Shown here one piece after another: positions 1-64,000 of a stretch of 64,000 bases of DNA. Origin of the DNA: Sphaerolaimus hirsutus. Lineage: Eukaryota; Nematoda; Chromadorea; Monhysterida; Sphaerolaimidae. Position 1 is the first letter of the stretch. Every line of letters starts with the position of its first letter. Below the pieces are notes generated by a model. That model had not been told where the DNA came from. It was given only the letters and a program-made list of their open reading frames with translations, and made no database searches. A program made the position numbers and the translations under genes. The stretch spans positions 3,038,001 to 3,102,000 of the forward strand of contig OZ038454.1 in NCBI GenBank assembly GCA_964036195.1. The letters run 5' to 3'.

Positions 1-912
1 TGCTATGTAATAAATGTTTGAGGAAAACTTTTGATCAGTTGACTTTGCAAAAGTTTTGTGAATTCGAACTCTAACCGGGTCATTAATATCAAATTTGCGC
101 TTGGGTCTCTTCTCGATAGGTATATTCTTCAAGGATCCTTTTTCTAGTTTTGGCTGAAATCTCAATTTAAATATATCACGATCATTTAAGATATTCAACT
201 GAATAGGTGCTTTATACCCCAAATACTTTCGGGGGGTCCTATTTATAGCATCCACTATGTATTTCAAAGCAAAGTAATATCTCCTGTGCTTAGTAGTGGC
301 GTAAAATCTAGCTAATCTCAAACGTATTGTAGAAATTATTCGCTCAACTGGTGAGTTTTTTTGGTAGCTGGCTAATGGGGTCAAAGTAATCTTTTCTTTG
401 GACAAAAATTCTGTAAATTCTTTGCTTAAAAATTCTGCTGCATAATCACAAAATACCGTCTCCACGCTACCGCCTCTTGTTTCTACTTCACGCAAAATTT
501 CTTCAAATTTCTTCTTAATGTGTGTGGCCGACTTGGACTTGCATATTCTAAAATGGATCATATCCGAAAATGTGTCTACGGCTAATAGTACAGCTGTATT
601 ACCATAATTAGTTTTGGGTGGTCCTAAAAAGGCCAAATCTATACTTAAACAATCATACAAACCTGTACTAATTACGGGACGCGTACGTCTTTTTAATGTC
701 TTTGTCTGCTTGGTAAACACGTATCCTCTCTGTTTTTTCAACCATTCTAAAACTTGATCACGTTTTATGTTTTTGTCGTACTTGCGTGCTTCGTCGAAAA
801 GCACCTGGGTTCTGGCGAACAAACCCTGAGTTATTTTTTTTGCAGTTATTCTTCCTTTTCTATATTTTCCGTACCACAAATATTTCAATAATGCATCTGT
901 TTTTTTATTCAT
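1..912 (-). CDS. Retroviral-type (rve) DDE integrase, partial
   Basis: An open frame of 304 codons starts at the ATG at 912 and runs through base 1 without a stop, so the C-terminus lies outside the window. It reads as a Polinton integrase that would insert the linear element into host DNA. The catalytic triad is visible: Asp in IDLAFLGPP (about residue 91), Asp in CDYAAEF (about 150) and Glu in NSPVERII (about 184), with about 34 residues between the second Asp and the Glu as in the D,D35E core. The N-terminal 80 residues are basic, and the region after the core (RKYLGYKAPIQLN, then a run of basic residues) is the expected C-terminal DNA-binding part. The reading frame is unbroken and the gene is transcribed away from polB. 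A C-terminal chromodomain, common in this family, cannot be checked. Confidence 0.85.
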   Translation of the reverse strand, partial: MNKKTDALLKYLWYGKYRKGRITAKKITQGLFARTQVLFDEARKYDKNIKRDQVLEWLKKQRGYVFTKQTKTLKRRTRPVISTGLYDCLSIDLAFLGPPKTNYGNTAVLLAVDTFSDMIHFRICKSKSATHIKKKFEEILREVETRGGSVETVFCDYAAEFLSKEFTEFLSKEKITLTPLASYQKNSPVERIISTIRLRLARFYATTKHRRYYFALKYIVDAINRTPRKYLGYKAPIQLNILNDRDIFKLRFQPKLEKGSLKNIPIEKRPKRKFDINDPVRVRIHKTFAKSTDQKFSSNIYYIA

Positions 913-940
913 TTTAGCAGTTCCCCACACCCGGTATTAA

Positions 941-1930
941 TTACCAAGTATTCTGAAGCCAATAAAATTGTTGTTGTCGTTGCTGACGATTTCGGCTGCG
1001 ATTCTTTTTTTTACCCTTACCTAAAATATCTAGTAATTGTCGTTTGTGTGATGCTCGTGTGTGTTGGCGTAATTTGTTCATGTGATCCCAAAACTCGTCG
1101 AATCCTAATGGAGGTGTTAAGTTGGGGTAAAGTTTGGAACCTAGAGCTTTTAACGTAAATTTGGCAATATATCGAATGATATCTGAATAATTTGATTTTT
1201 CCACGGCCTTTCCTGCAGTTACGACTTGGTTTTGTTTGTCTACCCACACTCTACCCGTATATCTTCGGTGCAATTCTTTCATTTTATCCACCAACTCATC
1301 CGGATCATTATTTTTAAATTGAATAGTTGGGGTACCTTTCAGGGCTGGTGGTTTTTTCTCTTGTTGTGTTGATGAGGAAGGAAGAGGTTCGTCATTTTCT
1401 CCTGATGAGTCTTTGTCACCAAAATTCAACAGTCGTCTAGCTTGAGTCGGTTCTTCTACTTTCACTTGATGACGACGAGCGCTTTTTCGAGAGGATTTTT
1501 CAGCTGATGGTTGGGGTTCACTTTGTTGATAAAGTGGAAAAAAAGAAGGTGTCGAGTGTTTACCAGGTGATTCAGCTTGGAACTGGGGTGATTCGGGGGT
1601 ACCGTATACTGCTGGTGAGGGGGGTTGTGGCGGGGGGGATTGGCGTGGATGCGGATCATCATTATAGCCGCTCAGATTGATAGTTTGAGGTATTTTGGTT
1701 GGTGAGTTGTTTGCATTCGTTTCTTTAACACTATTCAATACTAAAGATAATTTATTTCTCGCTGCTAGTAGTAGATGATATTTTTGAGCGTCTGTTAATT
1801 TTTTGCTTTTGAGTATTTCTTCTATGAGTTTTTGAAATTGTTCTTTGCCTACTTGCTCATCCACAAACTTTTTTAATACATATTTAAAGTCATTCACATT
1901 TATGCTACTACCTCTATGTTGATTAGCCAT
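941..1930 (-). CDS. Polinton-associated protein with disordered Pro/Ser-rich middle and conserved C-terminal domain
   Basis: 329 residues, starting 1 bp after the stop of the upstream 120-residue gene. Residues 1-70 are helical and charged. About 75-200 is a low-complexity Pro/Ser/Gln/Glu linker with basic patches (RKSARRH). The C-terminal 110 residues contain a GK-V--SNYSDIIRYI element followed by PPLGFDEFW and a very basic tail (GKGKKKNRSRNRQQ). From memory, the order 'short strand - SN.xDII - P.G..xF' resembles a small conserved protein often encoded beside the ATPase in Polintons; function unknown, possibly virion-associated. The basic tail suggests nucleic-acid binding or nuclear localisation. 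A pyrimidine-rich ttcaag sits 5 bp before the ATG. Assignment beyond 'Polinton accessory/structural candidate' is inference. Confidence 0.55.
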   Translation of the reverse strand: MANQHRGSSINVNDFKYVLKKFVDEQVGKEQFQKLIEEILKSKKLTDAQKYHLLLAARNKLSLVLNSVKETNANNSPTKIPQTINLSGYNDDPHPRQSPPPQPPSPAVYGTPESPQFQAESPGKHSTPSFFPLYQQSEPQPSAEKSSRKSARRHQVKVEEPTQARRLLNFGDKDSSGENDEPLPSSSTQQEKKPPALKGTPTIQFKNNDPDELVDKMKELHRRYTGRVWVDKQNQVVTAGKAVEKSNYSDIIRYIAKFTLKALGSKLYPNLTPPLGFDEFWDHMNKLRQHTRASHKRQLLDILGKGKKKNRSRNRQQRQQQFYWLQNTW

Positions 1931-1931
1931 A

Positions 1932-2294
1932 CTACCTTGAAGAAAACAACTTGGAGGCTACTGACTTGGTTAATAACTTTATCAATGCGATGGATGCGTG
2001 CTTAACTAGTAATTTTCTCCCACTTTTGCCTGACTGACAATTTGACAATGCATTTATTATCGGTGAGAAATATTCTAGTGAACGATTAGTAGATGAGTTT
2101 AATATTTTCTTGATGTCGCTATTATAGCTGACATTGAATGCTATATCCAAAATTGAATAAATCACTGGTTTCTTGGCGGTACTTAAATAGGATCGGAGCT
2201 TTTTATCACTGTGCAGGGTTGCGGCTTGTTCCAATACACTCGCATATTTCTTCACTCTGGGTGTCATGTGCTTTTTGGTGCCAAAATTCTTCAT
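1932..2294 (-). CDS. Small basic core-like Polinton protein
   Basis: 120 residues, 2 bp from the ATPase gene on one side and 1 bp from the 329-residue gene on the other. The protein is Lys/Ser-rich with pI clearly basic. It shows the pattern 'KKYxxVLxxAA...LRSYLxxAKKPVIYSILDIAFNV', a middle SPIINAL segment and a C-terminal GRKLLVKHAS followed by a hydrophobic helix (ALIKLLTKSVASKL). This layout matches a small adenovirus-pX-like/core-like protein widespread next to Polinton capsid or ATPase genes (family knowledge from memory, not searched). Likely role: nucleic-acid condensation or virion core; not demonstrable here. Confidence 0.5.
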   Translation of the reverse strand: MKNFGTKKHMTPRVKKYASVLEQAATLHSDKKLRSYLSTAKKPVIYSILDIAFNVSYNSDIKKILNSSTNRSLEYFSPIINALSNCQSGKSGRKLLVKHASIALIKLLTKSVASKLFSSR

Positions 2295-2296
2295 AT

Positions 2297-3061
2297 TTAT
2301 TGATCACACACTGTTATAAAATTGGTTGCTTTGCTGGGGTCGTCACCGTAATTTGTTGACAAGTCATACACGACTTGGTCTTGGGAGTTTTCGTTGAAAA
2401 TGTTTGATCTCGCCTGAAAAATAGGGTTGGGTATATGTTGAAATGATACTAATAAATATCCGTAAGGTTGAGAAATTGCGTCACTATATGCAAGTAGGAA
2501 TTTTTTTTTCTGTTCACTTTTCCCGAACCAACTAGTAGCTAATGAATTTACAACCTGTTCTGTCGGGTATTTAAACAAAACGAGATAAGAGCAATTTCTC
2601 CTAATCACCTTAAGGCTGGGGCTGTAATAAGGATCGTGTACCTGTATTAATGTTATCAAATTCTTTGAATGACTAACAGAATTTGTAATTAGTCGACTGG
2701 TGTACCATTGTGGTAATAATAACTGCATATCATCATATACGACTATTTGGGCCAAATTAGTATCTTCCAGTGAAGCTAGAGAAGGAACTTTATTGCGTTC
2801 CAATATTTCCACCTTATCGGGGAATTCATTCTGCAATTGTTGATAAACAGGGTGATTATTCTGATTGCTTCCTGAGCAAATTAAAACTTTATCTGGTATT
2901 TGATCCAAATTAAACAACCCTCTTAATGCGTGTTGTATAAACTTCAATGTCCAAGAACTTTTGCCACATTTACTAGGACCGATTATCAAGTATGACTGAC
3001 CGTAATTTGCTAATCGGACATCCTGTTCAGTGAAGTACTTTTCGTTCGTCATTATCACCAC
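2297..3061 (-). CDS. FtsK/A32-like genome-packaging ATPase
   Basis: 254 residues. Walker A is GPSKCGKS at residues 28-35, Walker B is IVVYDD at 106-111, and a sensor-like strand TLIQVHDPYY lies at about 137-146. These are followed by the RRNCSYLVLFKYP segment (154-166) typical of Polinton and adenovirus-like packaging ATPases. The protein would use ATP hydrolysis to pump element DNA into a capsid. The ORF overlaps the 3' end of polB by 35 bp and is followed after 2 bp by the core-like gene, so these genes form a compact leftward block. Start choice: M1 at 3061; M4 at 3052 is equally possible. Length is normal for the family and all motifs are intact. Confidence 0.85.
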   Translation of the reverse strand: MVIMTNEKYFTEQDVRLANYGQSYLIIGPSKCGKSSWTLKFIQHALRGLFNLDQIPDKVLICSGSNQNNHPVYQQLQNEFPDKVEILERNKVPSLASLEDTNLAQIVVYDDMQLLLPQWYTSRLITNSVSHSKNLITLIQVHDPYYSPSLKVIRRNCSYLVLFKYPTEQVVNSLATSWFGKSEQKKKFLLAYSDAISQPYGYLLVSFQHIPNPIFQARSNIFNENSQDQVVYDLSTNYGDDPSKATNFITVCDQ

Positions 3062-6000
3062 CAGCAGTGCGTTGGTGCGGTCTTTGCCCCAAATATCCCC
3101 AGGGGATGGACCAAGGTTGGTCGTTAAACCAGTAATGATATCTTTTTTTAAGTTGAAAATGAACGCGTTTAATGACCTTGTCGGTTGTAATAGATAAAAG
3201 GTTTGGTGTGTGTCTGAACTGGAGATTCTCAGTACTTATATAATGTGGTGAAAAAATTTGTGGAGAGAAATAAGATACCAATTGTTTCTTCAACTCATTA
3301 CTTTGTAAAGAATGTTGATTTTCATTCGTCATGCGAACTCCTTTAGCTTTCAGCGTAGTATACACATTCCTGGGATCACATTTTTTCCTGTACGTGAGTG
3401 AATAAAATTTATTAGCGATGCCGATAAATTCACTTATAAATTCACCATCTGGGACATCGCTACCTAAACCACCTAATATACCTGGGTTGAGTTCTGGGTG
3501 GAACTGGCCTTCTTTAGTCCCGGTAGCGTAATAGCAACTATCCGTATCAGAATACAATAATTGTGTGTATTGGAATTGTTCTAAAAGCCTTTGTAATATA
3601 GATCTAGCATAGCTAGTAATATAAAGTGCCAAAATGATACAAGAATTTGTGGAATTCACAACGTACTCATTAGCGGTTTTCATTTTTACTCGGGCGATAT
3701 TTTTATCCATGATAAAAATTTCGTCTACATCATTCATTGGTGAAAAAACAGTAGTCATGAACTTGGCTGGATCCTTTATGAACACATATTTTGACTTTTG
3801 GCTATTTAGCCCCAATTGACCGTATGAGCTGTTGAGCAATAATTTGCAGACTCTAGTCTTGGCTGGGTTTTCTTGAAATTTATCTGGGTCTAACTTGCAC
3901 TTTTCTACTTGGTAAAACTTTTCGCAAAATGCCAACTTCTCTTGTTCATTGCTAAAGTTGTGTTTAGAGGACAAAACTTTTAGAGCAAAAATTTTGTCGA
4001 TGAATGTGCTAAAGACACCTTCTGTTGGTGATTCTGGTGACCACACGGATACGTGGTCATATATTAGTGCTTCATAAGCGCAAATGATGGTATATTTCCT
4101 CTCTAAAGCCATGTTTAGGCAGTTAACTGACCAAGTACCAGACATTTTTCTCTGTTTTTTTGAACAATTACACACGTAGGATCCGTCTGGTGGAGGTAAC
4201 TTTGCTTTACCCGATGCATACTTTTTTGCGCAAGTGTAGCACAAAGCGTAAACTGAAAATTGATCTATTTTCATGGGTAGACATGGAAGGAGTAAATCTT
4301 GGGGTGGTAATATGTCAACCTGCAAGACACCTGCCGTAAACGGTAACAATTTACCAGAATAATTAGTTAAAAATTCTAATTGTTCTTGAGATAGTACCCT
4401 GGGTGCCTTGATAGGCATGGGGAACTTTTTCATAGTCGCTGGATATTGACTACATATATCCACGGCATTAATAGTTCGATTTGGGTCAAAGTCTAATGGT
4501 AAATTTTCTTCGAAAAGGTTCCCGTTTGGGTTAGTACTAAAAAAACACTTGAATAGTTCTGTCCTGCCTCCGAAATAAGCTGATCTCATATCCAGTGGCT
4601 CCCTAACTTTTGAAGAATTAAATATCTTACTAAATATTAAACTTTCCCTCCTCAGTCTATGAACATCACATTCCCACCAAACTTCTACGCGTACACCCAA
4701 TTGCTTTTGAATCATGTCAATTCGTTTCATAGTATTTTCATAATTTTCCTTGTGTGACAGGTGAGATTGCCTCATTTTTGTGTGTCTTGATGGGAAACAT
4801 TGTTTGCAAGAGTGTACTGCGCACCCGAACAGTTCGCGAAAAAAATCAATTTTTGTTTTATTTTCGTCTTTATACACCACACAATCAATCTTAAACTTTC
4901 TGTATGAATTTGCATCTTGGTCAAAACAGGACACTACCTTTTCACCTTCTTGTGATCTAGAATATTGAATATACTTGTTGTCGAAATACTTGGCCAAAGC
5001 GACTATACTTTTCAAACCCCATTTGCTCTGATTGTCACCAGTGTTAAAACTGTTGCGAGGTGGTGTGTGTACTATAAGTGATGTGTCCACATGTTGACTT
5101 TTCCATATAAAGTTGGCCAGACTACTGAGACTTTTTGAATTGAGGTGTGGTATTATATTAAAAGTATAATAAATCTCTTTTGAAAATTTGATAAAAGCCT
5201 CTTCTAAAACCATGGTGTCTGATTTGATGTACTCGTAACATTCTTTCTTGATATCAAATTCCATATGCTTATTCTTTTCGTACCATTCCATAAATAATTT
5301 TCTCTCGTCACTTTTCATGCTTTCAACATCGTAAAAGTCTGGTGAAGGTAATACTTCATATGTGGCATGCAAATTGTGTTCCGTCACAATTTGGTGCGGA
5401 AAATTACCTTTGCGAACTGAGCAATTGAAAGCTTTCCCGACCTGTGCTAAACTCATGGGGAAATATTTTAATGAACACATGAAACTGATTTGGTTGTTTA
5501 GGCGCATATAAAAAATGCGTCTAGCATTTGAAAGCAACAATTTTGGAATTTGCCCATTTTTAATAAAAATGGATAATATTTCACATAAATCAAAACTCAA
5601 ATTGTGGGCGACTACTGTTAAGTTAACGTGTCTCTTGTAATCCATTAAAAAATAGTAAAACTCTGATATAGCATTTAAACCGTAAAAAAATCTAGTGCAT
5701 GACAAACACGGGTCACATGCCCGTTCTTGTAAAAAACATTCATTGCACCTTTTTAAGCAATACACCGCATAAGTCGAATGTACTTTACGAAATACTTTTT
5801 CTTTGTCTGATGGAGCTTCTTCCCCCCATTGTTTTTGTTTTGTTTCTACAACAGGTTTTTGAAACGTTTCAGTGTCGTAGAAAATTAATTGAAATTTTCT
5901 ACCGGGGAACTTGTGCTCATATGGAATAGGTCTCTGAAAAAAACATTCAAACTGGTGAGTCCTGAATGTCTTTTTCATTGAAACGTTGGTTCCGCAATAA

Positions 6001-7595
6001 CTACATTTGGTAAAACCGCAGTTATCGTGATTTTGACCCAAAGTTACTTTTTTGTTGCACTTGCCACAAAAATGCACGCACTGACACACAGTTAATGGTT
6101 CGCAAGATGAAGGTGGGCTCAGACTCTGTATGTCACTTGTGTTCAAACAACTGTCACTATCTGAATCGTCTGTGTCTCCATACACTTTAGTAATGGTGAC
6201 GTTAGATTTGTGTGGAAATACATTTACCAAGTGGTTTTCATAACACTTATTACTATAAAATGACCTATTGCACTTTGAACAAACTATAGTTTTTGCGCCT
6301 TTGTCTATAGGGCAAATTTCCGAAGCGTAACACATGGAACAAGTTGATTTCGAACATTTGCATGGAGTATCCTTGTTGAAAATGATTTTATTGCAACAAT
6401 CTGTGACTCTGTAGCAATTAGCTAATGTACTTATTGATTTAATCAATACCACATGTTGTTCCCTTTCGTCATACAATAAATCGATACATGCATTTTTCTT
6501 GCCGGTGAAACTTTGAAATATCAATTCCACCCCACCTTCCCTAATAGACCAAACCCTGCAACTGTATTTTACGTGTTTGTATACTGGTGGAAATTTGTTG
6601 AGCGCCTTCAAAAGTATATTTATATTGCCATACAAATCTTTGCACTGCATATCATACTTAAAACATGACCTGGCGAATTCTACAAATTTGGTTACATCTT
6701 TCTCTAGTAGTTTGAAATGACCCATTCTATTTTTCCTTTTGTACCTCTTGAATAAATTACGTTTTTTACTTATGGTTGCCAAGATACTTTGACGCCCCAT
6801 AAACAAACAAATGGGTAAGCATTGATCAGGTAGAGATGACAAGTTTGGTGGGTTGTATAGAGCTTTCTTGTGATAAGTTATTCTACTCTGAACATCTGGT
6901 AAAAACTTTGTAAACGAATCAAATCCTTTTGCTACAATATCTTTACGTTCCACAGTCGTAATATTCACTGAAAAACCATTCAGTAAGTTGTCTTCTTCTA
7001 TCCCCGCGGATTGAAAAATCATTTCAACTCTATTTAAAATAGAAGCTATTGATACATTCTGCAGGTGAGTAATTTTTGATAGTATGTAACCCCTATCAAA
7101 ACTCTTTGACATAACTTTTATTCCAACGAAAATTCTTTTTTTCTCTTCAACTTGCTTGTCTGAAAAATAATCGACATAAACTTTTTCAATGCATTTGGCT
7201 AAAATATATTCCAAAAAAGTTATAGGGTCACTAACTTTATCTTCTAAATTTGGGACAAATTTTACGTCATACACGTAATAATTAGTATAAAACTTACCAT
7301 TTTTTTCTAACCACGGTTCTTCAATCTTAAACAACTCCTTCCACTTGGGTTCAGTATTGTCGATTTCTCTAATATTGTCCTTGATGAATTCATAATGTTT
7401 ATTCAGACTGACGTCATCAGCTTCTTCGTATTGAATTTTACCTTCATCTATTTTGTCATCTGATGATGAAAACTCTGTAGGGGGTTGTTGGTCTTCAGGG
7501 GGTGGGCTGTCTACCAACTCGTAGGTTCGTTGTTCATCAGTCATGTCGGTTGGTCGGTTGGTCGGTCGGTCGTCCTTGTTGCTGCGCCGCGTCAT
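3027..7595 (-). CDS. POLB: Protein-primed family B DNA polymerase
   Basis: 1522 residues, uninterrupted. Residues 400-555 hold clusters of CxxC/CxxxC zinc-binding-like pairs. The 3'-5' exonuclease motifs are ExoI FYDTETF (572-578), ExoII AHNLSFD (663-669) and ExoIII YIKSD (789-793). An insert at about 922-980 (GCAVHSCKQCF...WWECDVHRL) matches the restriction-endonuclease-like domain seen in Polinton polymerases. Palm motifs are A DICSQYP (1046-1052), B KLLLNSSYG (1251-1259) and C YSDTDS (1348-1353); KAKGV follows at 1416-1420. This is a complete replicative polymerase of Polinton type that would replicate the linear element with a protein primer. M18 (7544) is an alternative start; the region between the two starts has a short ggtcggttggtcggtcg repeat. 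A TATA-like element lies just upstream on this strand. Confidence 0.93.
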   Translation of the reverse strand: MTRRSNKDDRPTNRPTDMTDEQRTYELVDSPPPEDQQPPTEFSSSDDKIDEGKIQYEEADDVSLNKHYEFIKDNIREIDNTEPKWKELFKIEEPWLEKNGKFYTNYYVYDVKFVPNLEDKVSDPITFLEYILAKCIEKVYVDYFSDKQVEEKKRIFVGIKVMSKSFDRGYILSKITHLQNVSIASILNRVEMIFQSAGIEEDNLLNGFSVNITTVERKDIVAKGFDSFTKFLPDVQSRITYHKKALYNPPNLSSLPDQCLPICLFMGRQSILATISKKRNLFKRYKRKNRMGHFKLLEKDVTKFVEFARSCFKYDMQCKDLYGNINILLKALNKFPPVYKHVKYSCRVWSIREGGVELIFQSFTGKKNACIDLLYDEREQHVVLIKSISTLANCYRVTDCCNKIIFNKDTPCKCSKSTCSMCYASEICPIDKGAKTIVCSKCNRSFYSNKCYENHLVNVFPHKSNVTITKVYGDTDDSDSDSCLNTSDIQSLSPPSSCEPLTVCQCVHFCGKCNKKVTLGQNHDNCGFTKCSYCGTNVSMKKTFRTHQFECFFQRPIPYEHKFPGRKFQLIFYDTETFQKPVVETKQKQWGEEAPSDKEKVFRKVHSTYAVYCLKRCNECFLQERACDPCLSCTRFFYGLNAISEFYYFLMDYKRHVNLTVVAHNLSFDLCEILSIFIKNGQIPKLLLSNARRIFYMRLNNQISFMCSLKYFPMSLAQVGKAFNCSVRKGNFPHQIVTEHNLHATYEVLPSPDFYDVESMKSDERKLFMEWYEKNKHMEFDIKKECYEYIKSDTMVLEEAFIKFSKEIYYTFNIIPHLNSKSLSSLANFIWKSQHVDTSLIVHTPPRNSFNTGDNQSKWGLKSIVALAKYFDNKYIQYSRSQEGEKVVSCFDQDANSYRKFKIDCVVYKDENKTKIDFFRELFGCAVHSCKQCFPSRHTKMRQSHLSHKENYENTMKRIDMIQKQLGVRVEVWWECDVHRLRRESLIFSKIFNSSKVREPLDMRSAYFGGRTELFKCFFSTNPNGNLFEENLPLDFDPNRTINAVDICSQYPATMKKFPMPIKAPRVLSQEQLEFLTNYSGKLLPFTAGVLQVDILPPQDLLLPCLPMKIDQFSVYALCYTCAKKYASGKAKLPPPDGSYVCNCSKKQRKMSGTWSVNCLNMALERKYTIICAYEALIYDHVSVWSPESPTEGVFSTFIDKIFALKVLSSKHNFSNEQEKLAFCEKFYQVEKCKLDPDKFQENPAKTRVCKLLLNSSYGQLGLNSQKSKYVFIKDPAKFMTTVFSPMNDVDEIFIMDKNIARVKMKTANEYVVNSTNSCIILALYITSYARSILQRLLEQFQYTQLLYSDTDSCYYATGTKEGQFHPELNPGILGGLGSDVPDGEFISEFIGIANKFYSLTYRKKCDPRNVYTTLKAKGVRMTNENQHSLQSNELKKQLVSYFSPQIFSPHYISTENLQFRHTPNLLSITTDKVIKRVHFQLKKRYHYWFNDQPWSIPWGYLGQRPHQRTAGGDNDERKVLH

Positions 7596-7643
7596 CCGTC
7601 GTCGTCCGTCGTCAAATGGAGACTATTGGGCGATTCCCAACCC

Positions 7644-7651
7644 ATTTTATA
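7644..7651 (-). promoter_or_regulatory. TATA-like box for the leftward (polB) arm
   Basis: Read on the minus strand this is TATAAAAT, about 50 bp upstream of the first polB ATG (7595). Position and orientation fit a leftward promoter; further TATAAAAT copies at about 7668-7710 could also serve. Confidence 0.45.
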
Positions 7652-7770
7652 ATGCTGCCGTAGAGTCATAAAATTTTATTATGGTGAATCATGGCGCATA
7701 TAAAATTTTAGTGGACATAAAATTTATTGACAATAACTTTTATAACTTTACATGGGATTGTAGAGAGCGG

Positions 7771-7779
7771 TATAAAAGA
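7771..7779 (+). promoter_or_regulatory. TATA box for the rightward arm
   Basis: TATAAAAGA lies in the 346-bp spacer between the divergent polB gene and the first rightward ORF. A start about 30 bp downstream would give a leader of roughly 170 nt before the first ATG at 7974. The spacer (7596-7973) has no other gene and is AT-rich. Confidence 0.55.
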
Positions 7780-7903
7780 GTGGGTGACTTGCTTTTCCTT
7801 TCATATTTTGAAAAATAAAAGCATTCGAAGCCTAAATCAAACCCGTTAGCTGGTCAATAGTGAAAGGATACATCTACCAAAGCAATTCAAAAGAGTATAT
7901 AAG

Positions 7904-7973
7904 GTTAGATATTTTGTCATAAGAAAGTTGTTAACTTTGATTGGTTGATGTGATTTGGGTAAATTATTTACAG
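7904..7973 (+). other. Candidate 70-nt leader intron
   Basis: The donor-like AAG/GTTAGA at 7901-7909 and acceptor TTATTTACAG ending at 7973 bracket 70 nt, a normal minimal intron length in many invertebrates. It contains a branch-like gttaact about 40 nt before the end. The acceptor abuts the ATG at 7974. It would give all rightward ORFs a common leader exon (see findings). The donor is not a strong consensus. Confidence 0.4.
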
Positions 7974-8480
7974 ATGGGCAGACTTAAAGATATAGAAGTG
8001 GAACTTCTTACGCTGAGTGAAGATGTCTTTGTGCACAGTCAAATCAGTAGCACTGAGTATCAGAATCTTTTCAAAAATGGTAAAGTGCGTAGAGAAAAAC
8101 GGAAACTGAAAAACATACCTGATTCTATATCAGCATGTAGACTAGCCTCTAAAATACGAGATGCCTGTCAAATATTGCCCAATTCAATCAAATTGGACAT
8201 GTTATTAAGAACGCATGTTAGACGACTCAAGTTGTCTAAAATATTAAACGTATGTAAATACAAAGACAGGGAGATTAAAATAAAAGTATTGTTCCACATA
8301 GAAAAAAGAAATGAAAATAATAACACTAGAATGGCATTCATTTCTTTCTGGCTAAAAGACTTGAACTTTTATCTCAACTTGAGAAACCCTCTTTTTGTAT
8401 TCACCTGGTTAGATGACGAATACGACTACATGTCGGATGGTGGAATTACCGATTCGTCTGACAGCATTGATACTTCATAA
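7974..8480 (+). CDS. Rightward-arm ORF 1, unknown function
   Basis: 168 residues starting MGRLKDIEVE. Not recognised. The N-terminal half is charged with a basic stretch (VRREKRKLKN). The middle is predicted alpha-helical with Arg/Lys-rich LLRTHVRRLKLSK. The C-terminus carries strand-like segments (FISFWLKDLNFYLNL, FVFTWLDDEYDYM) and an acidic Ser/Asp tail. The ATG sits directly after TTTACAG. An in-frame TTG 33 bp upstream would extend the frame but is inside the candidate intron. The stop is 11 bp before ORF 2. Probably an element-specific accessory protein; no motif supports a specific role. Confidence 0.6.
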   Translation: MGRLKDIEVELLTLSEDVFVHSQISSTEYQNLFKNGKVRREKRKLKNIPDSISACRLASKIRDACQILPNSIKLDMLLRTHVRRLKLSKILNVCKYKDREIKIKVLFHIEKRNENNNTRMAFISFWLKDLNFYLNLRNPLFVFTWLDDEYDYMSDGGITDSSDSIDTS

Positions 8481-8491
8481 CGCTCTCAGAT

Positions 8492-8815
8492 ATGGGTCAG
8501 ACAATACAGAGAATAAGTAACGAAAAAGAGTTGAGAGAAGGGATAAGCAAAAAGATTTTGAAAGAAAAAAAGAGTTTTTATGCCGTGTCAGTGCTGTTCT
8601 TCCCTAGGGGGATTGATAAGTACGCAATAAATATTGAACGTTTATCCCCTTCCAAAGCGGCTGACAATACATTAGATAAAATTTTTTGTACTGAGCATGA
8701 TGCACTCAATTATATAAGATTGCATGATAGTGGTGACATTTGTGATTCCCTGCATAAATATTACGTCACTTTCAAATTTCAACTTGATGAAGTGAATGTT
8801 ACACCCGCAATATGA
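8492..8815 (+). CDS. Rightward-arm ORF 2, member of a paralogous family
   Basis: 107 residues, not recognised. It shares with ORFs 3-5 an N-terminal pattern: a charged helix (LREGISKKILKE), a strand, then DKYAINIERL, which resembles FDKYALTHEEF in ORF 4. A later CTEHDALNYI segment resembles NTKSAAINFA in ORF 3, and it ends in a YYVTFKFQL strand. The ATG follows CTCTCAGAT, so a 3'-splice-like AG lies 2 bp upstream. The last 20 bp overlap only with an alternative upstream start of ORF 3. Confidence 0.6.
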   Translation: MGQTIQRISNEKELREGISKKILKEKKSFYAVSVLFFPRGIDKYAINIERLSPSKAADNTLDKIFCTEHDALNYIRLHDSGDICDSLHKYYVTFKFQLDEVNVTPAI

Positions 8816-8834
8816 TGCACTATTTTTCATAGGT

Positions 8835-9185
8835 ATGGCCACTAATGGGAAAACCTTGCGAGAATTGAAAAGATATGTGAAATCTCATCATGAAAACGAT
8901 GGTCGCTACGAGGGAATGTTGATTGCTATAGATTGGGATGATTTTAAAGAAAAGAGTTTAAGCGAAAGAAATGCTATATTTGAAAAATACTTGAAAGAAA
9001 AAACATTAAAGTTCAATACTAAATCGGCTGCCATCAATTTCGCATGTAGAAGATTAGCAGATAATACCGTAGGGAATGGTGGCAATGCGTATTTATTGCT
9101 AACAAAGTTTGCACTTAAGCACATAGAAATTATAAATATAAAAGATTGCGAAGAATACTCCTATATGGTTGAGGAAAATCTTTAA
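8835..9185 (+). CDS. Rightward-arm ORF 3, member of a paralogous family
   Basis: 116 residues from the ATG at 8835 (MATNGKTLREL). An in-frame ATG at 8796 would add 13 residues and overlap ORF 2; the downstream start is preferred because ctatttttcatag, a pyrimidine-rich acceptor-like tract, ends 2 bp before it. The body has LREL-, a strand (GMLIAIDW), an acidic/basic helix and AAINFACRRLADN, then YLLLTKFALKHIEI, parallel to ORF 2. Function unknown. Confidence 0.55.
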   Translation: MATNGKTLRELKRYVKSHHENDGRYEGMLIAIDWDDFKEKSLSERNAIFEKYLKEKTLKFNTKSAAINFACRRLADNTVGNGGNAYLLLTKFALKHIEIINIKDCEEYSYMVEENL

Positions 9186-9196
9186 CAACATTTCAG

Positions 9197-9703
9197 ATGC
9201 TATTTGGAAAAAATGGGAGATTTATGAACAATTATGTAATAAGAAAGAATCACACCAGATCAAGTTGGAAAGCGACATTATACAAAACAAGTTTCGACAA
9301 ATACGCGCTGACACACGAAGAGTTTTTGGAGAACATGGACTCATTCAATAATGAACACACCAGAAGAATTGATTTTAAAAACAAAGTTACAACCAACACA
9401 TCTGTACTAGAATTGATGAGTTCATTATCGTGCAAGGGAATGATGCCTCTGATCATATTGGAGATATTCGCAAGATCAATGGGTAGTGGCATTACATTAG
9501 AAAAATTTGTGCATCCTTTATGCGGCAATAAGACATATCATTTCATCATACTCGAACAAACTGCGATGGGTATTAGTAGAACATTCGCTACTGGTGATCG
9601 ATTTTACAGTATATGGTTGAATGGGATGAACTTGTGCAATTATGCTTCGGGTAATATAGAGAGGATTAGAATTTGTGGTATTAGAATAATTGATTCTTCC
9701 TGA
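9197..9703 (+). CDS. Rightward-arm ORF 4, member of a paralogous family
   Basis: 168 residues, ATG directly after ACATTTCAG. Contains TSFDKYALTHEEFLENMDSF, aligned by eye with PLEYADLSTVDFREDLDKF in ORF 5 and IDKYAINIERL in ORF 2. The C-terminal part has YSIWLNGMNLCNY, which matches YTLWINGENMNHY in ORF 5, suggesting ORFs 4 and 5 share two modules. No catalytic motif is recognised. A 61-residue overlapping frame at 9169 is a shadow. Confidence 0.6.
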   Translation: MLFGKNGRFMNNYVIRKNHTRSSWKATLYKTSFDKYALTHEEFLENMDSFNNEHTRRIDFKNKVTTNTSVLELMSSLSCKGMMPLIILEIFARSMGSGITLEKFVHPLCGNKTYHFIILEQTAMGISRTFATGDRFYSIWLNGMNLCNYASGNIERIRICGIRIIDSS

Positions 9704-9719
9704 TTACAGGTAAACGAAA

Positions 9720-10358
9720 ATGGATAATGCACCGACGAGAATTAAGCAGAGTAAAAATATAAAAAAATTGTTCCTCGATGTTTACACATTACCATTGGAA
9801 TATGCGGATTTGAGTACTGTGGACTTTAGGGAAGATTTGGATAAATTTGAGAAATATGTTGAAAAACATGAATTCAATTGTTCTATTCCTCGCTATACAC
9901 CAGTGACTGATATAATTATAAGTTTGGGAAAGACGCACAAGATCCCATTCAACTTGGATTTAATTTATAATTTAATGCCTTGCAGTGGTTATACAGACAA
10001 CCGCATAGAAGTAAACCCATATGAAAATGAAGATTTGGCATATAGAAGACCCGAATACCGAGGTCCCAATTTGTTGATTGATAAATTTCTGATAAATAAC
10101 ATGTATAAAGATAGGATTTATATTGTATTATTGCAGCAAAAAATTCGTAAAGTTCTATTCTCATACACCTACAAATATACATTATGGATTAATGGGGAGA
10201 ACATGAACCATTACTACAAAAGAGACCCTTACATAAGAACCTGGTTGAGGAGGCGACCAAATGAAAATTTCAATCCATATAAAGATGGGATAGAATGTAG
10301 TACTTTAGAGAAAGATGGAAAAACACAAATAGTTGGCAACTACTTATTTGACCGTTAA
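9720..10358 (+). CDS. Rightward-arm ORF 5, member of a paralogous family
   Basis: 212 residues starting MDNAPTRIKQ, 10 nt after TGATTACAG. N-terminal module LFLDVYTLPLEYADLSTVDF resembles ORF 4. The centre is hydrophobic with a Tyr/Pro-rich loop. The C-terminal module has LLQQKIRKVLF and YTLWINGENMNHY, again like ORF 4, then a basic YIRTWLRRRPNENF. The stop lies 8 bp before the dUTPase ATG. Unknown function; likely an accessory protein produced from the same rightward transcript. Confidence 0.6.
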   Translation: MDNAPTRIKQSKNIKKLFLDVYTLPLEYADLSTVDFREDLDKFEKYVEKHEFNCSIPRYTPVTDIIISLGKTHKIPFNLDLIYNLMPCSGYTDNRIEVNPYENEDLAYRRPEYRGPNLLIDKFLINNMYKDRIYIVLLQQKIRKVLFSYTYKYTLWINGENMNHYYKRDPYIRTWLRRRPNENFNPYKDGIECSTLEKDGKTQIVGNYLFDR

Positions 10359-10366
10359 CGACGCAG

Positions 10367-10798
10367 ATGTGTGAGTTGATGAAATTTGAATTGATAAGCA
10401 ATAGCGCGACCGTTCCATTGAAATGTACTCCAAAGGCTGCCGGTTTCGACATTGCCAGTTCTGAAGAATACTTTATACCACCAAAAGAACGATTAATTGT
10501 CAAAACAGATTTGAAAGTTCAATTTCCCGAAGGTTGTTATGGTCGTTTAGCTTCCCGTAGTGGTCTTTCCATGTTTCACGGAATTGAAGTTGGTGGGGGT
10601 GTGATAGACCCAGATTACGATGGAGAAATAAAAGTGATCTTATACAATCATTCCAATAATTGGTATCACGTCAGCAAAGGTGACAGAATCGCACAACTCA
10701 TTTGCGAACGCTACTCCAATGCTGTGTGTCACAATGTGGATATATCTTGTTGCAGCCACGGGGTTCGCTCCGTTGGCTTCGGTTCCTCTGGCTATTAA
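10367..10798 (+). CDS. dUTPase (trimeric dUTP nucleotidohydrolase)
   Basis: 143 residues, full family length. It hydrolyses dUTP to dUMP and pyrophosphate, keeping uracil out of replicating DNA. Motif I AAGFDIAS (24-31), motif II GRLASRSGLS (59-68), motif III GVIDPDYDGE (78-87) with the catalytic-base Asp at 81 and the uracil-stacking Tyr at 84, motif IV GDRIAQLI (105-112), and a C-terminal motif V VRSVGFGSSG. In motif V the Arg stands one position closer to GFG than in the usual RGxxGFGSTG (see findings). The ATG abuts ACGCAG. It is the last gene of the rightward arm; an attaaa-like signal overlaps the stop. Confidence 0.93.
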   Translation: MCELMKFELISNSATVPLKCTPKAAGFDIASSEEYFIPPKERLIVKTDLKVQFPEGCYGRLASRSGLSMFHGIEVGGGVIDPDYDGEIKVILYNHSNNWYHVSKGDRIAQLICERYSNAVCHNVDISCCSHGVRSVGFGSSGY

Positions 10799-10904
10799 TT
10801 AAAATGAAAAATCAAATCGAAAAAAATCGGTGGTACCTCGTTTTTGAAAAAAACGCGAAAAATGGTCGTTTATCTTAGCCTCCTACTACTACTTGCCATG
10901 TTTC
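10799..10904. other. Polinton/host junction zone
   Basis: After the dUTPase stop come about 60 bp of A-rich sequence (aaaaaatcgg, gaaaaaaacgcg) and then sequence leading into a host element of the ggaactggcacc family. No inverted repeat matching another part of the window was seen, so the exact right end of the Polinton is unresolved. Confidence 0.4.
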
Positions 10905-10967
10905 TTCTCAATTCACTTCGCATTTGCCATTTCACTTCTCACTTCTCACCTGCGGAACTGGCACCAG
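10905..10967 (+). mobile_element. 3' half of an introner-type MITE
   Basis: The cttcgcatttgccatttcacttctc segment ending gcggaactggcaccag is the right arm of the family seen complete at 28850-29055. It ends in CACCAG exactly at the acceptor of the next exon. The left arm, which should supply the donor, is absent. Confidence 0.55.
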
Positions 10968-11138
10968 GTGCCACAGCATCCACATCAGCTGCAACCACAG
11001 CCACAGGGAAGCCGACAGCAGCGCCGACATTGCCAATCCCAGTTGTGGCCACCACAAGCAAAGGTGCAACCGAGCCAATCACCAGCACAGAGAGCCAGGT
11101 GGAACGAGGTCAGGGTGCCACGACCATCATGCTCGCAG
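10968..11138 (+). CDS. Thr/Ser-rich stalk exon of a membrane protein gene
   Basis: The exon reads ATASTSAATTATGKPTAAPT and continues Thr/Pro/Ser-rich for 56 codons, a mucin-like extracellular stalk. It begins after ggcaccag and ends GCAG/gtacgc. The phase (2 nt in, 1 nt out) fits the transmembrane exon at 12619. It is related to the stalk exon at 59626-59820 on the other strand (shared TSTSAATT repeats). The upstream exons (signal peptide, ectodomain) are missing next to the Polinton. Confidence 0.5.
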
Positions 11139-11695
11139 GTACGCGCGTCTTTCGCAGTACACGGAAACTATGATGTTTCTCATGTCATCATTTTCTACTG
11201 GAGGCTCAAAAACTCATAAATCAACTCAAATCAACATCAGCTGGTTTACAATGCTTTGCAGTGAATGATTTAAGTTTTCAAGTTATGAATAAAAGAATTG
11301 GGGACTTTCATTCCAAAAGTTAACATATCCAGATTTTTCGATTTTTCAAAATCGCATTTTAAAGTTTGGCGCTGGCCCGGCAGCGCCATGTTTGGGCGAC
11401 AAAGCTTGCCCTGCACTTTTCAGATATCTCGGACATTTGTCTACAATTTTTGTATCCCTAAATTTGGTCAGCTGGTAAATATTTTGGGAGTTATGTCATA
11501 TTTTGTAAACCACCCAAAATAAGGAGTAATGTTGAAAATTTGAACTTGAAATGTAAATAACTTCCTAACGGTGCATCGCAGGGCAAAACCAATTACACCA
11601 CTGAGAAGCCCTTTTTGAGAAGTACACAAACCTAAATTTTCAGATCTATATTTATACCCGTACTTGATTTATAGAGCAAAAAAAATTTGGAAATT

Positions 11696-11930
11696 CAAGT
11701 ATGCACATTTGGAAATGAAACTTTATTTTGTAGGGGAAATCCGGCCGGCTCTTCGCGAGCGATCCGGAGCACGCGTGCACTTTTGGAAATGAAACAATGT
11801 TTTGGATATGTGCACTTATGAAATGAAACTCCGGTGGTCCGACATGGATATGTGCACTTACGAAATGAAAGTCCTATTTTTCATGGGGGATCTAAGATGG
11901 ATATGTGCACTTTCAATATGAAAATTGTGA
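11696..11930 (+). repeat. Tandem minisatellite, atgtgcactt..gaaatgaaa units
   Basis: Four to five diverged units carry the core (a)tgtgcacttNNgaaatgaaa, separated by 40-50 bp. The remaining sequence from 11139 to 12618 is intronic with no further recognisable gene. Confidence 0.6.
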
Positions 11931-12130
11931 TTTTTCTGAATAACGGTACCACTGTATCTCGGGAACGAAATGGACTATAACACTGATTTTTTTACCAAAA
12001 TGGGCAGAATTATACGTGGATGTCGAATCCACAGCTAACTCTATTTTTCTGGATTTGGCGCTTGTGAACTTTTGGAACGGAAGTCCCCAAATTTTGTCAA
12101 CCTTTGTTCCCACAAAGATATCATTATGAC

Positions 12131-12250
12131 CAGGGTTGGCAAAATCTCAGAAAAAAATAAAATGGAAAATTGAAGAAAAAAATAAAATAAAATGAAACAT
12201 GAATAAAATAAAAATAAAATACAATTTTACTACAATTTTAACAAAAGCAT
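12131..12250 (+). mobile_element. End of a hAT-like MITE with AAATAAAAT-rich interior
   Basis: Starts cagggttggcaaaatctcag followed by aaataaaat repeats; the same end (inverted) closes the complete element at 30492-31518. Only one end is recognised here. Confidence 0.4.
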
Positions 12251-12361
12251 TTTACTCAAACAAACCCTGATTCAGACATCCTAATATTCACCCCAAGTTA
12301 TGACTATATACCCACCAAAGTATCATTTTTATACCACCCACCCAGCCAGCCCCCATAGCCA

Positions 12362-13258
12362 GAGATATTGTGTCCAAAATGAAATCAAGAAAGGGTTGCA
12401 AACTTTATTGTGTGCTTAATGTGAGGAGTCCATTAAATATTTACAATACAGATGGAGATTATAAATCAGTATTCTAGCAAACTGAAATGAGTAAAAAGCA
12501 AATTTATGAGTTTTCAAAATTTCAGTTGAAAACTAGTATGCGTGTGCGTGTGCGTGTATCCATTGAGTGTCAGGTAGTTTTACACCAGCACAAAAGTGAA
12601 TGCGATGTCAAATCGCAGTGATAGCAGCTGGCTTACTGGTCATAATTGTGCTTCTGCTCGTAGCACTTGCAATCACCTGGAAGATTGTCACACTGCTCAA
12701 GAAAAGGGAGATGGAAACGAGGTGAGGTGGCAAAGTGAAATTGAGCAACTTGAAAACATTTGCAAGTTTTTGAATTTCATTTACCTAGAAAATTTGAAAA
12801 AGAAGATTTTTTGGTAAAAATACAAATTAATCAAATTTAAAATAATTGAGCTTCGAACTTTCTTCTAATTTCCAGATGATTATCCCCTCCCAAAGTTCAC
12901 GAAAAACATTCTCACACTATTTTCATTAAAAAATGAAGGTTTCAAAGTAAGCGATTTAAAATCCAAATACCTTCTATTTTTCAGACATTTGGCCGAAGTG
13001 AAATCGATGTGATTTCCGCTGCCGATTACTGTCCGTTTTTGATAGAATACGATATTCGAACCTCTACTAATTGTCGACAAGGACAAAAAAATACGATTTC
13101 GTGAAAATGGTATTTTTTAGTTTTTTTCCCAATTCTCTGCCAGCGATGAATGTGCAATATGCACACTAGCTGACTATTGAAAAAAAATTCCTGATATTGA
13201 TTAGGTATCAGTGATTTTCGAGTGAGGGCAAACGCCCCCCCCCCCATAAAACGTGGCC
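12362..13258 (+). repeat. Inverted long repeat, copy 1 (partner 63117-64000)
   Basis: From the aaatcaagaaagggt start to acgtggcccgtga, this segment is the reverse complement, with scattered substitutions, of 63117-64000. It includes a transmembrane exon and two following exon-like blocks, so it is a duplicated gene 3' part rather than a simple transposon. Confidence 0.8.
12619..12721 (+). CDS. Transmembrane exon (membrane-protein family, copy 1)
   Basis: The exon is bounded by aaatcgcag and AG/gtgagg. Its frame gives VIAAGLLVIIVLLLVALAIT (one helix), then WKIVTLLKKREMETR, a basic cytoplasmic stop-transfer. The entry phase fits the stalk exon at 10968-11138. The conserved Trp after the helix also occurs in the paralogous exons at 58294, 59117 and 63667. 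Exon-like blocks at 12876-12946 and 12985-13090 follow, but their phase does not match this exon's exit. Confidence 0.6.
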
Positions 13259-13263
13259 CGTGA

Positions 13264-13860
13264 TTAGGGTGTCAAAAAAAATTTTTTACGGAAAACGGAA
13301 ACGGAAACGGAAAAAAAATTTCAGCGGCCGGAAAACGGAACGGAAAACGGAAAAAAATTTGCACTTGGCGGAAAACGGAAACAGAAAAAAAATTTTCAGC
13401 GGCCGGAAAACGGAAAAAGGGGCCGGAAAAACGGAAACGGAAAAATGGAATTTGCATGGAAATGGAAAAATTTGCTGGAATTTTGCCAAAAAAACACACG
13501 ATAAAATTCGCTGAAATTTTGCTGGAAACAGTTTTTTTTACATAATTGACAATCTGCACGACTGTTTACCAGTTTGGCTGGACCAGAAAACAGAAAGTTG
13601 AGCCAGAAAAGGGTAAAATAAGGCGGAAAGCAGAAAATCGAGGCGGAAAATGGAAAAAGAGCGGAAAAACTGGAAATTGAGCCGGAAAACGGAAAAAAGG
13701 CGGAAAAACTGAAAATTTAACCGGAAAACGGAAAATGAGCCGGAAAAACGGAAACGGAAAAAAAGGTGGCCGGAAAACGGAACGGAAAACGGAAAAAAAA
13801 TTTCAGCGGCCGGAAAACGGAACAGAAAACGGAAAAAAAAGGTGCCGGTGCGGTGCGGTG
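13264..13860. mobile_element. hAT-like MITE remnant made of GGAAAACGG repeats
   Basis: Starts tagggtgtcaaaa and continues as long arrays of cggaaaacggaaa with agcggcc spacers, ending near a ggtgccggtgcggtgcggtgcc stretch. The compact relative at 20775-20935 has the same end sequence and an 8-bp target duplication. All long frames here are low-complexity artefacts. Confidence 0.5.
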
Positions 13861-14975
13861 CCATTTCACCTGGTGCCTTTAACATCACTAGTTGCCAACT
13901 GACATTTTGAGAACTTGTAGTTCAGCTTTGAAGGAATTTGAGTTTACCGAAATGAGTAATTTTTATGGAATCAACTATAGTTGAAGGCCACCTCATTCCA
14001 GTAAACTCAAGTGTGTTCAAAGCTGATTTGTGAGTTATCCAATATCGGTAAAAAATAGTGTGTGTAGAGCAAATAATAGGAACCCTGCCTTTGCTACAAT
14101 CATCTCAATATCGTTTACACGCAGCCCCATTTAAAATCAACGCCATTTAAATTAATGAATCACAAATTATAAGCATTTTCGTAGGTATAAAAATATATTT
14201 ACTTTAATCTGAAGTCGAACTATGGTATTTTGTCAACTAAAAAGCTTCTGTTCTATGGTATTTAAATACATGCGTTCAAAATACAGTGTTGGCGCGTGGC
14301 CAGCTAAGTCCAGTAAGGTGTATATTGGTGCTCCACACACAGCGATTTTAAAAATAAGTTCCAACGTTTTTTTGCAAAGTATGAATACCGTATTTCTTCA
14401 CATAGAAGAGCGCCGTTCTATTTTGTGTTTTGAAGTTTTGGTTCAAAACTATTTTGTGGAGGCACAGTAGTGATTTTTTTCTTAAATATAGGATGTTAAT
14501 GGGACATTTTAAAGAAAGTGCATCATTCATGCATGAATTTTACTGGTTCGTTACATATGCACACAATGAGTTTTTTTGTTGAGTTTTTGAAATTTTGATC
14601 GAAACTATTGGTATGTCGCATAAGTTTTTGCTGTTTCCTGATCATTACGCATTGGGTGATCCTGGACGAGCATAATTTTTCCTCTAAAGCTGTCAAATTC
14701 ATGAGCACATCCATTTATCAAAACGCGTCGCAATATTTTTTCTACAAGTTATCGAAAAATGAATTACCAATGGCCTACAGACACTAGTATTCCACTGAAA
14801 CTCATAAATCAGCTTTGAATGCGTTTGTGTTTACCAGAATTTAAAATTCCAACAACCGTAGCTGGAAGGCACCTCATTCTGGTTAACTCAAGTGTGTTCA
14901 AAGCTGATTTATGAGTTCTCAAAATTTGAGTCGTCAACTGGTGTGTGTAGACACAATCAATCAATCATCAACAAA

Positions 14976-15098
14976 TCAATCATCATCTTCCACTTCGAGT
15001 CCGCCAGCGGCAACCGGCGATGTTTTCTGTTCCGATTTTGCGTCCGTGCTCCCTTGAGTATCCAGTTTTGCATTGGGCGTTTTCGAACCCGCTGGCGG
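14976..15098 (-). CDS. KANSL3: KANSL3-like terminal coding exon, distal copy
   Basis: Starts after tttgtcgcag and reads PPAGSKTPNAKLDTQ to an acidic EVEDDD end and TGA. It enters in phase 0, matching the exit of the exon at 15486. 123 bp, the same length as the copies at 26207 and 45783. Confidence 0.75.
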   Translation of the reverse strand, partial: PPAGSKTPNAKLDTQGSTDAKSEQKTSPVAAGGLEVEDDD

Positions 15099-15485
15099 CT
15101 GCGACAAATGTTGTGCGACAAATTGTTCGACAAGTAAAAACGAGTAAAGCTACACCGGGACTGGTGATTCAGCTGATTTACTGCATATGAATATTTTCAT
15201 ACGCAGCTGTTCAAACCTCCTGGGGGTATTGCTCGGATGTAAGGCTTCGACGGTTAATTAAAACACCCTGTGCCCGTAGTCATGTAAACCCGCGAGTTAT
15301 GTAGATCTGCCAGTCATGTATTTTTAAGGGGGGGGGGGGGGTCAGCGCGGAGCTTTACACAATTAGTGGAGTAATTACATAGCACAACCCGCAGTGGTAA
15401 TCTCCCAAAAATACATGACTGGCGGGTGCAAATGACTAGCGGGTTTATACGACTAGTAAGCCTACGTCAAATAAAAATAGCTCAC

Positions 15486-15640
15486 GAGACCCATGACAAT
15501 GCGTCGATTGGCGGCGGGCACCTGGGGCTGCTTGTCGCCGATCAAAAGCACACTCGCTTTGCTCGACTGCACGCCCGCCGCCCCCGGTTGAGTTGACGGC
15601 TCAGCCAAGTTGGCAGTGTGCCGAATCGGCGGGTGGTTCA
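15486..15640 (-). CDS. KANSL3: KANSL3-like C-terminal exon (distal copy)
   Basis: Bounded by gtcgcag and CTC/gtgagc. It reads NHPPIRHTANLAEPS to SKASVLLIGDKQPQVP and NRRIVMGL; 2 nt entry phase completes the codon left by the exon at 16440. Confidence 0.75.
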
Positions 15641-15896
15641 CTGCGACAAGTTCGAAATTGAATGTTTTTGTGAAGTTTGTAAATTGAAGACCATGCGGTT
15701 AAAAGTCGAGAAAACAAGAAATATTCAGAGAAAACCGTATTTTAAGTTACATTTTCAATTCTCTGCCGGCAATCCATGTTTACAGATAGGTTATCCAGGT
15801 AGGTATTGCTGGTCGATTTGGGGGGGGGGGGGGGGGGTTCAGGAGATAGTAGCACAAAAATTTGCCTCCAACATAAATAGATAGCTGGGCCGTTGG

Positions 15897-16335
15897 TAGG
15901 GTTCAAACGGGATCCCGATCCCGGATCCCGTGAATTCCGGGATTTAGCAGTCCCGATCCCGATCCCGAAACTTTTCAAATCCCGATCCCGAGAAACTCCA
16001 AAGTCCGGGATCCCGATCGCGGAAAAATTAGTGGAAATTATTAAAAGTGAAAAAACGACGTTTTTGCATGCAAAAATGTGAACGCAAACCCCCAGCGTTC
16101 ATTTTATGCCACGTTTCTGGCATCCAACAGTGTTTTTAGACCTTTATGTACAACTGTGGATGCCAAAACATTGGCCAAAATCTCTATCCCAAGACCCCAA
16201 TCCCGATCCCAAAAAAATGCCAATCCCGATCCCGCTCCCGTGACCCCAATCCCGGCCAATCCCGATCCCGATCCCGAAATCTCAAAAAACCAATCCCGAT
16301 CCCGATCCCGAAAAGTCAATCCCGTTTGAACCCTA
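15897..16335. mobile_element. hAT-like MITE with (CCCGAT)n interior, clean 8-bp target duplication
   Basis: Ends TAGGGTTCAAACGGGATCCC and its inverse GTTTGAACCCTA, flanked by gccgttgg on both sides (15889-15896 and 16336-16343). The duplicated locus at 27112-27125 has the uninterrupted site gccgttgg, i.e. the empty site. Interior arrays of cccgatcccgat give only artefactual frames. Confidence 0.93.
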
Positions 16336-16439
16336 GCCGTTGGGGGGAGGTTAACCTCCCCCCCTTTCCAACCCCTGCATGCTACCTCAAGGCCTACAAC
16401 TTGACACTCTACCAGAAAGTGAAAAAGCCGCCCACGCAC

Positions 16440-16570
16440 TGATCAAGGGCCTGGCGCGCGCCATGAAGTTGTGCGGCATGACGTAGGCGGCGGCGGGCAG
16501 CTCCTGCCGCGGCGGCACGGCGGCCGGCGACGGGTTCGACTTGCGCGACAGGTACACGATGCGGCCTTGT
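16440..16570 (-). CDS. KANSL3: KANSL3-like C-terminal exon (distal copy)
   Basis: After ctcctcgcag. The frame QGRIVYLSRKSNPSPAAVP to ARARPLIS is open, and the exit A plus TG of the next exon makes ATG. Its entry phase (1 nt) fits the exit of 17384-17529. Confidence 0.75.
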
Positions 16571-16812
16571 CTGCGAGGAGGGGTTGTCAGTAACTGCGGA
16601 TGTTAATAGATTGTGAAAAAACCTTGAAGGCATTGATGCTAGGAGTTAATACAACGTTTTTATTTGCGATAATTATCACTTATAACGATATTCCATTGTA
16701 TGACTATATATCGCACCGAAGAGTACCGCCACTTGTCTGCTATATCTGTATATGATGTTGACCAATAGGTAACCACATCTTCGAGCTTTAAGACATTTTA
16801 TTTTAAAAAGAA

Positions 16813-16993
16813 TCAATTTTTTAAAACGGACTCATTTAAACGTTGTTTTTCAACCGCAATTCTAGCCCGAGCTGACCGTTTGGCTTCCGCGGCTCGACTG
16901 GCAGCACCGCTGGACAAGTCAACTGGGGAAGCGGCCGCCGCTGCGCAACTGCCGCCCGCCGCTTCCGGTGTGGGGTGAAACTGTGGCGCTGTC
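16813..16993 (-). CDS. KANSL3: Alternative terminal exon, KANSL3-like (distal copy)
   Basis: After ccccccag. It reads TAPQFHPTPEAAGGSC to RIAVEKQRLNESVLKN and stops at TGA. It has the same entry phase as the exon at 16440, so it can replace it. No donor gives a compatible exit phase. Confidence 0.5.
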
Positions 16994-17383
16994 CTGGGGG
17001 GGGGATCTTGGATGGCCAATGTGGAAATTAAAACAACAAAAAAACGAGAAAGGAAAGGTTCATGGACAATCACCGCGATCGATGCGTAGACAGTGGCACT
17101 AAGCACGCACTTACCGGCGAATGTACATAATGTTCCTACGCATAAATACTAGTTTTCTGACAAAATTTTGAAATCAAATGTGTTCAAAACTGATTTATAA
17201 GTTTTCGAAAACTAGTGCGTGGAAAGCAAGAAGATAACAAATGACTGGAGAAGATTTATGTTGCGTGAATGTACACTGACAATTTGTGTGAAAAATAATT
17301 CCAAAAAGTATATTTGAAACAATCTTTTTCCGACAAAAGGCAACTCAAACAGGACACAACTCGAGCAAAACTCGGTCACGCAC

Positions 17384-17529
17384 CCCAAAATGCGGTGCAG
17401 CTCGCCCGCATCGGCGTGCACGGAGGCGCGTCTGGAACCAGCCGCCAGAACGGCCGCTGCCAGCTGCTGCTCCTCGTGCTGCGGCAGTCGGAACGGCAGC
17501 GCCGCCTGTCTGTGCTGGTTCGCCTGCAG
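17384..17529 (-). CDS. KANSL3: KANSL3-like Gln/Ala-rich exon (distal copy)
   Basis: Reads LQANQHRQAALPFRLPQHEE then LAAAVLAAGSRRASVHADAG. The acceptor ggcccag is the end of an introner; donor TTGGG/gtgcgt. Confidence 0.7.
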
Positions 17530-17695
17530 CTGGGCCAGTCCCGCACCCTGTACAGTGGCAAATGTCATGCAAAGTGTCCAAAGTCGTGGAAAATGCCCTG
17601 CAAAATGGCAACCAAGTTGCCATTTTGCAGGGCATTTTCCAGGACTTTGGACACTTTGCATGACATTTGACATTTACAGGGTCTGGGACTGGCAC
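17530..17695 (-). mobile_element. Introner: intron identical with a hairpin MITE (distal copy)
   Basis: The 166-nt intron starts gtgccagtcccagaccctgt and ends agggtgcgggactggcccag on the coding strand. Its two halves are a near-perfect inverted repeat (caaatgtcatgcaaagtgtc with its complement) folding around gttgccattttgcag. No non-element intron sequence remains. Confidence 0.88.
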
Positions 17696-17785
17696 CTGGT
17701 GCGCGTGCGACAGCGTCAGCGGCAGCGACCCGTCGCTCGTGCTGGCGGCGCGCCGCAGCGATTGCGGCCCCCCGTGCACGCTCGC
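17696..17785 (-). CDS. KANSL3: KANSL3-like Ser/Ala-rich exon (distal copy)
   Basis: Reads ASVHGGPQSLRRAASTSDGS then LPLTLSHAHQ, ending CACCAG/gtgccag. The acceptor at gagcgcag is chosen because it keeps phase 0 with the exon at 29087; the frame is open a little further upstream. Confidence 0.6.
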
Positions 17786-17949
17786 CTGCGCTCGCGTTCG
17801 GTTATTGCTACTCAAATGTCTACCGTATATCCTCGAATGAGCCCCCCTCTTGAATACCCCCTTCAAAAACTTCCCATGAAAAAATGATTCCTGGGATTCA
17901 AAAATATACGGTATTTAACGGCATCACTAATTGCGAATTTACTTACAAC

Positions 17950-18672
17950 TAGGGTTGGAAAAAAAACGTTTTTTTTTAACTCGATGTTTTTTTTTATAAA
18001 AAAACGTTTTTTTTTAACTCGATGTTTTTTTTTTAAAAAAACGTTTTTTTATAAAAAAAAACGTTTTTTTTTAAAAGCTCCCAGATATGACCTAGTGTCA
18101 ACATGTATAGGTATATCAGACACTGGCAATACTCTGTGATGTTAAATATGACCATATAATGGCTGTGGAGCCATGGGATAGCATTATAAGTGGTGATTTG
18201 TGTCAAAAATATCCATTTTTTGTCGACATATCGTTCGTATATTGCCTTACAGTCGAATGTTTGTGACTTCAGGTAAAGTTTGGCACGGAATGGTGATCAA
18301 ACAAGGTTATAAAAGGAGGTTGTTACTTTGGGAGTGAAGTTACACACTGTGGAGGTACATGGAAGCACATTACCTCAATATTATATATTACAGCAACATA
18401 TGTCGGCTTATTCACCCATGGTAGCACATAGAAATGGATGTTTTGATACTAAAAATGCAACAAAACCAATGAAAACAACCACCAATGTCAATTTGTGTGT
18501 GAAATTGCGCGCTTGCGTGCAAAAATTTTGCAAAATACCTAGTGCTTAGTACTAAAAATTTCGGCCGATGTTTTTTTTTTAAAAAAAACATTTCGGACGT
18601 CATGTTTTTTTTAAAAAAAAAAACGTTTTTTTTTTTTAAAAAACGTTTTAAAAAAAACATCGGCCAACCCTA
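17950..18672 (+). mobile_element. hAT-like MITE of the TAGGGTTGG family
   Basis: Ends tagggttggaaaaaaaacg and cggccaaccccta-type inverse, with target duplication cttacaac on both sides (17942-17949, 18673-18680). The interior has T/A homopolymer arms around a conserved core containing a 73-codon frame (18328-18549) seen in other copies. Confidence 0.9.
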
Positions 18673-18909
18673 CTTACAACACAGAATATTGCGTGGTGGT
18701 AATAGGTGGTGGCCACGTGTATATCATTCATTACAATTCAGAATAGGTACCTAGGTATAGTGATGTAAAAGCGCCTCTGCGAACGAAAATTGAGGGGGCT
18801 CTGCGAACAAAAATTCAGGGGGCTCTGCGAACGAAAATTCAGGGGGCCCTGCGAACGAAAATGCAGGCAAATTGCACTATAACGCGGGATCGAATCTCAT
18901 TCACGTCAT

Positions 18910-19110
18910 TTGCACGCGCGATCAAATCTCGTTCAAATCACAATCGGGATTGAATCTTGTTCCAATTCGATTGGGAACCGGTCCACTTCCAATTCGATTG
19001 GGAACCGATTCATAACTCCAATTAGTTTGGGAACCATAACTTCCACTGCCATTCGCAAGATCCGAATCCGGATTTTTCCGAATACCTCCCAGGGCTTTTT
19101 CTGCGTGCGC
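18910..19110. other. No gene; low-complexity caattcgattgggaaccg repeats
   Basis: Short diverged repeats of ttccaattcgattgggaac and aaaattcagggggctctgcgaacg (from 18780). Part of the long intron between the two 3' blocks; no coding signal. Confidence 0.4.
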
Positions 19111-19422
19111 CAATCGCTACACTCTTTCCTGTGGCCAGCTAACATTGACTATTGACTATTTCTATGAGACTATAAATGTGGGAGCTCAGAGACACGACAA
19201 TTCAGTTTCGGATTAGTACACAGAGTTCTTCAATGCAGCCGCTGGACATTTGGATACCGGAAAATGTGTACCTAGGTTCCGTAAGATGTCTACCTTTTCG
19301 AAATGACTTGGAGAAGCAGCGGGGTCCACGTCCCCCAAGTCGGACATTTTGCAATTTCTCTCGTGCAGAATGACAGGGTGCTGCTGTGAACAGAAACTTT
19401 TCCATGAAAACACAATACCGTA

Positions 19423-20088
19423 TTTCCTCGAATTACCCCCCGGGGGGCTTATTTTTTCAGAGTGAAAATTTTGAGAAAAATGTGAAAAATGCAACAATAA
19501 CCACCATTTATAAGTTTTACAGCCTTATATAAGGATGTATCGTATTTCCTCGAAATACCCCCCTCAAAATACCCCCCCCCCCTCTCGAGACCACTATGAA
19601 ACAATCACCCCCCCCCCCATCGAAATACCCCCCCAGATTGAGTGTAAAGAGAACGTACATGACAAATACTGCAGTTTGTGTTCTGCGTAGTGCAGAACAC
19701 ACGTTAAAACAATGTCGTAATCACGTTAGAACAGTGTTTATACCATCTACATACTACTATTAGTCTACAGGAGTCTCTACATGTCAGTTATTGATGCATT
19801 TTTCTACCCCAGTGTGCACCACAAACAAAGATTTTGTACTAGGATTTGAAAAAAATTTCCTGTGAAATAATAACCCCCCTCGAAATACCCCCCCCTCGTT
19901 TAACCCCCCCCCCCCTCTCGGGACCACTATGAAACAATCACCCCGAGGAGTATTTCGAGGATATACGGTAGATGGTATAAACGATGTTCTAACGTAACAC
20001 AGTAAGTGTTTTGAACGTCTGTTATGCATTTCCCGGACCACAAATTCATAGTGCCCATTTTGAGGGGGGTATTTCGAAGAAATACGGT
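19423..20088. mobile_element. Nested CCGTATTTCCTCGAAATACCCC elements
   Basis: Two overlapping copies of a MITE whose ends are ccgtatttcctcgaa and its complement. The interiors are poly-C runs and ggaccactatgaaacaatca. Other copies: 22505-22933, 23040-23460, 45259-45346. Confidence 0.7.
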
Positions 20089-20260
20089 ATTTATTTTTTT
20101 CTAAAAAAAAGTTGTGCTTTCAACAAAAGTACATCATTATCGAAGTGCGTTACATTCGCACAAAATCATCATTTACACAGTTAAAAATCGTCAACAAAAA
20201 CTTCTACATCTTATGGTCTAGTCACTTGCAGGGCTCCATTCACAGAGAATAGACTACCGT

Positions 20261-20588
20261 ATTTGCTTGAATAATCCCCCTGGGGGATTATTATTTCGTC
20301 AGACATTTTTGAGGGGGGGACTATTCGAGGGGGGGAATTATTCAAGGGGGGAATTATTATTTCGTCAAAATTTTCAAGCATGTTTCCATCAACTCATTCC
20401 ACGAAATATGCCTTATAAACATAATAACGCGTCATTTTTGTTCAAATTAAGTATAACAAATAAATCAAATCTATAAGGGGGGTATTATTCGAGGGGGGGA
20501 ATTATTATTTCCTCACTTGTCTTACAGGGGGGATTATTCGAGGGGGGGAATTATTCAAGGGGGATACTATTCAAGCAAATACGGTACT
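20261..20588. mobile_element. Variant TACCGTATTTGCTTGAATAATCCCC element
   Basis: Inverted ends taccgtatttgcttgaataa and attcaagcaaatacggta enclose poly-G/C tracts and gaattattatttc repeats. Confidence 0.7.
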
Positions 20589-20774
20589 TTCACTTCTTGC
20601 GTTCACGCAAGCTGAACTGTACTGTACGCCCAGTAATCTCTGCTGTAACTGATTAAGCTTTATTTTCTTCTAATTAGGCCAATCCGGTGTTGTGTAATTG
20701 TCTTGTCTAGTGATAATTTTCAATTATTGATATTTTCTGTGCATCTGACTGCTCACTTCAAGGTGTGCTTGGAC

Positions 20775-20935
20775 TAGGGTGTCAACTTTCCGTTTCCCGC
20801 TTTCCGCAGGCAATTTTTTCTCCATTTCCGTTCCGTTTTCCGGCAAGAGCAACAAAATTTCCGTTTCCATTTTCCGGCAAGTGCAAAACTTTTTCCGTTT
20901 CCGTTTTCCGTAAAACAAATTTTGTTGGCACCCTA
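20775..20935. mobile_element. Compact hAT-like MITE with GGAAAACGG interior
   Basis: tagggtgtcaactttccg ... gttggcaccccta-type end, flanked by gcttggac on both sides (20767-20774, 20936-20943). Confidence 0.88.
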
Positions 20936-21510
20936 GCTTGGACCAAATTTATTCTTTATTTTTACATTATGTCATATGAATTCAATAGTTTATTTCAGCT
21001 ACACGACCTAAATTTGAAAAATCGTAAACTCGTAAATCTGTTTGAAACTTACATAGGTATTTGAGTTTAGAAAAATGAAGGCTTTTTGATCTTCATCAAG
21101 ACAGTAGTTGACAGATTCCTCATTCCGTAAACTCACATGTGTTCAAAGTTGATTCAGTTTACCAATTTCTGCAGCGTGTGTATTAGTTTGCGCAGGTCCG
21201 TTGCATTAAAAAAGTCACAGTTTCCATTGACGCACTGTTAGCTAGAAAGAAATTTCCATCGCCGTTTTCGTTGCTCCCATTTATTTTATTGTTACGCCCC
21301 CTCTGTTGTGCTCGTATTTATTAGCATCCTTCCATTTCCCCGCAACAGAACTCTGCGCGGCAGCGTGCCAGATGTTTTTTTCGCCGCCGCGCGGCTGGCG
21401 GCAACATATCTGGGCCGACCTGCGCTGCGAATTGCCCCCCCCCCCCAGCTGGTTAGTCGTCTTAGGACTCACGTGTGTGCGAGCGTCGCTTATTTCGCAC
21501 GCCCCGCTGG

Positions 21511-21980
21511 CCTGGTGCCAGTCCCAAGTAGGGTTCAAACGATTTATCGTATTGCATATCTGATATCGACCATTTTTTAATATCGAATTTCGATATCGAA
21601 AATTTTGAAAAATATTGAATATCGATATCAATGGTTGATATTGTATCGATATCGAAACGTGGTACCCGATTCGAGTGGTGATTCGAACCATATTCCCAAG
21701 CCCTGTAAAGTTGTGTCAAATGTCATACAAATTTGTCAATTGTCACGCAAAGTGTCAATTGCCATGCAAAGTTCAGAAATAAAAGCTTTTCTTTTTTTGT
21801 TTTGATTTTACAAGACATTTGACACTTGAATTTACAGAGCCCAGGACTGACCCAGTCCCGCGCTTTGTAAAGTAAATTGTCATACAAATTTGTTAATTGT
21901 CATGTCAAAAGTTCAATAATAAGTTGTTTTCGTTATTTTATTTTGAATGGCATTCTTCATGACACTTTACTTTACAGGGA
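21511..21980. mobile_element. Introner-family MITE interrupted by a hAT-like MITE
   Basis: The introner end ggtgccagtcccaag and its continuation ccctgtaaagttgtgtcaaa are separated by 21529-21692, a tagggttcaaacgattt element with duplicated tcccaag. More introner arms (gccaggactga, gggtgcgggatt) follow to 21980. Confidence 0.7.
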
Positions 21981-22504
21981 TGGGGTGCGGGATTGCCCCC
22001 AGGGGCCAGTTCCCGGCAAGTTGACACATAAAGAGTAAAAGTCAAGAGTCAAGTAAAATGGCAAATGATTAGTTATGAGTGAAATCAAATGACAAGTGAA
22101 AGTTAAAAGTCTGTTTATTCTTAAGTCTTAAAATTTTTTAAACATCTTTTCAAAGTTAATCTTTTTTTGATAATATTCTGTTTAAAATAGGGTGAAGTCA
22201 ACATTGGCACCATGCCATCAGATGCCTGTACCAATGATAATTTCATCTATTTTGCTTATTTAATTTTCTATCATTTCCTGTTTGTCTCTTAACACCTTAC
22301 TTGACTCTTAACTTTAAACTTGTCATTTGTCAACCTCTTGTCGATATAAAAATAGCGTGTCAAAAACTGGCAGTGTGCCAATTCATGACGCTAGGATTGT
22401 AGACTTTTACTCATTTAGTTATTTGTTTAAAATGGTGGTTTAATTTTTGTTGTCTTGATTAGTATCACCTTTTGCACTCTAAACATGCAATATTAATTGC
22501 TACT

Positions 22505-22933
22505 ACCGTATTTCCTCGAAATACTCCCCCCTTGAATTAACCCCCCCCCCCCTTAAATTAACCCCCCCCCCCTTTAAATACCCCCAGGTATTTTTGAGCT
22601 GGGGAAAAAATACCCCCCCCCACCTCGAAATACCCCCAGTCTTCGATGAGATAAATCATGTATGGAATGTACATGATGTATTTATTGGGGCCAAATCTCA
22701 TCGCAGCTATACATAGAGTACTCTGTATGGCAATATCTAAGTTTATATGTTCTAACATGTCCTCTTTTGTATCATTTATTACCAGTTTTGGGTATGTAAA
22801 ACCCATTCTTTACTACGAACTTACAGAAAATTTCTGGCGAAATGATAACCCCCCCCCCCCTTCGAAATACCCCCCTCAAAATTTCCACTCTGAAAAAATA
22901 AACCCCCAGGGGGTATTTCGAGGAAATACGGTA
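22505..22933. mobile_element. CCGTATTTCCTCGAAATACCCC element
   Basis: taccgtatttcctcgaaata at the left and tatttcgaggaaatacggta at the right enclose poly-C tracts and a central unique region. Confidence 0.75.
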
Positions 22934-23039
22934 TTTCATACTAGTTGACAATGGCACCGAATGTCAACTGGTTCCGATCTCACATTATTGTATACCTACA
23001 CATGTACTTCATGCCGTCCTTGTAAATACATTGCACGTA

Positions 23040-23460
23040 TACCGTATTACCTCGAATTATCCCCCCCCTTGAATAAACCCCCCTCGAAATACTCCCCTAA
23101 ATTTCGGCTGAGGAAATAATAAACCCCCCCCCCTCGAAATACCCCCCCTAAAATTGAGTGTAACGTGAAAGTACATGACAAATACCGCAGTTTGTGATCT
23201 GTACTATGCAGAACACACGTTAACACTGATGATTGAGTGACGTTAGGGAAGGGTTTTTGTGTATATACAGTAATATATGCCTATAAACACATATGTGATT
23301 GTTCGATTTTTCTACGTCTGAGTATGAGGAATTTCCGAAAATTTCTGGCGAAATAATAGACCCCCCCTCGAATAAACCCCCCCTCGAATTATCCCCCCCC
23401 CCTCAAATTTTGCTGGCGAAAAAATAAACCCCCTGGGGGTATTTCGAGGTAATACGGTAT
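23040..23460. mobile_element. CCGTATTACCTCGAATTATCCCC element
   Basis: Inverted ends taccgtattacctcgaatta and tatttcgaggtaatacggta; shares acatgacaaataccgcagtt with the copy near 19650. Confidence 0.75.
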
Positions 23461-25117
23461 TTTTCCAACACTACATTATTCAACACTTTTGCGTTTGAAC
23501 GTCATTCATCGGCTCGTCAGCAAGCTTTGGGTTCGAACCAGTTGACATTTGGTGTCTTTGTCAACTAGTGTGTGCAGGGCCAACTTTAAGTGATGCACCA
23601 TACTTAAATAAATACAGGTTAAGCGAGATGTATTGTCTTATTCTTGATCTTAGTTTGTGAATCTCCATATGATCGATGCATCTGATATATTGGACTTTAT
23701 TTCAGGGCTCGCACACTTGATTTACACTTTTCATTTTCATTTATATTTTTGAAGTGGTAAGGATAGTATACTTATCACTTACCACTTTTCTTCTGACGTG
23801 CGCCGTAAGCGCAGGAACAACATGTTGAACAGCGTCAAAAACTTGAATTTGGCGCCAAGCCCATGGTACTTTTTGGACCCTCAGCGTAAAGCGCCAATGG
23901 CGCCAGAGCAAAATTTTTTATGAGTGTTTGAAGTTTTGTTTGCAAACTGATGTATGCAGGCACAATAGTGATTTTGGTATTTTCATTAGTACATGATGTA
24001 GATGTGATGTTTTAAAAGAAAGTGCATCTTTTATGCATCATTTTTATGGTTTGTTACATATGCACAAAATGGTCCTGTGCACACTAGTTTTCAACGGAAC
24101 ATTTAAAAACTAAAAAAATCTGCTTTGAATGAATTTGAGTTTTCTAAAATGAGTCATTTTTAATCTCTGTCAACTGTAGTAGTCAACTCTGTAACTTCAT
24201 TCTAGTAAACTCAAATGCATTCAAAGCTGATTTTTTAGTTTTTGAAATTTTGGTTGAAAACTAGTAATGTGTGCAGGCAGGCGTGATAGTGATAGTGATT
24301 TTGCTAATAGCACAATAGTGATTTTTGATATTTTCATGGATACAGGATGTAAATGTGATGTTTTGAAAGAAAGTGCAACATTTATGCATCATAAAAACCA
24401 TTTGCACAAATCTACTTTGAATGCAATCTGCTTTGAATGCATTCGAGTTTTCCATTGCCGCATTGTTAGAAAAAATGAAATTTCTTTGCCGTTTTCGCTG
24501 TTCCCATTTAGGTTTTCATCGTTACGCCCCCTCTGTTCTGTTTTACCCTTCCATTTTTCCATTTACATTTCGCCCCGCCAGAGCTCTGCGTGCAGCGCGC
24601 CAGGTGTTTTTTTCACTGCCGCGCGGCGGCGGCGCCAACGAATCTGGGCCGACCTCTGCGCGCTGCGAATGGCCGCCCCCAGCCACAGCGGCCATCCTTG
24701 CGTCTGCGTGTGCGTGAGAGCGTCCGCTTTTTTGTGCATTTTCGCGTGACATGGCTGTGTGTCTACGTTATAGTACGACCAGGTTCCCTTCCCCGGCTCC
24801 CAGTAAACTGTAAAGTCAAGTATCAAATGTGATGAAAAATGTCAAGTAAAATGGCAAGAAAAAAAATTATTGCTGAAATTTTGACGCGTTGCACTGGGGG
24901 GAAAAAAGGTCGATTTAAGATTATGGTATGCATCGATGGGGCGGAGTGCGGCTGCGCTTTGAAGTGGTGATCAAGCGACAGGTTCGCGACTACCCCCTGG
25001 GCGTTGTAAAATGTGGCGCCCAATGCGTTGATTTTTCTTCTGTTGTGATGTAAAGCCTGTTGTTGCTTGGTGCTTGTTTCTACAGGGCGGGAAAAGTGCT
25101 CGATTTCCCTACACACG
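23461..25117. other. Intronic repeat-rich stretch without gene
   Basis: Contains diverged copies of the tcaactagtgtgtgcag family, repeated aaagaaagtgcatcttttatgcat blocks, and a second copy (24540-24700) of the ccgccgcgcggctggcg sequence also seen at 21360-21430. No supported exon. Confidence 0.4.
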
Positions 25118-26206
25118 CTAGTTGCCAACTGACATTTTGAGAACTTGTAGTTCAGCTTTGAAGGAATTTGAGTTTACCGAAATGAGTAATTTATATGGGA
25201 TCAACTATAGTTGACGGCCTCCTCATTCCAGTAAACTCAAGTGTGTTCAAAGCTGATTTGTGAGTTTTCCAATATCGGTAAAAAATAGTGTGTGTAGAGC
25301 AAATAATAGGAACCCTGCCTTTGCTACAATCATCTCAATATCGTTTACACGCAGCCCCATTTAAAATCAACGCCATTTAAAATAATGAATCACAAATTAT
25401 AAGCATTTTCGTAGGTATAAAAATATATTTACTTTAACCTGAAGTCGAACTATGGTATTTTGTCAACTAAAAAGCTTCTGTTCTATGGTATTTAAATACA
25501 TGCGTTCAAAATACAGTGTTGGCGCGTGGCCAGCTAAGTCCAGTAAGGTGTATATTGGTGCTCCACACACAGCGATTTTAAAAATAAGTTCCAACGTTTT
25601 TTTTGCAAAGTATGAATACCGTATTTCTTCACATAGAAGAATGCCGTTCTATTTTGCGTTTTGAAGTTTTGGTTCAAAACTATTTTGTGGAGGCACAGTA
25701 GTGATTTTTTTCTCCAATATAGGATGTTAATGTGGCATTTTAAAGAAAGTGCATCATTCATGCATGAATTTTACTGGTTCGTTACATATGCACACAATGA
25801 GTTTTTTTGTTGAGTTTTTGAAATTTTGATCGAAACTATTGGTATGTCGCATAAGTTTTTGCTGTTTCCTGATCATTACGCATTGGGTGATCCTGGACGA
25901 GCATAATTTTTCCTCTAAAGCTGTCAAATTCATGAGCACATCCATTTATCAAAACGCGTCGCAATATTTTTTCTACAAGTTATCGAAAAATGAATTACCA
26001 ATGGCCTACAGACACCAGTATTCCACTGAAACTCATAAATCAGCTTTGAATGCGTTTGTGTTTACCAGAATTTAAAATTCCAACAACCGTAGCTGACTGG
26101 CACCTCATTCTGGTTAACTCAAGTGTGTTCAAAGCTGATTTATGAGATCTCAAAATCTGAGTCGTCAACTGGTGTGTGTAGACACAATCAATCAATTATC
26201 AACAAA

Positions 26207-26329
26207 TCAATCATCATCTTCCACTTCGAGTCCGCCAGCGGCAACCGGCGATGTTTTCTGTTCCGATTTTGCGTCCGTGCTCCCTTGAGTATCCAGTTTT
26301 GCATTGGGCGTTTTCGAACCCGCCGGCGG
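26207..26329 (-). CDS. KANSL3: KANSL3-like terminal coding exon, proximal copy
   Basis: Identical in length and frame to 14976-15098: PPAGSKTPNAKLDTQ to EVEDDD and TGA. Confidence 0.75.
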   Translation of the reverse strand, partial: PPAGSKTPNAKLDTQGSTDAKSEQKTSPVAAGGLEVEDDD

Positions 26330-26715
26330 CTGCGACAAATGTTTTGTGACAAATTGTTCGACAAGTAAAAACGAGTAAAGCTACACCGGGACTGGTGATT
26401 CAGCTGATTTACTGCATATGAATATTTTCATACGCAGCTGTTCAAACCTCCTGGGGGTATTGCTCGGATGTGAGGCTTCGACGGTTAATTAAAACACCAT
26501 GTGCCCGTAGTCATGTAAACCCGCGAGTTATGTAGATCTGCCAGTCATGTATTTTTAAGGGGGGGGGGGGGGTCAGCGCGGAGCTTTACACAATTAGTGG
26601 AGTAATTACATAGCACAACCCGCAGTGGTAATCTCCCAAAAATACATGACTGGCGGGTGCAAATGACTAGCGGGTTTACACGACTAGTAAGCCTACGTCA
26701 ACAAAAACAACTCAC

Positions 26716-26870
26716 GAGACCCATGACAATGCGTCGATTGGCGGCGGGCGCCTGGGGGTGCTTGTCGCCGATCAAAAGCACGCTCGCTTTGCTCGACTGC
26801 ACGCACGCCGCACCCGGTTGAGTTGACGTATCAGCCAAGTTGGCAGTGTGCCGAATCGGCGGGTGGTTCA
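26716..26870 (-). CDS. KANSL3: KANSL3-like C-terminal exon (proximal copy)
   Basis: NHPPIRHTANLADTSTQ to NRRIVMGL. A few substitutions against the distal copy (for example LADTS versus LAEPS), frame intact. Confidence 0.75.
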
Positions 26871-27218
26871 CTGCGACAAGTTCGAAATTGAATGTTTTTG
26901 TGAGGTTTGTAAATTGAGGACCATGCGGTTAAAAGTCGAGAAAATTAGAAATATTCAGAGAAAACCGTATTTTAAGTTTCATTTTCAATTCTCTGCCGGC
27001 AATGCATGTTTACAGATAGGTTATCCAGGTAGGTATTGCTGGTCGATTGGGGGGGGGGGGGGGTTCAGGAGATAGTAGCTAAAAAATTTGCCTCCAACAT
27101 AAATAGATAGCTGGGCCGTTGGGGGGAGGTTAACCCCCCCCCCTTTCCAACCCCTGCAAGCTACCTCAAGGCCTACAACTTGACACTCTACCAGAAAGTG
27201 AAAAAGCCGCCCACGCAC

Positions 27219-27349
27219 TGATCAAGGGCCTGGCGCGCGCCATGAAGTTGTGCGGCATGACGTAGGCGGCGGCGGGCAGCTCCTGCCGCGGCGGCACGGC
27301 GGCCGGCGACGGGTTCGACTTGCGCGACAGGTACACGATGCGGCCTTGT
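27219..27349 (-). CDS. KANSL3: KANSL3-like C-terminal exon (proximal copy)
   Basis: QGRIVYLSRKSNPSPAAVP frame; same boundaries and phases as 16440-16570. Confidence 0.75.
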
Positions 27350-27591
27350 CTGCGAGGAGGGGTTGTTAGTAGCTGCGGATGTTTATAGATTGTGAAAAAA
27401 CCTTGAAGGCATTGATGCTAGGAGTTAATACAACGTTTTTATTTGAGATAATTATCACTTATAACGATATTCCATTGTATGACTATATATCACACCGAAG
27501 AGTACCGCCACTTGTCTGCTATATCTGTATATGATGTTGACCAATAGGTAACCACATCTTCGAGCTTTAAAAGATTTTATTTTAAACAGAA

Positions 27592-27772
27592 TCAGTTTTT
27601 TAAAAGGGACTCATTTAAACGTTGTTTTTCAACCGCAATTCTAGCCCGAGCTGACCGTTTGGCTTCTGCGGCTCGACTGGCAGCACCGCTGGACAAGTCA
27701 ACTGGGGAAGCGGCCGCCGCTGCGCAACTGCCGCCCGCCGCTTCCGGTGTGGGGTGAAACTGCGGCGCTGTC
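27592..27772 (-). CDS. KANSL3: Alternative terminal exon, KANSL3-like (proximal copy)
   Basis: TAPQFHPTPEAAGGSC to RLNESLLKN and TGA, 181 nt as in the distal copy with one Val/Leu change near the end. Confidence 0.5.
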
Positions 27773-28165
27773 CTGGGGGGGGGCGCTTTGGATGGCGAAT
27801 GTGGAAATTCAAACAACAAAAAAACGAGAAAGGAAAGGTTCATAGACAATCACCGCGATCGATGCGTAGACAGTGGCACTACGCACGCACTTACCGGCGA
27901 ATGTACATACCTAATGTTCCTACGCATAAATACTAGTTTTCTGACAAAATTTTGAAATCAAATGTGTTCAAAACTTTTCAAAGTTTTCGAAAACTAGTGC
28001 GTGGAAAGCAAGAAGATAACAAATGACTGGAGAAGATTTATGTTGCGTGAATGTACACTGACAATTTGTGTAAAAAATAATTCCAAAAAGTATATTTGAA
28101 AAAATCTTTTTCCGACAAAAGGCAACTCAAACAGGACACAACTCGAGCAAAACTCGGTCACCCAC

Positions 28166-28311
28166 CCCAAAATACGGTGCACTTCACCCGCATCAGCGTG
28201 CACACTGGCGCGTCTGGAACCAGCCGCCAGAACGGCCGCTGCCAGCTGCTGCTCCTCGTGCTGCGGCAGTCGGAACGGCAGCGCCGCCTGTCTGTGCTGG
28301 TTCGCCTGCAG
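28166..28311 (-). CDS. KANSL3: KANSL3-like Gln/Ala-rich exon (proximal copy)
   Basis: LQANQHRQAALPFRLPQHEE frame, ending TTGGG/gtgggt; 146 nt as in the distal copy. Confidence 0.7.
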
Positions 28312-28476
28312 CTGGGCCAGTCCCGCACCCTGTACAATGGCAAATGTCATGCAAAGTGTCCAAAGTCGTGGAAAATGCCCTGCAAAATGGCGACCAAGTT
28401 GTCATTTTGCAGGGCATTTTCCAGGACTTTGGACATTTGCATGACATTTGACATTTACAGGGTCTGGGACTGGCAC
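28312..28476 (-). mobile_element. Introner: intron identical with a hairpin MITE (proximal copy)
   Basis: gtgccagtcccagaccctgt to agggtgcgggactggcccag on the coding strand, 165 nt, near-perfect hairpin. Confidence 0.88.
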
Positions 28477-28566
28477 CTGGTGCGCGTGCGACAGCGTCAG
28501 CGGCAGCGACCCGTCGCTCGAGCTGGCGGCGCGCCGCAGCGATTGCGGCCCCCCGTGCACGCTCGC
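28477..28566 (-). CDS. KANSL3: KANSL3-like Ser/Ala-rich exon (proximal copy)
   Basis: ASVHGGPQSLRRAASSSDGS frame; phase 0 entry fits the exon at 29087. The acceptor position is less certain than the donor. Confidence 0.6.
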
Positions 28567-28849
28567 CTGCGCTGGCGTTCGGTTATTGAGACTCAAATGT
28601 CTACCGTATTTATATCCTCGAATGAGCCCCCCTCTTGAATACCCCCTTCAAAAACTTCCCATGAAAAAATGATTCCTGGGATTCAAAAATATATGGTATT
28701 TAATGGGTAAACAGCAATGTCAATGAAAATGTCAAATGTCAAGCAATGTCTAATCGAGTAACGAGCATTAATCGAGTACCGAGTTCAATTTTTATTTTAT
28801 TTTTCATGACATTTTATGACTTTTGACATTTTACAGGACTAGGACCCAG

Positions 28850-29055
28850 GGGCCAGTTCCGCAAAATGAGAAGTGAGAAGTGAAATGGCAAAGGCGAAGT
28901 AAAAGCGCAAAGGCGAAGTGAATTGGCAAGTGAATTGGCAAAAGCAAAGTAAAAAAAAACTAAAACTAAAAAGTAATTTCTCTTCGCTTTTGCCATTTCA
29001 CTTCGCCTTTGCCATTACACTCCTCACTTCTCATTTTGAGGAACTGGCACCAGAT
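28850..29055. mobile_element. Second introner-like MITE family (gagaagtgaaatggc)
   Basis: Inverted arms ggccagttccgcaaaatgag and ctcattttgaggaactggca flank repeats of gaagtgaaatggcaaag. It lies inside the intron after exon 29087-29309. Related arms: 10905-10967, 36285-36510, 38270-38333. Confidence 0.75.
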
Positions 29056-29086
29056 GCAAAAAAAAACAGCAACAAAGATAGCCCAC

Positions 29087-29309
29087 CTCCGAAGCATAGG
29101 TGGTCGCACTGGCAGGGCAAGTGGCGTCGGGCACGCTCAGCTGGATGGTGGCGGGCAGGCCCGACTCGAGGGACTTGTCCACGCTGATGGGCGCGTCGGG
29201 CAACGAGTTCGACTGGCGCCGCTGCAGACGGGCGCCCGCCCAGCCGGGGGGTCTGTGCGCCTCGTGCAGCGCCTCCGCTGCCTCCACTTCGGACGACACG
29301 CCCACCACG
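29087..29309 (-). CDS. KANSL3: KANSL3-like exon, shared by both 3' ends
   Basis: VVGVSSEVEAAEALHEAHRP to VPDATCPASATTYASE, 1 nt entry completing an Arg codon with the previous exon and exit in phase 0. Acceptor after poly-C, donor GAG/gtgggc. Confidence 0.75.
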
Positions 29310-29402
29310 CTGGGGGGGGGGGGGGAATGGTGGATATGTTTTTCGAATTTTTTTGCGCTAGAAAAACGCACACTTAAAATAGTTTTTTTTTGTAGAAAAC
29401 TG

Positions 29403-29819
29403 TTAGGCCCTTTTCATACCTTTTTTCTGTGACGACTCCGACTACATGAAAAAGTTCAATAATTCAAGTAAAAAGTTTCATTCATTAGATAAAACGGCCA
29501 AGTATACATAAATACCACCTAGGCGTATATGCATGTCAAATTGCAGATGAATCGTGCTTGTCGTTCAAGAGTTATAGACGTTTGAAAATTTTTGCCATTG
29601 TCGCCATATGTCGGGCTCCGACAATGGCAAATTTTTTTTCAAACGTCTGTAACTCTTAAACGACAAGCACGATTCATCTGCAATTTGACATACATATACG
29701 CTTAGGTGGTATGTATACTTGGCCATTTTATCTGATGAATGTGGATCTTTTTACTTGAATTACTGAACTTTTTCATGTTGTCGGAGTCGTCACAGAAAAA
29801 AGGTGTGAAAGGGGTCTTA
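29403..29819. mobile_element. Fold-back MITE, TTAGGCCC...GTGACGACTC
   Basis: Long inverted arms (tctgtgacgactccgac and gtcggagtcgtcacagaaaa; also tcgtgcttgtcgtt... pairs). The centre is tcgccatatgtcgggctccg. Related to 56433-56854. Confidence 0.75.
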
Positions 29820-30058
29820 GGAAAAATCGAAAACTCGTTTCGAAAAGTAAAAAAGTATACAAAATCGTCATAGTGTCAGAAATTTGTATTTGTGTATTTG
29901 TACTATTTGTGTACTAATTCCTAGTATTTGTGTCAGAAATCTCTCCAAACTGTAGAAATTACAGCCAAAAACTGAAAAAAAATCAAAATAACTTGCCTTT
30001 CATAACCTTTTATCCAACAAAAAAAACCCAAAAAGAAAAAAAGAAAAAATCAACACAC

Positions 30059-30288
30059 CGCGCAGTGACGGCCCCCTCCGAACGGGCGTCAGCACTCCTC
30101 CTGCGAGGGGGCAAGTAGCCCTTGGTGCGTGCAGACCCCCCATTGGGAGATGCAAAATTAGACGCGCCGGGAATCCTCACAGGGTTTGGATGCGGCGCGG
30201 CCTTTTTCGTTTTTATTGACCCCGGAGCCATCTGGGGGGTCCTGAGGGCGGGGATTGGCTGTCGCTGCGATTGCAGCCGGGCGGCTTT
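30059..30288 (-). CDS. KANSL3: KANSL3-like basic Pro-rich exon
   Basis: KAARLQSQRQPIPALRTPQM to PPRRRSADARSEGAVTA. Acceptor tttgcccgcag, donor GCGCG/gtgtgt; phase 0 in, 2 out, matching neighbours. Basic and Pro-rich, probably disordered. Confidence 0.7.
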
Positions 30289-30491
30289 CTGCGGGCAAAT
30301 TGGTGGGAACAGATCTTCATGGACATTCGATGAAAGGTGATATATTTGCATGTAGCCCACACACGTAGACACACACTAGCTGACATTAAAATACATGTTA
30401 ACTAAATTCAACTAAATTTTAGTTGAATGTGCGATTTCAACTTTCCTATATGATAGAGTATACCTACGGGTAGTTTATTTTATATCGTGAC

Positions 30492-31518
30492 CAGGGTTGG
30501 TTTTATAAAAATCATTTGTATACAAATTGTATAAAAATTGTATAAAAATGTATTTTATTTGTATTTTATTCTTGTTTCATTTTATTTTATTTTATTCCAA
30601 AATCATAATAAAATAATAAAATGGAACCATTTTACAAAAATTTTACAAAAATGTACAGAAATTTTACAAAAAATCAGAATCTTGCATGCAAGGCCAGAAA
30701 AACTTTATAATTAGACCTAAACATGAAAAACGGGTGACAAATCTTTCCATTACTTTGCAGAACTTATGTGCAGTAGGTAGCATGCAATAGGTAGCAAGTG
30801 TAAAGTAACAATAATTGATAATAATGGTTTGCATTTTCAGTAGAAGGTGTACTGGAGTGTGCGTGGACATTTGTAAAATGTCATGCAAAGTGTCAATTGT
30901 CATGATGACTGTAAAGTAAAGAGTCATTTGACATCTCAAATGTCAAACAAATTGTCAATTGTCATGATAAATGTCATGCAGTGTCAATTGTGTATCCGAA
31001 TCTTGTGTTTTTGTATCCAAATCTTATGTTTTCGTATCCAGGTATTACATTTTGTATCCAAATGTTGACATAAGATTTGGATACAAAACCAACAACAAGA
31101 TTTGGATACAAAACAAGATTTGAATACAATTTGGTTGACAGTTGCCATTTTAATTGTTATTTGTCATGACAATTGACACTTTACTTAACCTTTGTCATGA
31201 CAATTTATGCTTTGCATGACATTTCATATGACATTTGACACTTTAAGGGGCTTGGGACTGATCCAGCTCCATGGATAAACATGTTGAACCATAAGCAAGA
31301 AAAGAAATTTTTTTACAAAAATTATGAATTTTTATACAATTTTTACAAAAATATGAATTTGTATACAATTTTACAAAAATTTTACAAAAATTCGAATTTT
31401 TATACAATTTTTATTTTTATTTTGAAATTTTCCATTTTATTTTATTTTATTTTATTCTCAAATTTTCCATTTTATTTTTTTTTATTTTTATTTTTTTTCT
31501 GAGATTTTGCCAACCCTG
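30492..31518. mobile_element. hAT-like MITE with TATAAAATTT interior
   Basis: Ends cagggttggttttataaaa and gagattttgccaaccctg with atcgtgac duplicated on both sides (30484-30491, 31519-31526). A nested introner-family MITE occupies roughly 30866-31270. Confidence 0.88.
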
Positions 31519-31884
31519 ATCGTGACACTCAGTCAACTGTCATGCTTTTAAGTTTTTTTTGAGTTGTTTAGTTAACATTCAGTAGACACGAATTTGCCAT
31601 GTCAACTAGTGTGTGTGGGCCCATAATGATCGATTCTATTAAAATTGAGTTTTGGCAAAAAAATCACCATTAAATGCATCTCATGGCTTTACAGTCATTG
31701 TGTGGCTATATGAAGCACCACTAATTACTGAGACTTGTTTCATATAGCTGTTTATGTTGACTCTAAGCCAGTTTCGGGAGGTTTTGACAAAATTCGTTGT
31801 ATTTAGAAATCTTTTTTAAAAGTGGTCGTCCAAAACTTTCCTCGACCCGTACCAACAACACCCATGAAAAAACCCCACACTAAC

Positions 31885-32131
31885 AATTCTCGACTGCTGG
31901 TAAGCGGCAGCGGCGCTTTTCGGCTTGGGACTGGCCGCCCTCCTTTTCCTGGCGGCAGCGAAAGCGGCGGGATCCGAACCTGCCCTGTCCTTGTGCGCGG
32001 GGCGCCTGGTCACGTAGCGCGACGCGGCCACCACCGTGGGCACGGGCTGCTTGCCGCCCGGCGACGGCTGCCACGCTTCCAGTGCAGTGGGTTGCGGCTC
32101 TTTGCTGGGCGAGGCGGCGCGCGCCGTGCAG
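31885..32131 (-). CDS. KANSL3: KANSL3-like basic exon
   Basis: CTARAASPSKEPQPTALEAW to AYQQSRI. Rich in Ala/Arg/Lys/Ser, possible nuclear localisation signals (RKRRAASPKPK). 1 nt entry, phase 0 exit. Confidence 0.7.
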
Positions 32132-32425
32132 CTTTGAGAGATGATATGGTTTGAGTGGAGATGGCTGTTGGAAGTTGCAGGAAATTTTTTGAAACGTTTT
32201 GTTTAAATGCTATCAACAAATCCGCTTTGAACAAAACAGCACCTGAAAAAGTATCACATTTTTGTGCACACGCGTGCAATTTCGAAAGTGTATTTAGAAG
32301 TGTGAAAGAATGCTTCGAAATTTCTAGTAAGGTAAAACTTCCATCAAAACGCGTACAAATAAAAAAAACACATTCAGTCAGTCATCCAAAGTATTCGAAC
32401 GAAAAATCAAAGTGAAAATACGCAC

Positions 32426-32481
32426 CCACTATCGGCTGCCGCCGCACTGCCGCCCTGCTGCTCGTTGTGATCCTGCGTCAA
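32426..32481 (-). CDS. KANSL3: KANSL3-like short exon
   Basis: LTQDHNEQQGGSAAAADS. The acceptor ggcgcag is the only one in the right phase and lies 26 bp beyond the introner end. Confidence 0.6.
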
Positions 32482-32695
32482 CTGCGCCTTCCTCAACATA
32501 ACGGCCAGGGGGCAGTCCCACACCCTGTAAAATGCCCTGTAAAATGTCAAATGACATGCAAAGTGTCTAGTCATGTAAAATTCCCTGCAAAATGGCCCCT
32601 CTGTTGCCATTTTGCAAGGCATTTTCCATGACTTTTGACACTTTGCAAGACATTTGACATTTGACAGAGCATTTTCCAGGGTGCGGGACTGGCAC
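32482..32695 (-). mobile_element. Introner-containing intron
   Basis: Starts gtgccagtcccgcaccctgg at the donor and carries the matching end agggtgtgggactgcccc near the acceptor. The hairp arms are tgtcaaatgtcttgcaaagt and its complement. About 26 bp lie between the element end and the acceptor. Confidence 0.8.
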
Positions 32696-32974
32696 CAGCA
32701 TCTGCTGGACGTTCTGCTGCGGCGGGTCGTGCCGCTGCGCCGCCGCGGTCGAACTCGACGCCACATTTGACTCTTTCTTCGCCGCGGCGGCAGGTCGCTT
32801 CGCAGTGGCGACCGTGGGCGCGGCACATTGAGGGGAATGGGTGATCACCCCCCTGGGTTTGGTCGACGCCGGGCGGGAGGGGTTCAAGGGCCGGCCGCTG
32901 TAAGCCATGTGCCGCGCGCAACCGTGCTGCGAGTGCGGCTGCGACCCCGGCGGCTGGTGGAATGGCCCCAACGT
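32696..32974 (-). CDS. KANSL3: KANSL3-like low-complexity exon
   Basis: TLGPFHQPPGSQPHSQHGCA to PPQQNVQQML, 93 codons, phase 0 at both sides. Pro/Ala/Gln-rich; donor CTG/gtgccag supplied by the introner. Confidence 0.72.
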
Positions 32975-33670
32975 CTGCGAGGGAGAAAAAAGGCGCTACG
33001 CTCGCTGGGTGTCAACTGGTTTCAAATCAAAGTCAACTCAGATTTTAGTTGACGGGTCGCAGTAAGGTGTCAATTTTTTTAATGGAAAACTGAAAAAAAT
33101 TGGACATGCCGGAAAACTGAAATGAAGGAAAACGGAAAGCAGAATTTGCATGGAAACAGAATAATGCAAAAAAATTGTGATCTCACAGCGGGCGCGGGTC
33201 CGGACCAGGCAAATTTTCCGCCGTGCGAGGGGGTCGACGTCGATTTTCCAGACTGGCTGGTGCTCGACTGTCGAGATCGACTGGCGCCTGACAAGTTTTC
33301 ATGATTAAAACAGGGGCCTTTAACGTTAACTTAAAGGGGTTTTGTGTGATGACCGTGTTTGTTATTAACACCCGTCAGATAAAAAAAATAAAAAACGGTG
33401 TTTTAAATCAGTTATAGTCAGTGGGGAAGTTGTTCACTCTATAAGTGTCTAGAGACTGTACTTACATAAGTTTCTAAAATACAATGAAAATTAATGCGCA
33501 AGTCTGTTTAAAAACAGGGGAGGAGGTAACAGGGGTTCAGTGAATTTGGAAAACTTTGGCTGATGATTTTAAAAAAACGGTTTCGACGCCTGTGCGTTCA
33601 AAACATGTTTTTTTAAAATAAATAAAAAACCGTTGAAAAACACCTGCCATCATCCAAAATACGAACCAAC

Positions 33671-33845
33671 CTGGCAAGAGGGGCGCGGCGGGACTTTGGG
33701 CGGGCAGAAGTCCCTGGCCCGTGGTTTCGGCGGCCGTGGCGATCACCTGGTCGATGGAGTGGGCGATCGCGGACTCGCTGGTGCTGTCGGCGCGCGGCGC
33801 AACGCCCGTTTTGCTGGGCCACTTCCCGCTGCTCGACTGTCGACG
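33671..33845 (-). CDS. KANSL3: KANSL3-like exon
   Basis: RRQSSSGKWPSKTGVAPRAD to SPAAPLLP. Acceptor ctttgcag; donor CCAG/gttggt leaves one base too many for the next exon, so either the donor is CAG/gtgatc further upstream or there is a 1-bp error. Confidence 0.6.
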
Positions 33846-34197
33846 CTGCAAAGTGTATGCACTGGTTTCGCTACAATTCCGTAAGTAAACAAGTAAATTA
33901 CAAAACCCCCGGGTGTATCCATGGGTCAAGCCTATTACGCATGTAAGCCCGTCACGCATCTAGAGCCATTATAGACACATTATATCCGCAAGGGTAAGGG
34001 TAACCCCACCCCAAACTGCCCAACTATTTATCTATCCTAGAGGCAAATTTTATAGATTTTTATGGATTTTCACCTTCAAAATCACTATGTTTTATTGTTC
34101 ATTTTCAGCATGCCCGGTAAAATTAAATGCGTCCCGGGTCTACATGCGTGATGGGTTTACATGCGTAATGGCACAGGCTGTATCGATAGACGCGAAC

Positions 34198-34383
34198 CTT
34201 GGTGGGGCCGGCAGGATTCATCCTAACGGCAGCGTCGGGTTTCAGTCTCAAATCCGCCGTGACCGAGTGAATCCGATCGCTGGGTATGAACTGGTCGTTT
34301 TGCTCGCGCGGCGGCGCGAACGGCAGGAAAACGGAGCGGCGGGAATCGGTCACGCAGCGCAGAATGAAATCGACCACGTGGCT
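34198..34383 (-). CDS. KANSL3: KANSL3-like exon, end of hydrolase-fold region
   Basis: SHVVDFILRCVTDSRRSVFL then a Pro/Arg-rich stretch to NPAGPTK. Corresponds to the DEIVDFL segment of KANSL3. Phase 0 both ends. Confidence 0.8.
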
Positions 34384-34609
34384 CTGAAAGTAAAATAAAA
34401 TAAAATTGATAGCAAGGTTATGAAAGCGACGACAGCCATGGGAATCGATTGTATGTATATTTCAAATTCAAAACAAAATGATTTTTTTAAACAAATTGAG
34501 CTACTTCAATTGATCATTATTTTACAATGACATTTCACTTGCAGTCAACAACTTACAACCACCCCAAAAAACTCTCAGCCCCAACCCCCCCCCCCCCCCA
34601 ACGCACCAC

Positions 34610-34829
34610 GACCATCCTATCAACCCCCTTCTGAGTAATTTCCCTCTCTACCAATCGATGCGTGGCAACCCTCAACTGGGCGTCGGCTCCGCCCACCACG
34701 ATCAATCCGCTGTCGGCTGGCAATCTGTCGCGGGTGTCCTGCAACTCGTCCACGTCGGTGGTGTTAGAGTGCTCGCCGATCACGAACACGGTGGGCGTGT
34801 TGGACTGGGACAGGCGGTCGTCGCACAGC
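34610..34829 (-). CDS. KANSL3: KANSL3-like exon with TPxxFVIG and VVGGAD motifs, 1-bp frame break
   Basis: LCDDRLSQS in the entry frame, then TPTVFVIGEHS and GLIVVGGADAQLRV in the next frame: a strand and loop diagnostic for the family. The exon is 220 nt where 219 are needed, with an extra T (plus strand) at 34800-34802. Confidence 0.85.
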
Positions 34830-35061
34830 TGGGAGAGGGGCGAGATAGGATTTTGACCTTTTTCAAAGTGTATAAATTTATAAAAAAATTTTTATGTGAA
34901 ATTAGGTTTATAAATTTTGATTTCTTTTCTAAATCATTTTAGAATCTGTCTATTTTTCCAAATAAACATTCGGTAGCCTTAATGTTATGCGAGGTCGAAG
35001 TCATGTTCGTCCATTTTCGTTTATTTAGACATGAAAAGATGCATGTGAATTTGAACTCAAC

Positions 35062-35154
35062 GCCATTGGTGGAACTGACCCCGCGAGCGCCCTGCATGCA
35101 CAGATTCGAATGTGCGAATGAAATGCAGCCAGACACGTGCACCTCGGCCGCCAC
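35062..35154 (-). CDS. KANSL3: KANSL3-like exon (hydrolase fold)
   Basis: VAAEVHVSGCISFAHSNLCM then QGARGVSSTNG; aligns with the family's V..YVTAVVCLGFP...GPRG segment. Donor GGC/gttgag is weak. Confidence 0.75.
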
Positions 35155-35626
35155 CTGCATGCAAATCAGTTCTTTCCATCAAATAGGCGTACAATTATAA
35201 GAGACCATGGATAAGTGCATATTGCCCATAAAGCAACTTTATCGGGCCGAGAACTAAAGTTTTGCCGCGACGTGATAAGTGAACACGTTTACAGACTTCT
35301 CCTTTTACAGGTTTGCATTTTTGTTTTTGTCCAAATGCATTGTGTGGAAACGCCACTGTTCCCATGTATTTATGTTGAGATCAGAGAAAATTTGACATTC
35401 AATAATCACTTTAGAATTCCAAAAGTGTGAGCGAGCGCGCCAATTGCACACGCATCACCAGCGGATAATTTGAAATGAAACCTAAAATGCCATTTTCTCG
35501 ATATCGATTTTTTGGACTTATCAACTTTTATCACCCAGGGTCAAGTTCTTTTGGACTTAATTGGAATTTTTAGACACATCAGATATTAGATAAGGCAAAT
35601 ATTAGAAATACAATCGTAAAACCAAC

Positions 35627-35698
35627 CATCATGTTGCAAAGTGCACTCACATCCCAGCCAACCAGGAAAATTTTCCGATCAGACACCTCTTTCTTCAC
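35627..35698 (-). CDS. KANSL3: KANSL3-like exon (GW-x-GAL motif)
   Basis: VKKEVSDRKIFLVGWDVSAL then CNMM, the nucleophile-elbow-like segment of the family's hydrolase fold (GWNxGAL in vertebrates). 24 codons, phase 0/0. Confidence 0.85.
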
Positions 35699-36111
35699 CT
35701 GAAAAAAGTTTGAGCAAAAACATTTGAAATAGGACATGAAATTTCGCCCCCCCCCCCTTCTCGGGTGGGACATGAAACAAGTTAGAAAAGTTAATTTTCC
35801 ACATTAACTTGTAAATTTGTTTCTTCAAAAATTCAATTAAACGAGCTTCGAACATAACGATCCTAAGGTATTAGAACAGTAGCCGACGGGCAGCTCAGGT
35901 ACCAATCCTAGACCCTGTAAAATTCCCTGTCAAATGTCAAATGTCAAATGGCATGTTAAGTGTCAAGAGTCATGTAAACGAGATTGCCATTTTACAGGGC
36001 ATTTCACATAATTTTTCACACTTGCATGACATTTCACACTTTACAGGGCTGGGGACTAGCACCAGGAAAAGTCCCTTCCCCCACACAATTTCAGCGTACA
36101 CTTTCACCCAC

Positions 36112-36235
36112 CTGCACAACAAACTCCTTGATGCCGAGCAGAAACGCAACGGTGATTTCTCTGATCGTGGAGCGATTGTGTATGGTCGCGTTGGTCAGAC
36201 GGAATTCCTTGCATTCCGCCAGTTCGGATAGCAGA
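36112..36235 (-). CDS. KANSL3: KANSL3-like exon
   Basis: LLSELAECKEFRLTNATIHN to LLGIKEFVVQ; helix before the GW motif. 1 nt entry, donor CAG/gtgggt. Confidence 0.8.
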
Positions 36236-36524
36236 CTGGAATGGTTGACAAATCGAGTAAAAAGTTACAATTCAACACTGGCGGATAATCGAGGTCAATT
36301 CCGCAAGTTCCGCAATTCCGCAAGAGAAAAAAAAAACAATTTTAGAAGGGAGAAGTGAAATGAGAAGAGATAGGTGAAATGAGCAGTAAAAAGTTTACTT
36401 AGCTTTTGACTTTTTACAAATCATTTCACGGCTCGTTTTACTTATCGTTTTTACATTTCACTTCTAAACTGTTTCTTTACTTCTCTACTTGCGGAATTGG
36501 CAGCAGATAAATTTTTCAACGCAC

Positions 36525-36616
36525 CTGTAGATGTAGTCGTGGCATCGGAAAGAATTTTGATAGCCGGCCAGCATTGGGAGTGGCGGCACCAGAAGAAACA
36601 ATATGGAACGCGGCAA
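36525..36616 (-). CDS. KANSL3: KANSL3-like exon
   Basis: LPRSILFLLVPPLPMLAGYQ then NSFRCHDYIY, the first strand of the hydrolase fold (LPxSxLxLIxxxGP in vertebrates). Phase 0 in, 2 out. Confidence 0.8.
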
Positions 36617-36653
36617 CTGCGAATGAAGTTCTTCCGTTCAACAAACTCCACAC

Positions 36654-37090
36654 TAGGGTTCAAACGGGATCCCGATCCGGGAATTCCGGGATTAAGCAGT
36701 CCCGATCCCGATCCCGAAACTTTTCAAATCCCGATCCCGATCCCGAGAAACTCCAAAGTCCGGGATCCCGATCCCGGAAAAATTAGTGGAAATTATAAAA
36801 AGTGAAAAAACGACTTTTTTGCATGCAAAAATGTGAACGCAAACCCCCAGCGTTCATTTTATGCCACGTTTCTGGCATCCAACAGTGTTTTTAGACCTTT
36901 ACGAACAATTGTGGATGCCAAAACATTGGCCAAAATCTCTATCGCAAGACCCCAATCCCGGATCCGAAAAAATGCCAATCCCGATCCCGATCCCGTGACC
37001 CCAATCCCGGCCAATCCCGATCCCGATCCCGAAATCTCAAAAAACCAATCCCGATCCCGATCCCGAAAAGTCAATCCCGTTTGAACCCTA
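36654..37090. mobile_element. hAT-like MITE with (CCCGAT)n interior
   Basis: Same family as 15897-16335; target duplication ctccacac at 36646-36653 and 37091-37098. Confidence 0.92.
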
Positions 37091-37213
37091 CTCCACACTA
37101 GTTTAGCACTAGTCTTCCACACCAGTTAAGCACCGAAATTGATTTTTTAACTCAACAAATCAAAGTTTAGCAACTCAAAAACTCACAACTCAGAAGCTGA
37201 ATAGTGAGTTTCT

Positions 37214-37606
37214 GGCGCTACGCACACTGAAGCCGAAATATTCGGCATACGCACGTTTTCATCTGCCGAATCCGAATTGAAAAATTGCCGTTCGGACGTT
37301 TTAAATTCGGCATTTTAGGGGCTGCCATATTGAATTTTGAAAACGTGCGCACGATATTCGGACAAATTCGGACGAATTTGAGCGTTATCAGCATTCAACA
37401 TTTCATTTGATTTTGCCGAATGGTTTCCGCATGAAAAAGTGTACGCATCTTTTGAATGCTGAAATACATGCTGAATTGACAAACCGCCTAATTTTCAAGA
37501 GTACGGACGATTTGAGTTCAGCAAGTTTTTTTCTATTCAGCATTTAATTCGGCATTTGTCAAAAACGTGCGTATGCCGAATATTTCGGCTTCAGTGTGCG
37601 TAGCGC
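37214..37606. mobile_element. Fold-back MITE, GGCGCTACGCACACTGAAGCC
   Basis: Terminal arms ggcgctacgcacactgaagc and gcttcagtgtgcgtagcgcc pair over about 50 bp, including ccgaaatattcggcatacgc. Confidence 0.85.
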
Positions 37607-37683
37607 CTCTGAGATTCCGTAAATTTGGCCAGTGAACTAGTGTGTGTAGATACAAAAAATAGAAGCAGAACAAAATTATCAGG

Positions 37684-37800
37684 TGTCACTCCCAGACCCC
37701 GCAAAATGTCAAATGTAGTACAAATGTAAAGTGCCAAAAGTCATGTAAAATTTCACATTTTATTTTTTACCAGTCAGTTGACATTTTACAAGGCCTGGGA
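37684..37800. mobile_element. Introner-family MITE inside an intron
   Basis: ggtgtcactcccagaccccg to caaggcctgggattgacccg with tgtcaaatgt/acattttaca arms; lies just downstream of the donor at 37818. Confidence 0.6.
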
Positions 37801-37818
37801 TTGACCCGAATCACGTAC

Positions 37819-37917
37819 CTTCTTCTCTACGCTCATGGCTCCCTGCACGGCGGCGGGGTCCAGCGGCTTCCTGGCCAAGTAGCTGCCCAACTCGATCCTG
37901 ACCTCTCTGGCCATCGC
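37819..37917 (-). CDS. KANSL3: KANSL3-like exon
   Basis: AMAREVRIELGSYLARKPLD to AMSVEKK, 33 codons, phase 0/0, donor AAG/gtacgt. Confidence 0.75.
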
Positions 37918-37939
37918 CTGGGCAAGAAAACCATTGGAC

Positions 37940-38175
37940 TAGTGAGTAGTGAAGTGAGTAGTGAAATGAGAAGTGAAATGAAAAGTGAAATGAGAAGTAA
38001 AACCAGAAGTGAAATGAGAAGTAAAAACAGAAGTGAAATGAGAAGTAAAACCAGAAGTGAAATGAGAAGTAAAAGGAAAAGTGAAATGAAAAGTAAAAGG
38101 AGAAGTGAAATGAGAAGTAAAACGAGGAGTAAAATGAGGAGTAAAATGAGGAGTAAAACGAGAAGTTTTAAATGT
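37940..38175. repeat. Minisatellite (gaagtgaaatgagaagtaaaac)n
   Basis: About 20 imperfect units of gaagtgaaatga/gaagtaaaa fill most of the intron 37918-38333. Confidence 0.85.
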
Positions 38176-38333
38176 AAGCCATTTAAATGAGAAATGAGAA
38201 GTTAAAATAAAAGTCAAAAGTTTACTTCGTATTTCACTATTTTACTTTTCATTTCACTTCCCAATGCTCATCTTCTCACTTCTCACTTATAATTTTACAT
38301 TTCTTTCTACTTCTCCACTGGCGGAATTGGCAC

Positions 38334-38567
38334 CTGGGGCTCCTTCCTGGGCACCAAGCAGTCGACCAGCGTGGCGCCGTGGTTCACGTTCACGTTGGCG
38401 GCAGTGGCGCCAGCGCCAGCGGCATTGGCGCCCGTGGCGTTGGCGCCGATGGTGTCGCGCTCGTGGCGGCAGCTGAGCGCCCGCAACTGCTCCAGGTAGG
38501 TGGCCAGGCTGGCGATGGGCAGCTGTCGCAGCAGCGCCACGTGCAGCTTCTCCCCCGCTATGTAGTT
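38334..38567 (-). CDS. KANSL3: KANSL3-like exon with Ala/Gly/Asn-rich insert
   Basis: NYIAGEKLHVALLRQLPIAS then LATYLEQLRALSC (family helix) and an (A/N/G)-rich insert to RKEPQ. Donor CAG/gtgccaattccgcc is the start of an introner-like repeat. Confidence 0.8.
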
Positions 38568-38832
38568 CTGCGTTTTTGGAAGGATTGAGGATCTGTGTTT
38601 TGATAGTCTCTGGTTTGGAAAAATGCCAATTTTTGATGAATATATTTATTGCTTTTGTTATTATTTTTGATAGTGATATTCAATATTTCATGTGCAAAAA
38701 TACACGATAAATTGATATTTTCGTGTCTATCGATTCGGCGCGATAGAAAACACAAACACGCGTACAATTTCCAAAATCGCAAACAAATTTCTTCACCAAA
38801 TAGGATAAAAATGTTTAAAAAAATTAACGCAC

Positions 38833-38916
38833 AAATGCTATAGGCGACAGGGCCACGCGAATGCACTCGGCGTGTTCCATCAGAAGGTTGTAGTATAGGA
38901 TGGCGTTCCTGGGGTG
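38833..38916 (-). CDS. KANSL3: KANSL3-like exon
   Basis: HPRNAILYYNLLMEHAECIR to LSPIAF, 28 codons, phase 0/0. Confidence 0.75.
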
Positions 38917-39193
38917 CTGCGGGGCAAATGTTTAATGCACACGTGCACGGTAAACATCAAATTCGATTGTCAATTAATGGCACGGTGGAAATATTGGCGC
39001 TGCGCACAATAGTTTACTTTCAGTCAACTAAAATTTTAGTTAACTGATAAATCAACTTTGAATGGCATTTGAGGTTGCTGGATTAAGGCGTTCGTCAACT
39101 ACAGTTGACCAGATATAAAAAGATCATTCCAGTAAACTTAAATGCGTAGTATGTATGTGTAGCGATTATGTAAAAAAATCTGTAAAAAAATTA

Positions 39194-39313
39194 CGTTTTC
39201 TACGGTCGCAAATGCCATCCTGGCGTTTTTGATGCTCGCCAGCACAGCGACCGCCAGCGACGCGACGATACTCGCCAATTTTGCGTCGTCACTTTTCGCC
39301 ACGTCGCGCGCCA
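39194..39313 (-). CDS. KANSL3: KANSL3-like exon
   Basis: LARDVAKSDDAKLASIVASL then AVAVLASIKN to ATVEN, an Ala-rich helix. 1 nt entry completes Asp with the preceding exon. Limits are read from ttttcag and AAC/gtaatt, accurate to a few bases. Confidence 0.7.
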
Positions 39314-39377
39314 AGCTGAAAACACCCAGCGCAATAAGATTGACGCAAAACAAGTGACGCAAAATTAAGTGACGCAC

Positions 39378-39527
39378 TCGTGCACGAAATCCACTTCGTT
39401 CCAGGAATCTTCGGAGCTATCAGACGCGATTTCCGGTTCGCTCAGCACTGAACTGTTACTTTTTCGCGCCATAAAAGAGCGCACCCTCTGCGCCATATTC
39501 AAAGCGGATTTCCAGCAGCCGCCATAA
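39378..39527 (-). CDS. KANSL3: KANSL3-like exon
   Basis: YGGCWKSALNMAQRVRSFMA to SEDSWNEVDFVH, acidic/Ser-rich. Donor GA/gtgcgt gives the right phase. Confidence 0.75.
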
Positions 39528-39871
39528 CTGCAATGTTGCGTTATTACGAATTACATAAAAAATTGTTTTAAACAAATACATGGTTGTAGTTTTCACCCAT
39601 GTTCGTCCAAATCATCGATTTCTTTACTTATTTACCCTTTTCACCTTCGAAATTGCTAATTCTAATGATGTATCGCCTGTTTTTGGTTTTCTGGCATTTG
39701 CATCACTATTTTCAGCTGCTTTTCACGTTATTATTGCGTTTCGTCCTTTTTCCATTCTATACAAAAAAAAGGCCTATATTCCAACCACCACAACGCCCCA
39801 AAAATTTTTTTAGCGATTTTTCGCCCTCAAAGAAATTGTAAAACTTTACACTTGAACCCTTTAAACCCAGC

Positions 39872-40884
39872 TAGGGTTGGAAAAAAACGTTTTTTTAACG
39901 CCATGTTTTTATTTTTAAAAAACGTTGTTGTTTTACGTCATGTTTTTAAAAAAAAGACGTTTTTTAATATAAAAAACGTTTTTTAAAAGCTCCCATATAA
40001 ACTGCCGGTCAATATAAACTGGCTATCGCTAAATTTTTTTCTCAAAAGTTTGTAGTTCGATCCAGGAAGGGAGTTCGGCCAAGGTGTATTTTTGGATAGC
40101 CCTAACATTTGTTTACACGCACCCCCGGGGGGACCCCTGTGGCTGCGGGGGTGCAGCCACAGGGGTCCCCCCGGGGGTGCGTGTAAACAAATGTTAGGGC
40201 TATCCAAAAATACGAACACCTTGGCCGAACTCCCTTCCTGGATCGAATTACAAACTTTTGAAAAAAATTTGAGCGAAAGCCAGTTTATATTGACCAGCAG
40301 TTTATGTTCCTGGGTCAACATATATAGGTATATCAGACAAGTCACAATACTCTGTGATGTTATACATGACCATATAATGGCTGTGGAGCCATGGGATAGC
40401 ATTATAAGTGGTGATTTGTGTCAAAAATGTCCATTTTTTGTCGACATGTTCCTATATCACCTTATAGTCGAATGTTCGTGACTTCAAGTGAAGTTTGACA
40501 CGGAATAGTGATCAAACAAGATTATAAAAGGAGGTTGTTACTTTGGGAGTGAAGTTACACACTGTGGAGGTACATGGAAGCGCATCACCTGAATATTATA
40601 TACTACAGCAACATATGACGGCGTATTTCCCCACGGTAGCACATAGAAATGGATGCTTTGATACTAAAAATGCCACAAAACCAATGAAAACAACCACCAA
40701 TGTCAATTTGAGTGTGAAATTACGCGCTTGCGCGCAAAATTTTTGCAAAATACCTAGTGCTTAGTACTAAAAATTTCGGCCGATGTTTTTTATTCAAAAA
40801 AACGTTTCGGACCTCGCGTTTTTTTATTTAAAAAAAAACATTTTTTATAAATAAAACGTTTTAGAAAAACATCTGCCAACCCTA
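39872..40884 (+). mobile_element. hAT-like MITE, TAGGGTTGG family, with nested palindrome
   Basis: Target duplication aacccagc (39864-39871, 40885-40892). A palindromic element of about 300 bp (40008-40310) is inserted in its left half. Core frame at 40543-40764 conserved. Confidence 0.9.
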
Positions 40885-41007
40885 AACCCAGCAGAAACAT
40901 TTCCAGCTATCTATCCGTGGGAGGAGCGATTTACCACCTATCTGAACCCCCGCAGGGGTCTAGATCTACAAAATACATACCCGATACAACCCCTCAAATA
41001 GACTTAC

Positions 41008-41190
41008 CGATGCGACCCAGAAACCACATTCGATCGACTATTGGGCGCTTTTCTCTGTTGAGCATTATCATTCTCATGGTCGACCACATCAATTGAATCG
41101 CTATCTTCCGGATTTTCATCGCTCAAAGTTCGATTGAGGGATATTTTTTGCGCGCCGCCACCGGGTTGAAATGGCCGCAGGCTCGTGTAG
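41008..41190 (-). CDS. KANSL3: KANSL3-like N-terminal exon
   Basis: YTSLRPFQPGGGAQKISLNR to SRSNVVSGSH, acidic and Ser-rich. Exit phase 2 completes Arg with exon 39527. The upstream partner exon is not certain. Confidence 0.65.
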
Positions 41191-41519
41191 CTGCAGTTGA
41201 TGAATGGGGGGGGGAACAATTTTGATGTCGAGAGGTTCAGTATCTATCCCCGGGCCGCTCAGCTATTTATTTATCTATCCGTCCCCAGGCACATTTTTGT
41301 ATTTTGTTTTTGGCTTCTATGTCTCAACCCCACCCCAAAACCAGTTATCTATCTATCTGCAGCGATTTTTGAGAAACTCTGCCCCAACCTTTGATCAAAA
41401 GCGCTAATTATCATATCATTTATAATTTTTCACCCACAAAAACGTTATCGTGATTTCAGACTTCAAAATCATTCTCCTTCGTTTGAAAAATTGCCCATTT
41501 TAAATATTTTGCCACCAAT

Positions 41520-43430
41520 TAGGGTTCAAACGGGATTGACTTTTCGGGATCGGGATTAGGGTTGGCCGATGTTTTTTTTAAACGTTTTTTTTATTAAAAA
41601 CGTTGTTTTTTTTAAAAAACATGACGTCCGAAATGTTTGTTTTTTTTAAAAAACATCGGCCGAAATTTTTAGTACTAAGCACTAGGTATTTTGCAAAATT
41701 TTTGCGCGCAAGCGCGCAATTTCACACACAAATTGACATTGGTGGTTGTTTTCATTGGTTTTGTTGCATTTTTAGTATCAAAACATCCATTTCTATGTGC
41801 TACCATGGGTGAATAAGCCGACATATGTTGCTGTAAAATATAATATTGAGGTAATGTGCTTCCATGTACCTCCACAGTGTGTAACTTCACTCCCAAAGTA
41901 ACAACCTCCTTTTACAACCTTGTTTGATCACCATTCCGTGCCAAACTTTACCTGAAGTCATGAACATTCGACTATAAGGCGATATACAAACGATATGTCG
42001 ACGAAAAATGGATATTTTTGACACAAATCAACACTTATAATGCTATCCCATGGCTCCACAGCCATTATATGGTCATATTTAACATCACAGAGTATTGCCA
42101 GTGTCTGATATACCTATATATGTTGACACTAGGTCATATCTGGGAGCTTTTAAAAAAAAACGTTTTTTTTATTTAAAAAACGTTGTTTTTTTTAAAAAAA
42201 CATCGAGTTAAAAAAAACGTTTTTTTCCAACCCTAATCGGGATCGGGATTCACTTTTTGAGATTTCGGGATCGGGATTGGTATTTTGAGATTCCGGGATC
42301 GGGATTGGGGTTTCGGGATCGGGATTGGTATTTTGAGATTTCGGGATCAGGATCGGGATTGGCCGGGATTGGGGTCACGGGATCGGCATTTTTTCGGGAT
42401 CGGGATTGGGGTAGGGTTCAAACGATATATCGTATCGAATATCGAATATCGGATATCGACCACTTTTTAATATCGAATATCGGTATCGAAAATTTTGAAA
42501 AAACATCGAATATCGATATCAAATATCGACCATTTTTTCGATATATCGAACCTGTATTGTGTCCCCAAATTTACTTTTCATTTTCATTTTGAGATGTTTA
42601 TGGTTTATCTGATGTGCTTATAGTATTGTATTTGATGAGTAAAAGTACAGTATTTATAATGTCATTGTTGTTGGAGTGCTAAATTTGAAGCCAGAAAACG
42701 CTGATATACTTTTTTTGCAACATGCCCTTAAGCAATTAGGTTTAAAGGATGAACTGTAATATCTACCAATTGTTATTTGTCTGATACACTTTGATTCATC
42801 ATGTTTTTCTTCTATTTTCTACCATTGAGTGATGTAAAGCTTGTTAAAATCACTTGTACCATTCACATTTCAGTGAAGAGATGATTAAACATGTGTGCAA
42901 CCACATGAAAATACAATATGCCACTTGAAATATGCCTTGCTATACCAAAAGCACATCACAATATCGAATATCGAAAATATCGAAATATCGAATATCGACC
43001 ATTTTTCAATATCGAATATCGATATCGAGGTTCCATATCGTATCGATATCGAATATCGAGTTTCAGAAAAAAATATCGAATATCGATATCGAAAAGTCAT
43101 ATCGTTTGAACCCTAGATTGGGGTCTAGGGATAGATATTTTCGTCACTGTTCTGGCATTCACAGTTGTTCATAAAGGTCTCAAAACACTGTTGGATGCCA
43201 GAAAAGTGACATGAAATGGACGCTGGGGGTTTGCGTTCTCATTTTTGCACGCAAAAATGTCTTTTTTCACTTTTTATAATTTCCACTATTTTTTTCTGGG
43301 ATCGGGATCCCGCACTTGGGAGATTCTCGGGATCGGGATTTGAAAGTTTTCGGGATCGGGATTGGGGTTTCGGGATCGGGACTGCTAAATCCCGGAATTT
43401 CACGGGATCCGGGATCCCGTTTGAACCCTA
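41520..43430. mobile_element. Three-level nested hAT-like MITE stack
   Basis: Outer (CCCGAT)n element 41520-43430, flanked by gccaccaa/gccaccat. Inside it is a TAGGGTTGG element at 41557-42235 (minus orientation; atcgggat duplicated) and a TAGGGTTCAAACGATATATCG element at 42412-43115 (gattgggg duplicated). Confidence 0.92.
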
Positions 43431-43565
43431 GCCACCATTACAGAAGTCTGCCCCTGGTGTTTAACATTTCTCAACCTAAACATTGACGTAGCATCACAAC
43501 TGTGCATGCCGCTCAATGATTTGATTCATTTTTCAAATAAAATTAGAAATAACCAACTTGGAAAC

Positions 43566-43697
43566 GAAAATTTCACGATAGAACTGATCCGTTTCCACGG
43601 GCCAAGTGCAATCATCGTATAAATTCGGATTCAAAGGTGTCAGCGTGTATCTCGGGCAAGATGTCAATTTTTGTTTAGCTCGTTGCACCACTTTTTT
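43566..43697 (-). CDS. Upstream exon, probably KANSL3-like
   Basis: KKVVQRAKQKLTSCPRYTLT then PLNPNLYDDCTWPVETDQFY. Acceptor tttacag; the donor (TTC/gtttcc or further) is uncertain and its phase does not fit 41190 directly, so an exon may be missing between. Confidence 0.5.
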
Positions 43698-44056
43698 CTG
43701 TAAATGAAAGTTGAAATTGGACGGCAAAAAAGCATAAAATGCCGCACGGCACACAGGAAAGTAGGAATATGAATTTGAACGTTTTTATTTATACACTAAA
43801 CTTACTTTTAGCGTAACTTTCGGATGAAAAACAAGAGCTAAATTTTTCGATTATAAAGGATTCCGTAATCCAGATTTCTTATCTCCGAATTTTAGTCGCG
43901 CGTCCAAAAACCGTTCATACACAAAACACAAAAAGTGTGTATGGTGCGCCATTTCCATCACACTTTCAACCCCCCCCCCAAAAAAACAACAACAAACAAA
44001 CAAACACCCACCGCCCGTTTCTCTTTGCCCCCATTGGACTTTCTATTTTCCTCCAC

Positions 44057-44227
44057 CCTCCTTTTGATGGCTTTCTTCAGGCCGCCCGACGGCACCAGGT
44101 CCCGGGCCGCACCAATTGGCACTGTGCCAATTTGCGGCGGCGGCGCGGCGGCGGGTGCAGCGGCGCCGCTGACTGCGGATAAAGTACTCGCGCTGCTCGC
44201 GTTGCTGTGTCCGCTCGTGGAGGGGGG
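44057..44227 (-). CDS. Upstream low-complexity exon, probably KANSL3-like
   Basis: PPSTSGHSNASSASTLSAVS to LVPSGGLKKAIKRR, then phase 0 into KKVVQ of 43697. Entry phase depends on a run of six C, where a length error is easy. Confidence 0.5.
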
Positions 44228-45258
44228 CTGGGGGTTGATCAGGGGGTAAGTTGGGGGTGATGGGATGGGTTCGAATGGTGGTTTTACGCTTGGTGCCAAT
44301 CCCAGAACTTGTAAAATGTCAAATTTGTCGAGAAAAGTGTGAAAACACAAGTAAAAAGTTATGAAAAATGACAACTGCTCAGTAACAAACTTTTAAAATG
44401 AATTTGTCATTTCCCAAAGCATGTTACATTACTTTTGTCAACAGCACGATACTTGCCATTTTGCAGGGCAATTTACATGACATTTCACATTATCCAGGGT
44501 TTGGGAGTGGCAACAGGGGTCATTTCACGGGCGATATGATGACCGCCGCTCGCGCGCTGCAAACAGACGCGCGGCATCACTTAATAGCCTAGCCTACACT
44601 GTCTAGGGCTACGTATAGTGCTGAGTAAAAAGTATCGAAATTATCGATAATTTTAGAATCAGTGTATCGAAAAATAAAAATGTCAGTACCGGTTTCGATG
44701 TCGCTCAATCGAAGTATCGAAATTATCCGGTCTCGGTCTCGTATAATTTGAAACCCACGCAAATTTGACTAGGTTCGCGCAAGTATCAAAGTTGGCACAG
44801 TTCCAATGAAGCGTTATATTTGTACCATCACCGCAATATGCAGATAAAGTTCAAGGAACTCACCGGCTTGGAGAAAGTAAGCGTTGTGTTCATGATACAA
44901 CGTTTACGCGACCAGAAAACGGATATGCGAAAGGGAAATAAATGCAGCGGCAAATATGGGCGGCATCAGCTCTTTCTTTTTTGTTGTAGAAATAATTTTT
45001 GGATACCACGATACAATGCAAAAGATTGCGAGATACAACAAAAGGTGGATTGTTTTTTTCAAAGTAAACAAAGGAATGATAATTTCAGAGCCGTTCTAGT
45101 TTAGACCCATTTCACTAGACTAGCACATAAAGAGATGGGTGGAGAAATCTAGTTCTAGTCACAGAAAGCCCCCAAAAAATCTGGGTGAAGTCAAATCGAA
45201 TCGTTTCGACGCTATGAGTTCACGTTACCTTCTCTAATTTTTAAGTAAATGTTTGTTT

Positions 45259-45346
45259 ACCGTATTTCCTCGAAATACCCCCCCCCTCTCGGGACCACTA
45301 TGAAACAATCACCTCCCGGGGGGTATTTCGAGGAAATACGGTATAT
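45259..45346. mobile_element. Minimal CCGTATTTCCTCGAAATACCCC element
   Basis: Only about 88 bp: inverted ends taccgtatttcctcgaaata and tatttcgaggaaatacggta around ggaccactatgaaacaatca. Confidence 0.8.
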
Positions 45347-45782
45347 TGTTTGTGTGATGACTGTAATTTTCCAGGATATTTCAGAAGGATTTGAAGAAGC
45401 GTTTGAAACAGCGTATAAACAAAATGTTTTATTTCCATCGCTAGTTGATGCCACTGTCACCATAAAAAACACCCCGCGTTATGTGCACAATGTTCAGAAA
45501 CAGAGCAATAACTAAATAGCACAGAATTACTGACATGTGAAATTATAAAGACACAATGGGTTAACATATTTACAACCAAGTAGTGATGGAAAAGCGCCAG
45601 AAAAAACGGCGTCAGGCGCCAAGGGCCCACAGAAAAAGGGCGCCAGGCGCGCCATGGCGCCATTCAGAAAGTGGGCGCATGCAGTGTATACTCGGCTTTC
45701 TTTTTTGACATATAATTTTGTAGACTTATTAGAAACTTGACTCATAAACCGCGTTCTCAATACACAAAACATTTGCTCGCAG

Positions 45783-45905
45783 CCGCCAGCGGGTTCGAAA
45801 ACGCCCAATGCAAAACTGCATACTGAAGACAGCACGGACGCAAAATCGGAACAGAAAACATCGCCGGTTGCCGCTGGCGGACTCGAAGTGGAAGATGATG
45901 ATTGA
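45783..45905 (+). pseudogene. Inverted extra copy of the KANSL3-like last coding exon
   Basis: Same 123-bp exon as 14976-15098 but on the plus strand, inside an intron of the same gene. The frame is intact with substitutions (KLHTEDS for KLDTQGS). Flanking sequence up to about 46180 also matches the 3' block around 14.69-14.94 kb, so a larger segment was copied. Confidence 0.8.
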
Positions 45906-46446
45906 TTTGTAGATGATTGTGTCTACACACACTACATAGTTTAGAACTCATAAATCAGCTTTGAACACACTTGAGTTCACCAGAATGAGGTGTCTGTCAA
46001 CTAAATACACTTGGTGGGAAAAAAATTCTGGTAAACTCAAATGCACAAAGCTGATTGTTAAGTTTTCAAAGTTTCAGTAGAATACTAGTGTCTGCACCAT
46101 TTAGTTCATTTTTCGATGACGTAAAGAAAATACACTCCGACGCGTTTTGATAGATGTGCTCATGAATGTGACAGCTTTAGAGGTTTTTCAATCCTACTTT
46201 GCAGAAAATGTTTTTTACTCTGAAGTTGTGTTTACAATGAAAGTGATGACCCAGCAGCTGTGGACATCCAATATCACTGGACATCCAAGCGTATTCCGTA
46301 TTCCCCACCACAGCAAAAAATGGGTGTGTGATGCGTCGTGAAGTGTCTTCATGTCGATACTTCCCGACGCTGTGAAGCGCTGATTGGCACTTCCTGGTGC
46401 TTCCTGGGCACAAATGTATACCCCCTAAAAAATCATCACGTGAGAG

Positions 46447-47040
46447 TAGGGTTGGAAAAAAACGTTTTTTTAACTCGATGTTGTTGTTTTTTAACGTTTT
46501 TTTAAAAAGCTCCCAGATATGACCTTGTGTAAACATATATAGGTATATCAGACAGTGGCAATACTCTGTGATGTTATATATGACCATATAATGTCTGTGG
46601 AGCCATGGGATAGCATTATAAGTGGTGATTAGTGTCAAAAATATCCATTTTTCATCGACATATTGTACGTATATCACCTTATAGTCGAATGTTCGTGACT
46701 TCAGGTAAAGTTTAGCATGGAATAGTGATGAAACAAGGTTATCAAAGGAGGTTGTTACTTTGGGAGTGAAGTTACACACTGTGGGGTACATGGAAGCACA
46801 TTACCTGAATATTATATACTACAGCAACATATGACGGCTTATTAACCCATGGTAGCAGATAGAAATGAATACTTTGATACTAAAAATGCCACAAAACCAA
46901 TGAAAACAACCACCAATGTAATTTGTGTGTGAAATTGCGCGCTTGCGCGCAAAAATTTTGCAAAATACCTAGTGCTTAGTACTAACATTTCGGACGTCAT
47001 GTTTAAAAAAAAACGTTTAAAACAACATCGGCCAACCCTA
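46447..47040 (+). mobile_element. hAT-like MITE, TAGGGTTGG family
   Basis: Target duplication cgtgagag at 46439-46446 and 47041-47048. The core frame is broken by small deletions. Confidence 0.9.
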
Positions 47041-47473
47041 CGTGAGAGCCCTTGGTGCTTTGCGCTAAATGTTAAAATCTGAATATTACTCAAACCTCGC
47101 GTATATTTCGCGTGCAAAAAGTTACGTGGGCAAAATGTATTTCAAAAGTGGGACAAACCTTCTCGCTCAAATATACCGTCAGGCTAACATGAAACTGAAA
47201 AATCGAAATTTACGAAATTAAAGAAAAATCGAAAGTGCACCTTCAGAAAAACTCCTCAATCGTGATCACAGTCTGGTTCTAGTCTAAACACACCCTCAAA
47301 ACATATTTATTTATGTAAATACAATATACGGTATTCTGAGATCACGGCCGATCACCGCTCTTCAAATATTTCCAAAATCTTCCCTCGGACGACCTGTTTC
47401 ACTGAAAGATTTGTGATATTTAGTTTGAAATTTGATTAATGCACAAACAAACTAAATATGCTGCTTAAATTAC

Positions 47474-47557
47474 CTTCATCGGTGCCCAGGGAATACGCAG
47501 CGTTCTGTATCTGTTTTATTTGATCCAGCAATTGTTCCGGTGTCAACTGACCATAAT
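47474..47557 (-). CDS. Upstream exon, helical
   Basis: YGQLTPEQLLDQIKQIQNAA then YSLGTDE. Acceptor cttttcag, donor GAAG/gtaatt; phase fits exon 48096-48221. Family not recognised. Confidence 0.6.
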
Positions 47558-48095
47558 CTGAAAAGAAAAACACGATTTCGAATTGAGCCACAATTTTCGA
47601 CTGAATGTCGCTGCGCACACTATTTTCTAATTTGCGAAATTTTGTAAAATTTAGTAACTCAGAAATATGCTTTGAAAGCATTCAAGTTTACCAGAAGTAG
47701 TTATTTATCTCCATTTATTGTAGTTGACAGACACCCAATTCTGGTAAATTCCATTAACGTTAAAGTAACGGTATAGTTAACGTTTAGCATTATAACAACG
47801 ATCACTTTTTTTTATGAAATCGCATGTGTAAAAAATCGTGGGGACGCTTCCAGCGGGAACCACGCGTGCAGGGTGTAAAGTAACTGGAGTATACTTATGT
47901 CCAAAATTGGGAACTTTGGGACTGCCAAACCTAAAGATACCCTGTAAAAATGTCATGTCATGCAAAGTGCCAAAAGTGATGTAAAATGCCCTGTCAAATG
48001 GCAAACCTCGTTTGTCATTTTCCACGACTTTAGACACTCTGCATGTCATTTTCTGGGTCAGTGAAACAGCCACCCAACCCCCCCCCCCAACGCAC

Positions 48096-48221
48096 AGTTG
48101 ACCCTGCTCATGTCCTCCCCGTCCAGCTCCACCTTGAAGGGGTGCTTGCTGGGAGACGGGGGTAAGCGGCGCGTGGCTGCAGCCAGCCCGGGAACACGCT
48201 CCCCCGCCCAGCTGCACGGGT
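48096..48221 (-). CDS. Upstream exon, Pro/Ser-rich then charged
   Basis: Frame ending PSPSKHPFKVELDGEDMSRV joins YGQLTPEQ in phase. Acceptor ccccccacag. Could be part of the KANSL3-like gene or of a separate gene. Confidence 0.5.
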
Positions 48222-48609
48222 CTGTGGGGGGGGGGGGGGGGTGAAATGGTTCCGTGACGCTGGCGCCATTTAATGGCGTATAAGGGCGCCAACGCCTTTC
48301 TCTGGCGCCCTTGGTGCCTGGCGCCATCGCCAAGAAACAGTACACTTCCACTTCTCGACTTCGCACTTTGAATTGGCACAAGGATTGTAAAAATGCATTT
48401 CTTACACTACTCCTTAAAAAAATTGTAAACCAAAATCCTGCTTAAAATAACGTCACCCCACAAAATTGAAAACAACTGGTACCTAAATTACTGCAACCGG
48501 GCATCGACGTCCCATTGACAGTGTCCATTATTGTCATTCCAAGGCCAATTTGCGTTGTTTATCAGTTTAAAAAGCGCGTGCATATTTTGTCTGGTAAAAG
48601 TAAAGTTAT

Positions 48610-48782
48610 AATTGAGGCGTCCAATTCTAAAAGTCGACAAGTCCAAAATATGACAATTTCGAGTTAGGCCCAGAAACGTCCTCTGGGGCTACTTCCGCAC
48701 ATTTTTCATCATTTTCCATAAATTTTTTGACCTCACACGCATTTTGTGGACTTGTCGACTTTTAGAATTAGACGCCTCAATT
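48610..48782. mobile_element. Fold-back MITE, ATTGAGGCGTCCAATTCTAAAA
   Basis: Arms attgaggcgtccaattctaa and ttagaattagacgcctcaat; lies in the spacer between SEC23 and the upstream exons. The rest of 48.4-49.67 kb shows no gene. Confidence 0.8.
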
Positions 48783-49417
48783 GTTTTAATTAGTCACTCG
48801 GTCACAACCAATTGTTCAAAATGGTGCTACGCAAACTAGTTGACAACACTAGGGGCCGGATTCCACTTGTGTGCAAGAAAGTTATGCCCTACACACCGGT
48901 TTCGATGTCAATTTATATTTTAGTTGACGGCATACAGAACGACGTTCAAAAACATATTCGCAATTTTTTCGATATGTTGTACGTGCATTAGAACACCGTT
49001 ATGCGACTGGTCAACTAATTTAATCTTTTAATTTAAATTCAATTTAATCTCAATTTACACAGAAACCAGTTGACACCCGGTACCACTTAGTTGGCGTAGC
49101 GCCAAAAAACGGATAGCTTTTAGAAGACCACTTTATTTGATTATTAGAACAACGACAGACACTGAAAAATATCACATGGCGGGAAATTGCCAAAACAACA
49201 ACTACTCAAGTAGAACAAGTAAATCAAATGAACACCAAATAAATATAAAGATTTTTTTGAGATAAGACAACCGTCACCATTTACCTACCTAGGTATGAAA
49301 TATTTGGCTATATTTGACAAAAATTTGTCCGGCGACCAATCGTAAAAATCCAACAATTCCAACCGTTAATCCAATTTTAAAAAACACTCCAAAAAGGGTA
49401 TGATAATGTGAAGTAAG

Positions 49418-49637
49418 GTTGGGACGATAAATCGTATCGAATATCAACTATTTTTCATATCAAATATCGATATTGCAAATTTTGAAGAAATATAGAATAT
49501 CGATATTGAAAATTTTGAAAAATATCAAGTGTCGGATATTATAAATCTCCTTTTTGAATATCACTGCTCCATATCGATATCGAAAATGGAGTTCCAGAAA
49601 AATATCGAATATCGGAAAGCAATATCGCCCCAACCCT
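49418..49637. mobile_element. hAT-like MITE with (ATATCGAATATCGAT)n interior
   Basis: taaggttgggacgataaatc and atatcgccccaacccta ends with atcgaatatcgatat interior. No clear target duplication. It lies 40 bp beyond the SEC23 stop. Confidence 0.6.
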
Positions 49638-49676
49638 AAATTGTCAAGAGCTAAAAAATCCCACAAAGAGTCAAAA

Positions 49677-49859
<183 letters not shown>

Positions 49860-50147
49860 TTAAAAAAAATTTTTTTAAAGTCGTCGACAATCAATATTCG
49901 TGAATTATATATTCATAAATCTAATGCAGCAAGCAAACTTTATACTCGGCAATATAGTCTGATGTCCGCCGCACATTTGAAAAATAAAATAGGTAATTTT
50001 GATGAGTAAACTTATTGAAAATTTAACTTGAAATCTACCATATCCAATCTGAAAAAGAAATTTTTCACATTTTTACATTTATTTAAAACCATTTATTCAT
50101 AAAAATACGGTACCATTATGTCCAATAAAAAAAACACAAAAATCCAC

Positions 50148-50303
50148 CTGGCTGCCCTCGTGCTCAGTGACAATATAGCGGGGCATGGGAAATCTGTCCT
50201 TCAACAGGTCCTGTCCATCCTGTTCGGGTGCGGCGAGCAGCTGTTTGAATGCGGCATACTGCGGGTCGGCGTCGTAGCCCATGCGGCGCCACGCGGCGAT
50301 CGT
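50148..50303 (-). CDS. SEC23: SEC23 exon
   Basis: TIAAWRRMGYDADPQYAAFK to RFPMPRYIVTEHEGSQ; 52 codons, phase 0/0. Contains the highly conserved FPMPRY. Confidence 0.93.
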
Positions 50304-50319
50304 CTGAGAAGTGGGCGGA

Positions 50320-50850
50320 AACAGGGGTCTCGAATGGGGGGGGGGGGTTGGGGGGGGTTACCCCCCCCCCAAACCGCCCAGCTATCTATCTATCCCGGAG
50401 GCCGCTCAGCTATCTATCTATCCCGGAGGCAAAATTTTGGGCTACTACCCCCTAAACCCCCCCCCCCCAAATCGCCCAGCTATCTACCTATCTGGAGCGA
50501 TTTTTCAGAAACTATACCCTAATTTTCGCTCAAAATCGCTATTTTTCATACCTATATATAGATTTTCACCTCCAAAATCACTGGTTCATGCGTCTAACTG
50601 CCTATTTTCAGCTATTTTAAGTACTATATGCTCTTGTATACCCATTTTGAGCTATTTTACACCTACTTTTAGCGATTTTTCTCCCTTTTCTTCCTTCTAT
50701 GCCCCGAAAAAGCCTATATATTGAACCACCACAATCCCCCCCCCCAACCCCCCCCCCCCAGAAAATTTTTCAGCTATCTATCCCTCCGGAGGAGCGATTT
50801 GCTATCCATCCAACCACTCGGAGGGTCAAAATTCAAGATACCCCTGGGCG
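50320..50850. mobile_element. CAGGGGTCTTGAAT-type element with ctatctatc repeats
   Basis: Ends caggggtctcgaatgggggg and caaaattcaagatacccctg; interior agctatctatctatcc. Close relatives at 54384-54780 and 52060-52500. Confidence 0.65.
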
Positions 50851-51524
50851 GAAATAAAATTTAAGTGCGATTTAAGTGCAAACACATAGAACTAGTGTTG
50901 GAAAAGGCACCGGAAATCCGGAAATCTAAAAAAGTACCGGTGAAAGGGTACCGCGCTAAACCAGCATCGGTGCTATTTTTAAAAGCGCACCGGCACCGGT
51001 CCTACCTCTTAGGCGCTCCACACGGTGGTTGACGCTACTTTTTAGAAGTCGATTGAGTCAACTCAGAGTCAACTGTTTTAAGTATAACTATTTTTAATTT
51101 TTTACCTGTGTTGATTAAGAAATATTGAGAAGTCGATTGATGTAGAATGAAAGATTGACATTTTTGGATACATATTGTAAATGGCTCAGAGTCAATTGAA
51201 TTTTTGACCAGTTTGAGTTGACGCTAATTTTGGCGTCAACTAGCGTGTGTGGGGCCTTAAAGCCGAAAGGCAGATGATGTGAATAGTGATGATAGAAATG
51301 CATCGAGGTACCGCACAAGCACCAATAAATACCTCGGTGCCTTTCAATCATCACTACCCAAGTGTTATGTCAAATCTCAATAATAAAAAATTACAACTGA
51401 CGGTCTTACATTTGCATGACATGTAACATTTTTATTGGACACTTTTTCACCGAAAAATTTTTGAAAGCCCGCAACGCTGACACCGAAAAGTAGTCATCAA
51501 AAAATGACCACCAAAAAAACTCAC

Positions 51525-51699
51525 CTTTCCATGATAAATGAGCACATGGAAATAATCGTCCATGAGCAAAATCCTATCCGGCTGCAAACTGCCCGAGTCC
51601 AACATGACGGGCTCGGGGGGCCCGTTGAAGCTGTACGCGTACAGCACTGGCTGGATCATGCACATCGACTCGGCCGCCGTTTCCCCGTCCAGACAGTGC
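51525..51699 (-). CDS. SEC23: SEC23 exon
   Basis: [20 protein letters not shown] then [15 protein letters not shown] to FHVLIYHGK; conserved MIQPxLYAYSFxGPPEPV. Confidence 0.95.
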
Positions 51700-52583
51700 C
51701 TGCGAATGAGTGAATTTATCTTGTTGGTAGGGGTTCGGTTGGGGGGGCAGCTATCTATCTACCCCCGGCGCCGCGCAGCTATCTATCCATCTATTCAGAG
51801 GCAGATAAGTTAACTGCTATCCCACCACCCAAAAAAATAAACCAGCACTCTACCTATCGCTATCGGGAGCGATTTTTGAGAAGTTTTCCCTTATTTTTGC
51901 TCAAAATCACTCATTTCCATACATTTCTGCCCATTGTCACCTTCAAAATCGATATTTTTGGCTATTTAAATACATAGCTTTTCCCCTTTAAAGGCTATAT
52001 AAATACATAGCTAGTCTGAACCCAAGAAAAAGACAACTATCTATCCCTCCGGAGGATCGATTTCAGGGGTCTCCAGGATTTTGGCCCTCGCGGGGGCTGG
52101 ATAGATAGCAAATCGCTCCTCCGGAGGGATAGACAGCTGAAAAAAATTTCTGGGGGGGCTTGGGGGGGCTCGCGGGGGCAAAATATATAGGCTTTTTCAG
52201 TCCAATGAAGGCCGAAACGGGAAGAAATCGCTAATAATCGGTTGAAAGTGGCCAAAAGCAGGTTTAAAATGGCTAAAAACAGGCATATAACCATGCATTT
52301 AGCCGGAGAGCACGATTTTGAAGGTGAAAAACTATAAAAAGGTGTGAAAATTAGTGATTTTTGGCGAAAATTGGGGCAAAATTTCTCAAAAACCACTCCA
52401 GATAGATAGATAGCTGAGCGATTTTGGGGGGGGGGGTCTTTGGGGGTAGTAGCCAAAAGCAGCCCCCCCAGCCCCCCCTAGGAGACCCCTGATCTATCCA
52501 ACCCCGGGGGGGGGTTGAAAATCCTGAAGACACCTACAACCTAGAACACACTCAAATGTAGAAAAAATAAAAAAATTTACTCA

Positions 52584-52763
<180 letters not shown>

Positions 52764-53141
52764 TCATCGAAATATGGCAGAGATGGAAGAAAAATTGTAA
52801 AAAACACGTAGATGGAAATTAACTTATAGGAAAATAAATTGAATTACATCAAAATTTCCGCTTACACGCTGAGGAAAATAAAAACTGCGTATGAAAATTT
52901 GATTTGAAAATTGCGAGTTGATTTTATTCCAAAGAGAGCAAATTAGAGATTTTGCGAGTTTTCTTTGATTTATAAAAATATCCGAAAATTTCTCTGAAGT
53001 AAAATATCCGTATACTATTTTTATATTTTTATCAAAATTCCAGTAATAAAACTTTTTCTCCTTTTGTCTTGATTGACACTTGACACTTGACTTGACACTT
53101 TACAGGGCTCAGGACCGCCCCCTGAAAAAACTGGCACCCAC

Positions 53142-53220
53142 CAATCTGATCAAACTCCTATCGAGCCATCTGAGCGCGTCGCTGGTGTCCCCCTCGTTCT
53201 GCGCTCGCCAGCAAGCCATC
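53142..53220 (-). CDS. SEC23: SEC23 exon
   Basis: MACWRAQNEGDTSDALRWLD then RSLIRL. Starts directly after the introner acceptor and ends TTG/gtgggtgccag, another introner-like end. Confidence 0.93.
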
Positions 53221-53392
53221 CTGGGGGCAGTCCCAGACCCTGTAAAATGGCCTGTAAAATGTCAAATGTCATGCAAAGTGGAGAAAGTCATGGAAAATAC
53301 CCTACAGAATGGCAAACGTACGTTAACCACTTTGCAGGGTTTTACATGACTTGACATTTTACAGGGCATTTTACAGGGTCTGGGACTGGCAC
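53221..53392 (-). mobile_element. Introner: SEC23 intron identical with a MITE
   Basis: The 172-nt intron reads gtgccagtcccagaccctgt at the donor and agggtctgggactgccccca(g) at the acceptor. Both ends are the element's inverted repeats. Inside are tgtcaagtcatgtaaaaccc and its counterpart. The exons on both sides are unmistakable SEC23 in continuous phase. Confidence 0.95.
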
Positions 53393-53473
53393 CTGGCCAT
53401 CAAAACGGCAGCGCATTCTTGGTCGAACCCGTAGGCGATTTGCGCCTGTTGCGTATCCATATCTGCCCACGAT
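53393..53473 (-). CDS. SEC23: SEC23 exon
   Basis: SWADMDTQQAQIAYGFDQEC then AAVLMA; matches the family's FDQEAAAILMAR segment. Junction with exon 53142 is inside the Arg codon. Confidence 0.93.
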
Positions 53474-53614
53474 CTGTGGAGAAGCGCATCCGTGCAAATG
53501 CAATATCTGGTAAAATCCCTTACACACCAGTTGACAGTGACATTGGGTGTCAACTGGGTAGACCGGTTTCCATTCAGAATTGAGTTGGTGGATCGAAGAA
53601 CCATGTCCAAATGC

Positions 53615-54066
53615 ACAGGGCCGTATCCAGGGGGGGGGGCGGGGGGGGGCTGCAGCCCCCCCCCCCCGCCCTCCCGGGGAGAGACCTAAGATGTCCCAGA
53701 AAATGCCATTTTTCCTATACATTTTTCGATGTTTCTTAAAAATTTTGCGCGCAAGCGCGCAATTTCTTCCCCATACATTGTATTTTTAGTGGATCCGTCC
53801 CTGTAAACAAATATTCTTGAAAATGAACACATTTTTGTGACTTTCGCTGCATATTTACATCTATATAAAACGGTTCCTGGCGCTAGCGCCAACGCCAACA
53901 GCGCCATGGCGTGGCGCCTTGGTATGGCGCTAACGCCAAAACGCCTTTTCGTCCCTATATAGGGAAAAAATTTACGGGGCGGGGGGGGGGCTGAGCCCCC
54001 CCCCCTCGCCAGCCCCCGTACACAAGCAGCCCCCCCCCGCTCAAAAATCCTGGATACGTCCCTGCA
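53615..54066. mobile_element. CAGGGxCGTATCCAGG-type elements with GGGGCTGCAGCCCC palindromes
   Basis: Two overlapping G/C-rich elements with gggggggctgcagccccccc and gctgagcccccccc cores and ends cagggccgtatccagg and aaatcctggatacgtccctg. A similar one lies at 62355-62730. Confidence 0.55.
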
Positions 54067-54207
54067 AATGCACATGCCAATATAACCCGTTAATGCCGTA
54101 TGTGAACTTAAAAATCGTCCTGCGACCCGTCAACTACAATCTGAATTGACATGGAAACCAGTTGACAAGCAGTGTGTGTAGCGCCAAAATGCTCAAAATG
54201 TAAATAC

Positions 54208-54317
54208 CTGCACGTCGTGGTTACTTTGATGCGCTTCTGGCCGGACGGGTGTTGATATTGGGTGACAAATTGCAGAAAGGCCCGCCCCCCGGGCACAGAC
54301 GAGGCGGGGGTGCCGTG
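54208..54317 (-). CDS. SEC23: SEC23 exon
   Basis: HGTPASSVPGGRAFLQFVTQ then YQHPSGQKRIKVTTTCR; conserved FVTQYQHxSGQxRIxVTT. Confidence 0.95.
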
Positions 54318-55041
54318 CTGCGATGAAATTAAATGGATTGAAAATAAATAAAAATCAAAGAAAAACTGATACCTGTAGCCGCAGGGGTCTTGAATGGGGG
54401 TGGGGTTGGGGGGGGGGTTAAAACCGCCCAGCTATCTAACTATCTGAAGCGATTTTTGAAACTATACCCCAATTTCCGCTCAAAATCGCTATTTTTCATA
54501 CCTTTTTATAGATTTTCACCTCCAAAATACAAGTTTTTGTTCCCATTTACCTATTTTCAGCTATTTTTAGTACTATATGCTCTTTCACATACCCATTTTG
54601 AGCTATTTCACACCTACTTTTAGCGATTTTTTCCCTTTTCTTCCTTCTACACCCTGAAATAGCCTATATATCGAGCCACCACACCCCCCCCCCCCAATTT
54701 TTTCCCAGCATCTATCTATCCCGAAGGCCGCTCAGCTATCTATCCAACCACTCGGAGGGTCAAAATTCAAGATACCCCTGCCTGTAGGCAGTCCCGTGAA
54801 GCGTCAAATGTATTGAAAATTGTCAATCAAAATTTATTTGAAAACGATGTTTTTAACGAGCTTTTGACATTTTGCATGTCACTTGACAACTTTTTATCAC
54901 ATTTTACATGACATTTGACATTTTACATGACATTTTACATGACATTTTACATTTTACATGACATTTTACATTTTACATGACATTTGACACTCTTCAAGGT
55001 GAGGGACCACCCGCAGTACACAAATGAGGGGTAACATTTAC

Positions 55042-55187
55042 CTGCGCAGCCACTTCCAACACCACAGCCAGTGTGCTTCTTGGATTTATGGCGCACATTT
55101 TCCACTGACAAGTGCCGCCTTGACCCAGCTCCGTATCGGACACGATGTGATTTTTCACTTGACTGTTTGCGCAGTTGCCAAGTGCAC
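55042..55187 (-). CDS. SEC23: SEC23 exon
   Basis: ALGNCANSQVKNHIVSDTEL then GQGGTCQWKMCAINPRSTLA to EVAAQ; conserved GTGGTCQWK-type motif. Confidence 0.95.
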
Positions 55188-55768
55188 CTGAAAATCGAGT
55201 ATTTAGTTGACAGACGTCCATGTGGATCGATACAAAGGGCCTATATACAGTGCGTGTCAACTGGTTTCCATGTCAACTACGATGTTAGTAGACGGGCCAA
55301 GGACAATTTTCAATAGCACTTGCGGCAATGTCGGAAAGGAATTAATGTGAACGACCCTGTGCCGCTTGGCACGTAAACCCGCTTTGCAGCGTACACCTGG
55401 CAGGCACGTAATTCTACTCACTTGGCACGTACTTCCCATCCGGCAGGTATTTATCAGGCCCGTAGTGCCATTGGCGACTGGCGCTGTACATAGGAAAAGC
55501 ACCATGGCGCCTCTTACATCACTACCTGCCCGCTTGGCACAAACGCCCCGCTACGTGCCAGACAGGTCTACGTGCAAAGCGGGTAGAAATACGTGCGCAC
55601 CGTGTTTACGTTTATGCGCCAAGCGGGTTTATGTGCCAATCAAACCTACGTCCATTTGAACATGGTTCAGCGATCCACCAACTAAAATCTAAATGAAAAC
55701 CAGTCGGCCCCGTTGACAGACAATGTCATTGTCAACTAGTGCGTGTAGCGCCAAAACAAAGCACCAAC

Positions 55769-56043
55769 CCTCCAACTTGACATCCTTAGAGCACTTGACT
55801 TCCATAGTCGCATTAAAAGCCCATTTTCAAATTGCCCGCCGCATCTTTATCGAACACCCTCTGATAACTCTGCTTGAACAAAGTGCTATCAAAACTGTCA
55901 GCCATAACGACATTTCCCCCGGTCATTTGATAGCACTGCCGCATTTCGTAGATGCCGCATTGATCCAGGGCGCACGCGTATATATCCACTGTGTGGCCGT
56001 TTTTTACCGCCCGCAGAGAAAGGGAGTCGTAGAATTTCGACGC
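55769..56043 (-). CDS. SEC23: SEC23 exon with 1-bp frame break
   Basis: ASKFYDSLSLRAVKNGHTVD, IYACALDQCGIYEMRQC, DSFDSTLFKQSYQRVFDKDA, then KMGF. After KMGF the frame shifts: an extra base in the A run at 55815-55818 (plus strand) turns the expected Phe-Asn into a stop. The next frame continues ATMEVKCSKDVKLEG. The exon is 275 nt where 274 restores the phase of both neighbours. Confidence 0.93.
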
Positions 56044-56292
56044 CTGGTGAAGTGACAAAAGTGTGGTTGTAAAATGCGACGAAATGGTGTAAAAATGGCG
56101 CTATGCACCACTGGGTGTCAACTGGTTTCCATGTCAATTCAGATTTTAGTTGACGGGTCACAGGACGATATTCAAAAAGCACACGCGGCAATTTCGAACA
56201 GGACTACATATTGGCATGTTAATGGAAACCAGTCGGCCCAGTTGACACCCAATGTCACTGTCAACTAGTGTGTATAGGGTCAATGAGGGTCA

Positions 56293-56854
<562 letters not shown>

Positions 56855-56892
56855 CGCTAACTTAATAAGTAAACTTTGAAATTTGAATTCAC

Positions 56893-56959
56893 CTGGCCCG
56901 TGAGTGCAAGGCCCGCCCATAAACATCATAATTCTGGCACCGGTGTTCGGGTAACTCAC
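56893..56959 (-). CDS. SEC23: SEC23 exon
   Basis: [20 protein letters not shown] then GP; conserved [21 protein letters not shown]. Confidence 0.95.
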
Positions 56960-57037
56960 CTGAAATATTTAAGCCCATTGATATTGTAATGAAATTGATC
57001 GCGCCGCACCGTAAAAAAAATAAAAATAAAAACGAAC

Positions 57038-57113
57038 CTCCAGAAGACCGACGGCAACAGCGAGTGCGGCCCCAGTTGCTCGCAAAGAACGGTCGCCCTT
57101 GGCAGTGGGCCAA
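57038..57113 (-). CDS. SEC23: SEC23 exon
   Basis: WPTAKGDRSLRATGAALAVA then VGLLE; conserved RPLRSTGxALxxAVGLLE-type motif. Confidence 0.95.
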
Positions 57114-57331
57114 CTAAAACAGATTTTTAGTTTATCACGAACAACGAACAGTAAACCGTACCGTAAATTTTCCAGTTCTACGGTAAACGGAGCGGTACGG
57201 TAAATTTCCCAAAGTTTGTGGTACAGTTTAATATCGGTAAGACCTACCCTAGTTGCGGCAGTCGTCCAGGCATGTGCCTCGGACTGGTAAATTCGCCCAT
57301 GGAGCTTAAAAAGATGGGTGTGGGTGCCAAG

Positions 57332-57439
57332 TAGGGTTCAAACGGAATTGACTTTTCTGGATCGGAATTGGTTTTGGAATTTTTCGGGATCGGGATTGGA
57401 GTTTCTTGACCGTGATCGGAATCCCGTTCGGACCCTGAT
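57332..57439. mobile_element. Short diverged (CCCGAT)n hAT-like MITE
   Basis: tagggttcaaacggaattga to aatcccgttcggaccctga inside a SEC23 intron, with imperfect target duplication gtgccaag/tgccgaga. Confidence 0.65.
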
Positions 57440-57475
57440 GCCGAGAGGCAATACTTATCAGCCTAAAACACTCAC

Positions 57476-57732
57476 CCATCCGGCCTAATACTCTCAATCA
57501 AATCATTAATGGCCATGTCGCAATCGCTTATCGGCTGCAAGAACCTATTGCACGGCTGTTGGTGCTGCTGCTGCTGCGGGGGTGCGCCCATGGCACCCCC
57601 CTGGAGGGGTGGCCGCGCACCGGGGGGTCCAGATTGGGGCTGATTGGGTGCGGCCGCCGGAGCTCCGCCCCCGCCACCCCCGCCGCGCGACAGAATTTGT
57701 TGCACTTGTTCGCGACTGACGTCTTTGGCACC
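57476..57732 (-). CDS. SEC23: SEC23 exon with Gly/Pro/Gln-rich linker
   Basis: GAKDVSREQVQQILSRGGGG, a Gly/Ala/Pro/Gln-rich insert, then CNRFLQPISDCDMAINDLIE; the family's KDLxxxQxQxxL and NRFLQPVxxxDxxLTDLL motifs. Confidence 0.95.
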
Positions 57733-58026
57733 CTGCCAGTTTGGTGATGGGTGGTGATGGAAAAAAACGACGTTTGAAAAGACTGTTTTTAATTGAAAAA
57801 AAGGTTTTTTTCAAAGCAACCAAAAAATGAATGTTTAAAGATATAAATAAAGGGATATCAGAGAGTTGCAATACTTTGTGATGTATTTATGTACATGTGT
57901 TAAAAATATTATAATTACATGCAAAAAAACACAAATTTTTGGCTGTTTAAAAAAACGGTTTCGATGTGTATGTTGTATTTAAAAAACACGTTTTAAAAAA
58001 AATCCAGATGGGTGGCTTTTTCTCAC

Positions 58027-58072
58027 CTTGAAAACATAGGCCCTGGGCATGCCGGTTGGGTTGAGCTCGTGC
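58027..58072 (-). CDS. SEC23: SEC23 exon, cut by the N gap
   Basis: ELNPTGMPRAYVFK, matching the family's HELxxxGxxxSYVFRG; donor AAG/gtgaga. The 5' part of the exon is in the gap. Confidence 0.9.
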
Positions 58073-58272
58073 NNNNNNNNNNNNNNNNNNNNNNNNNNNN
58101 NNNNNNNNNNNNNNNNNNNNNNNNNNNNNNNNNNNNNNNNNNNNNNNNNNNNNNNNNNNNNNNNNNNNNNNNNNNNNNNNNNNNNNNNNNNNNNNNNNNN
58201 NNNNNNNNNNNNNNNNNNNNNNNNNNNNNNNNNNNNNNNNNNNNNNNNNNNNNNNNNNNNNNNNNNNNNNNN
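58073..58272. other. Scaffold gap, exactly 200 N
   Basis: Run of 200 N; a round number suggests a placeholder of unknown true length. Confidence 0.95.
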
Positions 58273-58293
58273 AACTGTTCAGTAAGCGATCAC

Positions 58294-58400
58294 CCTATAA
58301 TTTGCCACTGGTCTTTGCTGGAGAAGTTCGGCAGTGTCCCAGATGATGGCAAATGCCACAGCCACCAGCGCCAGCATGCCCAGCAGGCCTCCTGCCATTG
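58294..58400 (-). CDS. Transmembrane exon of the defensin-like membrane protein gene
   Basis: After cattacag: AMAGGLLGMLALVAVAFAII (one membrane helix), then WDTAELLQQRPVANYR, ending AGG/gtgatc. 2-nt entry completes the codon left by the stalk exon (59626). The position of the donor matches the paralogues. The rest of the cytoplasmic tail would lie in or beyond the gap; reading through gives a stop after VIAY. Confidence 0.65.
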
Positions 58401-58800
58401 CTGTAATGTGGCACCACTTTTATGGCTAAATAAATATTTAGGTAGTGAGAAAGTTTGACATTTCGCAACTGCAACGCAACTGCATTTCAGAAAATAAAAT
58501 GGTGTGATGCACAAAGTTCATACCGTATTTCTCCTACTAGAAGGGCACCATTCTATTTTTTATTAACCTTTTTCCTGCCATCCCCCTATAGATGCCATTC
58601 TTTTGGGCTACCATTTATTTTTTTAAAGCAATTTTCACATATTTTGAATTTTAATATAGTTTTACTTTTAATGAAATGTGAGTTACATTTTAATATCAGA
58701 GCAGAATTTTAATATCAATATTTTACTGTCCTCACCATCTATTTTTTGTATTTTTGCGTTTTGTCATTTTTCCTTTCTAACCAGTGTGTAAATTTTTTAG

Positions 58801-58803
<3 letters not shown>

Positions 58804-58853
<50 letters not shown>

Positions 58854-58918
58854 TATATATATATATATATATATAGGTATATATATATATATATATATAG
58901 GTATATATATATATATAG
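58804..58918. repeat. (AT)n microsatellite with aggtatat interruptions
   Basis: Over 100 bp of TA dinucleotides; frames of Tyr-Ile repeats are artefacts. Confidence 0.97.
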
Positions 58919-59116
58919 ATGCACCTGTAAATATGCATGTTTGCCTGTTTACTTCTGATTGTGGTAGCATTGGAATATGGGCACACAAGCAGAAATATGC
59001 AATTTTATATAATTTTCCTAAAGTCTAATGACAGATGCACATACATGCCAGGATGACGGTCAATCCACTGCTGCCCTCATCGGGCTGGCTCTTTGTGCTC
59101 ACGATGTTCTGCGCAG

Positions 59117-59193
59117 CTGCAGTTGTGGTCACACTCGTACTGGTGGTGGTGGCTGCGGTAGCTGCAATTTGGGTTGTCAATGTCAGCACTCAT
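59117..59193 (+). CDS. Transmembrane exon on the opposite strand (family member)
   Basis: After ctgcgcag: AAVVVTLVLVVVAAVAAIW, a single helix ending in the family's Trp, then VVNVSTH. Entry phase (2 nt) equals that of the paralogues. The donor is uncertain (CAT/gtggtc). It lies in an intron of the minus-strand gene. Confidence 0.45.
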
Positions 59194-59625
59194 GTGGTCT
59201 TGGCAAAGGCATATTTCAGTTTATACAAAATACCCAGGTATTTGGGCATTTATACCATATTTACTCAAATAATCCCCCCACTGAAAAATAGCCATCCGTG
59301 AATAATTCCCCCTGTTAGACAAGTGAGGAAAAAGTTATCCCTTCTTGAATAATATCCCCCCCCAAAAAAAAATATTCAATAATGATTGGATTGTCCAAGA
59401 AGTATAATGCACAGAATTTGTAAAAGACAATTGATCATATCAAAAGAGGCACAAAAACTGTGCCTGGTTTGATTCACCGAATGCAAATGCAGCACATCCG
59501 CTGTGCAAAGATGCAATGGACAATTTTTTTTACTTTTACACTGCATAAAAGGTGACTAGGTGAGTGAGCAACCTACAAACCAGTACTTTTAAACGGGTTT
59601 TGGATGTGTAAATATGTGGTGGCAC

Positions 59626-59820
59626 CTGCTGTGGATGTGGTTGCAGCTGATGTGGATGTGGTTGCAGCTGATGTGGATGTTGATGTGGATGATGTGGATG
59701 TTGATGTGGATGATGTGGAGCTGCGGCTTGTGGCGCTGGTTGAAGTGTTGCTTGCTTGGCTGCTCGATTTCCCAGTCGACGTTCTCCATGTTGGACAATC
59801 GGAGTTTGGAGGATATGGTT
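59626..59820 (-). CDS. Ser/Thr-rich stalk exon of the defensin-like membrane protein gene
   Basis: After caactgcag: EPYPPNSDCPTWRTSTGKSS, then about 40 codons of Ser/Thr/Ala repeats (STSSTSTSTS, TSAATTSTSAATT), a likely O-glycosylated stalk. The other two frames are His-rich readings of the same repeats. Phases: 2 nt in, 1 nt out (GCAG/gtgcca), fitting exons 60780 and 58294. Confidence 0.6.
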
Positions 59821-60011
59821 CTGCAGTTGAATATAAATGAGGAGTTTGGTTCCGTAACCCGTTAAGTGCAAAAGTGAAAAAAATTGAGTTAAGTGCGGAT
59901 CTGACATATATATATATATATATATATTTCTTCGTGATAGAAGAAAAATTTTCTCAATATCTCATACCGTTCCCGAGATACAGTGATAGCGTTTTTTGAA
60001 AAAAATGCAAT

Positions 60012-60360
60012 TTTGCATCCGAAACCCGTTATCTGCAGCCCAAAATAGGCGAGTTTGCACTCGAAACCCGTTATCTACAAAAAAACTATCATTTTTTGCA
60101 CCCGAAACTCGTTATCTGCAGAGAAAAAAGTTTGCATCCGAAACTCGTTAAGGATTTAGTATGGAGGTGTCAAAATCACCATACAAAAATGGAGTTTGCA
60201 TCCGAAACTCGTTAAGGAAATCTGTACTGGTTTTTATGAATTTGCATCCGAAACTCATTATCTGCAGGTGCTTTTGCACCCGAACCTGGTCATTTTCATG
60301 AGGCTAGTGGCACTCAGGTGAAAGTTTGCGCCCGAAACTCGTTATCTGCATGCATTTATG
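60012..60360 (+). repeat. Degenerate tandem repeat, tttgcatccgaaactcgttatctgca
   Basis: Seven or eight units of 35-60 bp with the core tgcatccgaaactcgtta, inside the intron between stalk and defensin-like exons; a last inverted unit lies at about 60549-60570. Confidence 0.8.
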
Positions 60361-60779
60361 CTGATGTGACGTCAAACAAATCACCATAACTCTAGGTATA
60401 TACCACGGCCAGAGGGTTGTAAATATGGAAAATGTAGAGAAATTCATGAACTTTTCAAAAATTTTCGGGCAAGCGTTGTCACTTAAAGCATCCCCGCATG
60501 GGCCAATGTCAAAGTTTCAAATGCGATTTTCAAAAAACCCAAAAACCTGCAGATAACGGGTTTCGGAATCAAACTCCTCAAATACCGTATTTCCTCAAAA
60601 TAACTCCCCCACCCTCGAAATGATCTTACTCCCCTGTTTGAGTCTCCCCTCAGTTTATATGATCCATGCTGACAAGAACACTTATGGTAACTGTCATTAA
60701 AATGGTGTCTGGCAAAGCGCCAGCCCACACCTAATGCTGTGGCTAGGAATGAGTCAATCAATTTGTCCCAGTGACTCAC

Positions 60780-60895
60780 CGCAGCAGCATGCTCCCCCCT
60801 GGCATCTGCCCCCCTTGTAGAGCATCGTTTCGCAGACATCTCGACATTTATCAGGGTCATAACTCTGCCAACACAGATGCGACTGCCAGCCACAA
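60780..60895 (-). CDS. CS-alpha-beta defensin-like exon
   Basis: After aatattgcag: 38 codons with eight Cys. Spacing C-x6-C-x8-C-x3-C-x9-C-x4-C-C-C. It contains the CxxxC helix signature (CRDVC), a G-x-C gamma-core (GGRCQGGAC) and the closing C-x-C, i.e. the cysteine-stabilised alpha-beta fold of defensins and related peptides. 1 nt entry and 1 nt exit (TGCG/gtgagt), the exit fitting the stalk exon. Function (antimicrobial, channel-binding or receptor) cannot be told from sequence. Confidence 0.6.
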
Positions 60896-61400
60896 CTGCA
60901 ATATTATGGTTTGTTTTTAAACAAGCGAACAGATTTGTGGTCAGTTCACCACGCGCAGTCTACATTTTAAAGCGAAAGTGCCCACACAAAAATTTCTATA
61001 CTCGGCAGACACGATACTCTACAAACACAGGAGTTACGTATTTTTTTTATCAAACTCAAATATTCATGTCAAACTGAAAACTTTAAGCACCGATTTTTCA
61101 CAAAAGAATTAGGAAAATAATAGATTTGCCTATTTTCACGTAAATTTGTCGCGTTTCCGGAGCCAGAAATAGGGTGGGAAAAGGGGGCCCAAAAGACATT
61201 TTTGCTTTTTAGTTTACATTCGATGGCTCGCAATTTGGACGATGATACCCCCCCTGCCCATGACACTTTGTGTGTAAAACCTTTTTTATGATGATTTATG
61301 ATTTACTCTTATTCAGTGGTTGGCGTTTATTTTGCGCAATGCGACTTTACTCATTAAAATATGGTATATACATATTTAGCATTCTGTACGGTCTGTAAAA

Positions 61401-61538
61401 TTACTCTTTAGAAGGACATGGTTCTGAATCCACATAGCAAAATGACGAATTTTTGCCAATAGCATGACAACAGCCCCTGGCACAGGGCACAGCCCAGGCC
61501 ACGATAACTCCGATTAGACATGCCTTCACCCCACGCAT
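61401..61538 (-). CDS. Small secreted-protein ORF or signal-peptide exon
   Basis: MRGVKACLIGVIVAWAVPCA is a good signal peptide, followed by a short Cys-containing stretch (five more Cys) and TAA; 45 residues. It lies upstream of the defensin-like exon in the same orientation. No internal donor has the phase needed to join that exon directly, so it is either a separate small peptide or linked through an unseen exon. Confidence 0.4.
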   Translation of the reverse strand: MRGVKACLIGVIVAWAVPCARGCCHAIGKNSSFCYVDSEPCPSKE

Positions 61539-61599
61539 TTTATGCGTTTTTGTGGGGGGGGGGGGATTTCGAGGGAAATTTTTCGGGTTCACTTTTTTC

Positions 61600-63116
61600 T
61601 AGTGTGGATTGGCGGTTTTGTTGTTTTTAAAACAGCTGCAAGGGATGGGTCAGATAAGTGTGCTTTTCTGCACAATTTCGGAATTTTGTATGCATATTTT
61701 ACATAAATATCATAGGTATATATTGATTGACACACAAGCAAAGTGACATTCACATCGCCTGAAATAACTGTTTCTTGTGCACGAGAAAACATTACTACCT
61801 AGTTCAAAACTTGATGTGAAAAAGGATGTGACTGTGCCACAGAAAACTACATGCGGCCTAGTTTTGCTTTCTTAGGTATATGTGACCTGAAGGGAACACC
61901 CCAAAAAGTTTGTGGATTCTGATAGAGGACTCTCTCAGCTTCCCAACGGTGTGTGTCTACTGCCTTGTCCCAGACACAGTTAAGGCGTGAATTGAGACGC
62001 AATCAGCCGGAATCAGCTCTGCCAGCATATTTTGGTTTCTTAGGTAAGTTGGTTTCAGCAAATCCCTGAAAAGTATGTGGATTCTGAAAGAGCACATTCT
62101 CAGCTTTGCAACAATATAAAATATGGCCATTATATTTTTATAGGCAAGTGCCCAACAGCGAATAATGTCAGAAATGCCCAATTTTGGAAATATTCACTTT
62201 CGATTTTATGCAATATATAGGAATGAAAATGTTACATGTATTTCACAATTCACTGGACCCATTGGAGTACCTTAAGACCATTTTTTGCAGTTTTCATTTT
62301 TTTATCAGTGTCCAGTGTTTGCTCCGGGAGTGGCTATTGACTTGTGGACTGACCAGGGACATATCCAGGATTTTTGAGCGGGGGGATGCTTCTTTACAGA
62401 GGCCGGCGAGGGGGGGTGCCATTAGTAGGCGCCACGCCATGGCGCCATTGGCATTGGCGCCAGTGCCATGGAACGCTGTATATGTATGTAAATATACATA
62501 CAAAATGGCAAAAAGCACAACATTGAGTGTATTAATAACGATTTGCGGCCACATGGAGCAAATTTGATGATAATACCGTATGTCTGGTGAAGAATGCGCA
62601 CTTGCGCGCAAAATTTTTTACACTGATGTTGTAAAAGTCGCATTTTCCGGTCACTTTCTGGTCTCGCCCCGGGAAAGGGGGGGCTGCAGCCCCCCCCCCC
62701 CCGCCCCCCCCCCCTGGATACGGCCCTGGGACTGACTCATATACATGTAAGAAACTGACAAATACAGCTGTTTTGGTGCCATTGCCAACGACAGTGGTGC
62801 AATGGCGACGCGCCTAATAATGGCGCAAGCGCCGTGGCGCCATTCCTTTACTACAGCGGCCAAATAATAGGGGGCGGGGGGACGCCGCCCCCAATTAATC
62901 AGCATGCAGCGATCCATGACCAAAGGCTGTGGACCCACACACTAGTTGACATTTTAAATCCGTGTCCACTGAATGTCAATTAAATAAATGCCTCGTACCA
63001 CATATTTATGTAGGAAGGAGGACATATATAGTACACGTTGGCGCCAATGCCAACGCCAGTCCGACAATGGCGGCGCCAACAAATGGCGCCAGCGGCATGG
63101 CTCCATTTCGCTATTA
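61600..63116. other. No supported gene; diverged repeats
   Basis: Contains two related blocks (61870-61960 and 62035-62110) with cctgaa/aagtatgtggattctgaaagag, G/C-rich ggggctgcagcccc elements at 62355-62730, and caatggcgcc/ggcgccaa-rich stretches at 62770-63110. Confidence 0.4.
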
Positions 63117-63202
63117 CACGGGCCACGTTTTAGGGGGGGGGGGGGGGTGGGGGGGGGGGGGGCGTTTGCCCACACACGAAAATCACTAATACCTAATCAA
63201 TA

Positions 63203-63415
63203 TTAGGATTTGTTTGGTATAATCAGCAAGTGCGCATATTGCACATTCTTCACTGGCAGAGAATCGGGAAGGAAACTCAAAAATGCCATTTTCACGAAAT
63301 CGTATTTTTTGTCATTTTCGACATTTAGTAGAGTAGAGGTTCGAATATCGTATTGTATCAAAAACGGACTGTAATCGGCAGCGGAAATCACGTCGGATTC
63401 ACTTCGGCCAATTGT
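63203..63415 (-). CDS. Tail exon of the membrane-protein family (copy 2)
   Basis: After ttttcag: TIGRSESDVISAADYSPFLI then QYDIRTSTLLN to IPNKS and stop, 71 codons. Intact here; the copy at 12985 is broken by small changes. Joins 63443-63513 in phase. Confidence 0.5.
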   Translation of the reverse strand, partial: TIGRSESDVISAADYSPFLIQYDIRTSTLLNVENDKKYDFVKMAFLSFLPDSLPVKNVQYAHLLIIPNKS

Positions 63416-63442
63416 CTGAAAAATAGAAGGTGAAACCTTTAC

Positions 63443-63513
63443 TTTGAAACCTTCATTTTTTAATGAAAACAATGTGAAAATGTTTTTCGTGAACTTTGGG
63501 AGTGGATAATCAG
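63443..63513 (-). CDS. Tail exon of the membrane-protein family (copy 2)
   Basis: DYPLPKFTKNIFTLFSLKNE then GFK, acceptor tttccag, donor AAA/gtaaag, 71 nt. Needs a 1-nt leftover from the preceding exon, but 63667-63769 leaves 2, so an exon may be missing. Confidence 0.45.
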
Positions 63514-63666
63514 CTGGAAATTAGAAGAAAGTTCGAAGCTCAATTATTTTAAATTTGATTAATTTGCATTTTTACCAAAACATCATCTTTTGCAAATTTT
63601 CTAGGTGTAATAATTGAAAAACTTGAAAATGTTTTCAAAATGCTCAATTTCACTTTGCCACCTTAC

Positions 63667-63769
63667 CTCGTTTCCATCTCCCTTTGCTTGAGCAGTGTGA
63701 CAATCTTCCAGGTGATTGCAAGTGCTACGAGCAGAAGCACAATTATGACCAGTAAGCCAGCTGCTATCA
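63667..63769 (-). CDS. Transmembrane exon (membrane-protein family, copy 2)
   Basis: VIAAGLLVIIVLLLVALAIT then WKIVTLLKQREMET; donor AG/gtaagg is stronger than in copy 1. Same length (103 nt). Confidence 0.6.
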
Positions 63770-64000
63770 CTGCGATTTGACATCCATTCAGTTTTGAGGT
63801 GGTGTAAAACTACCACGCACACGCACACGCACACTAGTTTTCAACTGAAATTTTGAAAACTCATAAATTTGCTTTTTACTCATTTCAGTTTGCTAGAATA
63901 CTGATTTATAATCTCCATCTGTATTGTAAATAGTTAATGGACTCCTCACATTAAGCACACAATAAACTTTGCCACCCTTTCTTGATTTAATTGTGGACAC

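Follow-up and report, generated by a model that had tools for sequence, protein, structure and literature searches.

A 172-nt intron of a nematode SEC23 gene is very likely an introner, that is, a non-autonomous, NuwaI-like (PHIS/Harbinger) MITE with CWG target duplications that inserted as DNA and is predicted to be spliced out. It lies on the minus strand of the window, the 64-kb stretch of DNA analysed here (G000:C6:3038001-3102000 in a 348-Mb genome). One 169-nt palindromic MITE and one CAG fill positions 53221..53392 completely and, in our reading of the window, the borders of element and intron coincide exactly between two SEC23 exons. An earlier note had described this intron as a transposable element from end to end; that reading is correct, and the case extends beyond it. 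The features of the locus are as follows.

53221..53392, minus strand: predicted SEC23 introner intron of 172 nt, element plus the 3' copy of the target duplication, GT...AG; exact boundaries, split Arg codon, gapless protein match
53224..53392, minus strand: MITE of 169 nt (GTGCCAGTCCC...GGGACTGCCCC), a shorter relative of the 192-nt palindromic consensus; aligned with genomic copies, 5.9% from the consensus
53221..53223, minus strand: target duplication, 3' copy, CAG, holding the acceptor AG
53393..53395, minus strand: target duplication, 5' copy, CAG, the final three bases of the upstream exon
53393..53475, minus strand: SEC23 exon upstream of the introner (RSWADMDTQQAQIAYGFDQECAAVLMA + AG)
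53142..53220, minus strand: SEC23 exon downstream of the introner (G + MACWRAQNEGDTSDALRWLDRSLIRL)
49680..57741, minus strand: SEC23 gene, partial, with scattered exons and an extra T (frameshift) near 55816-55826

Read on the minus strand, the interval opens at 53392 with GTGCCAGTCCCAGACCCTGT and closes at 53221 with ...ACAGGGTCTGGGACTGCCCCCAG (GTGCCAGTCCCAGACCCTGTAAAATG is the start at 53392 and ...TTTTACAGGGTCTGGGACTGCCCCCAG the end at 53221); in the donor-first direction the far end of the element is GGGACTGCCCC. The exon 5' of the introner ends ...GTTTTGATGGCCAG and the exon 3' of it begins GATGGCTTGC, and the two join as GCC AG|G ATG (A R M), with the Arg codon split by the introner. Translated across the join, they match human Sec23A (E = 7.1e-157), and the alignment is gapless at the junction, pairing VLMAR|MACWRA with ILMARLAIYRA, in agreement with the earlier claim that the flanking exons are SEC23 and meet within one Arg codon. 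If retained, the interval would introduce in-frame stop codons. It folds into a single hairpin of -95.9 kcal/mol. The MITE supplies the donor GT as its opening dinucleotide, as had been supposed. The acceptor was also correctly placed in a duplicated target, since its AG lies within the duplicated CAG, but the duplication is a 3-bp CWG in a preferred CCWGG and not the 4-bp CCAG that had been proposed.

The element belongs to an abundant family. Its 20-mer terminus has 10 matches in the 64-kb window at up to 3 mismatches, against none in 100 shuffles. Across the genome, the exact 27-mer end motif CWGGTGCCASTCCCAGACCCTGTAAAA occurs in 807 + 824 = 1631 copies (reversed-pattern control, 0), and exact CTG-type 3' ends number 612 (control, 0). 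The GGGACTGG pattern given in the earlier note for a genome-wide search fits the reverse-strand reading alone. A DNA similarity search of the genome returned at least 89 matches (best 40 of 1422 candidates scored). From 42 copies, among which two pairs are the same insertion in duplicated DNA, we built a 192-nt near-palindromic consensus; 40 copies lie 4-12% from it and two old window copies 27%. The termini are inverted repeats, and the element is short, non-coding, flanked by a target duplication and high in copy number, as MITEs are. Further copies in the window, and a second subfamily, are listed below.

32506..32695, minus strand: family copy in an open coding frame (QQNVQQML|AVMLRKAQ), CTG duplication, GT...TG; no Pfam domain above cut-off at the junction
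17530..17695, minus strand: family copy in an open coding frame (LTLSHAHQ|LQANQHRQ), CAG duplication, GT...AG; no Pfam domain found
28312..28476, minus strand: same insertion as 17530-17695, in the duplicated sister segment
28849..29051, minus strand: copy of a second MITE subfamily whose ends are similar (GTGCCAGTTCC...), with a CTG duplication, outside any recognised exon

A segmental duplication links about 15100-17900 with about 26300-28600 of the window, and the introner insertion is common to both copies.

Target duplications were read in a C1 sample of 100 listed places of the 27-mer (all C1), of which 97 were fetched; the right end was found in 81, and 77 remained after repeated flanks were removed. 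With the left triplet fixed as CWG by the search pattern, left and right triplets were CAG/CAG in 32 copies, CTG/CTG in 25, CTG/CAG in 9 and CAG/CTG in 3, and 8 of the 77 had another triplet on the right. The W base was the same on both sides in 57 of the 69 copies with CWG at left and right and disagreed in 12 (p = 3.7e-8), and given this concordance the triplet is a true duplication. A C preceded the triplet in 48 of 77 copies and a G followed it in 46 of 77, i.e., CCWGG. CCAG|G is the classic proto-splice site.

Duplications of 5'-CWG-3' are the hallmark of NuwaI, a group within the PHIS superfamily of transposons (Harbinger-like) found mainly in animals (PMC4482050). The present element shares this duplication, and the transposase that moved it was probably of NuwaI type. 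A DDE transposase and a Myb/SANT ORF are present in most autonomous NuwaI candidates, whereas here a non-autonomous MITE alone was seen; the passages on NuwaI in that paper make no mention of intron formation, which we propose for the present element (PMC4482050). The transposase domain DDE_Tnp_4 has at least 163 matches in the genome (150 of 306 candidates scored), and its commonest family, read at eight loci (L125-L132), has one 17-nt match to the MITE and otherwise no similarity. No pair of MITE-type ends flanked the transposase at L133-L135, and no autonomous partner with the same ends was found in the DDE_Tnp_4 loci read (L125-L132 and L133-L135). The L125-L132 family has many near-identical matches and contains an insert of ~192 nt that is unrelated to the introner; this insert was considered as an introner candidate and rejected, having no sequence similarity to it. 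An introner-like element, with CTG on the left and CAG on the right, also sits within a Harbinger-like transposase gene (L133 4678-4875, L135 4775-4972), and by our reading removal of this element keeps the frame.

We suggest the following route to the SEC23 intron. A CWG-duplicating enzyme would mobilise the MITE as DNA, and the MITE would land in a SEC23 exon at CCAGG, duplicating CAG. The GT at the start of the element could then serve as the donor and the duplicated CAG as the acceptor, and CAG|GT...CAG| splicing by the spliceosome would take out the element with one duplication copy, restoring the old message exactly. Where the target reads CTG in the direction of the gene, the best cut would be CTG|GT...CTG|, a GT-TG intron. 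The element hairpin, by bringing the ends together, may help removal. Each such landing could yield a new intron.

Consistent with the earlier claim of an insertion into an exon, the same anatomy recurs at other copies in unrelated coding exons. To identify such copies, flanks were joined without the element and one triplet, and the resulting ORFs were compared with Pfam at the curated cut-off. On the C1 list, 54 sense and 54 antisense ORFs had 22 or more open codons on each side. Pfam was run on 28 sense ORFs (L060, L099 and L116 in an off-list frame or locus) and on 42 antisense ORFs (12 of 54 left out; L088 in another frame). A domain above cut-off spanned the junction in 8 of the 28 sense ORFs, which were partly picked by eye as coding-like, against 0 of the 42 antisense ORFs (p = 0.0003); with the untested sense ORFs counted as misses, the comparison becomes 8/54 against 0/42 (p = 0.009). 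Strand therefore matters, as it should for an introner. The spanning domains were OSCP1 (L060 and L061), Srx (L096, whose junction matches this chemoreceptor family), E1 dehydrogenase (L098), bestrophin (L152), CHGN (L071), carnitine acyltransferase (L119) and lipase (L120). L106, also sense, was below the Pfam cut-off, yet its Na/K-ATPase match crosses the junction at 4e-12. Junction-crossing Pfam matches below cut-off occurred in sense L113 (E 0.0036) and antisense L141 (E 0.005), and two further domains stop short of the junction, GDT1 in antisense L103 and AMP-binding in sense L122.

A second set, ranked by similarity, contributed 20 ORFs chosen by eye, two of them antisense. Sense ORFs with a spanning domain above cut-off were L010, L025 and L029 (CTG) and L022 and L030 (CAG); the antisense ones were L003, spanned by three residues, and L013. 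L016 sits at a domain edge, the LIM domain of L021 stops before the junction, and the rest had nothing above cut-off. We also scored the 102 loci of the C1 and similarity-ranked sets together with a codon model started from SEC23 codons. It called 31 loci sense in one frame, 3 sense with a shift, 7 antisense in one frame, 2 antisense with a shift and 45 non-coding, and left 14 without a call. All 7 antisense in-frame calls were CTG, read in the donor-first direction, and we think several of them are wrong (L009 and L015 are better in sense, and L092 has a stop). A first codon score, superseded by this model, had picked out 19 loci whose two flanks each looked coding at the lowest threshold; in 14 the flanks shared a frame, and these 14 were all sense, 11 CAG and 3 CTG.

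At the protein level, the joins at introner junctions are gapless in SEC23, BCKDHA, bestrophin and Na/K-ATPase, and the original message thus appears restored after an insertion into an exon. The same element lies, over its full length, between unrelated coding exons at different loci; as is characteristic of introners, many introns share their sequence up to the splice borders. The richest case is the 6 kb around L098, at G000:C1:8332400-8338400, where a branched-chain keto-acid dehydrogenase alpha (BCKDHA) gene holds four of them. The sense copies comprise two TG-ended ones (MTNL|GEEA and HRG|WWDD) and one AG-ended one (ARA, split R, QMAA); the antisense copy (copy 2) has CAG on the coding strand (KGRQ|MPVHYG). 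With exon borders set by homology, the joined translation matches residues 16-400 of human BCKDHA (385 residues; 523 bits, E = 3.4e-156), and all four junctions are gapless, with single-residue gaps a few residues from the second and third. In one ordinary intron of this gene, which follows NFSATLK at about 1667-2040 of the L153 reverse complement, an obvious GT donor is missing, perhaps a sign that other introns are non-canonical too.

The SEC23 introner itself has a CAG 3' end. Since the target is CWG, about half of all insertions offer CTG instead. Among the eight sense cases of the C1 sample and L106, the 3' end was CTG in L060, L096, L098 and L152 and CAG in L061, L071, L106, L119 and L120 (in L071 and L120 the exon side is CTG). 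CTG-ended sense copies in conserved exons are about as frequent as CAG-ended ones. Either the species splices GT-TG introns or the TG copies are removed in some unseen way. Because conserved genes carry them, we think it probable that the CTG-duplication copies in such genes are removed; the cut would fall at the same place, giving GT...TG introns. AG-independent splicing exists in C. elegans. On the broadest reading, to which we give an even chance, a single CWG-targeting family has produced introns across this nematode genome, about half of them TG-ended from CTG targets, with AG dispensable; as part of that reading, introners would number in the hundreds if the C1 sample is typical.

The main alternative is that CTG sense copies are not spliced at TG, being splicing failures in broken or dispensable genes or cut elsewhere, and that only CAG copies are real introns. 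We regard this as possible, though somewhat doubtful. AG is near-universal at 3' splice sites, and several CTG cases fall in large gene families (chemoreceptor L096, GPCR L025, TIL L010). Against it stand seven CTG loci with spanning domains above cut-off (L010, L025, L029, L060, L096, L098 and L152) and, by alignment, BCKDHA copy 1; the gapless junctions of BCKDHA (MTNL|GEE and HRG|WWDD) and bestrophin; and OSCP1 at G000:C1:3590600-3595100, which holds one AG-ended and one TG-ended copy, both in conserved sequence. Nor is TG depleted where coding sequence is interrupted: codon-model 3' ends were 17 CAG, 13 CTG and 1 other among sense-coding loci and 21 CAG, 17 CTG and 7 other among non-coding loci (CAG vs CTG, p = 1.0). 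Cutting elsewhere would mostly cost the frame. It counts against our main reading that the donor of the SEC23 introner (GTGCCA) and its acceptor context (GACTGCCCCCAG) look weak by nematode standards and that stronger-looking internal sites, GTAAAA and TTTTACAG, are present. Of the 10 CTG-ended loci examined, however, 9 have an internal TTTTACAG acceptor, and at 8 of these its use would shift the frame, leaving 19 or 31 nt; L152 has none, and in L006, in favour of the alternative, the frame would be kept (18 or 30 nt left). Likewise, the first AG of the downstream exon is out of frame in 8 of 10 loci; it is in frame in L060 (18 nt) and L096 (60 nt), where its use would lose residues.

Excision of the element from DNA rather than RNA, IES-like or by somatic transposon excision, would make splice signals irrelevant. 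What it removes would always be the element with one duplication copy, which fits the CTG copies as well as the antisense copies in conserved exons (L003, L013 and BCKDHA copy 2), at which a plain GT-AG reading from the element ends fails. Excision should ignore strand, which the 8/28 sense against 0/42 antisense cases do not. All three antisense cases, moreover, have CAG at the coding-strand 3' end, as an AG acceptor paired with the internal GTAAAA donor needs; by our reading, such splicing would add 18 nt in frame. DNA excision is therefore unlikely.

We consider it very unlikely that an old, ordinary SEC23 intron was later hit by a MITE. MITEs do land in introns, and by eye a related copy lies within a longer SEC23 intron (54787-55000); at SEC23 and the coding loci read, though, element and duplication fill the whole space between the exons, and every boundary coincides with an element end. 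Absence of the intron in relatives is visible as gapless proteins alone, at the protein level. Reverse splicing, the RNA-based mode of spread proposed for fungal introner-like elements, would directly explain the sense bias but is highly improbable given duplications that follow the target (W base 57/69), inverted-repeat termini and 45 of 102 loci called non-coding.

Insertion of a DNA element followed by splicing, the reading we prefer, has established parallels. Introners whose element and duplication share the splice sites are known, e.g., from Micromonas, Aureococcus, Symbiodinium and Chrysochromulina; among animals and land plants they occurred in two groups alone, both animals, and the word nematode is absent from the main text of that study (PMC9860276). 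Like the present family, those introners recur as similar introns in many genes and reach to the splice sites, of which the element supplies one and the duplication the other, and message length is unchanged in most families; unlike them, the present family has a nematode host and a CWG duplication that gives TG as well as AG 3' ends (PMC9860276). A literature search (titles and abstract starts) found no nematode introner. A later introner survey by the authors of PMC9860276, which was not among the titles listed, might include the present lineage. Introners with inverted repeats and target duplications were reportedly described by Huff in 2016, and work on Fritillaria is said to have found non-canonical introns in a larvacean. 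The passages on introners in PMC9169325 report none in nematodes.

Non-canonical ends have precedents too. Introners of the dinoflagellate Amoebophrya have 3-5 nt direct repeats at exon borders, hairpin inverted repeats and many non-canonical ends (PMC7789003). The present family shares short direct repeats at exon borders, hairpin-forming inverted repeats and non-canonical ends, but most non-canonical introns in Amoebophrya are AG-A(N) and lack a family-specific inverted repeat, whereas here a single family starts with GT and ends with AG or TG (PMC7789003). In human U2 introns, TG 3' splice sites are alternative sites in 36 genes (PMC2374985); here TG would be the sole 3' end. Larvacean tunicates, likewise animals with non-canonical introns, have many non-GT/AG introns that, according to the authors, could in part stem from introner transposons with weak splice sites; phylum and splice signals differ from ours, and U12 snRNAs are lost in both larvaceans and nematodes (PMC13326754). 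The kind of introner is already known; what looks new is its host group, its transposon group and the TG 3' end.

The origin of new introns is an old open question, to which introners, though rare in animals, are a well-supported answer. The animal genome studied here seems to record intron gain by one family, with copies 4-12% from their consensus sitting in conserved genes, and these genes hold both splice-competent (CAG) and apparently incompetent (CTG) versions. This raises the questions of whether a target duplication alone is sufficient for a working intron and whether AG is truly required at the 3' end. If the broad reading is true, a fixed GT, perhaps with help from the hairpin, suffices, and the target choice of the transposon, not selection, sets the 3' dinucleotide. 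As the CWG target in its CCAG|G form equals the proto-splice site, the target choice of the transposase could also explain intron-position bias.

The SEC23 gene of the window is nematode in character. Among the matches listed from a large protein set, the first nine are eight named nematode SEC23s and one unnamed protein (59-67% identity), and the tenth is oyster. In a midpoint-rooted tree of 19 rows, the window protein falls among most nematodes on a long branch, with Romanomermis, also a nematode, placed elsewhere. An aquatic protist such as Paulinella was considered as host and rejected, given the grouping of SEC23 with nematodes and the match of an L096 junction to the Srx chemoreceptors. 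A second SEC23 gene 49 kb away (L031, G000:C6:3138000-3147000), read over 9 kb with its C-terminal exons outside that range, has the same introner, 92% identical, which is kept in both genes. The two genes differ at 6 of 566 nt across five coding segments of equal length; aligned stretches including introns are 91-94% identical, the introns differ by indels, and other parts are unalignable. In a sixth exon, the window copy carries an extra T near 55816-55826, which shifts the frame, plus a few substitutions, and the frame is intact in that exon of the second gene. This frameshift counts against the introner reading; it could stem from an error in the assembly, a haplotype or decay of the window copy.

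Other repeats, marked by long runs of G or C, occur within and near the SEC23 introns (53620-54020, 52120-52480 and 54390-54760). No Rfam family reached its gathering score in 10800-64000 of the window. A perfect 61-nt inverted repeat with a 6-nt loop lies within a longer palindrome at 40036-40267. From its ORFs, the segment 941-10798 looks like a Polinton/Maverick or a related element, with a 1531-aa polymerase-like ORF, a P-loop ORF and a dUTPase-like ORF.
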